From Candidatus Endomicrobium procryptotermitis (lineage in GTDB: Bacteria > Elusimicrobiota > Endomicrobiia > Endomicrobiales > Endomicrobiaceae), in assembly GCA_031279415.1 (NCBI GenBank), contig JAITIP010000009.1:1-34421 (forward strand): a DNA stretch of 34,421 bases, read 5' to 3'. The notes under the pieces are model-generated. The model was not told where the DNA came from, searched no databases, and saw only the letters and a program-made list of their open reading frames with translations. Of the stretch, positions 1 to 34,421 are shown in pieces. The translations under genes were made by a program, and so were the position numbers. Numbering within the stretch: position 1 is the first letter of the stretch; each line of letters begins with the position of its first letter.

Positions 1-1
1 C

Positions 2-436
2 TTCATATTCTTCTCCACTTATGATCTTTATATTCCGACGCGCTCGTGGGGGCGCGGGGGCCGCCCCCCAAAAAATTTGTCTATTTTTATAAAAATGGAC
101 ATCGATAATTATGAATACAGAACTCTGCCGCAGCTGGCTCCATATTTTAATAAAATAAACGGTCTGGCAGTAGAATTCCATGAATTAGATATTGCAGCTG
201 TAAAATTTACCGAAATAATGGATTTGCTGATGAACAGCTTTTATATTGCCCACATACATGCAAACCTTTGGCGGCTTAATTTATGTAACAAAACTTCCTA
301 AAACTTTAGAAATAACGTTTATAAACAAAAATATGATGAAAAAACAAGTATTGCCATCATCGCTTAATTATCCTGTAAAAGGTCTTGATTATCCATATGC
401 GACAACACTAAAGAAGATATACCGATTGAATTCTAA
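2..436 (+). pseudogene. FkbM-like methyltransferase C-terminal part, twice frameshifted
   Basis: This is the C-terminal part of a SAM-dependent methyltransferase of the FkbM type, probably acting on a sugar or glycan. The segment IKMDIDNYEYRTLPQL matches the family's K-x-D-I-E-G-x-E-Y strand. It runs in one frame to about base 263 and continues in another frame with GGLIYVTKLPKTLEITF, joined at HIHAN. A second shift near 396-400 is needed to reach the natural-looking tail KEDIPIEF and its stop at 434-436. The next gene's ribosome site follows directly, so this was a same-strand gene cluster. The 5' part lies outside the window and a GC-rich hairpin interrupts the upstream frame. Family assignment is fairly sure; substrate unknown. 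Confidence 0.72.
47..70. repeat. GC-rich hairpin inside the decayed methyltransferase
   Basis: TGGGGGCG (47-54) pairs with CGCCCCCCA (62-70, one extra C) around a 7-base loop. This is an almost pure G/C block in DNA that is otherwise strongly AT-rich. It sits just before the conserved KMDIDNYEY strand of the methyltransferase, where a short variable loop would be expected, so it may be an inserted palindromic element. The insertion itself is inferred because no intact copy is visible. Confidence 0.45.
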
Positions 437-451
437 TTTAAAGGAGTGTTT

Positions 452-1326
452 ATGTCATTTCTGAAAAAGTTAGTCAAAGACGTCAAAAATATTCCCCTTT
501 ATTGCAAAAGTTTAAATTTTAAATCTCTGCTGTTGTTTATTAAATATCCTCGCTTTGTAAGAAGAAGCATACTTGATATGGGCGCCGTTTTTGACATAAA
601 AGATAATAACTTAATAATTGTTCTTCAAAAACACGGTTTTTCGTTTTGGATAGACAATATTAGTAATCTTGCCGTCGTATATGAAATTTTTTACGAGCAG
701 GTATATAAAAAAATAATCTTTCGGATAAATGCGTAGTTATAGATATAGGAATGAATATAGGATTGGCTTCAATTTATTTTGCGGCGTATACAAATACCGA
801 AGTTATTTACTCGTATGAACCTTTCAAACAAACTTATGAACAAGCCCTCTATAATATCGGCTTAAATAAAGAAATAAGCGGCGGCAAAATAAAACCTTTT
901 AATTACGGCTTATCGGGTTGTGATAAAACTATAGACATGCCGTTTTATTTTGAAGCCAGTGGTTCTATGTCAACGACCGAAGGCAACGACAATCTCAAAA
1001 ATGCAAAAAGCTGGGGTGTTCGTAGGGGAGGGGCAGCTTCCATTGAAACTGTTCATTTAAAAGACGCTTCATCCGTAATTTCAGACATTCTTAAAAACCA
1101 CAAACAAAATAAAATTCTGTTAAAAATTGACTGCGAAGGCTCGGAGTATGACATATTAGATTCTCTTGATAAAACGGGACTTCTCAATAATATTAATTAC
1201 ATAATATTAGAATGGCATTTTAAAGGAGAATCTTATCTTTTAGATATCTTGAATAAATATAATTTTATATCCTTTTCAAAATATTCATCAAAAGAAATTG
1301 GCCTGATTTATGCGGTAAAAGCATAG
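452..1326 (+). pseudogene. FkbM family methyltransferase, one frameshift in an A7 run
   Basis: A second FkbM-type SAM-dependent methyltransferase, about 290 codons if read through. The start at 452 is set by AAGGAG at 441-446. The first part reads MSFLKKLVKDVKNIP and ends in frame at 736. The SAM-binding part, with VVIDIGMNIGLASIYFA then IYSYEPF, lies in another frame from 709. The motif LLKIDCEGSEYDIL near the C-terminus is the family hallmark. Adding one A to the A7 run at 707-713 joins the two parts exactly, giving VYKKNNLSDKCVVIDIG. All other motifs are intact, so the lesion is recent, or is bypassed by slippage on the A-run. Same strand and same family as the broken gene just upstream. 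Confidence 0.8.
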
Positions 1327-1527
1327 CCGATTGAATTTGATTATTAAAAAGTAGGCATGGCGTCTTTGTACTGAGTTTTTGTGCAAAGTGCGATAGCCGC
1401 TATTATAAGCGAGGCTGTGCTGCGCACATTAACTATTCATTCGCTGCTATAACTGTCTTTTCATGTGTTGACTGTTAATAGGATAAGACAAAGTCTCTGT
1501 TAAAATTTTTACCGAACAGTAAAAATT
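1327..1527. other. Noncoding gap before hipB with an imperfect inverted repeat
   Basis: No gene is visible here. An imperfect stem pairs AGCCGCT (1395-1401) with AGCGAGGCT (1408-1416, one bulged base), flanked by GTGC and GCAC. It lies upstream of the hipB remnant where a toxin-antitoxin operator would normally be, but the stem is about 110 bp from the start codon. No convincing -35/-10 pair was found. Confidence 0.3.
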
Positions 1528-1752
1528 ATGATTATAAACTCATTAAAAAAATTAGGCTCGTTTATAAAAACAGAACGCAAAAATCAAGGACTTACTCAAA
1601 CGCAGCTTGCGCTGGCAAGCTGCGTGGGTTTAAGATTTATCGTTGATTTGGAAAATGGAAAACAAACTTTGCATTTTGGCAAGGACTTGCTTGTAATATA
1701 GGCGCTTGGAATAGATATCCTTGTGGAAAAAAGAAAACATTCTAAATCTTAA
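1528..1752 (+). pseudogene. hipB: HipB-like XRE antitoxin, amber-truncated
   Basis: This encodes a HipB-type helix-turn-helix antitoxin and autorepressor. The reading frame from ATG 1528 begins MIINSLKKLGSFIKTERKNQ and contains the XRE helix-turn-helix (GLTQTQLALAS, residues about 21-31). A TAG at 1699-1701 (codon 58) interrupts it, and the frame then continues with ALGIDILVEKRK to a TAA at 1750-1752. The stop removes the last 17 residues of a 74-residue protein but leaves the HTH whole, so a shortened DNA-binding protein could still be made. The hipA remnant follows after 5 bases, the normal hipBA layout. Family identity is good by motif; activity is doubtful. Confidence 0.72.
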
Positions 1753-1757
1753 AACAA

Positions 1758-2229
1758 ATGGAACAAAAAAGGCTAAAAATTTATCTGCACAATAATATTA
1801 TCGGAACTCTGATGTAAAATAAGTCAGGAGATATAAATTTTTCATATTTAATCAATGCTCAAAACATTTTGTCTTTAAGCCTTCCTATCGGACAAAAGCT
1901 TTTTAATAACGATGAATGTTTCGGATATTTTGATGGATTATTACCTGAAAACCAATCGTCAAGGAAATTTGCACCCAAAAATACGCAATAAACCCCGACA
2001 ATGATTTTGCTTTGCTTGAAAAAAAGATTTTGAAGAGTTTTGCAAAAATGTGGATGTTTCTTTCAAGTTAATCAAAGAAACTATTTTACGCCAAAGCGCA
2101 GTGCTGCCCGATATATTGAAAAAAGAAATAAAAAACCTTGAGCAGTTTGAAAAGACATCTAAAACAATAAATCTTATGTATGAATTTGTAAGCAAAAACT
2201 GTGAAAATGCAATTGAAATTTTTAAATGA
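1758..2229 (+). pseudogene. hipA: HipA-like kinase toxin remnant with a large internal deletion
   Basis: HipA toxins are serine/threonine kinases of about 400 residues. Here the N-terminal part is readable: MEQKRLKIYLHNNIIGTL, then SLSLPIGQ, FDGLLPEN and INPDNDFALLEK, all typical of the HipA N-terminal domain. It carries an in-frame TAA at 1815-1817, an A-run frameshift at 1977-1981 and another at 2019-2025. The text then jumps to what looks like a C-terminal tail ending NCENAIEIFK at 2229. The kinase core, roughly 300 residues, is missing, so this cannot be an active toxin. It directly follows hipB. The tail's membership in HipA is inferred from position and is less certain than the N-terminus. 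Confidence 0.66.
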
Positions 2230-2240
2230 AAGGAGCAATT

Positions 2241-2408
2241 ATGCAAATGTCATCGTATTTTGACGCTCGTCGTGTAAAATTTGACGATTATGAAAATTTT
2301 AGACTGCCGCAAATTTTCTTAGAAGAATTACCTAAGGACAAGAATGCAAAAATTCTTGACATAGGTTTTGTAGCTGGCCATTTTTTGAAAGCGTTGACAA
2401 ATGTATAG
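2241..2408 (+). pseudogene. Class I SAM methyltransferase N-terminal fragment
   Basis: A 55-codon fragment starting at ATG 2241, chosen because AAAGGAG lies 5 bases upstream. It reads MQMSSYFDARRVKFDDYENF and reaches the SAM-binding motif I as KILDIGFVAGHFLKAL, then stops at TAG 2406-2408. A working enzyme would be three to four times longer. The usual motif D-I-G-C-G-x-G-x-F has changed to D-I-G-F-V-A-G, so even the SAM loop is damaged. Downstream to 2557 only short open stretches remain, one of 27 codons from ATG 2430 area beginning MDFIDIINTV, none of them recognisable. Probably the start of a glycan-locus methyltransferase. Confidence 0.6.
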
Positions 2409-2556
2409 CAAAAAAATAAAATCAATAATTTATGGATTTTATAGATATTATAAATACAGTAGTAGAAAAATGGCGACTTGAAAAACTTGAAGAAATATAC
2501 AGCGGCAAGCTATAATGCATCGGTATATGCCCGGCATCTCTTCATATTGAAAACAA

Positions 2557-2689
2557 TTTAATAAAATTATTCCAAAAACAATAAAAAACATAAATGGAAA
2601 ATAATTTTATGTAGACTGCAAATAAATTCTGTAGTTAATATTTATATGCAAATTGTAAAAATAATAAAAAGCAGTGTGTTATATATATC
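2557..2689 (+). repeat. Leader repeat copy 1 (upstream of ATPase 1)
   Basis: This stretch matches 3938-4066 along its whole length with scattered substitutions and small indels. Shared blocks include TTATTCCAAAAACAATAAAA, GGAAAATAATTTTATG, GACTGCAAATAAATT, GTTAATATTTATAT and AATAATAAAAAGCAGTG. It contains no reading frame of note. Short inverted ends ACTGC and GCAGT bound its second half. It lies between a dead methyltransferase and the palindrome of the first ATPase gene. Confidence 0.85.
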
Positions 2690-2705
2690 GATTCTGCTAA
2701 TTTGA

Positions 2706-2753
2706 TTTTTTGTATGAAATTTGATATTATAATATCAAATTTCATACAAAAAA
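2706..2753. promoter_or_regulatory. Perfect 48-bp palindrome centred on a TATAAT box, upstream of ATPase 1
   Basis: Two 24-base arms are exact reverse complements with no loop. The outer ends are TTTTTTGTATG and CATACAAAAAA. The centre reads GATATTATAATATC, so a consensus -10 box (TATAAT, 2728-2733) sits on the axis of symmetry. It ends 31 bases before the ATPase start codon. No good -35 box was found at 17 bases. An operator overlapping the promoter is the simplest reading; a cruciform or an mRNA hairpin is possible too. Confidence 0.75.
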
Positions 2754-2784
2754 CAATAATATAATATTATTTTTGGATTAAAAA

Positions 2785-3915
2785 ATGATAATACGAGATT
2801 TACAGCAAACCATAGAGCGCTGGCTATTTAAAAATAAGATAGTTTTAATTTACGGCGCAAGACAAGTAGGAAAAACCACATTAAGCAAACAAATCCTTGA
2901 AAAATATTCAAAAATAAAAAAGTCGCAGTATTTTGACTGCGATGATATTTCCGTTAAGCTCCTTTTTGAAACAACCAATGCCGCGTCTTTAAAACAAATT
3001 ATCGGAGATAAAGACTTTATAGTTTTAGATGAAGCTCAAACAATAAAAGATATAGGAAAAACTCTTAAAATTATTTATGACCATATCCCTCAAGTGCAAA
3101 TTATTGCCACAGGCTCATCAAGTTTTGACTTAGCAAATAAATTATCCGAACCTCTTACTGGCCGAGCATTGTCTTTTATACTTTATCCCTTTTCAATAAG
3201 AGAAATATCGTCTGCAAACGGTTTTGTAAATGTCTCGGGAAACTTAGAAAATATTCTTATAAGAGGAACTTACCCTGAAATATATGGTAAAGCAAAAGAC
3301 AGCGCGGAAATTTTTCTTAACTCATTGGCAGGCAGTTATCTGTATAAGGATATTTTGATGTATGAAAAATTTAAGAATCCGCATCAGCTTTTAGAGTTAT
3401 TGCAGTTGACGGCTTTGCAGATAGGCAGCGAAGTTTCTTACACGGAAATAGGGCAGAAAATGGGGTTAAACCGCATTACTGTAAGAAATTACATTGATGT
3501 ATTAGAAAAATGTTTTGTTCTTTTTAAATTACATTCTTTAAGCAGAAATAAAAGAAATGAAATATCTAAATCAGTAAAAATTTACTTTTATGATTTAGGA
3601 ATAAGAAATACTCTTATACAGTCTTTTGCTCCTTTAAATTTACGAAATGATACCGGTGCCATTTGGGAAAATTTCTGCATTTTGGAACGCAAAAAATTAA
3701 ATCAGATAAAAATGAGAAACGTAAACCAATATTTCTACAGAACATACTCGGGCGAAGAAATTGATTACGTGGAAGAGTATGACGGTAAATTTGACGGATA
3801 TGAATTTAAATTCGGCAAAGAAACTGCAAAATCTCCCAAAAACTTTTTGGCGGCTTATCAAAACTCAAGCGTTAAAACAATAAACAAAGACAATTGGGCT
3901 GATTTTCTGCTGTAA
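2785..3915 (+). CDS. AAA+ ATPase with DUF4143-type C-terminus (1)
   Basis: A 376-residue P-loop ATPase of the AAA_14/DUF4143 type, whose cellular role is unestablished to my knowledge. Walker A is GARQVGKTT (24-32), Walker B is FIVLDEAQ (D82, E83), and ATGSSS (108-113) fits sensor 1. Residues about 213-248 look like a winged helix (SYTEIGQKMGLNRITVRNYI). The tail carries EEIDYVE (D327) and YEFKF (E340, K342), resembling a PD-(D/E)XK fold. The family is often found as many diverged copies per genome. It is preceded by leader repeat 1 and a 48-bp palindrome, and followed 22 bases later by leader repeat 2. No strong ribosome site precedes the ATG. The gene is full length. Confidence 0.88.
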   Translation: MIIRDLQQTIERWLFKNKIVLIYGARQVGKTTLSKQILEKYSKIKKSQYFDCDDISVKLLFETTNAASLKQIIGDKDFIVLDEAQTIKDIGKTLKIIYDHIPQVQIIATGSSSFDLANKLSEPLTGRALSFILYPFSIREISSANGFVNVSGNLENILIRGTYPEIYGKAKDSAEIFLNSLAGSYLYKDILMYEKFKNPHQLLELLQLTALQIGSEVSYTEIGQKMGLNRITVRNYIDVLEKCFVLFKLHSLSRNKRNEISKSVKIYFYDLGIRNTLIQSFAPLNLRNDTGAIWENFCILERKKLNQIKMRNVNQYFYRTYSGEEIDYVEEYDGKFDGYEFKFGKETAKSPKNFLAAYQNSSVKTINKDNWADFLL

Positions 3916-3937
3916 GCAGAGGTGACACATCAAATTA

Positions 3938-4066
3938 TTTAATAAGGTTATTCCAAAAACAATAAAAAATAGACGGAAAATAATTTTATGGAGACTGCAA
4001 ATAAATTTTATAAGTTAATATTTATATATAAATTGTCAAAATAATAAAAAGCAGTGTTTATATATC
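3938..4066 (+). repeat. Leader repeat copy 2 (upstream of ATPase 2)
   Basis: Second copy of the repeat at 2557-2689, same orientation, starting 22 bases after the stop of ATPase 1. The two copies are far more alike than the two ATPase genes they precede. Substitutions are scattered and small indels occur near the middle and the end. The stretch is noncoding. Confidence 0.85.
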
Positions 4067-4131
4067 TATCCTATTTTGAATTGCAAAATGCCGCATCAAA
4101 ATTATTTGCCGCTTCAATTTCTAAAAATACT

Positions 4132-4168
4132 TTTGTATAATATGGAATAAACTTCCATATTATACAAA
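4132..4168. promoter_or_regulatory. 16-bp perfect inverted repeat with TATAAT, upstream of ATPase 2
   Basis: TTTGTATAATATGGAA (4132-4147) and its exact reverse complement (4153-4168) flank the 5-base loop TAAAC. TATAAT lies at 4136-4141 in the left arm, and TTCAAT 17 bases upstream (4113-4118) is a passable -35 box. The right arm ends 10 bases before the start codon, next to the AGAGG ribosome site. The outer ends TTTGTAT and ATACAAA are the same as in the palindrome before ATPase 1, while the cores differ. Confidence 0.75.
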
Positions 4169-4178
4169 GAGGTCATTG

Positions 4179-5399
4179 ATGAATAATTTGGACAGAACCT
4201 TATCTCCGATAATCAAAAAATCATCCGAGGCTTTTAAAGTTTTGCTTCTGACGGGACAAAGGCAAGTTGGAAAATCGTCATTATTTGAATTTTTAGCTAA
4301 AGGTTCAGGAAGAAAAACCGTAACACTTGATGACATAAGATTAAGAAAACTTGCAAAAGAGGATCCTGAGCTGTTTTTGCAGCAGTATCACCCGCCGATA
4401 ATTATTGATGAAGTTCAATATGCTCCAGAGCTGTTTCCGTATATAAAAATTTATACGGACAAACATAAAGATGAAAAAGGCGCTTTTTGGCTTACAGGCT
4501 CTCAGAAATTTCGTTTAATGGAAGGAATACAAGAATCTTTGGCAGGCAGGGTCGGCATCTTTGACTTGATGGGTTTGTCATATAAAGAAAAAACCGCTAA
4601 CGCGTTTAAATCCATCCCTTTTATCCCGTCGTTAATGACAATAAATCAAATTACAAAACAAAATATCAAAAATATATATGAGACAATATGGGAAGGGTCG
4701 CTTCCTGAGTTAATCGTCAATAAAAAACTTGACAGGGAAAGATATTATTCGTCGTATATTCAAACATATATAGAAAGAGATGTTAAAGATTTTTACAATA
4801 TTGAAAAACCCATACAGTTCTTCAATTTTATATCGATAGTAGCTGCGCAAACAGGAAATTTGCTTAACTATGCTTCTTTAGCCAAAGACGCAGGAATAGA
4901 TAATAAAACAGCTCAAACTTGGCTTGGTGTTCTTGAACGTTCAGGCTTAGTTTATTTGCTAAAGCCATATTTTCCTAATGTGACAAAGCGCATAATAAAA
5001 ACTCCGAAGATGTATTTTTTGGATACGGGTTTAGCCGCATATCTTACGCGATGGACATCTCCCGAAACATTAATGAACGGGGCTATGGCAGGGCATATGC
5101 TTGAAACATATGTTATCGGAGAAATTTTAAAATCATATTTGCATAATGGGAAAGAACCTTTAATCTACTTTTATAGGGACTTTAATCAAAATGAAATTGA
5201 TATTTTGCTTGAAGAAAACGGAACTATTTATCCTATAGAAATTAAAAAGACAGCAAATCCAAGCTTGTTAGACGTTAAAGCTTTCAGCCAAATAGGAAAA
5301 TTAGGCAAAATAACAGGTACAGGAGCAATACTATGTTTTAAAAATGAAAGGGTTCCTTTATCCCGTGAAATAGTTTCAATCCCGATTTGGGAAATATAA
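4179..5399 (+). CDS. AAA+ ATPase with DUF4143-type C-terminus (2)
   Basis: A 406-residue relative of the ATPase at 2785, clearly diverged from it. ATG 4179 is preferred over TTG 4176 because AGAGG lies 6 bases upstream. Walker A is GQRQVGKSS (26-34), Walker B is PPIIIDEVQ (D77, E78), and WLTGSQ (104-109) fits sensor 1. Residues about 226-261 form a winged-helix-like segment (LLNYASLAKDAGIDNKTAQT). The C-terminus has NEIDILLE (D341) and IEIKK (E354, K356), a clear PD-(D/E)XK-like pattern. All key residues are present, so it looks functional beside many dead neighbours. It comes with a leader repeat and an inverted repeat, like ATPase 1. Family sure; function unknown. Confidence 0.9.
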   Translation: MNNLDRTLSPIIKKSSEAFKVLLLTGQRQVGKSSLFEFLAKGSGRKTVTLDDIRLRKLAKEDPELFLQQYHPPIIIDEVQYAPELFPYIKIYTDKHKDEKGAFWLTGSQKFRLMEGIQESLAGRVGIFDLMGLSYKEKTANAFKSIPFIPSLMTINQITKQNIKNIYETIWEGSLPELIVNKKLDRERYYSSYIQTYIERDVKDFYNIEKPIQFFNFISIVAAQTGNLLNYASLAKDAGIDNKTAQTWLGVLERSGLVYLLKPYFPNVTKRIIKTPKMYFLDTGLAAYLTRWTSPETLMNGAMAGHMLETYVIGEILKSYLHNGKEPLIYFYRDFNQNEIDILLEENGTIYPIEIKKTANPSLLDVKAFSQIGKLGKITGTGAILCFKNERVPLSREIVSIPIWEI

Positions 5400-5414
5400 A
5401 AAATGATTTGTGCA

Positions 5415-5435
5415 GCAATTATTTATTTTAATTGC
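5415..5435 (+). terminator. Weak hairpin after ATPase 2
   Basis: GCAATTA (5415-5421) pairs with TAATTGC (5429-5435) 15 bases after the ATPase stop. The stem is AT-rich and lacks a clean U-run, so termination is uncertain. Confidence 0.3.
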
Positions 5436-5451
5436 GATATCCTACAAATAT

Positions 5452-5480
5452 TTGACTAAAAAATAAAAATATTGCATAAT
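5452..5480 (+). promoter_or_regulatory. Sigma-70-type promoter of rpmE
   Basis: TTGACT (5452-5457) and CATAAT (5475-5480) are separated by exactly 17 bases. They lie 40 bases upstream of the rpmE start, with AAGGAG at 5504-5509. This marks the start of the housekeeping block. Confidence 0.7.
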
Positions 5481-5520
5481 TGAATATCAATTTTTTAATA
5501 AAAAAGGAGATGTTTTCAAA

Positions 5521-5859
5521 ATGAAAGAAGCAATTCACCCCAAATATGAAGAATGTACGGTGTCTTGTGCATGTGGTTATACTTTTAAAACCCGTTCCAC
5601 AAAGCCCGTTATAAAACTTGAAATTTGTTCGAACTGTCATCCATTTTTTACTGGAAAACAAAAACTTATAGACACCGCTGGAAGAGTAGAAAAATTCCAA
5701 AAACGTTTTGCAAAAACTAACGGAAAAACCGTAGTGAGAAAGAAAGTTGAAAAAGCTGTTTCTATTCCTAGAAAAACTTCGAGTAAGATTTTGACGACTT
5801 CTCCAAAAAGAGCAAAAGTAACAGTAAAAAAAGAAAAAGACACTAAAAAAGAAAAGTAG
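5521..5859 (+). CDS. rpmE: Ribosomal protein bL31, zinc-binding type with a basic tail
   Basis: Large-subunit ribosomal protein bL31. The first 65 or so residues match the family: [10 protein letters not shown] at the start, then cysteines C16, C18, C36 and C39, which form the zinc site of the C+ form, and CHPFFTGKQ. Usual length is about 65-85 residues; this one has 112. The extra 45 residues are rich in Lys, Arg, Thr and Val and end [10 protein letters not shown], so they are likely disordered and RNA-binding. It has its own promoter, a good Shine-Dalgarno and a terminator hairpin, so it is probably a single-gene unit. It ends in TAG, which shows that amber is an ordinary stop here. rpmE next to prfA is a common bacterial arrangement. 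Confidence 0.95.
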
Positions 5860-5879
5860 ACGATAAAAACATTTATTAA

Positions 5880-5920
5880 GACAGAACTGGAAAATCTTTT
5901 CCGGTTCTGTCATATTTTTT
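5880..5920 (+). terminator. Intrinsic terminator after rpmE
   Basis: GACAGAACTGGAAAA (from 5880) pairs with TTTTCCGGTTCTGTC (to 5911), with one G-U pair, followed by a T-run to 5920. It separates rpmE from prfA, though read-through into prfA is possible because prfA shows no separate promoter in the 18 bases left. Confidence 0.85.
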
Positions 5921-5938
5921 AGGTGCGTTGGTAAAAAT

Positions 5939-7003
5939 ATGTTTCATGAAAAATTAAAATTATTAAACGAACGGTTTAAAGAAGTTGAAAAAAAGCTAAG
6001 CGATTCATCTGTTATCGCTGATAAGGAACAATATCGCGAACTTACAAAACAGCATTCGTATCTTAAACCTCTTTCGGAAAAATATTACGAATACGATAAA
6101 CTTATTTCAGATATGCAAGGCGCAGAAGAATTGAAAAAGTCTGATGATGCTGAAATAAGAGAAATGGCTCAGACGGAATATGACGAGCTGTCGGCTGAAA
6201 GGGAGAAATTGGATTCTGAAATTAAAATTCTTCTTCTTCCGCCCGATCCAAATGAAAATAAAAATATTATCGTCGAAATACGTGCAGGCACAGGAGGAGA
6301 GGAAGCCGCACTGTTTGTCGGAGATTTGTTTAGAATGTATACGAGATATGCCGAAAGGAACGGGTGGAAATTTGAAATTATGGATTCAAATCCTACTGGA
6401 CTTGGCGGATATAAAGAAGTTATTTTTGAAATCAGTGGAAATAAAGTGTGGCGTTATATGAAATTTGAAAGGGGTGCGCACAGGGTTCAGCGCGTTCCTG
6501 AAACTGAAGCTTCCGGCAGGGTTCATACGTCGGCTGTTACGGTTGCAGTTCTTCCCGAGGCTGAAGACGTCGATGTTGAAATTAAAATAGAAGATTTGCG
6601 TATAGACACTTACAGAGCTTCAGGCGCAGGCGGGCAACATGTTAACAAAACTGATTCGGCTATTCGAATAACTCATTTGCCTACTGGTCTTGTTGTTGCC
6701 TGCCAAGATGAAAGAAGCCAGATAAAAAACAGGGCAAAAGCTTTTAAAGTTTTAAGGGCAAAACTTTACGAACAAAAGCTGCTTGAGCATGAAAAACAAC
6801 TTTCCAGCGAAAGAAAGCAGCAGGTAGGAAGTGGAGACAGATCTGAGAAAATACGAACTTATAATTTTCCGCAAAATAGAATAACAGATCACCGCATAGG
6901 ATACAGCGTATACAATATTACCGAAGTGATGGACGGGGATTTGGCTGAACTATCCAATAAACTTATCGATGACGATGCTCAAGCCAATCTGGCAGCAAAT
7001 TAA
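5939..7003 (+). CDS. prfA: Peptide chain release factor 1
   Basis: RF1 recognises UAA and UAG stop codons in the ribosomal A site and triggers peptide release. The 354-residue length is normal. The catalytic GGQ lies in GAGGQHVNKTDSAIRITH, and the codon-reading P-x-T tripeptide is PET in VQRVPETEASGRVHTSA, where E. coli RF1 has PAT. It starts at ATG 5939 with only a weak ribosome site (AGG about 15 bases upstream), just after the rpmE terminator. prmC, whose product methylates the GGQ glutamine, follows 31 bases later. A complete RF1 means that TAG is a real stop in this genome, which matters for the amber-interrupted pseudogenes elsewhere in the window. Confidence 0.96.
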   Translation: MFHEKLKLLNERFKEVEKKLSDSSVIADKEQYRELTKQHSYLKPLSEKYYEYDKLISDMQGAEELKKSDDAEIREMAQTEYDELSAEREKLDSEIKILLLPPDPNENKNIIVEIRAGTGGEEAALFVGDLFRMYTRYAERNGWKFEIMDSNPTGLGGYKEVIFEISGNKVWRYMKFERGAHRVQRVPETEASGRVHTSAVTVAVLPEAEDVDVEIKIEDLRIDTYRASGAGGQHVNKTDSAIRITHLPTGLVVACQDERSQIKNRAKAFKVLRAKLYEQKLLEHEKQLSSERKQQVGSGDRSEKIRTYNFPQNRITDHRIGYSVYNITEVMDGDLAELSNKLIDDDAQANLAAN

Positions 7004-7034
7004 ACTGATGTAACGGCTTGCTGCGGAGAAATGT

Positions 7035-7883
7035 ATGGTGGACAATGCAAGTGTTTACAGCCTGCTTAAAAGCGGCGAAACATTTTTAAAATCAAACAAT
7101 CTGCCAGATCCTAAAGCCGATGCCGCATATCTTCTTAGTTCTGTATTGAAAGTCAAACGTTCACAACTTACTTTGATAAGAGAACAGAAAGTCGGTGAAA
7201 AGGAAGCGGAACTGTTTGATGAGTATATTTTAAGACGGTCAAAACGCGAACCTGCGGCTTATATCACCGGTTATTGCGGTTTTATGGGATTAGAATTTAA
7301 AGTTAATAAATGTGTTTTGATACCTAGAGCTGAAACCGAACTGCTTGTTGAAAATGTTTTAAACATATCAAAGATAAATAAAGCGGAAACGATTTTGGAT
7401 CTATGTACGGGTTCAGGTTGTATTGCAGTAAGTTTGTCAAAATTAGGAGATTTTAGAAAAATTTATGCGGTTGACATAAGTCTTGATGCTTTAATGACTG
7501 CTAAAGAAAATGCTGTTTTCAATTCGGTAAAAAATATTGAATTTATTATAAGCGATATGTTTGAAGCGCTTGAAAATGTAAAGTTTGATTGTATAGTTTC
7601 AAATCCTCCTTACATTTCACGTGCGGAATATGAAACACTTGAACCCGAACTTAGATTCGAGCCTAAAACTGCATTGCTGGCCGAAGATAAAGGGTTATTT
7701 TTTTATAAATATATAGCTTCAAAAGTGCACAAATATTTGAGTGGTAAAGGCTGCATTTTTGTAGAACTTAATGCAAACCTTTCAAAAGAAATAGAAAAGA
7801 TTTTTAAACAGAATAATTTTAAAAATATAGAGATAATTGAAGATTATTCTCATTTGCCAAGGGTACTTAAAGCATGTTTGTAA
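7035..7883 (+). CDS. prmC: Release factor glutamine methyltransferase PrmC
   Basis: PrmC (HemK) transfers a methyl group from SAM to the glutamine of the GGQ motif of RF1 and RF2. The protein has 282 residues, the usual size. An N-terminal helical domain precedes a Rossmann fold with TILDLCTGSGCIAVSLSK as the SAM motif. SNPPYISRAEYETL carries the NPPY motif that binds the target glutamine. The start at ATG 7035 fits GGAG 6 bases upstream; an out-of-frame ATG at 7031 is ignored. It directly follows prfA, its substrate's gene, and precedes murA by 17 bases, so the three probably form one operon. Confidence 0.95.
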   Translation: MVDNASVYSLLKSGETFLKSNNLPDPKADAAYLLSSVLKVKRSQLTLIREQKVGEKEAELFDEYILRRSKREPAAYITGYCGFMGLEFKVNKCVLIPRAETELLVENVLNISKINKAETILDLCTGSGCIAVSLSKLGDFRKIYAVDISLDALMTAKENAVFNSVKNIEFIISDMFEALENVKFDCIVSNPPYISRAEYETLEPELRFEPKTALLAEDKGLFFYKYIASKVHKYLSGKGCIFVELNANLSKEIEKIFKQNNFKNIEIIEDYSHLPRVLKACL

Positions 7884-7900
7884 GGTAAAAAGGAAGATAG

Positions 7901-9163
7901 ATGGATAAAATTATTATTAATGGCGGCAGGAAGTTAAAAGGTACGGTCAAAATTTCAGGATCTAAAAATTCGTCGCTTCCAATTCTTTTTGCTACCCTTC
8001 TAACAGACGAACCGTGTACGATTGAAAATGTTCCGTCTTTAGCCGATATAAATACTACAGTAGATTTTTTAAATTTTATTGGAAAAAAAATGCTGAAGAA
8101 CGGTTCTAAAATCAGCTCTCTGTCTTCTGGAAAGTATAAACATATAGCCCCGTATGATCTTGTAAGAAAAATGAGGGCAAGCGTTTTGATTATGGGTCCG
8201 CTTTTAGCGCGTCTTAACAAAGTTGACGTTTCTCTTCCCGGCGGGTGCGCTATAGGTGCAAGACCGATTGATATACATCTTGAAGCTTTTAAAAAACTCG
8301 GCGCAGATATAGAAGTTGAAGGAGGATACGTAAAAACTGCAGCGCAAAAAGGGCTTTGTGGAAACGAAATCGAGTTTAGCTTTCCAAGCGTTGGAGCTAC
8401 GGAAAATATTTTGCTGGCCGCCGTTTTTGCCAAAGGAAAAACAAAAATCATTAATGCGGCAAAAGAACCGGAAATCGTTGATTTGGCTGACATGCTTAAA
8501 AAAATGGGTGCGAAAATATCTGGAGCCGGTAGTAAAACCATATTAATTGAAGGAGTGACAAAGCTTCACGGAGTAAAACATAGCGTTATACCCGACAGAA
8601 TCGAAGCTGCCACATATTTGATTGCGGCCGCAATCACAAAAGGCGAAATACTTTTGGAGAATGTAAATCCAAAACATTTAAAAGCGATAACAGACAAATT
8701 AAAAAAGTGTGGAATGCATATAAAAGAAACCAAAAATACGATTTTTGTAAAATGGGTAAGAAATTTGAAGCGCTGCAATATAAGCACCGAAGTTTATCCC
8801 GGATTTCCTACCGATGTTCAGGCTCAATGGACGGCTTTAATGTGCCTGTTGAAAGGTAAATCATGTGTTAAAGAAAACGTATTTGAAAATAGGTTTTTAC
8901 ATGTTGCCGAACTTCAAAGATTCGGAGCGGATTTAACTGTTGATGGAAAAGTCGTAAATATAAAAGGCGTTGATAAATTATCGGCTGCGCCGGTAATGGT
9001 TTCGGATTTAAGAGCGGGTGCCGCGTTGGTGCTGGCAGGTCTTGCTGCGGAAGGAAAAAGCGCGATTTCCAGAATATATCATTTAGACAGAGGTTACGAA
9101 TTTCTCGAAAGAAAACTCAAAAAACTTGGCGCCGACATCAAAAGAGTGGAAAGTGAAAAATGA
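7901..9163 (+). CDS. murA: UDP-N-acetylglucosamine 1-carboxyvinyltransferase
   Basis: MurA transfers enolpyruvate from PEP to UDP-GlcNAc, the first committed step of peptidoglycan synthesis in the cytoplasm. The 420 residues match the usual length. The substrate-binding SGSKNSSLPIL holds K22 and N23, and the catalytic cysteine is C116 in PGGCAIGARPIDIHL, so the enzyme should be of the fosfomycin-sensitive Cys type. The C-terminal half has FPTDVQAQ and RFLHVAELQRFGAD, both typical. AAGGAAG precedes the ATG. The 3' end overlaps the start of the next membrane-protein gene by 11 bases, which implies coupled translation. A living cell wall pathway is implied despite the surrounding gene decay. Confidence 0.96.
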   Translation: MDKIIINGGRKLKGTVKISGSKNSSLPILFATLLTDEPCTIENVPSLADINTTVDFLNFIGKKMLKNGSKISSLSSGKYKHIAPYDLVRKMRASVLIMGPLLARLNKVDVSLPGGCAIGARPIDIHLEAFKKLGADIEVEGGYVKTAAQKGLCGNEIEFSFPSVGATENILLAAVFAKGKTKIINAAKEPEIVDLADMLKKMGAKISGAGSKTILIEGVTKLHGVKHSVIPDRIEAATYLIAAAITKGEILLENVNPKHLKAITDKLKKCGMHIKETKNTIFVKWVRNLKRCNISTEVYPGFPTDVQAQWTALMCLLKGKSCVKENVFENRFLHVAELQRFGADLTVDGKVVNIKGVDKLSAAPVMVSDLRAGAALVLAGLAAEGKSAISRIYHLDRGYEFLERKLKKLGADIKRVESEK

Positions 9164-10769
9164 GATAAGCGGTAATATTTTAAATGCGTTTAACAGACAT
9201 ATTCTATTTTTAATTCTCTTTCTTTCGACTGTTACTCTCCTCTTTATATTGCCTTCATTAAATAAATATATTTTGTTTATTTTTTCTTTTATTTCTTTAT
9301 TATATTGTGCATATATTTTATTTGGTGACAGCAAAGGTATAAGGCATGCATTGTTGCTTATGCCCGTTATTGCTGTAATATTTTTTTATTGTTTTATTTC
9401 TTTATCATCTTTTTATCCTAAAAATTTTATTCCATCAAAAAATACTTCGGTTACATTATATTCAGGCAAAAATTATTATAATTTTTTGGCTGCGTCTTTT
9501 AAAAGCGGCAAATTATTCATGCCCATAGAACCTTCTGAAAAATTGAAGTCTTTGAATAATCCTTACGATTCACAAGAACTCAATAAAAATTTGGACTTTA
9601 AAAGATTTGATTATATTATTGACTTAAGTTATTTTAAAGAGAAATACTATTTATATTTCGGCATAACTCCGGTCATTATGCTTTATTTACCGTTTCAAAT
9701 TATAACAAAACATTTTCTTTCGGATTCTTCGGTTACTTTATTTTTTGGAATTCTTTCCTTTTGCATGTCTTTGATTATTTTAAAAAAAATCATATTAAAA
9801 ATTAATAAAAATGAAAATAAATTTTTAATAGAGATTCTAAGCATTATGGCCGCAGGATTGTCATCGGTTGTATGTTATTTGATTACTCTTTCAAGAGTAT
9901 ATGAAGTTGCAATAATCGGAGGTCTTTTTTTTGCTCTTTTATCTTTTCTCTTTGTTATTTTATACATTGATTCCTTAAATGTAAAAGGACAAAATATTGC
10001 GCTTTTCATAGCAGGGTTGAGCATAGCTTTGGCGGTAGGATGCAGACCTTTTTATGCTTTTGCCATATTTATACAACTATATATCTTGTATAAATTCATT
10101 AAGAAAGACTTTAAAAAATATATTTACTATTTTTTTCCTATTATCATATATGCGATAATTCTCATGGCATACAATTATTTACGTTTTAATTCCATTTTTG
10201 AATTTGGCGGGAAATATCAGCTTTCAGTTATTGAAATATATAATTGGAAAATCAGTTTGAAAGAAACATTCTCATCGATAATGAAATTTATTTATTATCC
10301 TCCGGTTTATCTTTCCGGTTTTCCGTACTTTTCAATTAATTATGTGATAGTGCGCGGGAAAATACTTGAACAGGTTATAGGGCTATTGTTTACGGCTCCT
10401 TTTTTGATTGTATCGATGGCAGTTTTTTGGTTCTGCCGCGACAAAAGCATATCTATTTGGCATAAAAAGTATATTGTGGGATTTTTTGTAATAGGTATTT
10501 TTATCTTAGTGGTTGTTTCAACCTTCGGAAGCATATATCGTTATGCGGCTGATTTCAGCACTTATTTTATAATACCTGCTGTTGTGATGATTTTTTATTT
10601 AGATTCTATATTGAAAAAAAATTGGAAAAAAATATTGTTTCAATATATGATAATGTCTCTTCTGCTTATAAGCATTATTTTTAACTGCGCGCTTGTTGTT
10701 TCTTCAAGTATAAATATTATGGAAACTAATAATCCTTATATATTATACAAACTTTCAAAATTGCTTTAA
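9153..10769 (+). CDS. GT-C-like polytopic membrane protein
   Basis: A membrane protein of about 538 residues with 10 or more hydrophobic helices, starting with LFLILFLSTVTLLFILP. The stretch LFMPIEPSEKL, NNPYDSQELN, then YFKEKYYLYFGITPVIMLYLP resembles large bacterial membrane proteins related to the GT-C glycosyltransferases that use lipid-linked sugars, with catalysis in the first outer loop. That link is by pattern, not proven. GTG 9153 was chosen as the start, overlapping the murA end; TTG 9126 is an alternative with 9 more residues and no better ribosome site. Composition is rich in Phe, Ile and Leu. Its activity and substrate are unknown. Confidence 0.7.
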   Translation: MKNEISGNILNAFNRHILFLILFLSTVTLLFILPSLNKYILFIFSFISLLYCAYILFGDSKGIRHALLLMPVIAVIFFYCFISLSSFYPKNFIPSKNTSVTLYSGKNYYNFLAASFKSGKLFMPIEPSEKLKSLNNPYDSQELNKNLDFKRFDYIIDLSYFKEKYYLYFGITPVIMLYLPFQIITKHFLSDSSVTLFFGILSFCMSLIILKKIILKINKNENKFLIEILSIMAAGLSSVVCYLITLSRVYEVAIIGGLFFALLSFLFVILYIDSLNVKGQNIALFIAGLSIALAVGCRPFYAFAIFIQLYILYKFIKKDFKKYIYYFFPIIIYAIILMAYNYLRFNSIFEFGGKYQLSVIEIYNWKISLKETFSSIMKFIYYPPVYLSGFPYFSINYVIVRGKILEQVIGLLFTAPFLIVSMAVFWFCRDKSISIWHKKYIVGFFVIGIFILVVVSTFGSIYRYAADFSTYFIIPAVVMIFYLDSILKKNWKKILFQYMIMSLLLISIIFNCALVVSSSINIMETNNPYILYKLSKLL

Positions 10770-10803
10770 ATGATATTTATACATTTCCGCTATGGCATAG
10801 ATA

Positions 10804-10823
10804 AAAAGAAGAAATCTTCTTTT
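10804..10823. terminator. Possible bidirectional terminator between convergent genes
   Basis: AAAAGAAG (10804-10811) pairs with CTTCTTTT (10816-10823) around AAAT. It sits between two convergent genes and has A/T runs on both sides, but the stem is low in GC, so the call is tentative. Confidence 0.35.
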
Positions 10824-10877
10824 AGCCTAATCGTTTCTTTTGCTCTATTTTGTATTTTTATGTATTTGATTTTAAAA

Positions 10878-12512
10878 CTATCGACCACTTTTATATTTCA
10901 TTATGATTATATGTTTGTTTTCTTCTTCCTCTTCATTGTTTAAAATTCTAAGATATTTCTTTAGTATTTGGCTGTCAGGCATAATGGAAAGCCCTTTGTT
11001 TATTACTTTTAATGCACTTTCCATATCATTGTAGGCCATATATACTTTACCGAGTCCTATATAAGAATATTCGTTATATTTGTCATTGGAAGATAAAGCT
11101 TTTTCATACAAATATTTTGCTTTTTTAAGATATCCTTTCTTTAAATAAATCGAAGCAAGATGTGAACTCATTTTATTTCTAGGATCATTTTGGACTGCTT
11201 GTATGGCATACTTTTCGGCATTTTCTAAATCGTTTATGCTTTCATAGTATTTTGCCGTTCCGATATTTGCCATAGGTGATGATGGATTTTCCTTTTGTGC
11301 CCGCAACCAAAAATTTTCTCTGTCTTTATAAAAAAAACTTTGTTTATACGATGAAAATGACATAAAAACTGCTATAAATAATAATATAGAATAAAAAATA
11401 TTTTTTGCTCTCGGATAAGCTTTATGTACTACGGAAGCTATTTCAATCAAAACTATAAATAACCCTACAATAGGAAGACATAATCTGTGCGTATGGTAGG
11501 TGTTGTTTGCCACAACGTATGTCGGAATGATAAATACAATATACCATATTGTTCCAAATAGCGTATGCTTAAAATTTATTTTTTTTCTAAATATTAAGCA
11601 TAAAACAACAAGCGTCATAATCACAATAGTGCCTTTGATGAGATATTGTGCATGAATATAAATCTGAGGATAAAGCATAATTTTTTCTATCAAAAATATA
11701 ATGCCGAAATACCATATATTTATTCCTGACGCTCTTATTATATTCGTTGCAACTTTTATAGTATCGATATCTAAGGTTCCATTGTGGCTAAATACATAAA
11801 ATCTCATTAAAAAGTATAAAAGGACAGGAAATATTAAAAATATAGAAGCGATTATAACTTTTCTGCCAAAAATAGAAGTATTTTCATACAAAAATACATA
11901 TATTAAAAGTATTAACGGAATAACCAATGCTGTTTCTTTTGTAAAAAGAGCGATTGTAAAAAAGATAACCATAAATAAAAGATATAAAATTTTACCTGTT
12001 TTTAAATTTTTAATAAAATAAATAAATGTGAGAAATGTAAAAATTGCAAGAAGAGGATCGTTTCTACCAGGAATCCATGCCACTGAAGATACGAAAGCCG
12101 GATGGACAACAAATAAGATAGAAGTAATAAAAGAAGCGGAATCAGAGTATCCAAGCTCTTTTAAAAACAATAAAAGCAAAAAAGTGGATATTATGTGTAT
12201 TACCATATTTGAAAAGTGATAGAAACCGGATTCCCCGCCGCTGATAATACTGTCAATAAGTAATGAAATATTTAAAACAGGTCTATAGAATTTAACGGGT
12301 TCTTCATTGAATACCGGCTTGAAAATAAAATCTTTTGCTTTAACAATGCTGTCCATTTCGTCAAGCCTGTTTACAATCAATGCATTATCATCACTATAGG
12401 TAAATCCGAAATTTGTAGTATGACCGTATATTAAATAGGTGAGAAAAAAAATGATGGAAAAAGATAGAACTTGAAATTTGTATTTATTTATCAGAGGTTT
12501 TATGTGTTCCAT
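10878..12512 (-). CDS. TMTC-like membrane protein with TPR tail
   Basis: A 544-residue protein in which the first 390 or so residues hold many membrane helices and the last 150 hold TPR repeats (for example NIGTAKYYESINDLENAEKY). The acidic pair YSDDNALI after helix 1, the phrase FYRPVLNISLLIDSI, and HPAFVSSVAWIPGRNDPL match bacterial relatives of the TMTC proteins, GT-C fold glycosyltransferases with TPR tails. In animals TMTCs O-mannosylate cadherins in the ER; the bacterial substrate is unknown. A paralog lies at 28515 and a decayed third copy at 30622. It is transcribed against the neighbouring operons, with an AT-rich start region and no clear Shine-Dalgarno. Transferase activity is inferred from architecture only. 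Confidence 0.72.
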   Translation of the reverse strand: MEHIKPLINKYKFQVLSFSIIFFLTYLIYGHTTNFGFTYSDDNALIVNRLDEMDSIVKAKDFIFKPVFNEEPVKFYRPVLNISLLIDSIISGGESGFYHFSNMVIHIISTFLLLLFLKELGYSDSASFITSILFVVHPAFVSSVAWIPGRNDPLLAIFTFLTFIYFIKNLKTGKILYLLFMVIFFTIALFTKETALVIPLILLIYVFLYENTSIFGRKVIIASIFLIFPVLLYFLMRFYVFSHNGTLDIDTIKVATNIIRASGINIWYFGIIFLIEKIMLYPQIYIHAQYLIKGTIVIMTLVVLCLIFRKKINFKHTLFGTIWYIVFIIPTYVVANNTYHTHRLCLPIVGLFIVLIEIASVVHKAYPRAKNIFYSILLFIAVFMSFSSYKQSFFYKDRENFWLRAQKENPSSPMANIGTAKYYESINDLENAEKYAIQAVQNDPRNKMSSHLASIYLKKGYLKKAKYLYEKALSSNDKYNEYSYIGLGKVYMAYNDMESALKVINKGLSIMPDSQILKKYLRILNNEEEEENKHIIIMKYKSGR

Positions 12513-12661
12513 TGTAGGATTATATAAAAATATATTATTTTTCTCTATAATATAAATAAAATAAATTTCATAATAGATAGCTTTAATTTTTACTCGGCAT
12601 AGTTTGCAAGAAGCTCAAAAAATGATAAGATTATTAAGTAAATAGGAGATATATACTAAGA

Positions 12662-13186
12662 ATGGAAAAGCTTATTAAGCAAAATAAAGTATATGCAGGA
12701 AAAGCCGTTGATTTTTATTGTGATGAAGTTTTACTTACCGGCGGAATACATGCCGTCAGAGAATATTTAGGTCATCCTGGTGCTGCCGCTGTTCTTCCTC
12801 TTATGAATAAAAGAGATATTATTTTGGTAAAACAGTATAGGTATCCCATAGGGAGATACACTTATGAAATACCTGCTGGAAAGCTTAATTCGGGCGAATC
12901 TCCTATTAACTGCATCAAAAGGGAACTTGAAGAAGAAACCGGATATAAAGCTAAGAGAATAGAAAAAATGCTAGATTTTTATCCTACGACGGCCTTTTCA
13001 AACGAAGTTCTACACATTTTTGTCGCTTTCGGACTTATAAAAGGTGATAAGCATCCTGATGAAGACGAATTTGTTGCGACAGAAATTTTTGATTTTAAGA
13101 AAGCTATGAATATGGTTAAAACCGGCGAAATTATGGATTCGAAAACTATAATCGCATTATTATATTTTGATAACATTTTAAAATAG
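12662..13186 (+). CDS. NUDIX hydrolase, ADP-ribose pyrophosphatase type
   Basis: A 174-residue NUDIX hydrolase that probably splits ADP-ribose or related nucleotide sugars to AMP and a sugar phosphate. The NUDIX box is perfect: GKLNSGE, then REL, then EEETGY, fitting G-x5-E-x7-R-E-U-x-E-E-x-G-U. Upstream IILVKQYRYPIG and TYEIPAGKL are typical of the ADP-ribose pyrophosphatase branch. The Shine-Dalgarno AGGAG (12644-12648) lies an unusually long 13 bases before the ATG, but no better start is in frame. It opens a run of same-strand genes; aspS starts 14 bases after its stop. Exact substrate is not shown by the sequence. Confidence 0.88.
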   Translation: MEKLIKQNKVYAGKAVDFYCDEVLLTGGIHAVREYLGHPGAAAVLPLMNKRDIILVKQYRYPIGRYTYEIPAGKLNSGESPINCIKRELEEETGYKAKRIEKMLDFYPTTAFSNEVLHIFVAFGLIKGDKHPDEDEFVATEIFDFKKAMNMVKTGEIMDSKTIIALLYFDNILK

Positions 13187-13200
13187 GAAGGAAAATTTTT

Positions 13201-14967
13201 ATGAAGAGAAGTTGTTATTGCGGCGATGTAAGGGAAGACAGTATCGGCAAAGAACTTGTAGTAAACGGTTGGGTGCATTCCAGAAGAGACCACGGTGGAG
13301 TGATTTTTATTGATTTAAGAGACAGAGAAGGTATTGTTCAGGTGGTTTTTCAGCCGGAAAAGAAAGAAATTTTTTCTGTTGCGGAAAGATTGCGCAGCGA
13401 ATATGTTATATCTGTCAAAGGTCTTATAAGGCATAGACCTGAAGGAACCGTAAATCCGAACATGCCCACTGGCAAAGTAGAGCTTGTCGTTTGTGAACTT
13501 GAAATTGTCAACAATGCTCCCGGGCTTCCTTTCGAAATATCGGATTATGTGGACACATCTGAAGAGCTGAGACTCAAATACCGCTATCTTGACATGCGCC
13601 GTCTGAACTTTCAAAAAAATTTCATAATGAGGCATAAAATTTCTAGAGAGATAAGAAATTTTTTAAATGACGACGGTTTTTTGGAAATAGAAACTCCTTT
13701 TTTGGGTAAATCCACACCCGAAGGCGCAAGGGACTTTTTGGTTCCCTCGCGGCTTCATCACGGCGCTTTTTACGCTTTGCCTCAATCTCCGCAGATTTTT
13801 AAACAAATTCTTATGGTGGCAGGTTTCGATAAATATTATCAGATGGCAAGATGTTTCAGAGATGAAGATTTAAGAGCTGATAGACAGCTTGAGTTTACAC
13901 AGGTTGACCTTGAAATGTCTTTTGTTGAAGAAAATGACGTTATAGATGTTGTAGAAAGGATGCTTTCGAGAGTTTTTAAATCGGTTCTCAATGTCGATAT
14001 TAAGGTTCCGTTTGAAAGAATGAGTTATTCCGATGCAATGATTAAATACGGTTCAGACAAACCTGATACGAGATTCGGTATGCTTATCCAAGATTTTTGC
14101 AAAGAGCTTAAAGACAGCGGTTTTAGTGTTTTTGCAAATGTTTTGTCAAAAGGCGGAATAGTAAGAGGTTTGTGCATACCAAAAGGAGCGAGTTTATCGC
14201 GTTCCGAAATCGACGGGCTTACAAAATTCGTTGGCGAGTATGGGGCAAAGGGACTTGCGTGGATAAAAATCACTAACGGCGGAGCAGAATCTAATATCGT
14301 TAAATATTTTAAAGATGAAGAGATAAAAGCGATAATTTCAAAGCTTGACGCAAAAGCGGGCGATTTGGTAGTGTTTTTGGCCGATGAAGAAAAAATTGTT
14401 ACTCAGGGACTTGGAGTGTTGAGATTGAAAATGGGTAAAGAGCTGGGACTTATAGACAAAGATAAATTTAATTTTCTCTGGGTAATCGATTTTCCGATGT
14501 TCGAATGGGACAGAGACGAAAAAAGATGGTCTGCCCTTCATCACCCTTTTACTTCTCCAAAAGATGGAGAAACACTTACTGTGGAAAATGCCGCTAATGT
14601 TAAAGCTAAAGCTTATGATGTTGTTTTAAATGGAGTTGAGCTTGGCGGCGGTTCGATAAGAATACATAAAAATGAAGTACAAAAAAAAATTTTTTCCCTT
14701 TTAGGTATTTCCGATGAAGCTGCCAAAGAAAAATTTGGATTTTTGCTTGATGCGCTTACGTATGGCGCTCCGCCTCATGGAGGAGTAGCTTTGGGTTTTG
14801 ACAGGCTTTGCGCACTTTTGGCGGGAGAAGAATCTATAAGAGAAGTCATAGCTTTTCCAAAAACGCAGAAAGCTTTGGATCCAATGTCAAATGCCCCGAG
14901 CGGAGTCAGCGAAAAACAATTGAAAGAGCTCGGAGTAAGAATAGTGATAAAACAGGCTAAAAACTGA
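13201..14967 (+). CDS. aspS: Aspartyl-tRNA synthetase, bacterial type
   Basis: Charges tRNA-Asp with aspartate in the cytoplasm. At 588 residues it has the full bacterial length: an N-terminal OB fold (NGWVHSRRDHGGVIFIDLRD), the class II core with motif 2 FRDEDLRADRQLEFTQVD, the bacterial GAD insertion around residues 300-400, and motif 3 in GVALGFDRLCALL. The end PMSNAPSGVSEKQLKELG is typical. AGGAAGG precedes the ATG. Whether it also charges tRNA-Asn cannot be told from this window because no gatCAB or asnS is present here. Followed by phoH after 25 bases. Confidence 0.96.
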   Translation: MKRSCYCGDVREDSIGKELVVNGWVHSRRDHGGVIFIDLRDREGIVQVVFQPEKKEIFSVAERLRSEYVISVKGLIRHRPEGTVNPNMPTGKVELVVCELEIVNNAPGLPFEISDYVDTSEELRLKYRYLDMRRLNFQKNFIMRHKISREIRNFLNDDGFLEIETPFLGKSTPEGARDFLVPSRLHHGAFYALPQSPQIFKQILMVAGFDKYYQMARCFRDEDLRADRQLEFTQVDLEMSFVEENDVIDVVERMLSRVFKSVLNVDIKVPFERMSYSDAMIKYGSDKPDTRFGMLIQDFCKELKDSGFSVFANVLSKGGIVRGLCIPKGASLSRSEIDGLTKFVGEYGAKGLAWIKITNGGAESNIVKYFKDEEIKAIISKLDAKAGDLVVFLADEEKIVTQGLGVLRLKMGKELGLIDKDKFNFLWVIDFPMFEWDRDEKRWSALHHPFTSPKDGETLTVENAANVKAKAYDVVLNGVELGGGSIRIHKNEVQKKIFSLLGISDEAAKEKFGFLLDALTYGAPPHGGVALGFDRLCALLAGEESIREVIAFPKTQKALDPMSNAPSGVSEKQLKELGVRIVIKQAKN

Positions 14968-14992
14968 TTTACACAAGGAGTTAGAAGCGGTT

Positions 14993-15991
14993 TTGCGCAT
15001 TTTTTTAGGCGGGAAAAACAAAATAGTCGGACGTTTTTCTTTAAAAACTGCAAATATGGTCACAAAAAGAATATATTTGAAAAATTCCGAAGAAGCTTTG
15101 CTTCTGCTTGGTAGACAGGATGAAAATATAAGAAGTATAGAAAACTTATATGGAGTCCAGATATTTGCCAGGCAAGATGCCGGCAGCGGTATATTTACTT
15201 TATCAGTGCGTGGAAGCTGTGCTAAAGTCGATAAAGCTTTAAGAGATATCGGATTTTTGCATGATAATTGCAGAGGGAAAAATGATATTATTCCAGAATA
15301 TGCGCAGAAAGCGGAAACTGCCGTCGGAGATTATCTTTACACTTCATATGGCGGAAGGATTATAACGCCGCGTTCAGCAAATCAAAAAAAATACATTGAA
15401 TCGATATTCCAAAAAGATATGGTTTTTGCCATAGGTCCGGCGGGAACTGGAAAAACTTTTCTGGCGGTGGCATGTGCGCTTAAAATGCTCAGAAATGGCA
15501 ATATATCTAAAATAGTCATCACGCGTCCAGTTGTGGAAGCAGGGGAAAAACTCGGTTTTCTTCCCGGCGATTTGTATGAGAAGATAAATCCTTACTTACG
15601 TCCTCTTTATGATGCTTTTTATTATATGCTTGGAGCTGAAAGATTCAGGGCTTTAAAAGACGATGAGACGATAGAAATAGTGCCACTTGCTTATATGAGA
15701 GGCAGAACGATAGAAAAGGCTTTCATAATTCTTGATGAGGCACAAAACACTACAACCGAACAAATGAAAATGTTTCTTACGAGAATGGGCGTCGGCAGTA
15801 AAATAATCGTTTCAGGCGATAGAACGCAGATAGATATAGCTTCTCCAAAAAATTCTGGACTTTTGTCCGCTGAAAAAATACTTAAAAATATAGATGAGAT
15901 TTCATTTGTACATTTTGATAAAAGCGATATAGTAAGACATAATCTGGTAAAACAAATAGTTAAAGCATACGAAGGAAAAAATGAACAATAA
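14993..15991 (+). CDS. phoH: PhoH-like ATPase
   Basis: PhoH family P-loop ATPase, linked in many bacteria to RNA metabolism with YbeY. The N-terminal 100 residues resemble the family's KH-like part, followed by the ATPase core with GPAGTGKTFLAVACALK as Walker A, TRPVVEAGEKLGFLPGDL, and FIILDEAQNTT as Walker B. The start is unsure. TTG 14993 gives 332 residues with AAGGAG 12 bases upstream. ATG 15056 would give 311 residues but has no ribosome site. The gene overlaps the next by 11 bases. The order phoH, HD phosphodiesterase, ybeY, CorC-like, recO, glyQS resembles a conserved bacterial cluster. Confidence 0.92.
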   Translation: MRIFLGGKNKIVGRFSLKTANMVTKRIYLKNSEEALLLLGRQDENIRSIENLYGVQIFARQDAGSGIFTLSVRGSCAKVDKALRDIGFLHDNCRGKNDIIPEYAQKAETAVGDYLYTSYGGRIITPRSANQKKYIESIFQKDMVFAIGPAGTGKTFLAVACALKMLRNGNISKIVITRPVVEAGEKLGFLPGDLYEKINPYLRPLYDAFYYMLGAERFRALKDDETIEIVPLAYMRGRTIEKAFIILDEAQNTTTEQMKMFLTRMGVGSKIIVSGDRTQIDIASPKNSGLLSAEKILKNIDEISFVHFDKSDIVRHNLVKQIVKAYEGKNEQ

Positions 15992-17462
15992 AATAAGTTT
16001 TTTAGAAAGAATCAAACTTTTAATAAGAAATTATCTTATTTCGGCGGCAAAAAGGCTTGGTGAAGAAAAGCCTAAAGGTCCCGCAATAAGAAATGCCAAA
16101 AATCTGCTTTCAAAAGAAATTAAAATTCCGCGTGCATTTTCCGCAGTTGCGGCGGCTTTGATGATGTCTTTCATGCTCTCAACTCATTTCGGCTTAGGTT
16201 ATAAAGCGATTCTTTCCGTTATCATATTTATGTGCGGGATAATATATTTTTTTCTTATCCAGACTAAAGGAAAAGAGAAAGAGATTTTTACCGATAATGA
16301 TGCTGTTGTCTTAATATGTCTTCTTTTTACAATCGCTCTTTTTATTTTGCAGCTTTCGGAAAAATATCTTAATACGATGGCTTTTCCGGTATCTGCATTT
16401 GTGGTTATGTCCGCAATGCTTTTGTCTTTTAGGATAGGATTCTTATATGCATTAATTCTGAGCTTATTTGCGGCGTTCATAGGAGGAATGTGTTTTGAAC
16501 TGTTTTTTGTAATGTTATGCGGCTCGATAGCTGCCATGAGCGGAGTAAAGAAAATAAGAAAAAGATCGGATTTTACCAGTGTATTTCTCAGAGTGGCAAT
16601 AGTAAATATCATCGTTATAACGATGTTTTTTCTCTTAAATGTATACGGGGTACAGGCTTATCAAAGAAATTTATTTTACGCAATATTAAACGCAATTTTT
16701 GCCGTCATACTGATTTTAGCGATGATGCCGTTTTTTGAAACATTTTTTTCAAGAACTACAAGCATTAAATTGATAGAACTTGCAGATTTTAATAATCCTT
16801 TATTAAAAAGGCTTATGCTTGAAGCGCCGGGAACCTATCATCACTCGCTTATGACTGCAGCAATAGCAGAGAAGGCGGCAGACGCTATCGGCGCAAATTC
16901 TCTTCTTGCCAGAGTAGGCGCGTATTATCATGATATAGGAAAATTGACCGCACCTGAATATTTTATAGAAAATCAAGGCTCGAATGCCAATCCACACGAT
17001 CCTCTTACGCCTACAATGTCAAGCCTAATTCTTGTATCACATATAAAAGATGGAGTCGCTTTGGCAAAGAAATACAATCTTGACAAATCAATAATAGACA
17101 GTATTGAGCAGCATCATGGCACCACGACAATACACTTTTTTTATCATAAAGCACTTGAACTTAAAAAAGATACCAGAATGGAAAATTTCAGATATCCAGG
17201 ACCGAAACCGAGGACAAAAGTTGCCGCAATAATTATGATTGCCGATTCTTCCGAAGCAGCTTGCAGGGCTCTTGATGACCCAACTGCCGTAAGAATAAAA
17301 GAAACGGTCGAAAAAATTATCAATAATAAATTTACCGATGCTCAGTTTTCGGAATGTCCGATTACTTTAAAAGATTTGCAGGCAATAGGTGATAGCATAA
17401 TTTCGTCGCTTATAGGAATACATCATGCAAGAATTGAATATAAAGAAACGGAAAGCCGCTGA
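15981..17462 (+). CDS. Membrane HD-domain phosphodiesterase, PgpH/YqfF type, short form
   Basis: A 493-residue membrane protein with an HD domain, matching the C-terminal two thirds of PgpH (YqfF), which degrades c-di-AMP in Gram-positives. About seven hydrophobic helices occupy residues 45-260. The HD domain begins at about residue 280 with YHHSLMTAAIAEKAA, then AYYHDIGKL, SHIKDGVALAKKY and IEQHHGT, so all metal-binding His and Asp positions appear present. Usual PgpH is about 700 residues with a large extracellular sensor domain that is missing here. The N-terminus overlaps phoH by 11 bases, and ybeY begins inside its 3' end. The substrate is inferred from family membership. Confidence 0.85.
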   Translation: MNNKISFLERIKLLIRNYLISAAKRLGEEKPKGPAIRNAKNLLSKEIKIPRAFSAVAAALMMSFMLSTHFGLGYKAILSVIIFMCGIIYFFLIQTKGKEKEIFTDNDAVVLICLLFTIALFILQLSEKYLNTMAFPVSAFVVMSAMLLSFRIGFLYALILSLFAAFIGGMCFELFFVMLCGSIAAMSGVKKIRKRSDFTSVFLRVAIVNIIVITMFFLLNVYGVQAYQRNLFYAILNAIFAVILILAMMPFFETFFSRTTSIKLIELADFNNPLLKRLMLEAPGTYHHSLMTAAIAEKAADAIGANSLLARVGAYYHDIGKLTAPEYFIENQGSNANPHDPLTPTMSSLILVSHIKDGVALAKKYNLDKSIIDSIEQHHGTTTIHFFYHKALELKKDTRMENFRYPGPKPRTKVAAIIMIADSSEAACRALDDPTAVRIKETVEKIINNKFTDAQFSECPITLKDLQAIGDSIISSLIGIHHARIEYKETESR

Positions 17463-17862
17463 AATAATCAATTTTAACGGCTTTGACAAAAAAGATATTC
17501 CTATGCTTACTGAAGCAGCAAAAGCTGTTTTGAAATCTGAAAAAATAAAAAACTGTCAGATTAATTTCGTGATGATATGCGATGAAGAGATAAAAAAAAT
17601 GAATGCAAAATACAGAAAAGTGCGTAAAATAACCGATGTTATATCTTTTCTCATTTTACCGCGATTATTTATAGGAGACATTTATATTTCCAAAGAGCGT
17701 TCAAAAAAACAGGCAAAAAAATACGGAAATACGTGGAGGCAGGAACTAGCCTATCTCATCATACACGGCGTTTTGCATCTTTGTGGGTATACTGATTACG
17801 ATATTGAAAATAAAACAAAAATGTTTGCCAAGCAGGATAAAATTTTTAAATGCTTATTTTAA
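17425..17862 (+). CDS. ybeY: Endoribonuclease/rRNA maturation factor YbeY
   Basis: YbeY is a zinc-dependent single-strand endoribonuclease needed for 16S rRNA 3'-end maturation and ribosome quality control. The 145 residues are normal. The family pattern H-G-x-L-H-L-x-G-Y-D-H appears as HGVLHLCGYTDY (H114, H118), so the third metal ligand, usually His124, is Asp. From memory a similar Asp variant occurs in some other phyla such as Bacteroidetes, so loss of function is not implied. It overlaps the HD phosphodiesterase gene by 38 bases and the next gene by 13 bases, suggesting strong translational coupling. AGGA sits about 8 bases before ATG 17425. Confidence 0.92.
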   Translation: MQELNIKKRKAAEIINFNGFDKKDIPMLTEAAKAVLKSEKIKNCQINFVMICDEEIKKMNAKYRKVRKITDVISFLILPRLFIGDIYISKERSKKQAKKYGNTWRQELAYLIIHGVLHLCGYTDYDIENKTKMFAKQDKIFKCLF

Positions 17863-18851
17863 CGGCTTTTATTTTTTTATTATTCTTCCTTGCAGTTTCC
17901 ACATGGATATCGGCTGCGGAAATAGGAATTACCAGCCTGTCAAAATATAGGGTAAAAAAGCTTATAGTACAAAATCCAAAACTCTCCGGGACTTTAACAG
18001 ACTGGCTGAAATCTCCGTATTATCTTCTCATTGTGATACTGACGGTAAATGTCATTGCTGACATGCTTATAAGCTTTCTCTCGACTTTTGTAATGACCAG
18101 CGCGTTTAATATGATAAACAGGCATATTGTGGAACTAGCCGCATGGGTGCTTACGTCTTTTATCGTGCTTATAGTGGGAGAAATATCTCCGAAGTTTTAT
18201 GCCAGAACCAATTCCGAAAAAGTAACTGTTTTTTCAGTGCCGATACTCAATAAATTTGAAAGAATAATGAAGCCGTTTTTGTATCCATTGATAAAACTTA
18301 CTGAATTTCTCTCGCCGAAAACTTCCGAAATGCCATCGTATGAACTCAGTATGGAAGAAGTTGAAAATCTTCTTTCTGAAGGAGGCCATTCTGGCGCCAT
18401 AGATAAAGATACTAGCAGAATGCTTGAACGTACTTTAAAGTTTGGAGATTTATCCGTTAAAAGAATAATGACACCTTTAGATGAAATAGATTCCGTTGAC
18501 ATATTGCTTGACGAAGAAATTTTTCTCGATATAGCCGTCGAAATCTCAAGAAGCCGTATTCCAGTTTACGTAAATTCAAAAGACAATATAATAGGCTACA
18601 TGCACATAAAAGATATTTTGTGGGCCTGGCAGGAAAATAAAGGACATTTTATCCGCTCTCTCGTAAAGCCTCCATATTTTGTGAGCGAAAATAAAAAAAT
18701 AAACAGTCTTTTAAAAGAATTTCAAAGCGGGAAAACACATATAGCTTTTGTAAAAGATTCGAATGACAATATAACCGGAATGGTAACGCTTGAGGATATA
18801 ATAGAAGAAGTCGTCGGAGAAATTCTTGATGAATACGAGTTTGAAGAATGA
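17850..18851 (+). CDS. CorC/HlyC-like membrane protein with DUF21 and CBS pair (short form)
   Basis: A 333-residue integral membrane protein. Residues 1-130 form a DUF21 (CNNM) transmembrane domain (FFLAVSTWISAAEIGITSLS at the start), and residues about 185-325 form two CBS domains (VKRIMTPLDEIDSVDI and MVTLEDIIEEVVGEI). Such proteins are linked to magnesium or cobalt efflux and were once called hemolysins. It lacks the C-terminal CorC_HlyC domain found in its neighbour. The start overlaps ybeY by 13 bases, and its stop overlaps the next start as ATGA. Tandem different-length paralogs may form a heteromeric complex; that is inference. Confidence 0.88.
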   Translation: MLILTAFIFLLFFLAVSTWISAAEIGITSLSKYRVKKLIVQNPKLSGTLTDWLKSPYYLLIVILTVNVIADMLISFLSTFVMTSAFNMINRHIVELAAWVLTSFIVLIVGEISPKFYARTNSEKVTVFSVPILNKFERIMKPFLYPLIKLTEFLSPKTSEMPSYELSMEEVENLLSEGGHSGAIDKDTSRMLERTLKFGDLSVKRIMTPLDEIDSVDILLDEEIFLDIAVEISRSRIPVYVNSKDNIIGYMHIKDILWAWQENKGHFIRSLVKPPYFVSENKKINSLLKEFQSGKTHIAFVKDSNDNITGMVTLEDIIEEVVGEILDEYEFEE

Positions 18852-20110
18852 CAATAATAATTTTAAAAATCATATTGTTTGCGGCTCTTCTTGCGATACT
18901 AGGGTTTTTTAATGGAGCAGAAACAGCCGTTACAAGTCTTTCGGGAGCTTATCTAAGGAGAGCTAAAGAAAAATGCGCAAAGAATTATTCATATATAATT
19001 TTCTGGGAAACTCATTCTGATGAAATAATGACTACGATGATGATAGGAATGAATCTTTCACTTGTGGGAATGGGCGTTGTTGTTTCTTCTCTTGCATCCG
19101 ACATTATGGAAAATTACGGTTTTCAAAACGGGTATTTAAGGATTATTTTTCCTGCTTTGTCCATAGTTCTTGCACTCATTTTCGGAAATATTTTTCCGAA
19201 AACTTTCGCCAGATATAATTGTGAAAAAACAGGACTTATCGTTCTTCCAGCAGTTATCAAAATAAGCAAAGTTTTCAAATTGTTGAACATATTATTGTCC
19301 AGCATATCAAATAGAATATTGAAGGAACTTTTTAAGAAAAAAGTGATACGCTCCGTAGAGGCCGATGAAATAGATTTTTTGCTTTCTAACAAAAACACGT
19401 CTCCACTTCCTGATGATTCAAGAGAACTTGTAAGCAATATAATGAATTTTTCAGAACGCAGAATATCTCAGGTGATGGTTCCGCGTTCAGAAATATTTGC
19501 CGTAAATCTTGACGACGGTAAAGAAAATCTCATAAAGCAAATTATAGAAACAGAATTTTCAAGAGTACCTGTTTATAGAGGAAATTTAAACAATATTGTC
19601 GGGATAATATACAGTAAAGATCTTGCAGTGGCGTGGAGAAGTTCCGATATTATAGTTATAGAAGATTTGATAAGAACCGTTCATTATGTTCCGGAAAACG
19701 CAAAAGTCAGCAAAATACTTAAAGGATTTAAAACCGGCCACCATCATATATCGATTGTCGTAGATGAATTTGGTTCGACTATAGGAATAGTTTCAATAGA
19801 AGATCTCATCGAAGAAATAGTCGGCGAAGTGTGGGACGAATATGACGAATCTGATATGAATGAAAAGACCATCGTAGCCTTAAATGACAGCTCATATCTC
19901 GTGCAGGCCTCCGAAGCCATAGCCAATCTTAACGATAAGCTTAATCTTAATATTCCTGAGGTAGATTATGCTACTGTAAACGGTTGGGTTTTAGAAATTT
20001 TTGGCGACATACCACAAACTGGCGAAAAGGCGCAATGGGAAAATATTGAAATAGAAATACAAGATGCCGATGTAAAACAGATTAACCGCATTATATTGAG
20101 ACGGAAATAA
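18848..20110 (+). CDS. CorC/HlyC-like membrane protein with DUF21, CBS pair and CorC_HlyC domain
   Basis: The 420-residue full-length paralog of the preceding gene. It has an N-terminal DUF21 region (FFNGAETAVTSLSGAYLRRA), a CBS pair at about 195-325 (ISQVMVPRSEIFAVNL and IGIVSIEDLIEEIVGEV), and a C-terminal CorC_HlyC domain at about 340-420 (NLNIPEVDYATVNGWVLE). Likely a divalent cation exporter or its regulator in the inner membrane. Starts by 4-base overlap with its partner and is followed 3 bases later by recO, so it is part of the same message. Ion specificity cannot be read from sequence. Confidence 0.9.
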   Translation: MTIIILKIILFAALLAILGFFNGAETAVTSLSGAYLRRAKEKCAKNYSYIIFWETHSDEIMTTMMIGMNLSLVGMGVVVSSLASDIMENYGFQNGYLRIIFPALSIVLALIFGNIFPKTFARYNCEKTGLIVLPAVIKISKVFKLLNILLSSISNRILKELFKKKVIRSVEADEIDFLLSNKNTSPLPDDSRELVSNIMNFSERRISQVMVPRSEIFAVNLDDGKENLIKQIIETEFSRVPVYRGNLNNIVGIIYSKDLAVAWRSSDIIVIEDLIRTVHYVPENAKVSKILKGFKTGHHHISIVVDEFGSTIGIVSIEDLIEEIVGEVWDEYDESDMNEKTIVALNDSSYLVQASEAIANLNDKLNLNIPEVDYATVNGWVLEIFGDIPQTGEKAQWENIEIEIQDADVKQINRIILRRK

Positions 20111-20113
20111 AAA

Positions 20114-20764
20114 ATGTATTATTTGATTAAAGGACTTGTTTTAAACAGCGGCACGCATTTGGAAGCGGATAAACTTGTAACCGTTTATTCTTATGAATGG
20201 GGGAAAATTCAAATCATCGTTCCAGGAGCAAAAAAAATAAAAGCAAAACTTTCTGCCGCATCTGAACCTCTCACAGAAAGTGAATTTTCCATTTTGCAAA
20301 AACATCCTTCCATACGTCCGAAAGTAACCGGAGCGAACATATTAAATAACAATACCATGTTAAAAACTGATTTCAAAAGAAATCTTTACGCTTTGTATGC
20401 TGCCGAAATAAGCGATAAATTGGCGCCATTTAATATGGAAAACGCAGAGAAATATGAGCTTATAGCCAGAGTGTGGCATCTTTTTGGGAACTGCAAGTTT
20501 CCGAAAAGAGTGTTAACGGCTTTTATATTGAGGTTTTTAAAATTGTCAGGATATGGTTTTGTCGATTATATAAAACACAGCGGCTCTCTTCCGGATAAAA
20601 AAATTGTAAAAGGATTAAAAAAATTCTCAAACTGTTCAGGCGATGAGGCCGATAAAATATGTGAGTTTGATGACAATGAAATCTGGAACTACGTTGAAAC
20701 GTATCTCATGAATTATATAAAACGTCCTTCTGTAAGCGTATTCTTAAAAAAAATCGGCGGCTGA
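20114..20764 (+). CDS. recO: DNA repair protein RecO
   Basis: RecO loads RecA on SSB-coated single-stranded DNA together with RecR in gap repair. The 216-residue protein begins with the OB fold (GLVLNSGTHLEADKLVTVYS, GKIQIIVPGAKK) and continues with a helical domain. The zinc-finger cysteines of many RecO proteins are absent, as in other zinc-free RecO variants. It begins 3 bases after the CorC-like stop, has no clear ribosome site and is probably translated by coupling. recO before glyQS is a known bacterial arrangement, which supports the call; sequence similarity alone is moderate. Confidence 0.85.
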   Translation: MYYLIKGLVLNSGTHLEADKLVTVYSYEWGKIQIIVPGAKKIKAKLSAASEPLTESEFSILQKHPSIRPKVTGANILNNNTMLKTDFKRNLYALYAAEISDKLAPFNMENAEKYELIARVWHLFGNCKFPKRVLTAFILRFLKLSGYGFVDYIKHSGSLPDKKIVKGLKKFSNCSGDEADKICEFDDNEIWNYVETYLMNYIKRPSVSVFLKKIGG

Positions 20765-20787
20765 TTGTAGCTGCAATGTGTTTTTTT

Positions 20788-20796
20788 TGCTAGAAT
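20788..20796 (+). promoter_or_regulatory. Possible extended -10 promoter of glyQS
   Basis: TGC followed by TAGAAT (20791-20796) makes an extended -10 box in the 66-base gap before glyQ. No good -35 box is seen at the right distance. GGGAG at 20821-20825 is the glyQ ribosome site. Confidence 0.45.
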
Positions 20797-20830
20797 ACTT
20801 ACTCATTATTGACGGTAATCGGGAGATTAT

Positions 20831-21694
20831 ATGAACTTTCAAGATATTATTATGACGCTTCAAAAATTTTGGGCAAAAAAAGGCTGTCTTGTATACCAGC
20901 CTTACGATTTGGAAAAAGGAGCTGGAACGTTTAACCCCGCAACTTTTTTAAGAGCTTTGGGTTCTAAACCGTGGAGTGCTGCTTATGTTGAGCCTTCAAG
21001 AAGGCCCAGCGATGGACGTTATGGAGAAAACCCTAACAGAATGCAGCTTTTTTATCAGTTTCAGGTTGTTATGAAACCTTCTCCAAAAAATATACAGCAG
21101 ATTTATCTTGAAAGTTTAAAGGCGATAGGACTTGACCCTAAAAAACACGACATAAGATTTGTCGAAGACGATTGGGAATCGCCTACACTAGGCGCATGGG
21201 GGCTCGGCTGGGAAGTGTGGATAGATGGCATGGAAGCGACCCAGTTTACATATTTTCAACAGTGCGGTGGAATCAACTTAAATCCTATAACAGCTGAAAT
21301 AACGTATGGGCTTGAAAGGCTTGCGATGTACGTACAAAAAAAAGACAATGTTTATAATTTGCAATGGTCTGATACCGTAACTTATGAAGAAGTTAGGCTG
21401 GAAGAGGAAAAACAGTGGTCTAAATACAATTTTGAAACGGCAGACGTTGAAATGTTGAAGAGACATTTTAACGAGTGGGAAGAACAGGTAAATAAACTTG
21501 TTGAAAAGAGTCTTCCTTTGCCGGCATATGACGCCGTGATGAAATGTTCGCATTTGTTTAATCTTTTAGATGCCAGAGGAGCCATATCCGTGTCCGAAAG
21601 AGTCGGTTATGTTTTAAGAGTGAGAACTTTGGCAAAGAGAGTTGCACAGGAATATTTGAAAATGATTGAGAAAGAGGTAATAAAAAATGACTAA
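20831..21694 (+). CDS. glyQ: Glycyl-tRNA synthetase alpha subunit
   Basis: Alpha chain of the bacterial alpha2-beta2 glycyl-tRNA synthetase, which holds the aminoacylation site. Length 287 is typical. Conserved stretches include [50 protein letters not shown], and [25 protein letters not shown] lies 5 bases before the ATG. It overlaps glyS by 8 bases, as expected for subunits made in equal amounts. Having the split enzyme argues against a firmicute of the mycoplasma type and fits many Gram-negatives. Confidence 0.97.
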
Positions 21695-23801
21695 TGAAAA
21701 TATAAAAAATGCGCTTCTTGAAATAGGCACCGAAGAGATTCCGTCGTTATATATAGAGCCGGCTTTAAAGCAAATCGATGAATTTGCCGCAAAAGCTTTA
21801 AGTGCCGCAGGATTGAAATATGCGTCGTTAAAAACTTATGCAACACCCAGAAGACTTGTATTATTTATAGAAAATCTTGATGAAAAAAGTCCCGGCGGAA
21901 CTGAAGAAATTTTAGGACCATCTTTAAAAGCAGCAAAAGATACGGAAGGCAATTTTACTCATGCGGCCGTAGGTTTTGCCGATAAAAATGGCATTAAACC
22001 GGAAAAACTTTCCATAAAAACCACAGAAAAAGGGGAGTATCTCTGTTTTGTTAAAAAAATCATAGGTGAAAAAACCGAAAAAATTCTTCCCGTATTTTTT
22101 TTGGAAATAATAAAAAATATTTCCTTTCCGAAGACTATGGTATGGGAAGAAAGCATGTTCAGGTTTGCACGCCCGATAAGAAGCATAACCGCCCTTTACG
22201 GCAAAAAGATTATCAATTTTAAAATAGCCGATGTTAAGTCTTCCAATCGGACTATAGGACTTCATGCGGCCGACAACGGAAAAATAGTTATAGACCTTCC
22301 GGAAAATTATCTCTTAAAAATGAAGAACAAATCCGTAATCGCAGATCAAAACGAAAGAAAAGAAGAAATAAAAAAGTCCATCGATTATGCCGTGAAGGAT
22401 GTGGGAAGTGTGATTGCAGACGAAGCACTTATAGACGAAATAAATTATCTCGTAGAATATCCTTCCGCCGTGCTGTGTGATTTTGACAAAAAATACCTTG
22501 ACCTTCCCCAAGAGGTTCTTACTGTATGCATGAAAAAAAGCCAAAAATGTTTTGCCATCAACGACAAAGACGGAAATTTTTCAAATCATTTTATCGGCGT
22601 CAGAAATGGCATTTCAAGAAATTTGGATATAGTTAAAGAGGGGTATGAAAAAGTCGTAGCCGCAAGACTTACCGATGCTGAGTTTTTTTATCATAACGAT
22701 TTACGAAAAGGGCTTCGGGAAAATTTTGAAAAACTTAAAGGCGTTGTTTTTCATAAAGAGATGGGAACAGTTTATGAAAAAATCGAACGCATAAAACGAA
22801 TAACATCTCTTTTAAATCATGAATTCAATATCGGCATAGATGACAATATGCTTGATAAGGCAGTTATGTTTTCCAAAGCGGATCTAGTGAGCGAAATGGT
22901 TTTTGAATATCCCGAACTTCAGGGAGTAATGGGAAAAATATACGCTCTTAAACTCGGAGAAAACGCAGAAATCGCACATGCTGTCGAACAGCATTATTGG
23001 CCTTTAAGCAGTTTCGGAAAACTGCCTGAAAATAAAATAGCCGTTTTAATATCTTTGGCTGACAAAATAGACACTTTAGCCGCTAATTTCTCCATAGGTA
23101 TTGAACCGTCGGGTTCTGCCGATCCTTATGGACTGAGAAGAGCTGGGATAGGTGTTATAAGGATGATTACAGAAAACTTTCCGCAGTATGACTTGACAGA
23201 CATTTTGGAAAAAACTTTCAATTATCTTCCTGAAAATGTAAAAAGCAATCCGAAATATAAAAACGCTCCAGAAAGACTTGGCAGATTTTTTCGTCAGAGA
23301 ATAGAAAACATACTTGAAAGCGAAGGCTATGCGGCGGATGAAGTAAAAGCTGTAGTGAACGCTTTGGAACACGAGAAAATGAAAAAGCTCGGAACCCTGC
23401 GTCCAAAACTTGACGCCTTAATAAATGTAAAATGCAAAGAAGATTTTATTTCAATATCTTCGGTTTTTAAAAGAATAAATAATATTATAAGTCAGGCAAA
23501 AAAGCAGAATACGGCGATTGCGGAAGATATAAATGAAACTTTAATGAAAGAAAGTGCCGAACTGGAATTATATAATGCCGGCAAAAGCGCACAGTCAGAA
23601 GTCGAAGATTATCTTTCAAAAGCGCAATACGATAAAATTTTTGATAAAGTACTTGAACTCAAACCACTCATAGACAACTTTTTTGAGAAAGTCATGGTCA
23701 TGGATAAAGATGAAAAGATTAAAAAAAACAGAATAGCGCTTTTAAACAAAGTAAAAAATATATTTATAAATTTTGTAGATTTCTCGGCATTGCAAAATTA
23801 A
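21687..23801 (+). CDS. glyS: Glycyl-tRNA synthetase beta subunit
   Basis: Beta chain of glycyl-tRNA synthetase, needed for tRNA binding. The 704 residues are normal for the family. The start [18 protein letters not shown], the mid region PRRLVLFI, then [17 protein letters not shown], and [19 protein letters not shown] in the HD-like region are all characteristic. A C-terminal DALR-like anticodon-binding domain fills the last 120 residues ([20 protein letters not shown]). It ends the same-strand run that began at 12662, and the next gene is convergent. No clear terminator is seen in the 27-base gap. Confidence 0.96.
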
Positions 23802-23828
23802 TATATTTTGTATATAAAACCGAATTTT

Positions 23829-25025
23829 TCAGCGCAGTTTTTTTCTGTTGAAATATCCGGTAGAAACCGTTAGAAAGTATATGCAGGCGGCTAATGCTAT
23901 CAGAGAACCTACAGCATAAATGGACGATATTGCTGCTATATCTATAATTTTTCCTCCTATAATTACCCCTATGGCAATGCCGATATCCCAGCTTGTAAGG
24001 TATGTAGAATTTGCGGTAGCTCTTCTGTTTTTCTCTGCGAGGTTGACAAACATAAAATTAAAAGCAGGAAACAACATTCCATAAGATAAACCTATTATAA
24101 GCGCCGAAAAATAATACAGCGTTGATTGAAATATGTGAATCTTATCTACGAAAAATAGACAAAGTAAAGACGTGGAAGCTGTAAAAGTTCCAGCCGTTAT
24201 GACCTGAATTATTCTGCCTTTATCTATTTGTTTTCCGGAAAAAACTCTGGAAAATAAAAGCCCTGCCGCGCAAACGGCAAAAAAAGTTCCGTTACCTCCT
24301 GTTATGCCGTTATATCTTCCGTACATGGCTATATATGTGGTTATCATTCCGTAAGGTATTCCAAGCAATAAAAAGTTTATTCCAAGTGGAAAACCTTTTA
24401 TAAGAAAAAATCTGTCAAACGATACAGTTTCCTTTACTTTCGGACAGACATTTACGGGAACTTTTACTGCTAAAACAAAAATACAGCCGATAGTTCCTGA
24501 AATAAGAGCTCCGTAAAAAAGCATGACAAATGGAAATCTGTCGTAGATTATGAGTCCCATTACAGGTCCTATTGCCATTGCAAGCGTGCTTGAAAGACCG
24601 AAATAGCCTATTCCTTCTCCCTGACGTGAAAAAGGCATAATGTCGATAACTACTGTATTGTTTGTAGTTGTTGCCGCGCCAAAAGCAAAACCATGTACTG
24701 CCCTTATGATTATAAAAAAGATTAAAGCTGTTGCCGCTATGTAGCCTGCAAAAAAAGCAATAAATGCAAAATATGAGATGATATATACTGTTTTTCTGTC
24801 AAAAGAATCGGCAATAAAACCGGAAAATGGTCTTATTAAAATAGCGCAGGCTATATATCCAGAGATAATTAGCCCTGCCTGCGAATTTGTAACGTGGAAA
24901 AAATTTGTCAAATAAAACGGCAGTGTTGGCATAAGCAGATAAAATGAAAAGAAAAGCAAAAAATTTGCGATGCTTGCAAAAATAAAATCGGAAGTCCAAA
25001 GTTTTGGTTTTGTCTGTTTATTCAT
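23829..25025 (-). CDS. MFS transporter
   Basis: A 12-helix major facilitator transporter of about 398 residues. The loop 2-3 signature appears as GFIADSFDRKTVY, and helix 5 has the antiporter-like motif GPVMGLII. The family includes drug and sugar efflux pumps; the substrate is unknown. The start was set at ATG 25025 (MNKQTKPKLW). A longer frame from 25100 is open, but its start lies upstream of the likely -10 box at 25077-25082 and its extra 25 residues encode only the palindrome region. No clear Shine-Dalgarno precedes either start. It converges on glyS. Confidence 0.85.
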   Translation of the reverse strand: MNKQTKPKLWTSDFIFASIANFLLFFSFYLLMPTLPFYLTNFFHVTNSQAGLIISGYIACAILIRPFSGFIADSFDRKTVYIISYFAFIAFFAGYIAATALIFFIIIRAVHGFAFGAATTTNNTVVIDIMPFSRQGEGIGYFGLSSTLAMAIGPVMGLIIYDRFPFVMLFYGALISGTIGCIFVLAVKVPVNVCPKVKETVSFDRFFLIKGFPLGINFLLLGIPYGMITTYIAMYGRYNGITGGNGTFFAVCAAGLLFSRVFSGKQIDKGRIIQVITAGTFTASTSLLCLFFVDKIHIFQSTLYYFSALIIGLSYGMLFPAFNFMFVNLAEKNRRATANSTYLTSWDIGIAIGVIIGGKIIDIAAISSIYAVGSLIALAACIYFLTVSTGYFNRKKLR

Positions 25026-25040
25026 GTCGTCTATAGAAAT

Positions 25041-25082
25041 ACCCGAATGTTTAAACATCCGGGTTGCATTTATTTTATTATA
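25041..25082 (-). promoter_or_regulatory. MFS promoter with a palindrome just downstream
   Basis: On the minus strand TATAAT (25077-25082) is a consensus -10 box. Just downstream, 25041-25064 is a 24-base inverted repeat: ACCCG and CGGGT arms around the self-complementary ATGTTTAAACAT, with one G-T mismatch. Its place between the expected transcription start and the gene suggests an operator or a 5' leader hairpin. No good -35 box was found. Confidence 0.5.
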
Positions 25083-25199
25083 CCTTCTGTGGCTACGCAC
25101 AATGACAGCCTTTATAAGCGTGCGTTGATGTATAATTCTGTTGTTAAATTACATCCCTGCAATTTTAATTAAGACCCTTTGTTAATCTAATTTTTTAAA

Positions 25200-25391
25200 T
25201 TATTTGTCGTGCATTTCGTTAATTTCAGATTCTAATTTTATTATTCTCCATTCTAAATCAGATATTATCTTATCTTGATCATAAATGACACTATCAACAG
25301 CCTTAGCATAGCGACTAATTCTCGATTCAATCATTGAGTCAATAATTTCATAGATTATGTAAACTATTACAATTGATATAATTACGATCAT
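25200..25391 (-). CDS. Small membrane protein with coiled-coil tail
   Basis: A 63-residue protein: one hydrophobic helix (residues 1-16, IVIISIVIVYIIYEII), then a charged amphipathic part with heptad-like spacing (DLEWRIIKLESEINEMHDK). GGGG lies 10 bases before the ATG. It follows yjbQ by 34 bases on the same strand. The layout resembles PspB, a helix followed by a leucine-zipper-like tail, but I see no PspA or PspC nearby and do not claim homology. It appears to be a real gene because of its ribosome site, composition and operon position. Confidence 0.6.
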   Translation of the reverse strand: MIVIISIVIVYIIYEIIDSMIESRISRYAKAVDSVIYDQDKIISDLEWRIIKLESEINEMHDK

Positions 25392-25425
25392 AATAATTAT
25401 TCCCCTTATTGAACCTCTGACATTT

Positions 25426-25845
25426 TTATTCGCCTATTATTTTAATAAGGACTCTTTTTCTTCTCATTCCATCAAATTCGCCATAAAATATTTGTTCCCA
25501 TGGGCCAAAATCGAGCTCTCCATAGGTTATTGCTGCTACGACTTCTCTTCCCATAATCTGCCTTTTTAAATGTGCATCGCCATTGTCTTCGCCTGTTCTG
25601 TTGTGCTGATAAAGAGAAAGAGGCTCATATGGGGCAAGTTCTTCAAGCCATCTTTTATAGTCATTGTGAAGTCCGGATTCATTGTCATTGATAAAAACAG
25701 AGGCAGTAATGTGCATAGCGTTAATCAGTACTATCCCGTCTTTTATTCCGCTTTCGTTGACGGTTTTTTGAACATCCTTTGTTATGTTTATAAAGTCTAT
25801 TCTATGTGCAGTATTAAAAACAAGTTCTTTTCTGTACGTTTTCAT
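25426..25845 (-). CDS. YjbQ/UPF0047 family protein
   Basis: A 139-residue protein of the UPF0047 (YjbQ) family. Some members have weak thiamine-phosphate synthase activity in E. coli, but the true role is unknown. Conserved pieces: [53 protein letters not shown]. The metal-binding histidines of the family appear in MHITAS, QHN and AHLK. AAAGGAG sits 5 bases before the ATG on the minus strand. A short reading frame upstream ends by ATGA overlap with this start, and the small membrane gene follows it, so there may be a three-gene minus-strand unit. Confidence 0.9.
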
Positions 25846-25916
25846 GCCGTCTCCTTTAATGTTTTAGCCGCAATTCCCTGACCGTTAGGTCTGGGAGATT
25901 TAATTTTATCAACCAT
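25842..25916 (-). CDS. 24-residue reading frame coupled to yjbQ
   Basis: Minus-strand ATG 25916 opens [18 protein letters not shown] and ends ETA with a TGA that overlaps the yjbQ ATG as ATGA. Its own tail contains the yjbQ ribosome site. The composition reads like real protein rather than noise, with a Pro/Gly/Asn-rich patch SPRPNGQG. It could be a leader peptide or the C-terminus of a gene lost upstream (the frame stays open a little further). No homolog recognised. Confidence 0.35.
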
Positions 25917-25955
25917 TTTTACTTTAGCTTCTTCATAATAATACAAAATTTTTTA

Positions 25956-26042
25956 TGCTTTTGTGCGCTAGGCGCACAGAAAGAGTGCTGCTAAGCGGAG
26001 CGCAAAACAAAAAGCAACAAGACCTGGCGCAAAGGCGGCGCC
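25956..26042. other. GC-rich structured segment before the tRNA promoter
   Basis: In the 333-base gap between yjbQ and tRNA-Lys, this stretch is markedly richer in GC than its surroundings. TGTGCGC (25962-25968) and GCGCACA (25972-25978) form a tight hairpin. GGCGC (26026-26030) pairs with GCGCC (26038-26042). An alternative long pairing joins TGCTTTT (25956-25962) with AAAAGCA (26010-26016) and GCGCT (25965-25969) with AGCGC (25999-26003). No gene is visible. Confidence 0.4.
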
Positions 26043-26081
26043 ATACGTGCGCGTTGTAATGTATTAATATGATACGTTTAT

Positions 26082-26111
26082 TTGACAAAAATTTTTGTTT
26101 TATGCTATACT
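26082..26111 (+). promoter_or_regulatory. Strong promoter of the tRNA unit
   Basis: Consensus TTGACA (26082-26087) and an extended -10 TGC-TATACT (26106-26111) are 18 bases apart, ahead of tRNA-Lys by about 70 bases. This is the best promoter in the window. Confidence 0.85.
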
Positions 26112-26179
26112 GTCCAAGTTGTAAAAATTGAAGTCCTTCGAGTTCTCTTTATTTTTTTGGTAAATCATTTCAAATTTAT

Positions 26180-26252
26180 GGGCCCGTAGCTCAGTCGGTA
26201 GAGCACCTCACTTTTAATGAGGTTGTCGTGCGTTCGAGCCGCACCGGGCTCA
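26180..26252 (+). tRNA. tRNA-Lys (TTT anticodon)
   Basis: A full cloverleaf of 73 bases. The acceptor stem GGGCCCG pairs with CGGGCTC, followed by discriminator A. The D arm GCTCAGTCGGTAGAGC, anticodon stem CCTCA/TGAGG with loop CTTTTAA, and T arm with GTTCGAGCC are all present. The anticodon TTT reads AAA and AAG. No CCA is encoded, so the cell must add it. Confidence 0.97.
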
Positions 26253-26269
26253 TTTCAATGAAAAATACT

Positions 26270-26342
26270 GCCCCCATCGTCTAGGGGTCCAGGACACATG
26301 ATTTTCAATCATGCGACACGAGTTCAAATCTCGTTGGGGGCG
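26270..26342 (+). tRNA. tRNA-Glu (TTC anticodon)
   Basis: A 73-base cloverleaf 17 bases after tRNA-Lys and on the same transcript. The acceptor GCCCCCA pairs with TGGGGGC, followed by discriminator G. The anticodon stem CATGA/TCATG encloses TTTTCAA, giving TTC (reads GAA and GAG). The T loop contains TTCAAAT. No CCA is encoded. Confidence 0.97.
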
Positions 26343-26368
26343 CGTTTTGTGCGGAAGAAAAATACTAC

Positions 26369-26402
26369 TAACCGTTTAAGTTAAATCTTAGACGGTTATT
26401 TT
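26369..26402 (+). terminator. Terminator after the tRNA pair
   Basis: TAACCGTTTAAG (26369-26380) pairs with CTTAGACGGTTA (26387-26398) over 12 pairs with one G-U, followed by TTTT. It ends the tRNA transcript 14 bases before purA, so it may also act in the purA leader. Confidence 0.75.
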
Positions 26403-26415
26403 ATGGAAGGCAAAC

Positions 26416-27705
26416 ATGGCTACTTTAGTCGTTATAGGAACCCAGTGGGGAGATGAAGGGAAAGGAAAAGTCGTACATTATCTTGCAAAGCAAGCGGATT
26501 ATATTGTCCGTTACCAAGGCGGCAATAATGCCGGCCACACCCTAATTTATGAAAACAAACCATTTGTTCTGCATTTGATACCTTCAGGAATATTGTTTCC
26601 GAAAAAAATGTGTTTAATCACAAATGGTGTCGTAGTAGATCCAAGATCTCTAAAAGAAGAGATTGCTCTTTTGAGCAAGAAAAAGATATCACTAAAAGGT
26701 AGATTTTTCATAAGCGAACTTGCACATGTAATTCTTCCTTACCATAAACTTATCGATGGAATTCTTGAACAAGGAAACGTTAAAATAGGAACCACCAGAA
26801 GAGGCATAGGGCCTGCATACGCCGATAAAGTAAAAAGAATAGGCATAAGAATAGCTGATTATGTTGAAAAAGATGTTTTTGAAGATTTGCTTGAAAAAAA
26901 TCTAATTGAAAAAGCTCCAATTCTTGAAAAAAGCGGAGTGAATGTAAAGAAGCTTAAAAATGATATATTAAGGGACAATAAAGAGTTGTCAAAATTTTTA
27001 AAACCTTTTATCACCGACACAAGTCTTATGCTTGACACTGCGATTAAAAAAAATAAGAAAATTCTTTTTGAAAGCGCTCAAGGGACATTGCTTGATCTTG
27101 ATTTCGGAACATATCCTTTTGTGACTTCGTCAAACCCAATCGCCGGAGGAGTAGGTACTGGAGCTGGAATAGGACCGAGTAATATAGATAAAGTGCTGGG
27201 AGTAGTGAAAGCCTACACTACAAGAGTCGGAGAAGGACCTTTTACTTCTGAACTTTTTGATAAGATGGGTGAATATTTAAGAGAAAAAGGGGGGGAATAC
27301 GGAGCGACTACCGGCAGACCACGCAGATGCGGCTGGTTTGACGCCGTCATAGTACGTCACAGCGTGAGAGTAAGCGGCATAAAACATCTTATTCTTACGA
27401 AACTCGATTGTATGGAAGATATAGATACCATTAAAATATGCGTTGCCTACAAATATAAAGGCAAAATATATAAAGAAATGCCAGCGTCAAGAACAGTCCA
27501 GTCGGGTTGTAAGCCGGTTTACGAAGATATGCCGGGATTTAAAGGAAAAGTAAAAGGCATCACCGACTTTAAAAAGCTTCCGAAAAATGCTCAGAAGTAT
27601 ATTAAACGCTTAGAAGAGCTTGTGGGAGCGAAGATAGATTTAATATCTCTTGGAAGAAAGAGGGAAGAAACGATAGAAGTAACAACAGGTGTAGAATGGT
27701 TTTAA
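26416..27705 (+). CDS. purA: Adenylosuccinate synthetase
   Basis: PurA joins IMP and aspartate using GTP in the first step from IMP to AMP. The 429 residues are of normal length. Conserved blocks are GTQWGDEGKGKVV (GTP loop with the catalytic Asp), GGNNAGHTL, TTRRGIGPAYADK, and GATTGRPRRCGWFDAV. It starts immediately downstream of the tRNA terminator, with GGAAGG about 6 bases before the ATG. No other purine gene is in the window. Both key residues and length suggest an active enzyme. Confidence 0.97.
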   Translation: MATLVVIGTQWGDEGKGKVVHYLAKQADYIVRYQGGNNAGHTLIYENKPFVLHLIPSGILFPKKMCLITNGVVVDPRSLKEEIALLSKKKISLKGRFFISELAHVILPYHKLIDGILEQGNVKIGTTRRGIGPAYADKVKRIGIRIADYVEKDVFEDLLEKNLIEKAPILEKSGVNVKKLKNDILRDNKELSKFLKPFITDTSLMLDTAIKKNKKILFESAQGTLLDLDFGTYPFVTSSNPIAGGVGTGAGIGPSNIDKVLGVVKAYTTRVGEGPFTSELFDKMGEYLREKGGEYGATTGRPRRCGWFDAVIVRHSVRVSGIKHLILTKLDCMEDIDTIKICVAYKYKGKIYKEMPASRTVQSGCKPVYEDMPGFKGKVKGITDFKKLPKNAQKYIKRLEELVGAKIDLISLGRKREETIEVTTGVEWF

Positions 27706-27828
27706 AAAAGGATATTTGATCGTCAAGTTTTGAAAATTTCTTTAAGATTTTTCTTTTGAAGACTAAAAAGAGGCCTGTGGCAAAGTCATATTCAATACTG
27801 CTGTGTTTGGCTGGATGAATAATAAATT

Positions 27829-28500
27829 ATGAAAATAAGACTTTTAAGATTTACAACAGATCCCGAAAGAGCTTGCGCTGTAGCTGCAAGATTATGTTAT
27901 ATCGCTTCTGGAATAGATGAAATATCTGAAGAACTCACGAAAGAAAAGGTAAAAAATCTGCTTGGCAAAATCATTTCTTCAGGGCATCATTCTGTTCTAG
28001 AACATGCATCCTTTACTTTCGGTGCAGAAGGAGTTTCAAGGGCTTTGCTGGCACAGCTTACAAGGCACAGAATAGCCTCGTATTCAGTGCAAAGTCAAAG
28101 ATATGTAAAATTTAAAGACGGAGTCGAGTTTGTCGTTCCAAAGACCATAAAAAAAGATGCAAACCTTTTAAAAAAATATAATGATTTTTTAAAAAGTACT
28201 GAAAAACTTTATAAAGAATATCTTGACGCTGGCATTCCTGCGGAAGACGCCAGATATATCCTGCCAAACGCTTCTGCTACAAAAATTATCATAACCATGA
28301 ATGCAAGAGAATTAAGACATTTTTTTGCACTCAGATGCTGCAATAGAGCGCAATGGGAAATAAGAGAAATGGCGTGTACAATGCTTGTTCTGGCCAGAAA
28401 AGAAGCGCCGATATTATTTTCGGATGCAGGACCTGATTGCATAAGACATGCTTGTCAAGAAGATTCTCCATGCGGCACTCCCTGGAAAAAAAATAATTAA
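27829..28500 (+). CDS. thyX: Flavin-dependent thymidylate synthase
   Basis: ThyX makes dTMP from dUMP using FAD, NADPH and methylene-tetrahydrofolate. The signature R-H-R-x7-S is present as RHRIASYSVQS, followed by QRYVKF. GHHSVLEHASFTF is typical of the region before it, and LPNASATKIIITMNARELRHFF of the C-terminal half. The 223 residues are usual. Ribosome site is weak (GGATGA). It is 123 bases after purA, a gap with no clear feature, and 14 bases ahead of a TMTC-like gene on the same strand. Confidence 0.96.
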   Translation: MKIRLLRFTTDPERACAVAARLCYIASGIDEISEELTKEKVKNLLGKIISSGHHSVLEHASFTFGAEGVSRALLAQLTRHRIASYSVQSQRYVKFKDGVEFVVPKTIKKDANLLKKYNDFLKSTEKLYKEYLDAGIPAEDARYILPNASATKIIITMNARELRHFFALRCCNRAQWEIREMACTMLVLARKEAPILFSDAGPDCIRHACQEDSPCGTPWKKNN

Positions 28501-28514
28501 ATTTTGGAAACAAA

Positions 28515-30617
28515 ATGAAAAGATACAGGATTTTTTTATTAATTGCATTAATGCTTGTCACTGTATTTGTTTTTTATCCGGTGCTTAGTGCAGATTTTAT
28601 AACTCTTGATGACTATGGCATGGTGATTGATAACTTGAAAATCCGTTCTTTATCTTTAGACAATTTCAAAGAACTGCTTTTAGAACCCCATTATAATCTT
28701 TTTCATCCTCTTGTAAATCTTTCTTATGCCATTGAATATCATTTTTTCGGAATAGATCCATATTTTTACCATGCGGACAATCTCATTCTTCATCTTTTCA
28801 GTTCGCTTTTTATATTTTTTATATTTTTCCGTATTACAAAAAATAATTATGCCGTATCTCTGATAACGGCACTGATATTTGCCTGCCACCCGATGCATGT
28901 CGAGCCTATCGCATGGGTGAGTGGCAGAAAAGATACATTGTATGCTTTTTTCTTTCTGAGCGCATGGCTTGCGTATTTAAAAGCGTATTCTTATAAAGGA
29001 AAGAAATACATTTTTTTTATAGCTTTTTCTGTGATTTTATTTTTATTTGCATGCCTGTCAAAAACCATGGCGGTAACGCTGCCTGCCGTTTTGATTCTCT
29101 GTGATTGGTTTAGTGGTGAAAAATTCGATAGAAAATCAATACTAAAATATCTGCCTTTTGCAATAACGGCGGCGGCATTTTCAGTCAGTACTTATTTAAT
29201 ATATTATTCCGAAAGTCAGAGGCAAGAGCTTACCCTTTACACATTATTTGTAAATTTTATATCCGCTCATTTTAACGTATTGTTTTATATGGTAAAATTT
29301 ATATTTCCGGTAAAACTTTCTGTAATTTACCCTGACTTTTTTGATGCAAGCGCGCGCCCCCCTAATTATATTTTATACGCTCCAGCTTTGTTATACGGGA
29401 TAGCGGTTTTAATATTGTGGAGTTTAAAAAAGACAAAAATAATCTTTTTCGGGTTTACTTTATTTGCAGTTCTGATATTACCTGTGATAAACATATTGCC
29501 GGCGGGTATATCGAAGGTAGCCGATAGGTATACTTATGTATCTTTTACAGGCTTTGCTTATATTGCAGCTGCGGGAATGATATTTTTATACAAAAAAGCC
29601 GGAAAAAAATATGTCAAAATTTTATTTGTATCTGCTGTTTCGGTATTAATGATAACAATGTGTTTTACAGCGTATGCCAGAGCGGAAAAATGGCGCAATT
29701 CCGCAGCGCTATACGCAGATATAATAAAAAACTATCCTGGAGAAATGTCAAAAGCTTACTCTCTGAGAGCTGTCGGTTACCCATCTGGCATGAGAAAAAA
29801 TGCCGAAAAAGATTTTGAAATGGCTTTATATCTAAATCCATATAATAATGAAGCCGCTTTTATGCTTGCAAACATAAAAATTGAACAAAAAAAATATAAT
29901 GAAGCCTTCGACTTGTACAGGATGCTTTCTTATTACGATTATAATATTGAAGCAGTTTATTTATATTCTGCCAGAATTTATTATGAACAACAAAATAAAG
30001 AAAAAGCTTTTCAGCTTATTGAAGAAGGGATACAAAGGTTTCCGAAAGCCCATTATTTGTATAATGCACTTGCTATATTTTACGCGTATGAAAAAGAGTA
30101 TGATAAAGCCATTGAAACTTTTCAAAAATCAAAAAGTCTAAATTCGAGAAATGAAGAAACATACAAATATCTTGCACAAATTTATGATATGCTCGGCAAA
30201 TTTAGTTTGTCTGAAAAAGAATATAAAGATGGTATTGTAAACTGCCCCGAAAACAAAATGCTGTTATACAGTCTGGGAGAATTTTACTTTAATTTTAAAG
30301 ATTTCGGCAATGCTTCGATAGTATTTGCACATATGATAAAAAAGTATCCACAGGATTACAAATCATATCTTTATCTTGGAAATATTGAAAGCATGAATGG
30401 TAATTTTAAGAAAGCTTTGTATTATTACACGCTTGCCGTATTGACAAAAAACGATTATGCCGAAGCATATTTTCGAAGGGCACTGATGCATCTTGAAATG
30501 GATAACTATTTAAAATCAGCTGAAGACGCACGATACGCCGAATCCTTGGGATTTGACATCAGCAGGTATAATTATAAAAAAGAGTTAAAAGAAAAAAGCG
30601 GCATTGCCATAGAGTGA
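28515..30617 (+). CDS. TMTC-like membrane protein with long TPR domain
   Basis: A 700-residue paralog of the gene at 10878. The N-terminal 400 residues hold about 10 helices with TLDDYGMV after helix 1, HPLVNLSYAIEYHFFG, and CHPMHVEPIAWVSGRKDTLY. These match bacterial relatives of TMTC glycosyltransferases. The C-terminal 300 residues are TPR repeats (for example YEKEYDKAIETFQKSKSLN). TMTCs in animals use dolichol-phosphate mannose, and a polyprenyl-phosphate sugar would be the bacterial equivalent. The TPR part may bind protein targets. A decayed copy of its 5' end lies directly downstream at 30622. The function is inferred from architecture. Confidence 0.75.
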   Translation: MKRYRIFLLIALMLVTVFVFYPVLSADFITLDDYGMVIDNLKIRSLSLDNFKELLLEPHYNLFHPLVNLSYAIEYHFFGIDPYFYHADNLILHLFSSLFIFFIFFRITKNNYAVSLITALIFACHPMHVEPIAWVSGRKDTLYAFFFLSAWLAYLKAYSYKGKKYIFFIAFSVILFLFACLSKTMAVTLPAVLILCDWFSGEKFDRKSILKYLPFAITAAAFSVSTYLIYYSESQRQELTLYTLFVNFISAHFNVLFYMVKFIFPVKLSVIYPDFFDASARPPNYILYAPALLYGIAVLILWSLKKTKIIFFGFTLFAVLILPVINILPAGISKVADRYTYVSFTGFAYIAAAGMIFLYKKAGKKYVKILFVSAVSVLMITMCFTAYARAEKWRNSAALYADIIKNYPGEMSKAYSLRAVGYPSGMRKNAEKDFEMALYLNPYNNEAAFMLANIKIEQKKYNEAFDLYRMLSYYDYNIEAVYLYSARIYYEQQNKEKAFQLIEEGIQRFPKAHYLYNALAIFYAYEKEYDKAIETFQKSKSLNSRNEETYKYLAQIYDMLGKFSLSEKEYKDGIVNCPENKMLLYSLGEFYFNFKDFGNASIVFAHMIKKYPQDYKSYLYLGNIESMNGNFKKALYYYTLAVLTKNDYAEAYFRRALMHLEMDNYLKSAEDARYAESLGFDISRYNYKKELKEKSGIAIE

Positions 30618-30621
30618 ATTA

Positions 30622-30711
30622 AATGATAAACATACGGCAGGTTTTATTGCTTTAGTTTTGATGTTTATAACGGTATTTGTCTTTTATCCGGTGCTTAAGT
30701 GGATTTTATAA
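30622..30711 (+). pseudogene. Decayed duplicate of the TMTC-like 5' end
   Basis: One frame reads GFIALVLMFITVFVFYPVLKWIL and stops. It repeats the first membrane helix of the gene at 28515, which has LIALMLVTVFVFYPVLSADF. The DNA agreement is close over TATTTGT, TTTTATCCGGTGCTTA and GATTTTATAA. No start codon is in frame with it, and the rest of the copy is gone. This is direct evidence of a third TMTC-like copy lost by deletion. Confidence 0.75.
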
Positions 30712-30751
30712 AATATTTATGATTTAATCGCATAGATAAGGGAGATGTATA

Positions 30752-31927
30752 ATGCATGAAGTTTATCATTTTTTAATCGCGCTCATCGTGATTTTAACCG
30801 CCGCAAAAATATTCGGTGAAATAGCTGTGAGATTAGGGCAAAGCGGCATCGTGGGAGAACTTATAGCCGGCGTTATTATAGGTCCCGGGGTTTTGGGGCT
30901 TGTCAGCGAAACTCCTGTGCTTGCAAATATTTCTGAACTTGGAGCAATAATACTGTTATTTGAAGTGGGACTTTCAACGGATATAAAAGAATTTGCCCGC
31001 GCTGGGGGCTGGGCTGCTGCTGTAGCTTTTGTGGGAGTTTTTCTCCCTTATTGTTTTGGATATTTCATATTTATTCATTTCGGGATGAGCAGTACTCAAG
31101 CGATTTTTGCCGGCGCGGTTCTTACGGCAACTTCCGTTGGAATAACCGCAAGAGTATTCAGGGATTTAAAGAAACTTGAAAGCGAAGAGGCAAAAGTCGT
31201 GTTGGGTGCCGCCGTTATTGATGATGTTATAGGTCTTACGATTCTTGCGGTTGTTTTAAAAATTGTTTCTGGTGGGACAGTTACAGCCGGAAGCGTTGTA
31301 CAAATAGCGGGAACCGCTGTGTTATTTTTGATTCTTGCAATAGGTGCGGGACTTCTAATAGCTCCGACACTTTTTAAACTTGTATCAAAAATGAAACAGG
31401 AAAATATAATATTCGTGATAGGTTTTGCTTTCTGTCTTTTAATATCGGCGCTTTCTTCTAAGTTTGGTCTTGCCCCTATTGTCGGTGCTTTTGCTGCTGG
31501 TCTTGTTTTATCGAGTACAAAACAAGGTGCGGAAATAAAAACAAATCTCAAACCTCTTTCTGCATTTTTTGTTCCGATATTTTTTGTTTTGATGGGGACT
31601 AACGTTGAACTTGGTACGTTTAATCCTTTTGTCGCAGGAAATGGAACGATTCTTTTTTTAACTGCAATACTTTTTGCGGCGGCTTTTATAGGAAAAGCAG
31701 CCGCGGGGTTTGCCGTGTTTAAGAAAGGAATTAACAAGTTGTTAGTGGGAGCTTCCATGGTGCCCAGAGGCGAAGTAGGTTTGATATTTGCCGGAATAGG
31801 TTTTAGAAATGACGTTTTTGGTTCAAACGAATATAGCTCCCTTGTCGCAGTTATAATGCTTACTACTTTTGTTACACCATTTATTCTTAAATATTTGATT
31901 ACAAAAGAATTGAAAAAAGGAATATAA
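30752..31927 (+). CDS. CPA2-type cation/proton antiporter
   Basis: A 391-residue inner-membrane antiporter with about 13 helices, of the Na+/H+ or K+/H+ exchanger CPA2 family. Conserved parts are GEIAVRLGQSGIVGELIAGV near the start, TATSVGITARVF, and AAVIDDVIGL with the aspartate pair D157-D158. A DD pair there is associated with electrogenic exchange, as in the NapA type, while ND forms are electroneutral. No C-terminal TrkA-N domain is present. AGGGAGA lies before the ATG. The next gene starts 1 base after its stop. Ion specificity is not shown. Confidence 0.92.
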   Translation: MHEVYHFLIALIVILTAAKIFGEIAVRLGQSGIVGELIAGVIIGPGVLGLVSETPVLANISELGAIILLFEVGLSTDIKEFARAGGWAAAVAFVGVFLPYCFGYFIFIHFGMSSTQAIFAGAVLTATSVGITARVFRDLKKLESEEAKVVLGAAVIDDVIGLTILAVVLKIVSGGTVTAGSVVQIAGTAVLFLILAIGAGLLIAPTLFKLVSKMKQENIIFVIGFAFCLLISALSSKFGLAPIVGAFAAGLVLSSTKQGAEIKTNLKPLSAFFVPIFFVLMGTNVELGTFNPFVAGNGTILFLTAILFAAAFIGKAAAGFAVFKKGINKLLVGASMVPRGEVGLIFAGIGFRNDVFGSNEYSSLVAVIMLTTFVTPFILKYLITKELKKGI

Positions 31928-31928
31928 A

Positions 31929-32531
31929 ATGATTTGTAAATTATTTTTCACTCTTATTTTGTCCGTGATGTTTTTCTTAAATGCTGCTTTTGCAGCAAAC
32001 GACAGAAATGTTACGGATAACCCCTACGGGTTTAGACTTGTAGCTGAAGCGGAGAAGAATTCAACGGTGATAATCGAACCTGATGGAACCGAAACACCTG
32101 ACATGAAAGAAGTAAATGAAAGTGATACTTATCAGGCTCAGATAAAAGCTGCTGCTGAGATAAAAAAGAGCGGACGCAAATCCTATGAATCGACTAAGAA
32201 GAAACCCATAGGAATTAAAGAGAGGCAAAAATCCGTATCCACAGAAGAACCTAAAATAAAAAAAGCAGATAAGCTTGATAAAATGTTTCATAATTTCATA
32301 AAAAAGCCGTCAGTATCAAAATTTCTCAATTCTGTTAAATCCGGCTGGACAAAATTTAAAAAATGGGTTGTTACTCTGCCCGGTATAAGACATTGGCTTG
32401 TTTCTCCATACTCAATTGAAAATTACAAAAAGAAACTGAAGACGGCAGGAAAAGAAAATTCCGATTACCTTAAAAAAGATTCAGCAGGCATTAATATGGT
32501 TAAGGAAGGCAGCAAGAAGTTTTTCAAATAA
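31929..32531 (+). CDS. Secreted basic protein of unknown function
   Basis: A 200-residue protein with a clear Sec signal peptide: KLFFTLILSVMFFLNAAFA, with likely cleavage at AFA-AND around residue 22. The mature part is rich in Lys and Ser and contains no recognised domain. It has helical charged stretches (for example KIKKADKLDKMFHNFIKKPS) and WTKFKKWVVTLPGIRHWLV. It begins 1 base after the antiporter stop, so the two are surely cotranscribed. A periplasmic or outer-membrane-linked role is likely but unproven. No lipobox cysteine is seen. Confidence 0.7.
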   Translation: MICKLFFTLILSVMFFLNAAFAANDRNVTDNPYGFRLVAEAEKNSTVIIEPDGTETPDMKEVNESDTYQAQIKAAAEIKKSGRKSYESTKKKPIGIKERQKSVSTEEPKIKKADKLDKMFHNFIKKPSVSKFLNSVKSGWTKFKKWVVTLPGIRHWLVSPYSIENYKKKLKTAGKENSDYLKKDSAGINMVKEGSKKFFK

Positions 32532-33013
32532 TGTTTAATATGTATGTTAAGCATCGGCTGCTATGCCGACAAATTGTATGTGGTACAAAATATATAAGCG
32601 GCAATAGTTGAAAAGAACGCAAAAGTTAAGATATTAAAAAAATAAGTTTATTTTTTGGGTTTTTAGAGAAACCCAATAGAAGAAAACAAATAATAGTTTG
32701 AGAGTTTTTTATGAAGAATAGCCGCCAGACCAGATATATCCATCTTATCTATAAGTACATTATATTATTATCAAAGCAATATATAAAAACGGCAATGAAA
32801 AAAGGCCGTTTTTTTCATTTTGCGGCAAAAAAAGAGTATTACTAATAATTTAAAAGAAATAAATATACGCAAAAAAGAGTAGCTAAGAAATTATTTTTTT
32901 GTTTCAAAAAAGAGCAAAATGCTTCTTTGTCAAGAATATATAAACTAATTCAAGACAAACTAAAAATAACGCTTTGCGGGACGTTTTCGTCTTTTAATTA
33001 ATAAGGAGCTGCT
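32532..33013. other. Noncoding gap with a possible small-RNA unit
   Basis: 482 bases without a convincing gene. TTGAAA (32608-32613) and TATTAA (32632-32637), 18 bases apart, could be a promoter. A stem GGGTTT/AAACCC follows near 32658-32675, and a strong terminator lies at 32785-32815. A 44-codon frame from ATG 32711 (MKNSRQTRYIHLIYK) has no clear ribosome site and runs through the terminator stem, so I do not call it. Beyond 32816 nothing is recognised apart from the AAGGAG site of the next gene at 33003-33008. Confidence 0.35.
32785..32815 (+). terminator. Strong intrinsic terminator without an adjacent gene
   Basis: AAAAACGGC (32785-32793) pairs with GCCGTTTTT (32805-32813) around an 11-base loop, followed by a T-run. 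It lies 254 bases after the nearest upstream stop codon, too far for a normal 3' end of that gene, which hints at an RNA made in between or a lost gene. Confidence 0.75.
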
Positions 33014-34044
33014 GTGAACTCTACAAAAATACCTGTAGTTTTTTCAATTGATAATGAATATGTCAAACAGTTAGCTGCCGTCATAAAGTCAATCCTCGAT
33101 AATTCGGACCGCGATTTTGAATTTAATGTTTTATCGCGATTTATAAGCGCGGAAAATAAAGAAAAATTGCGAAGTATTGCCCTCAATTTTAATTTTTTTG
33201 ATATATCAGCTTTTATTAAAAATTTACCTATTGAAAAATATATGTATAACAAAGACTGGAATTATATTTCAATAGAAACTTATTTTAGATTTTTTATACC
33301 GCGAATTTTTGATCAATACGACAAAATCATATATTTGGATGCAGACATTCTTGTTTTGGATGATTTATCAATGCTTTATAATGAAAATATTGACGGCTGT
33401 TATGCGGGCGCAGTACAAGATTTATATATTAAACCATTTTGGTATACCCCGATAAATTTAACGAATCCGTTTTAAGGAATTTTAAAGATTATTTGAAAAA
33501 TAAACTCGGTAAAAACAGTGACGACTATTTTAATGCCGGCGTACTGCTGTTAAATCTTAAATAGATGCGGCAAGACAATATAGAATCTAAATTATGGGAG
33601 TTTGCGCAAAAAGAGAGTCCTCTCAGATTTCAAGATCAAGACGTTTTAAACTCAGTATTTGATAAGAAAACAAAATTTCTAGCTGCTAAATGGAATATTT
33701 TTGCAGGTTATTACAAGTGCAATTTTAAAGATGTGAATGCAGGCATTGTACATTTTACAGGAGCAAATAAACCTTGGATATTTAAGTATAATTTTAATTA
33801 TGGTTATGACTTTATAGAAAAATGGTGGAAGTACTATGCCTCAACGCCTTATTTTAAGAAGAAAGACCTGAATATTTTTAAAGGCATTGAAAGCACAAAA
33901 TGGAAAAAGTTTGAATTAAAGATATGGAAATTCATATTATTTAGTATTGTTAAAGAAACGTATGACAAAGTGAGAGTCAGAATTTTTCATAAACTTAATC
34001 GCGTGATAAAAATCAAACCAAAATATAGAGAAAACAGATTATAA
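33014..34044 (+). pseudogene. GT8-family glycosyltransferase, frameshift plus amber stop
   Basis: A family 8 glycosyltransferase of about 343 codons if repaired. The start GTG 33014 has AAGGAG 5 bases upstream. The N-terminal part reads KIPVVFSIDNEYVKQLAAVI and holds the D-x-D motif in KIIYLDADILVLDDLS. The frame then ends at 33475. A single base added to the C4 run at about 33447-33450 continues it as TPDKFNESVLRNFKDYL, then DDYFNAGVLLLNLK, a typical GT8 motif. A TAG at 33562-33564 interrupts it, after which MRQDNIESKLWEF and GIVHFTGANKPW finish a normal GT8 C-terminus. Such enzymes add glucose or galactose to LPS-like glycans. Two lesions make it very likely inactive. Confidence 0.82.
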
Positions 34045-34223
34045 TGAAGACAATAAAAGCAATGTTATTAATTGACGAATTTTTGTATAATAACTGGATA
34101 AAAAGCCCGCTAAGGTTCTAAATCAGCTGATGCAGGTTCTAAGTTGATGAACGGGTATAAAATCAATTTTAAAGGTTTGTCTTTAGAATGATATGTGAAA
34201 ATACGCAAAGGAATAATCTCTTT

Positions 34224-34421
34224 ATGTACCCCACAAAAGTTTCGGTAATAATCCCCGTTTACAATGTAGAACCATATTTAAGGCAATGCTTGGACAGCAT
34301 ACTAAACCAAACGTTAAAAGATATAGAAATCATCTGCATCAATGATGGTTCTACTGATAAATGCTTAGATATTTTGCGTCAATATGAAAAAATAGATGAC
34401 AGAATTATAATTATAGACCAA
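34224..34421 (+). CDS. GT2-family glycosyltransferase, N-terminal part, cut by window end
   Basis: The first 66 residues of a family 2 glycosyltransferase. It starts MYPTKVSVIIPVYNVEPYLR and has CLDSILNQTLKDIEI and the INDGSTD motif of the GT-A fold. ATG 34224 has AAAGGA 11 bases upstream. No lesion is visible in the part shown. It follows the broken GT8 gene, and the 179-base gap between them contains only a short frame starting MKTIKAMLLIDEF that overlaps the GT8 stop and looks like another remnant. Sugar specificity cannot be told. Confidence 0.85.
   Translation, partial: MYPTKVSVIIPVYNVEPYLRQCLDSILNQTLKDIEIICINDGSTDKCLDILRQYEKIDDRIIIIDQ

Follow-up and report, generated by a model that had tools for sequence, protein, structure and literature searches.

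Palindromic operators are usually read by dedicated repressors, and in P1-type ParA and toxin–antitoxin operons the promoter is repressed, at a palindrome, by the ATPase or DNA-binding complex that it drives. Among defence loci, RptR is a separate small repressor that acts at a 6-bp palindrome in the defence-locus promoter (PMC12255303). PDC-S01 is a PADLOC phage-defence candidate in which an ATPase is fused to a PD-(D/E)XK domain; it is reported to rank fourth in abundance among prokaryotic defence systems, with validation of most PDCs pending (PMC12988326), and a survey of the rumen found no individual locus more often (PMC13356809). The publications on PDC-S01 that we found describe no operator, DNA-reading code or autoregulation, unlike the proposal made here. 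DUF4143, the PD-(D/E)XK part of these proteins, is hardly named in the literature searched, and no publication linking it with palindromes or a self-operator was found; as subscription papers and preprints lay mostly outside that search, this is weak evidence of novelty.

Two genes of this kind lie in tandem in the window, by which we mean the whole stretch of 34,421 nucleotides that was analysed, one of the 46 contigs of the 2.0-Mb genome of Candidatus Endomicrobium procryptotermitis. The two units are flanked by decayed genes on one side and by the prfA-prmC-murA region on the other. Each consists of a leader (copy 1 at 2557–2689, copy 2 at about 3937–4066, both on the plus strand), a palindrome holding a TATAAT box (palindrome A at 2706–2753, palindrome B at 4132–4168) and a plus-strand gene encoding an ATPase (A, 2785–3915, 376 amino acids; B, 4179–5399, 406 amino acids). 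The first-pass annotation had described this layout, had judged the leaders to be more alike than the genes that follow them and had noted that the ATPases are intact among dead genes. Coordinates and repeats bear out these observations; the two leaders have 89% identity across 131 bp, compared with 29% protein identity between ATPases A and B, and the dead neighbours comprise hipB/hipA remnants and a broken FkbM gene. No transposase adjoins the two ATPase genes in the window.

It had also been suggested that the leader, a non-coding direct repeat, travels with the module or is maintained by gene conversion. The searches lend this no support, as the leader is limited to this locus: there is no third copy in its own 2.0-Mb genome, no full-length match among 59 relatives, no exact match to its core in viral contigs and no Rfam family near the gathering score, and the RNA fold of copy 2 is no better than that of shuffles. 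We reject a mobile or shared cassette on these grounds. The leader is a local duplicate; it is possible that one gene was brought in by recombination through a pre-existing leader, and gene conversion at the leaders is likewise possible.

Both proteins belong to PDC-S01 by profile and share its fusion of ATPase and PD-(D/E)XK domains; their defence activity is predicted. The PADLOC PDC-S01 profile covers nearly the whole of ATPase A (residues 1–375, 7.5e-142) and of ATPase B (residues 3–404, 2.4e-105), and Pfam cut-offs for AAA_14 and DUF4143 are exceeded by far in both (A, PF13173 at 8e-32 and PF13635 at 9e-35; B, AAA_14 at 5e-25 and DUF4143 at 1.7e-46). Walker A and B are intact in both (GARQVGKTT / GQRQVGKSS), with K32, D77 and E78 invariant. 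The PD-(D/E)XK signature (E309, D341, E354-x-K356) is invariant in 71 aligned sequences, its D341 ... E354-x-K356 portion being encoded at 5199–5246 (plus strand) in B, and the catalytic residues of A are kept in the A subfamily. The AlphaFold2 models (B, pLDDT 93.9 and pTM 0.93; A, pLDDT 90.6 and similar to the B model) comprise an ATPase, a helix-turn-helix and the strand after it, and, at the C terminus, an alpha/beta domain with D-E-x-K. Profiles, models and alignment agree with the earlier description of each protein as an ATPase with Walker A/B motifs, a winged helix and a PD-(D/E)XK tail.

Relatives found by ATPase sequence include members of the Elusimicrobiota and Endomicrobia. Residues 301–389 of B match a CARF-PDDEXK profile weakly (3.9e-5), and searches of PHROGs and NCBIfam gave nothing informative for these ATPases. 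A single-protein sequence search of the PDB found no homologue, and a profile search gave weak matches to the ATPase part only. The nearest solved folds to the B model are the archaeal ATPases SSO1545 (2fna, E 3e-7) and PABY2304 (2qen, E 4e-7), with TM-scores of only 0.44–0.52. To our knowledge no operator is known for either.

The upstream regions of the family carry a conserved symmetric site. We assembled 179 such regions spanning 18 phyla: 96 belong to DUF4143 genes of Elusimicrobiota relatives, and the other 83 come from loci of which most are in different phyla. Upstream palindromes were found for 33/96 of the Elusimicrobiota DUF4143 genes against 6/170 other genes of the same loci (p 2e-11) and for 24/83 DUF4143 genes against 7/201 other genes in the remaining loci; some of the control matches are divergent genes that share the DUF4143 intergenic region. 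The operator consensus is symmetric and 35 bp long (TCGgCTAATaTGnAATnnnATTnCAtATTAGcCGA). A motif trained on Elusimicrobiota alone was recovered, at 10 bits, upstream of 44 of the 83 genes from elsewhere and of 1 of 247 control genes, and the reverse test, at 2 bits, found the motif trained elsewhere in 21/96 Elusimicrobiota genes and 1/191 controls, regions overlapping a DUF4143 upstream region having been taken out of the controls. A pooled model reaches at least 8 bits in 67 of the 83 genes, from 18 named phyla including Elusimicrobiota, but these genes helped to train it, and more weight can be put on the held-out figures. By the same model and threshold 91 of all 179 genes carry the operator, so that about half, especially in distant branches and subfamily A, are without a clear one.

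The site is also specific on a genomic scale. Across 30 whole genomes (~95 Mb) a degenerate form of the operator occurs 17 times, and at 16 of these sites the next gene downstream is a DUF4143 gene; the reversed pattern occurs six times in the same genomes. The 16 sites correspond to 15 genes, one of which has two sites, and two of the genes are paralogues from outside the protein-search set. The seventeenth site is asymmetric, has one mismatch and is not directly followed by a DUF4143 gene. Together with the held-out motif, these genome sites place the palindrome in the ATPase module, as the first-pass annotation had supposed. Its literal search pattern, TTTGTAT-N-ATACAAA, fared less well and was set aside as too loose: it has five sites in the genome against four for a reversed control, from which it cannot be separated, and apart from the two long ones none stands before these ATPase genes. 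It is in its generalised form, as the degenerate operator, that the proposed search succeeded.

The operator lies in a particular register with the promoter. In 21 of 66 non-redundant genes a TTGAC begins exactly at -35 from the operator centre, and in 24 of the 45 genes with a good promoter the transcription start, itself a prediction, falls on the centre. A start at the centre means that the site spans the -10 box together with the earliest bases of the transcript, the classical place for a repressor operator, although conservation of the left arm may be due in part to the -10 box itself. Position alone would also allow an activator site or a purely structural one.

How do the two palindromes of the window compare with this family pattern? 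Palindrome B has 16-bp arms and a 5-nt loop; its putative operator, TTTGTATAATATGGAATAAACTTCCATATTATACAAA, has its 35-bp core at 4133–4167 and fits the family operator at 20.1 bits. A predicted sigma-70 promoter (4113–4141, plus strand; TTCAAT - 17 - TATAAT) places the start 2 bp before the operator centre, in the register of the PDC-S01 family. With up to three mismatches allowed, operator B is a single site in its own genome and is absent from 59 relatives. Palindrome A, the putative operator of ATPase A, has 24-bp arms with no spacer and no mismatch. Its predicted sigma-70 promoter (2702–2730, plus strand; TTGATT - 17 - TATTAT, TG-extended) scores 9/12 in a consensus scan, a score equally common in shuffles and hence weak evidence by itself. 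Palindrome scores are 24 for A and 16 for B, and only 5 of 480 dinucleotide-shuffled upstream regions score 11 or more. The palindromes of subfamily A are long and do not fit the family consensus. A conserved symmetric site over the gene's own promoter is found, then, for B and its subfamily, whereas for A a palindrome is present there but off consensus. The nearest relative retains the core of palindrome A, TGATATTGTAATATCA, at the same position, and self-recognition by A is suggested by the position of its palindrome, by its perfection and by this partial conservation in one relative.

If each protein reads the operator of its own gene, changes in the protein should be matched by changes in the DNA, and this is what is seen in a set of 69 non-redundant genes (<80% identity). 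The strongest of all residue–base couplings joins residue 243 to an inner base of the operator. Symmetry was not imposed, yet 243 couples to both -5 and +5, residue 335 to both -13 and +13 and residue 336 to both -16 and +16. Of the 50 top residue–base pairs, 38 lie inside the operator (19 expected), and when operators are shuffled among genes the maximum coupling is 0.32 against 1.10 in the real data. Flanking DNA, which has the same ancestry and so serves as a control for relatedness, gives no comparable signal. The pairings can be read from individual half-sites: at residue 243, lysine accompanies G in 38/44, asparagine C in 33/34, proline A in 28/28 and valine A in 6/6; at 335, lysine or arginine accompanies C in 69/72 and threonine T in 17/24; at 336, aspartate accompanies C in 84/94 and asparagine C in 0/18.

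These rules were carried over to 41 new genes. Amongst those with scores above 20, the 243 rule is obeyed by 10/10 half-sites (five genes), and at scores of at least 14 the D336:C / N336:A rule is obeyed by 20/20. At 6 bits or more the 243 rule fits 15 of 24 new half-sites and fails in nine, for the most part in distant relatives that combine N243 with an A there. When independent pairs are drawn from the tree, the pairing of C with N243 is borne out in 5.6/6 and never contradicted (p about 0.03); for the remaining pairs disagreement is almost never seen but the numbers are too small for significance, only one tested pair reaching p 0.05. Operator bases vary, in short, with residues of the gene's own protein, and for residue 243 this holds among closer relatives only.

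The positions of these residues in the B model are informative. Residues 241–255 (4899–4943, plus strand) form the start and body of the recognition helix (242–255 in the model), with K243, the top covarying column, at its start as the predicted reader of G at ±5. Residues 334–338 (5178–5192, plus strand) form a loop between two PD-(D/E)XK strands, of which 335–337 lie just ahead of E339 and D341 of the nuclease domain, and 335 and 336 are the predicted readers of ±13 and ±16. The symmetric covariation, the held-out motif and the genome sites all strongly favour the earlier model in which each ATPase would recognise its own palindrome through its winged helix. Unforeseen in that model, the nuclease-fold domain also appears to read bases, those of the outer operator, which would be an unusual task for a nuclease fold.

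From the computed association, conserved motif, promoter register and covariation we infer physical binding, a dimeric state, repression, an inducer and a role for the nuclease, and we consider it likely that a PDC-S01 protein, as a dimer or in a higher form, attaches to its own operator with both winged helix and PD-(D/E)XK domain and thereby represses its own gene. Each gene would be a self-contained unit made up of a promoter, a palindromic operator over the -10 box and start and an ATPase–winged-helix–PD-(D/E)XK gene. A two-fold symmetric dimer (or higher oligomer) would sit on the operator, and each half-site would be read twice, by the first residues of the recognition helix (241–243 in B) at bases about 5–6 bp from the centre and by the loop before the nuclease active site (335–337) at those 13–16 bp away, roughly a helical turn beyond. 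As both the -10 box and the start point lie under the operator, binding should prevent transcription and hold the level of the gene low, until release by invading DNA or by another signal acting through the ATPase. The place of the operator on the predicted promoter points to control by each gene of its own expression, and the purpose of self-reading is probably to keep that gene switched off.

Differences between the palindromes of different genes would follow from specificity residues and operator having changed together, and as a result paralogues in one cell would avoid each other's sites; the code offers a reason why many can coexist in a genome without cross-control. With an operator and a residue-to-base code PDC-S01 gains a predicted DNA ligand, which makes binding, induction and specificity testable and sites predictable from sequence. 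The arrangement shares with RptR-like repressors of defence islands a conserved palindromic site in a defence-locus promoter, but in this case the role of repressor appears to fall to the putative effector, and the site extends over 35 bp. Unlike P1-type ParA and toxin–antitoxin operons, there is no second small partner gene in the window, each ATPase standing alone behind its own palindrome, and a nuclease-fold domain appears to help in reading bases. An inducible promoter fits a report that a Thermus DUF4143 gene is raised 6.6-fold with a plasmid, only when Argonaute is present; the authors credit Argonaute, but, mechanism aside, a PDC-S01/DUF4143 member is inducible (PMC4406477).

An unlikely alternative is that the palindrome, though bound by the protein, serves it mainly as a target for cutting, marking or tethering the locus rather than for the control of transcription. 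The nuclease signature is intact in all aligned relatives, the loop in the nuclease fold appears to take part in reading the operator and some prophages carry operator-like sites, all of which would suit a target; on the other hand, the fixed promoter register with a start at the centre is what a regulator requires, and a nuclease that cut its own promoter would damage its own locus. That a separate host regulator common to many genes binds the palindrome is very unlikely, even though dedicated repressors are the normal readers of such sites: the base changes follow residues of the ATPase, symmetrically in both half-sites, its genome has no second copy of the B site and all but one of the 17 genome matches precede DUF4143 genes.

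Short palindromes near a patchily distributed gene recall PATEs and IS200/IS605 ends, and DUF4143 genes are both numerous and patchy. IS605-derived PATEs have near-terminal palindromes (PMC3119063), whereas here there is a single palindrome per gene, lying over the promoter in a fixed register, with no second copy within the loci examined and no adjoining transposase in the window; we rejected such an element, and a mobile-element end or target is highly improbable. Least probable of all is that the palindrome works at the RNA level, be it as a 5' hairpin, an attenuator or a terminator. In its favour, both palindromes fold as RNA far better than shuffles (z -8.4 for A and -5.2 for B) and B resembles a terminator on the minus strand; against it, with predicted starts at or near the centre no transcript would contain both arms, most of them lacking the left one, and the operator bases covary with protein residues.

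Returning to self-repression, a further step would make PDC-S01 a self-repressing sensor-effector, in which operator-like sites on an invader draw the protein off its promoter, raise its level and bring the nuclease to the invader. We regard this extension as doubtful. Were it true, operator-like sites in prophages related to staphylococcal phages would be a trigger or a decoy. A scan of viral contigs found the GGA form of the operator between genes in five related prophages, one of which has it twice; all five are partly similar to staphylococcal phages, and no DUF4143 gene lies near the sites in the stretches examined. They may act as decoys or as triggers, or may serve a different protein. 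The GCA form had no match in the viral contigs, and the single match to the AAA form was discounted as an operator because it looks like a terminator. With a 37-bp operator query, named phages gave no match and plasmids a single partial one.

A third DUF4143 gene of the Candidatus Endomicrobium procryptotermitis genome lies on the minus strand of contig C2 (L013, 1572-2785) and is broken; an intact relative is found in another genome (L119, 1698-3000). At both loci the next gene after DUF4143 is of one type, encoding a protein that begins QYELSICIP... and is probably a glycosyltransferase, and gene order is thus conserved between the two.

A 35-bp palindrome upstream of many DUF4143 genes is their putative operator. 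In a Lachnospiraceae locus (L224, ~2880-2980), a single DUF4143 gene is preceded by two tandem operators 60 bp apart, both of which match the degenerate operator pattern exactly. A further locus (L108, ~2798-2998) has a divergent pair of DUF4143 genes with one common intergenic region containing palindromes. A palindrome resembling the operator, near TTCGGCTAATGTGGAATTGTACTCCAGATTAGCCGAA, is also seen in intergenic regions of prophages akin to staphylococcal phages (L241, at 2631 and 3754; L242, 4493; L243, 2140; L244, 2015; L245, 1350; L248, 12118), with no DUF4143 gene adjoining it.

The start of the window contains decayed genes: an FkbM-type methyltransferase gene split in two frames (446-1326) and a hipBA toxin-antitoxin remnant (1529-2230) comprising an HTH_3 (HipB-like) fragment and a HipA N-terminal fragment, each interrupted. 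One end of the window (45-190) has a repeat in common with one end of L013 (1-120), in each case adjoining long G or C runs. It is probable that the repeat and these runs broke the assembly here. The opposite end of L013 has a run of at least 17 C.
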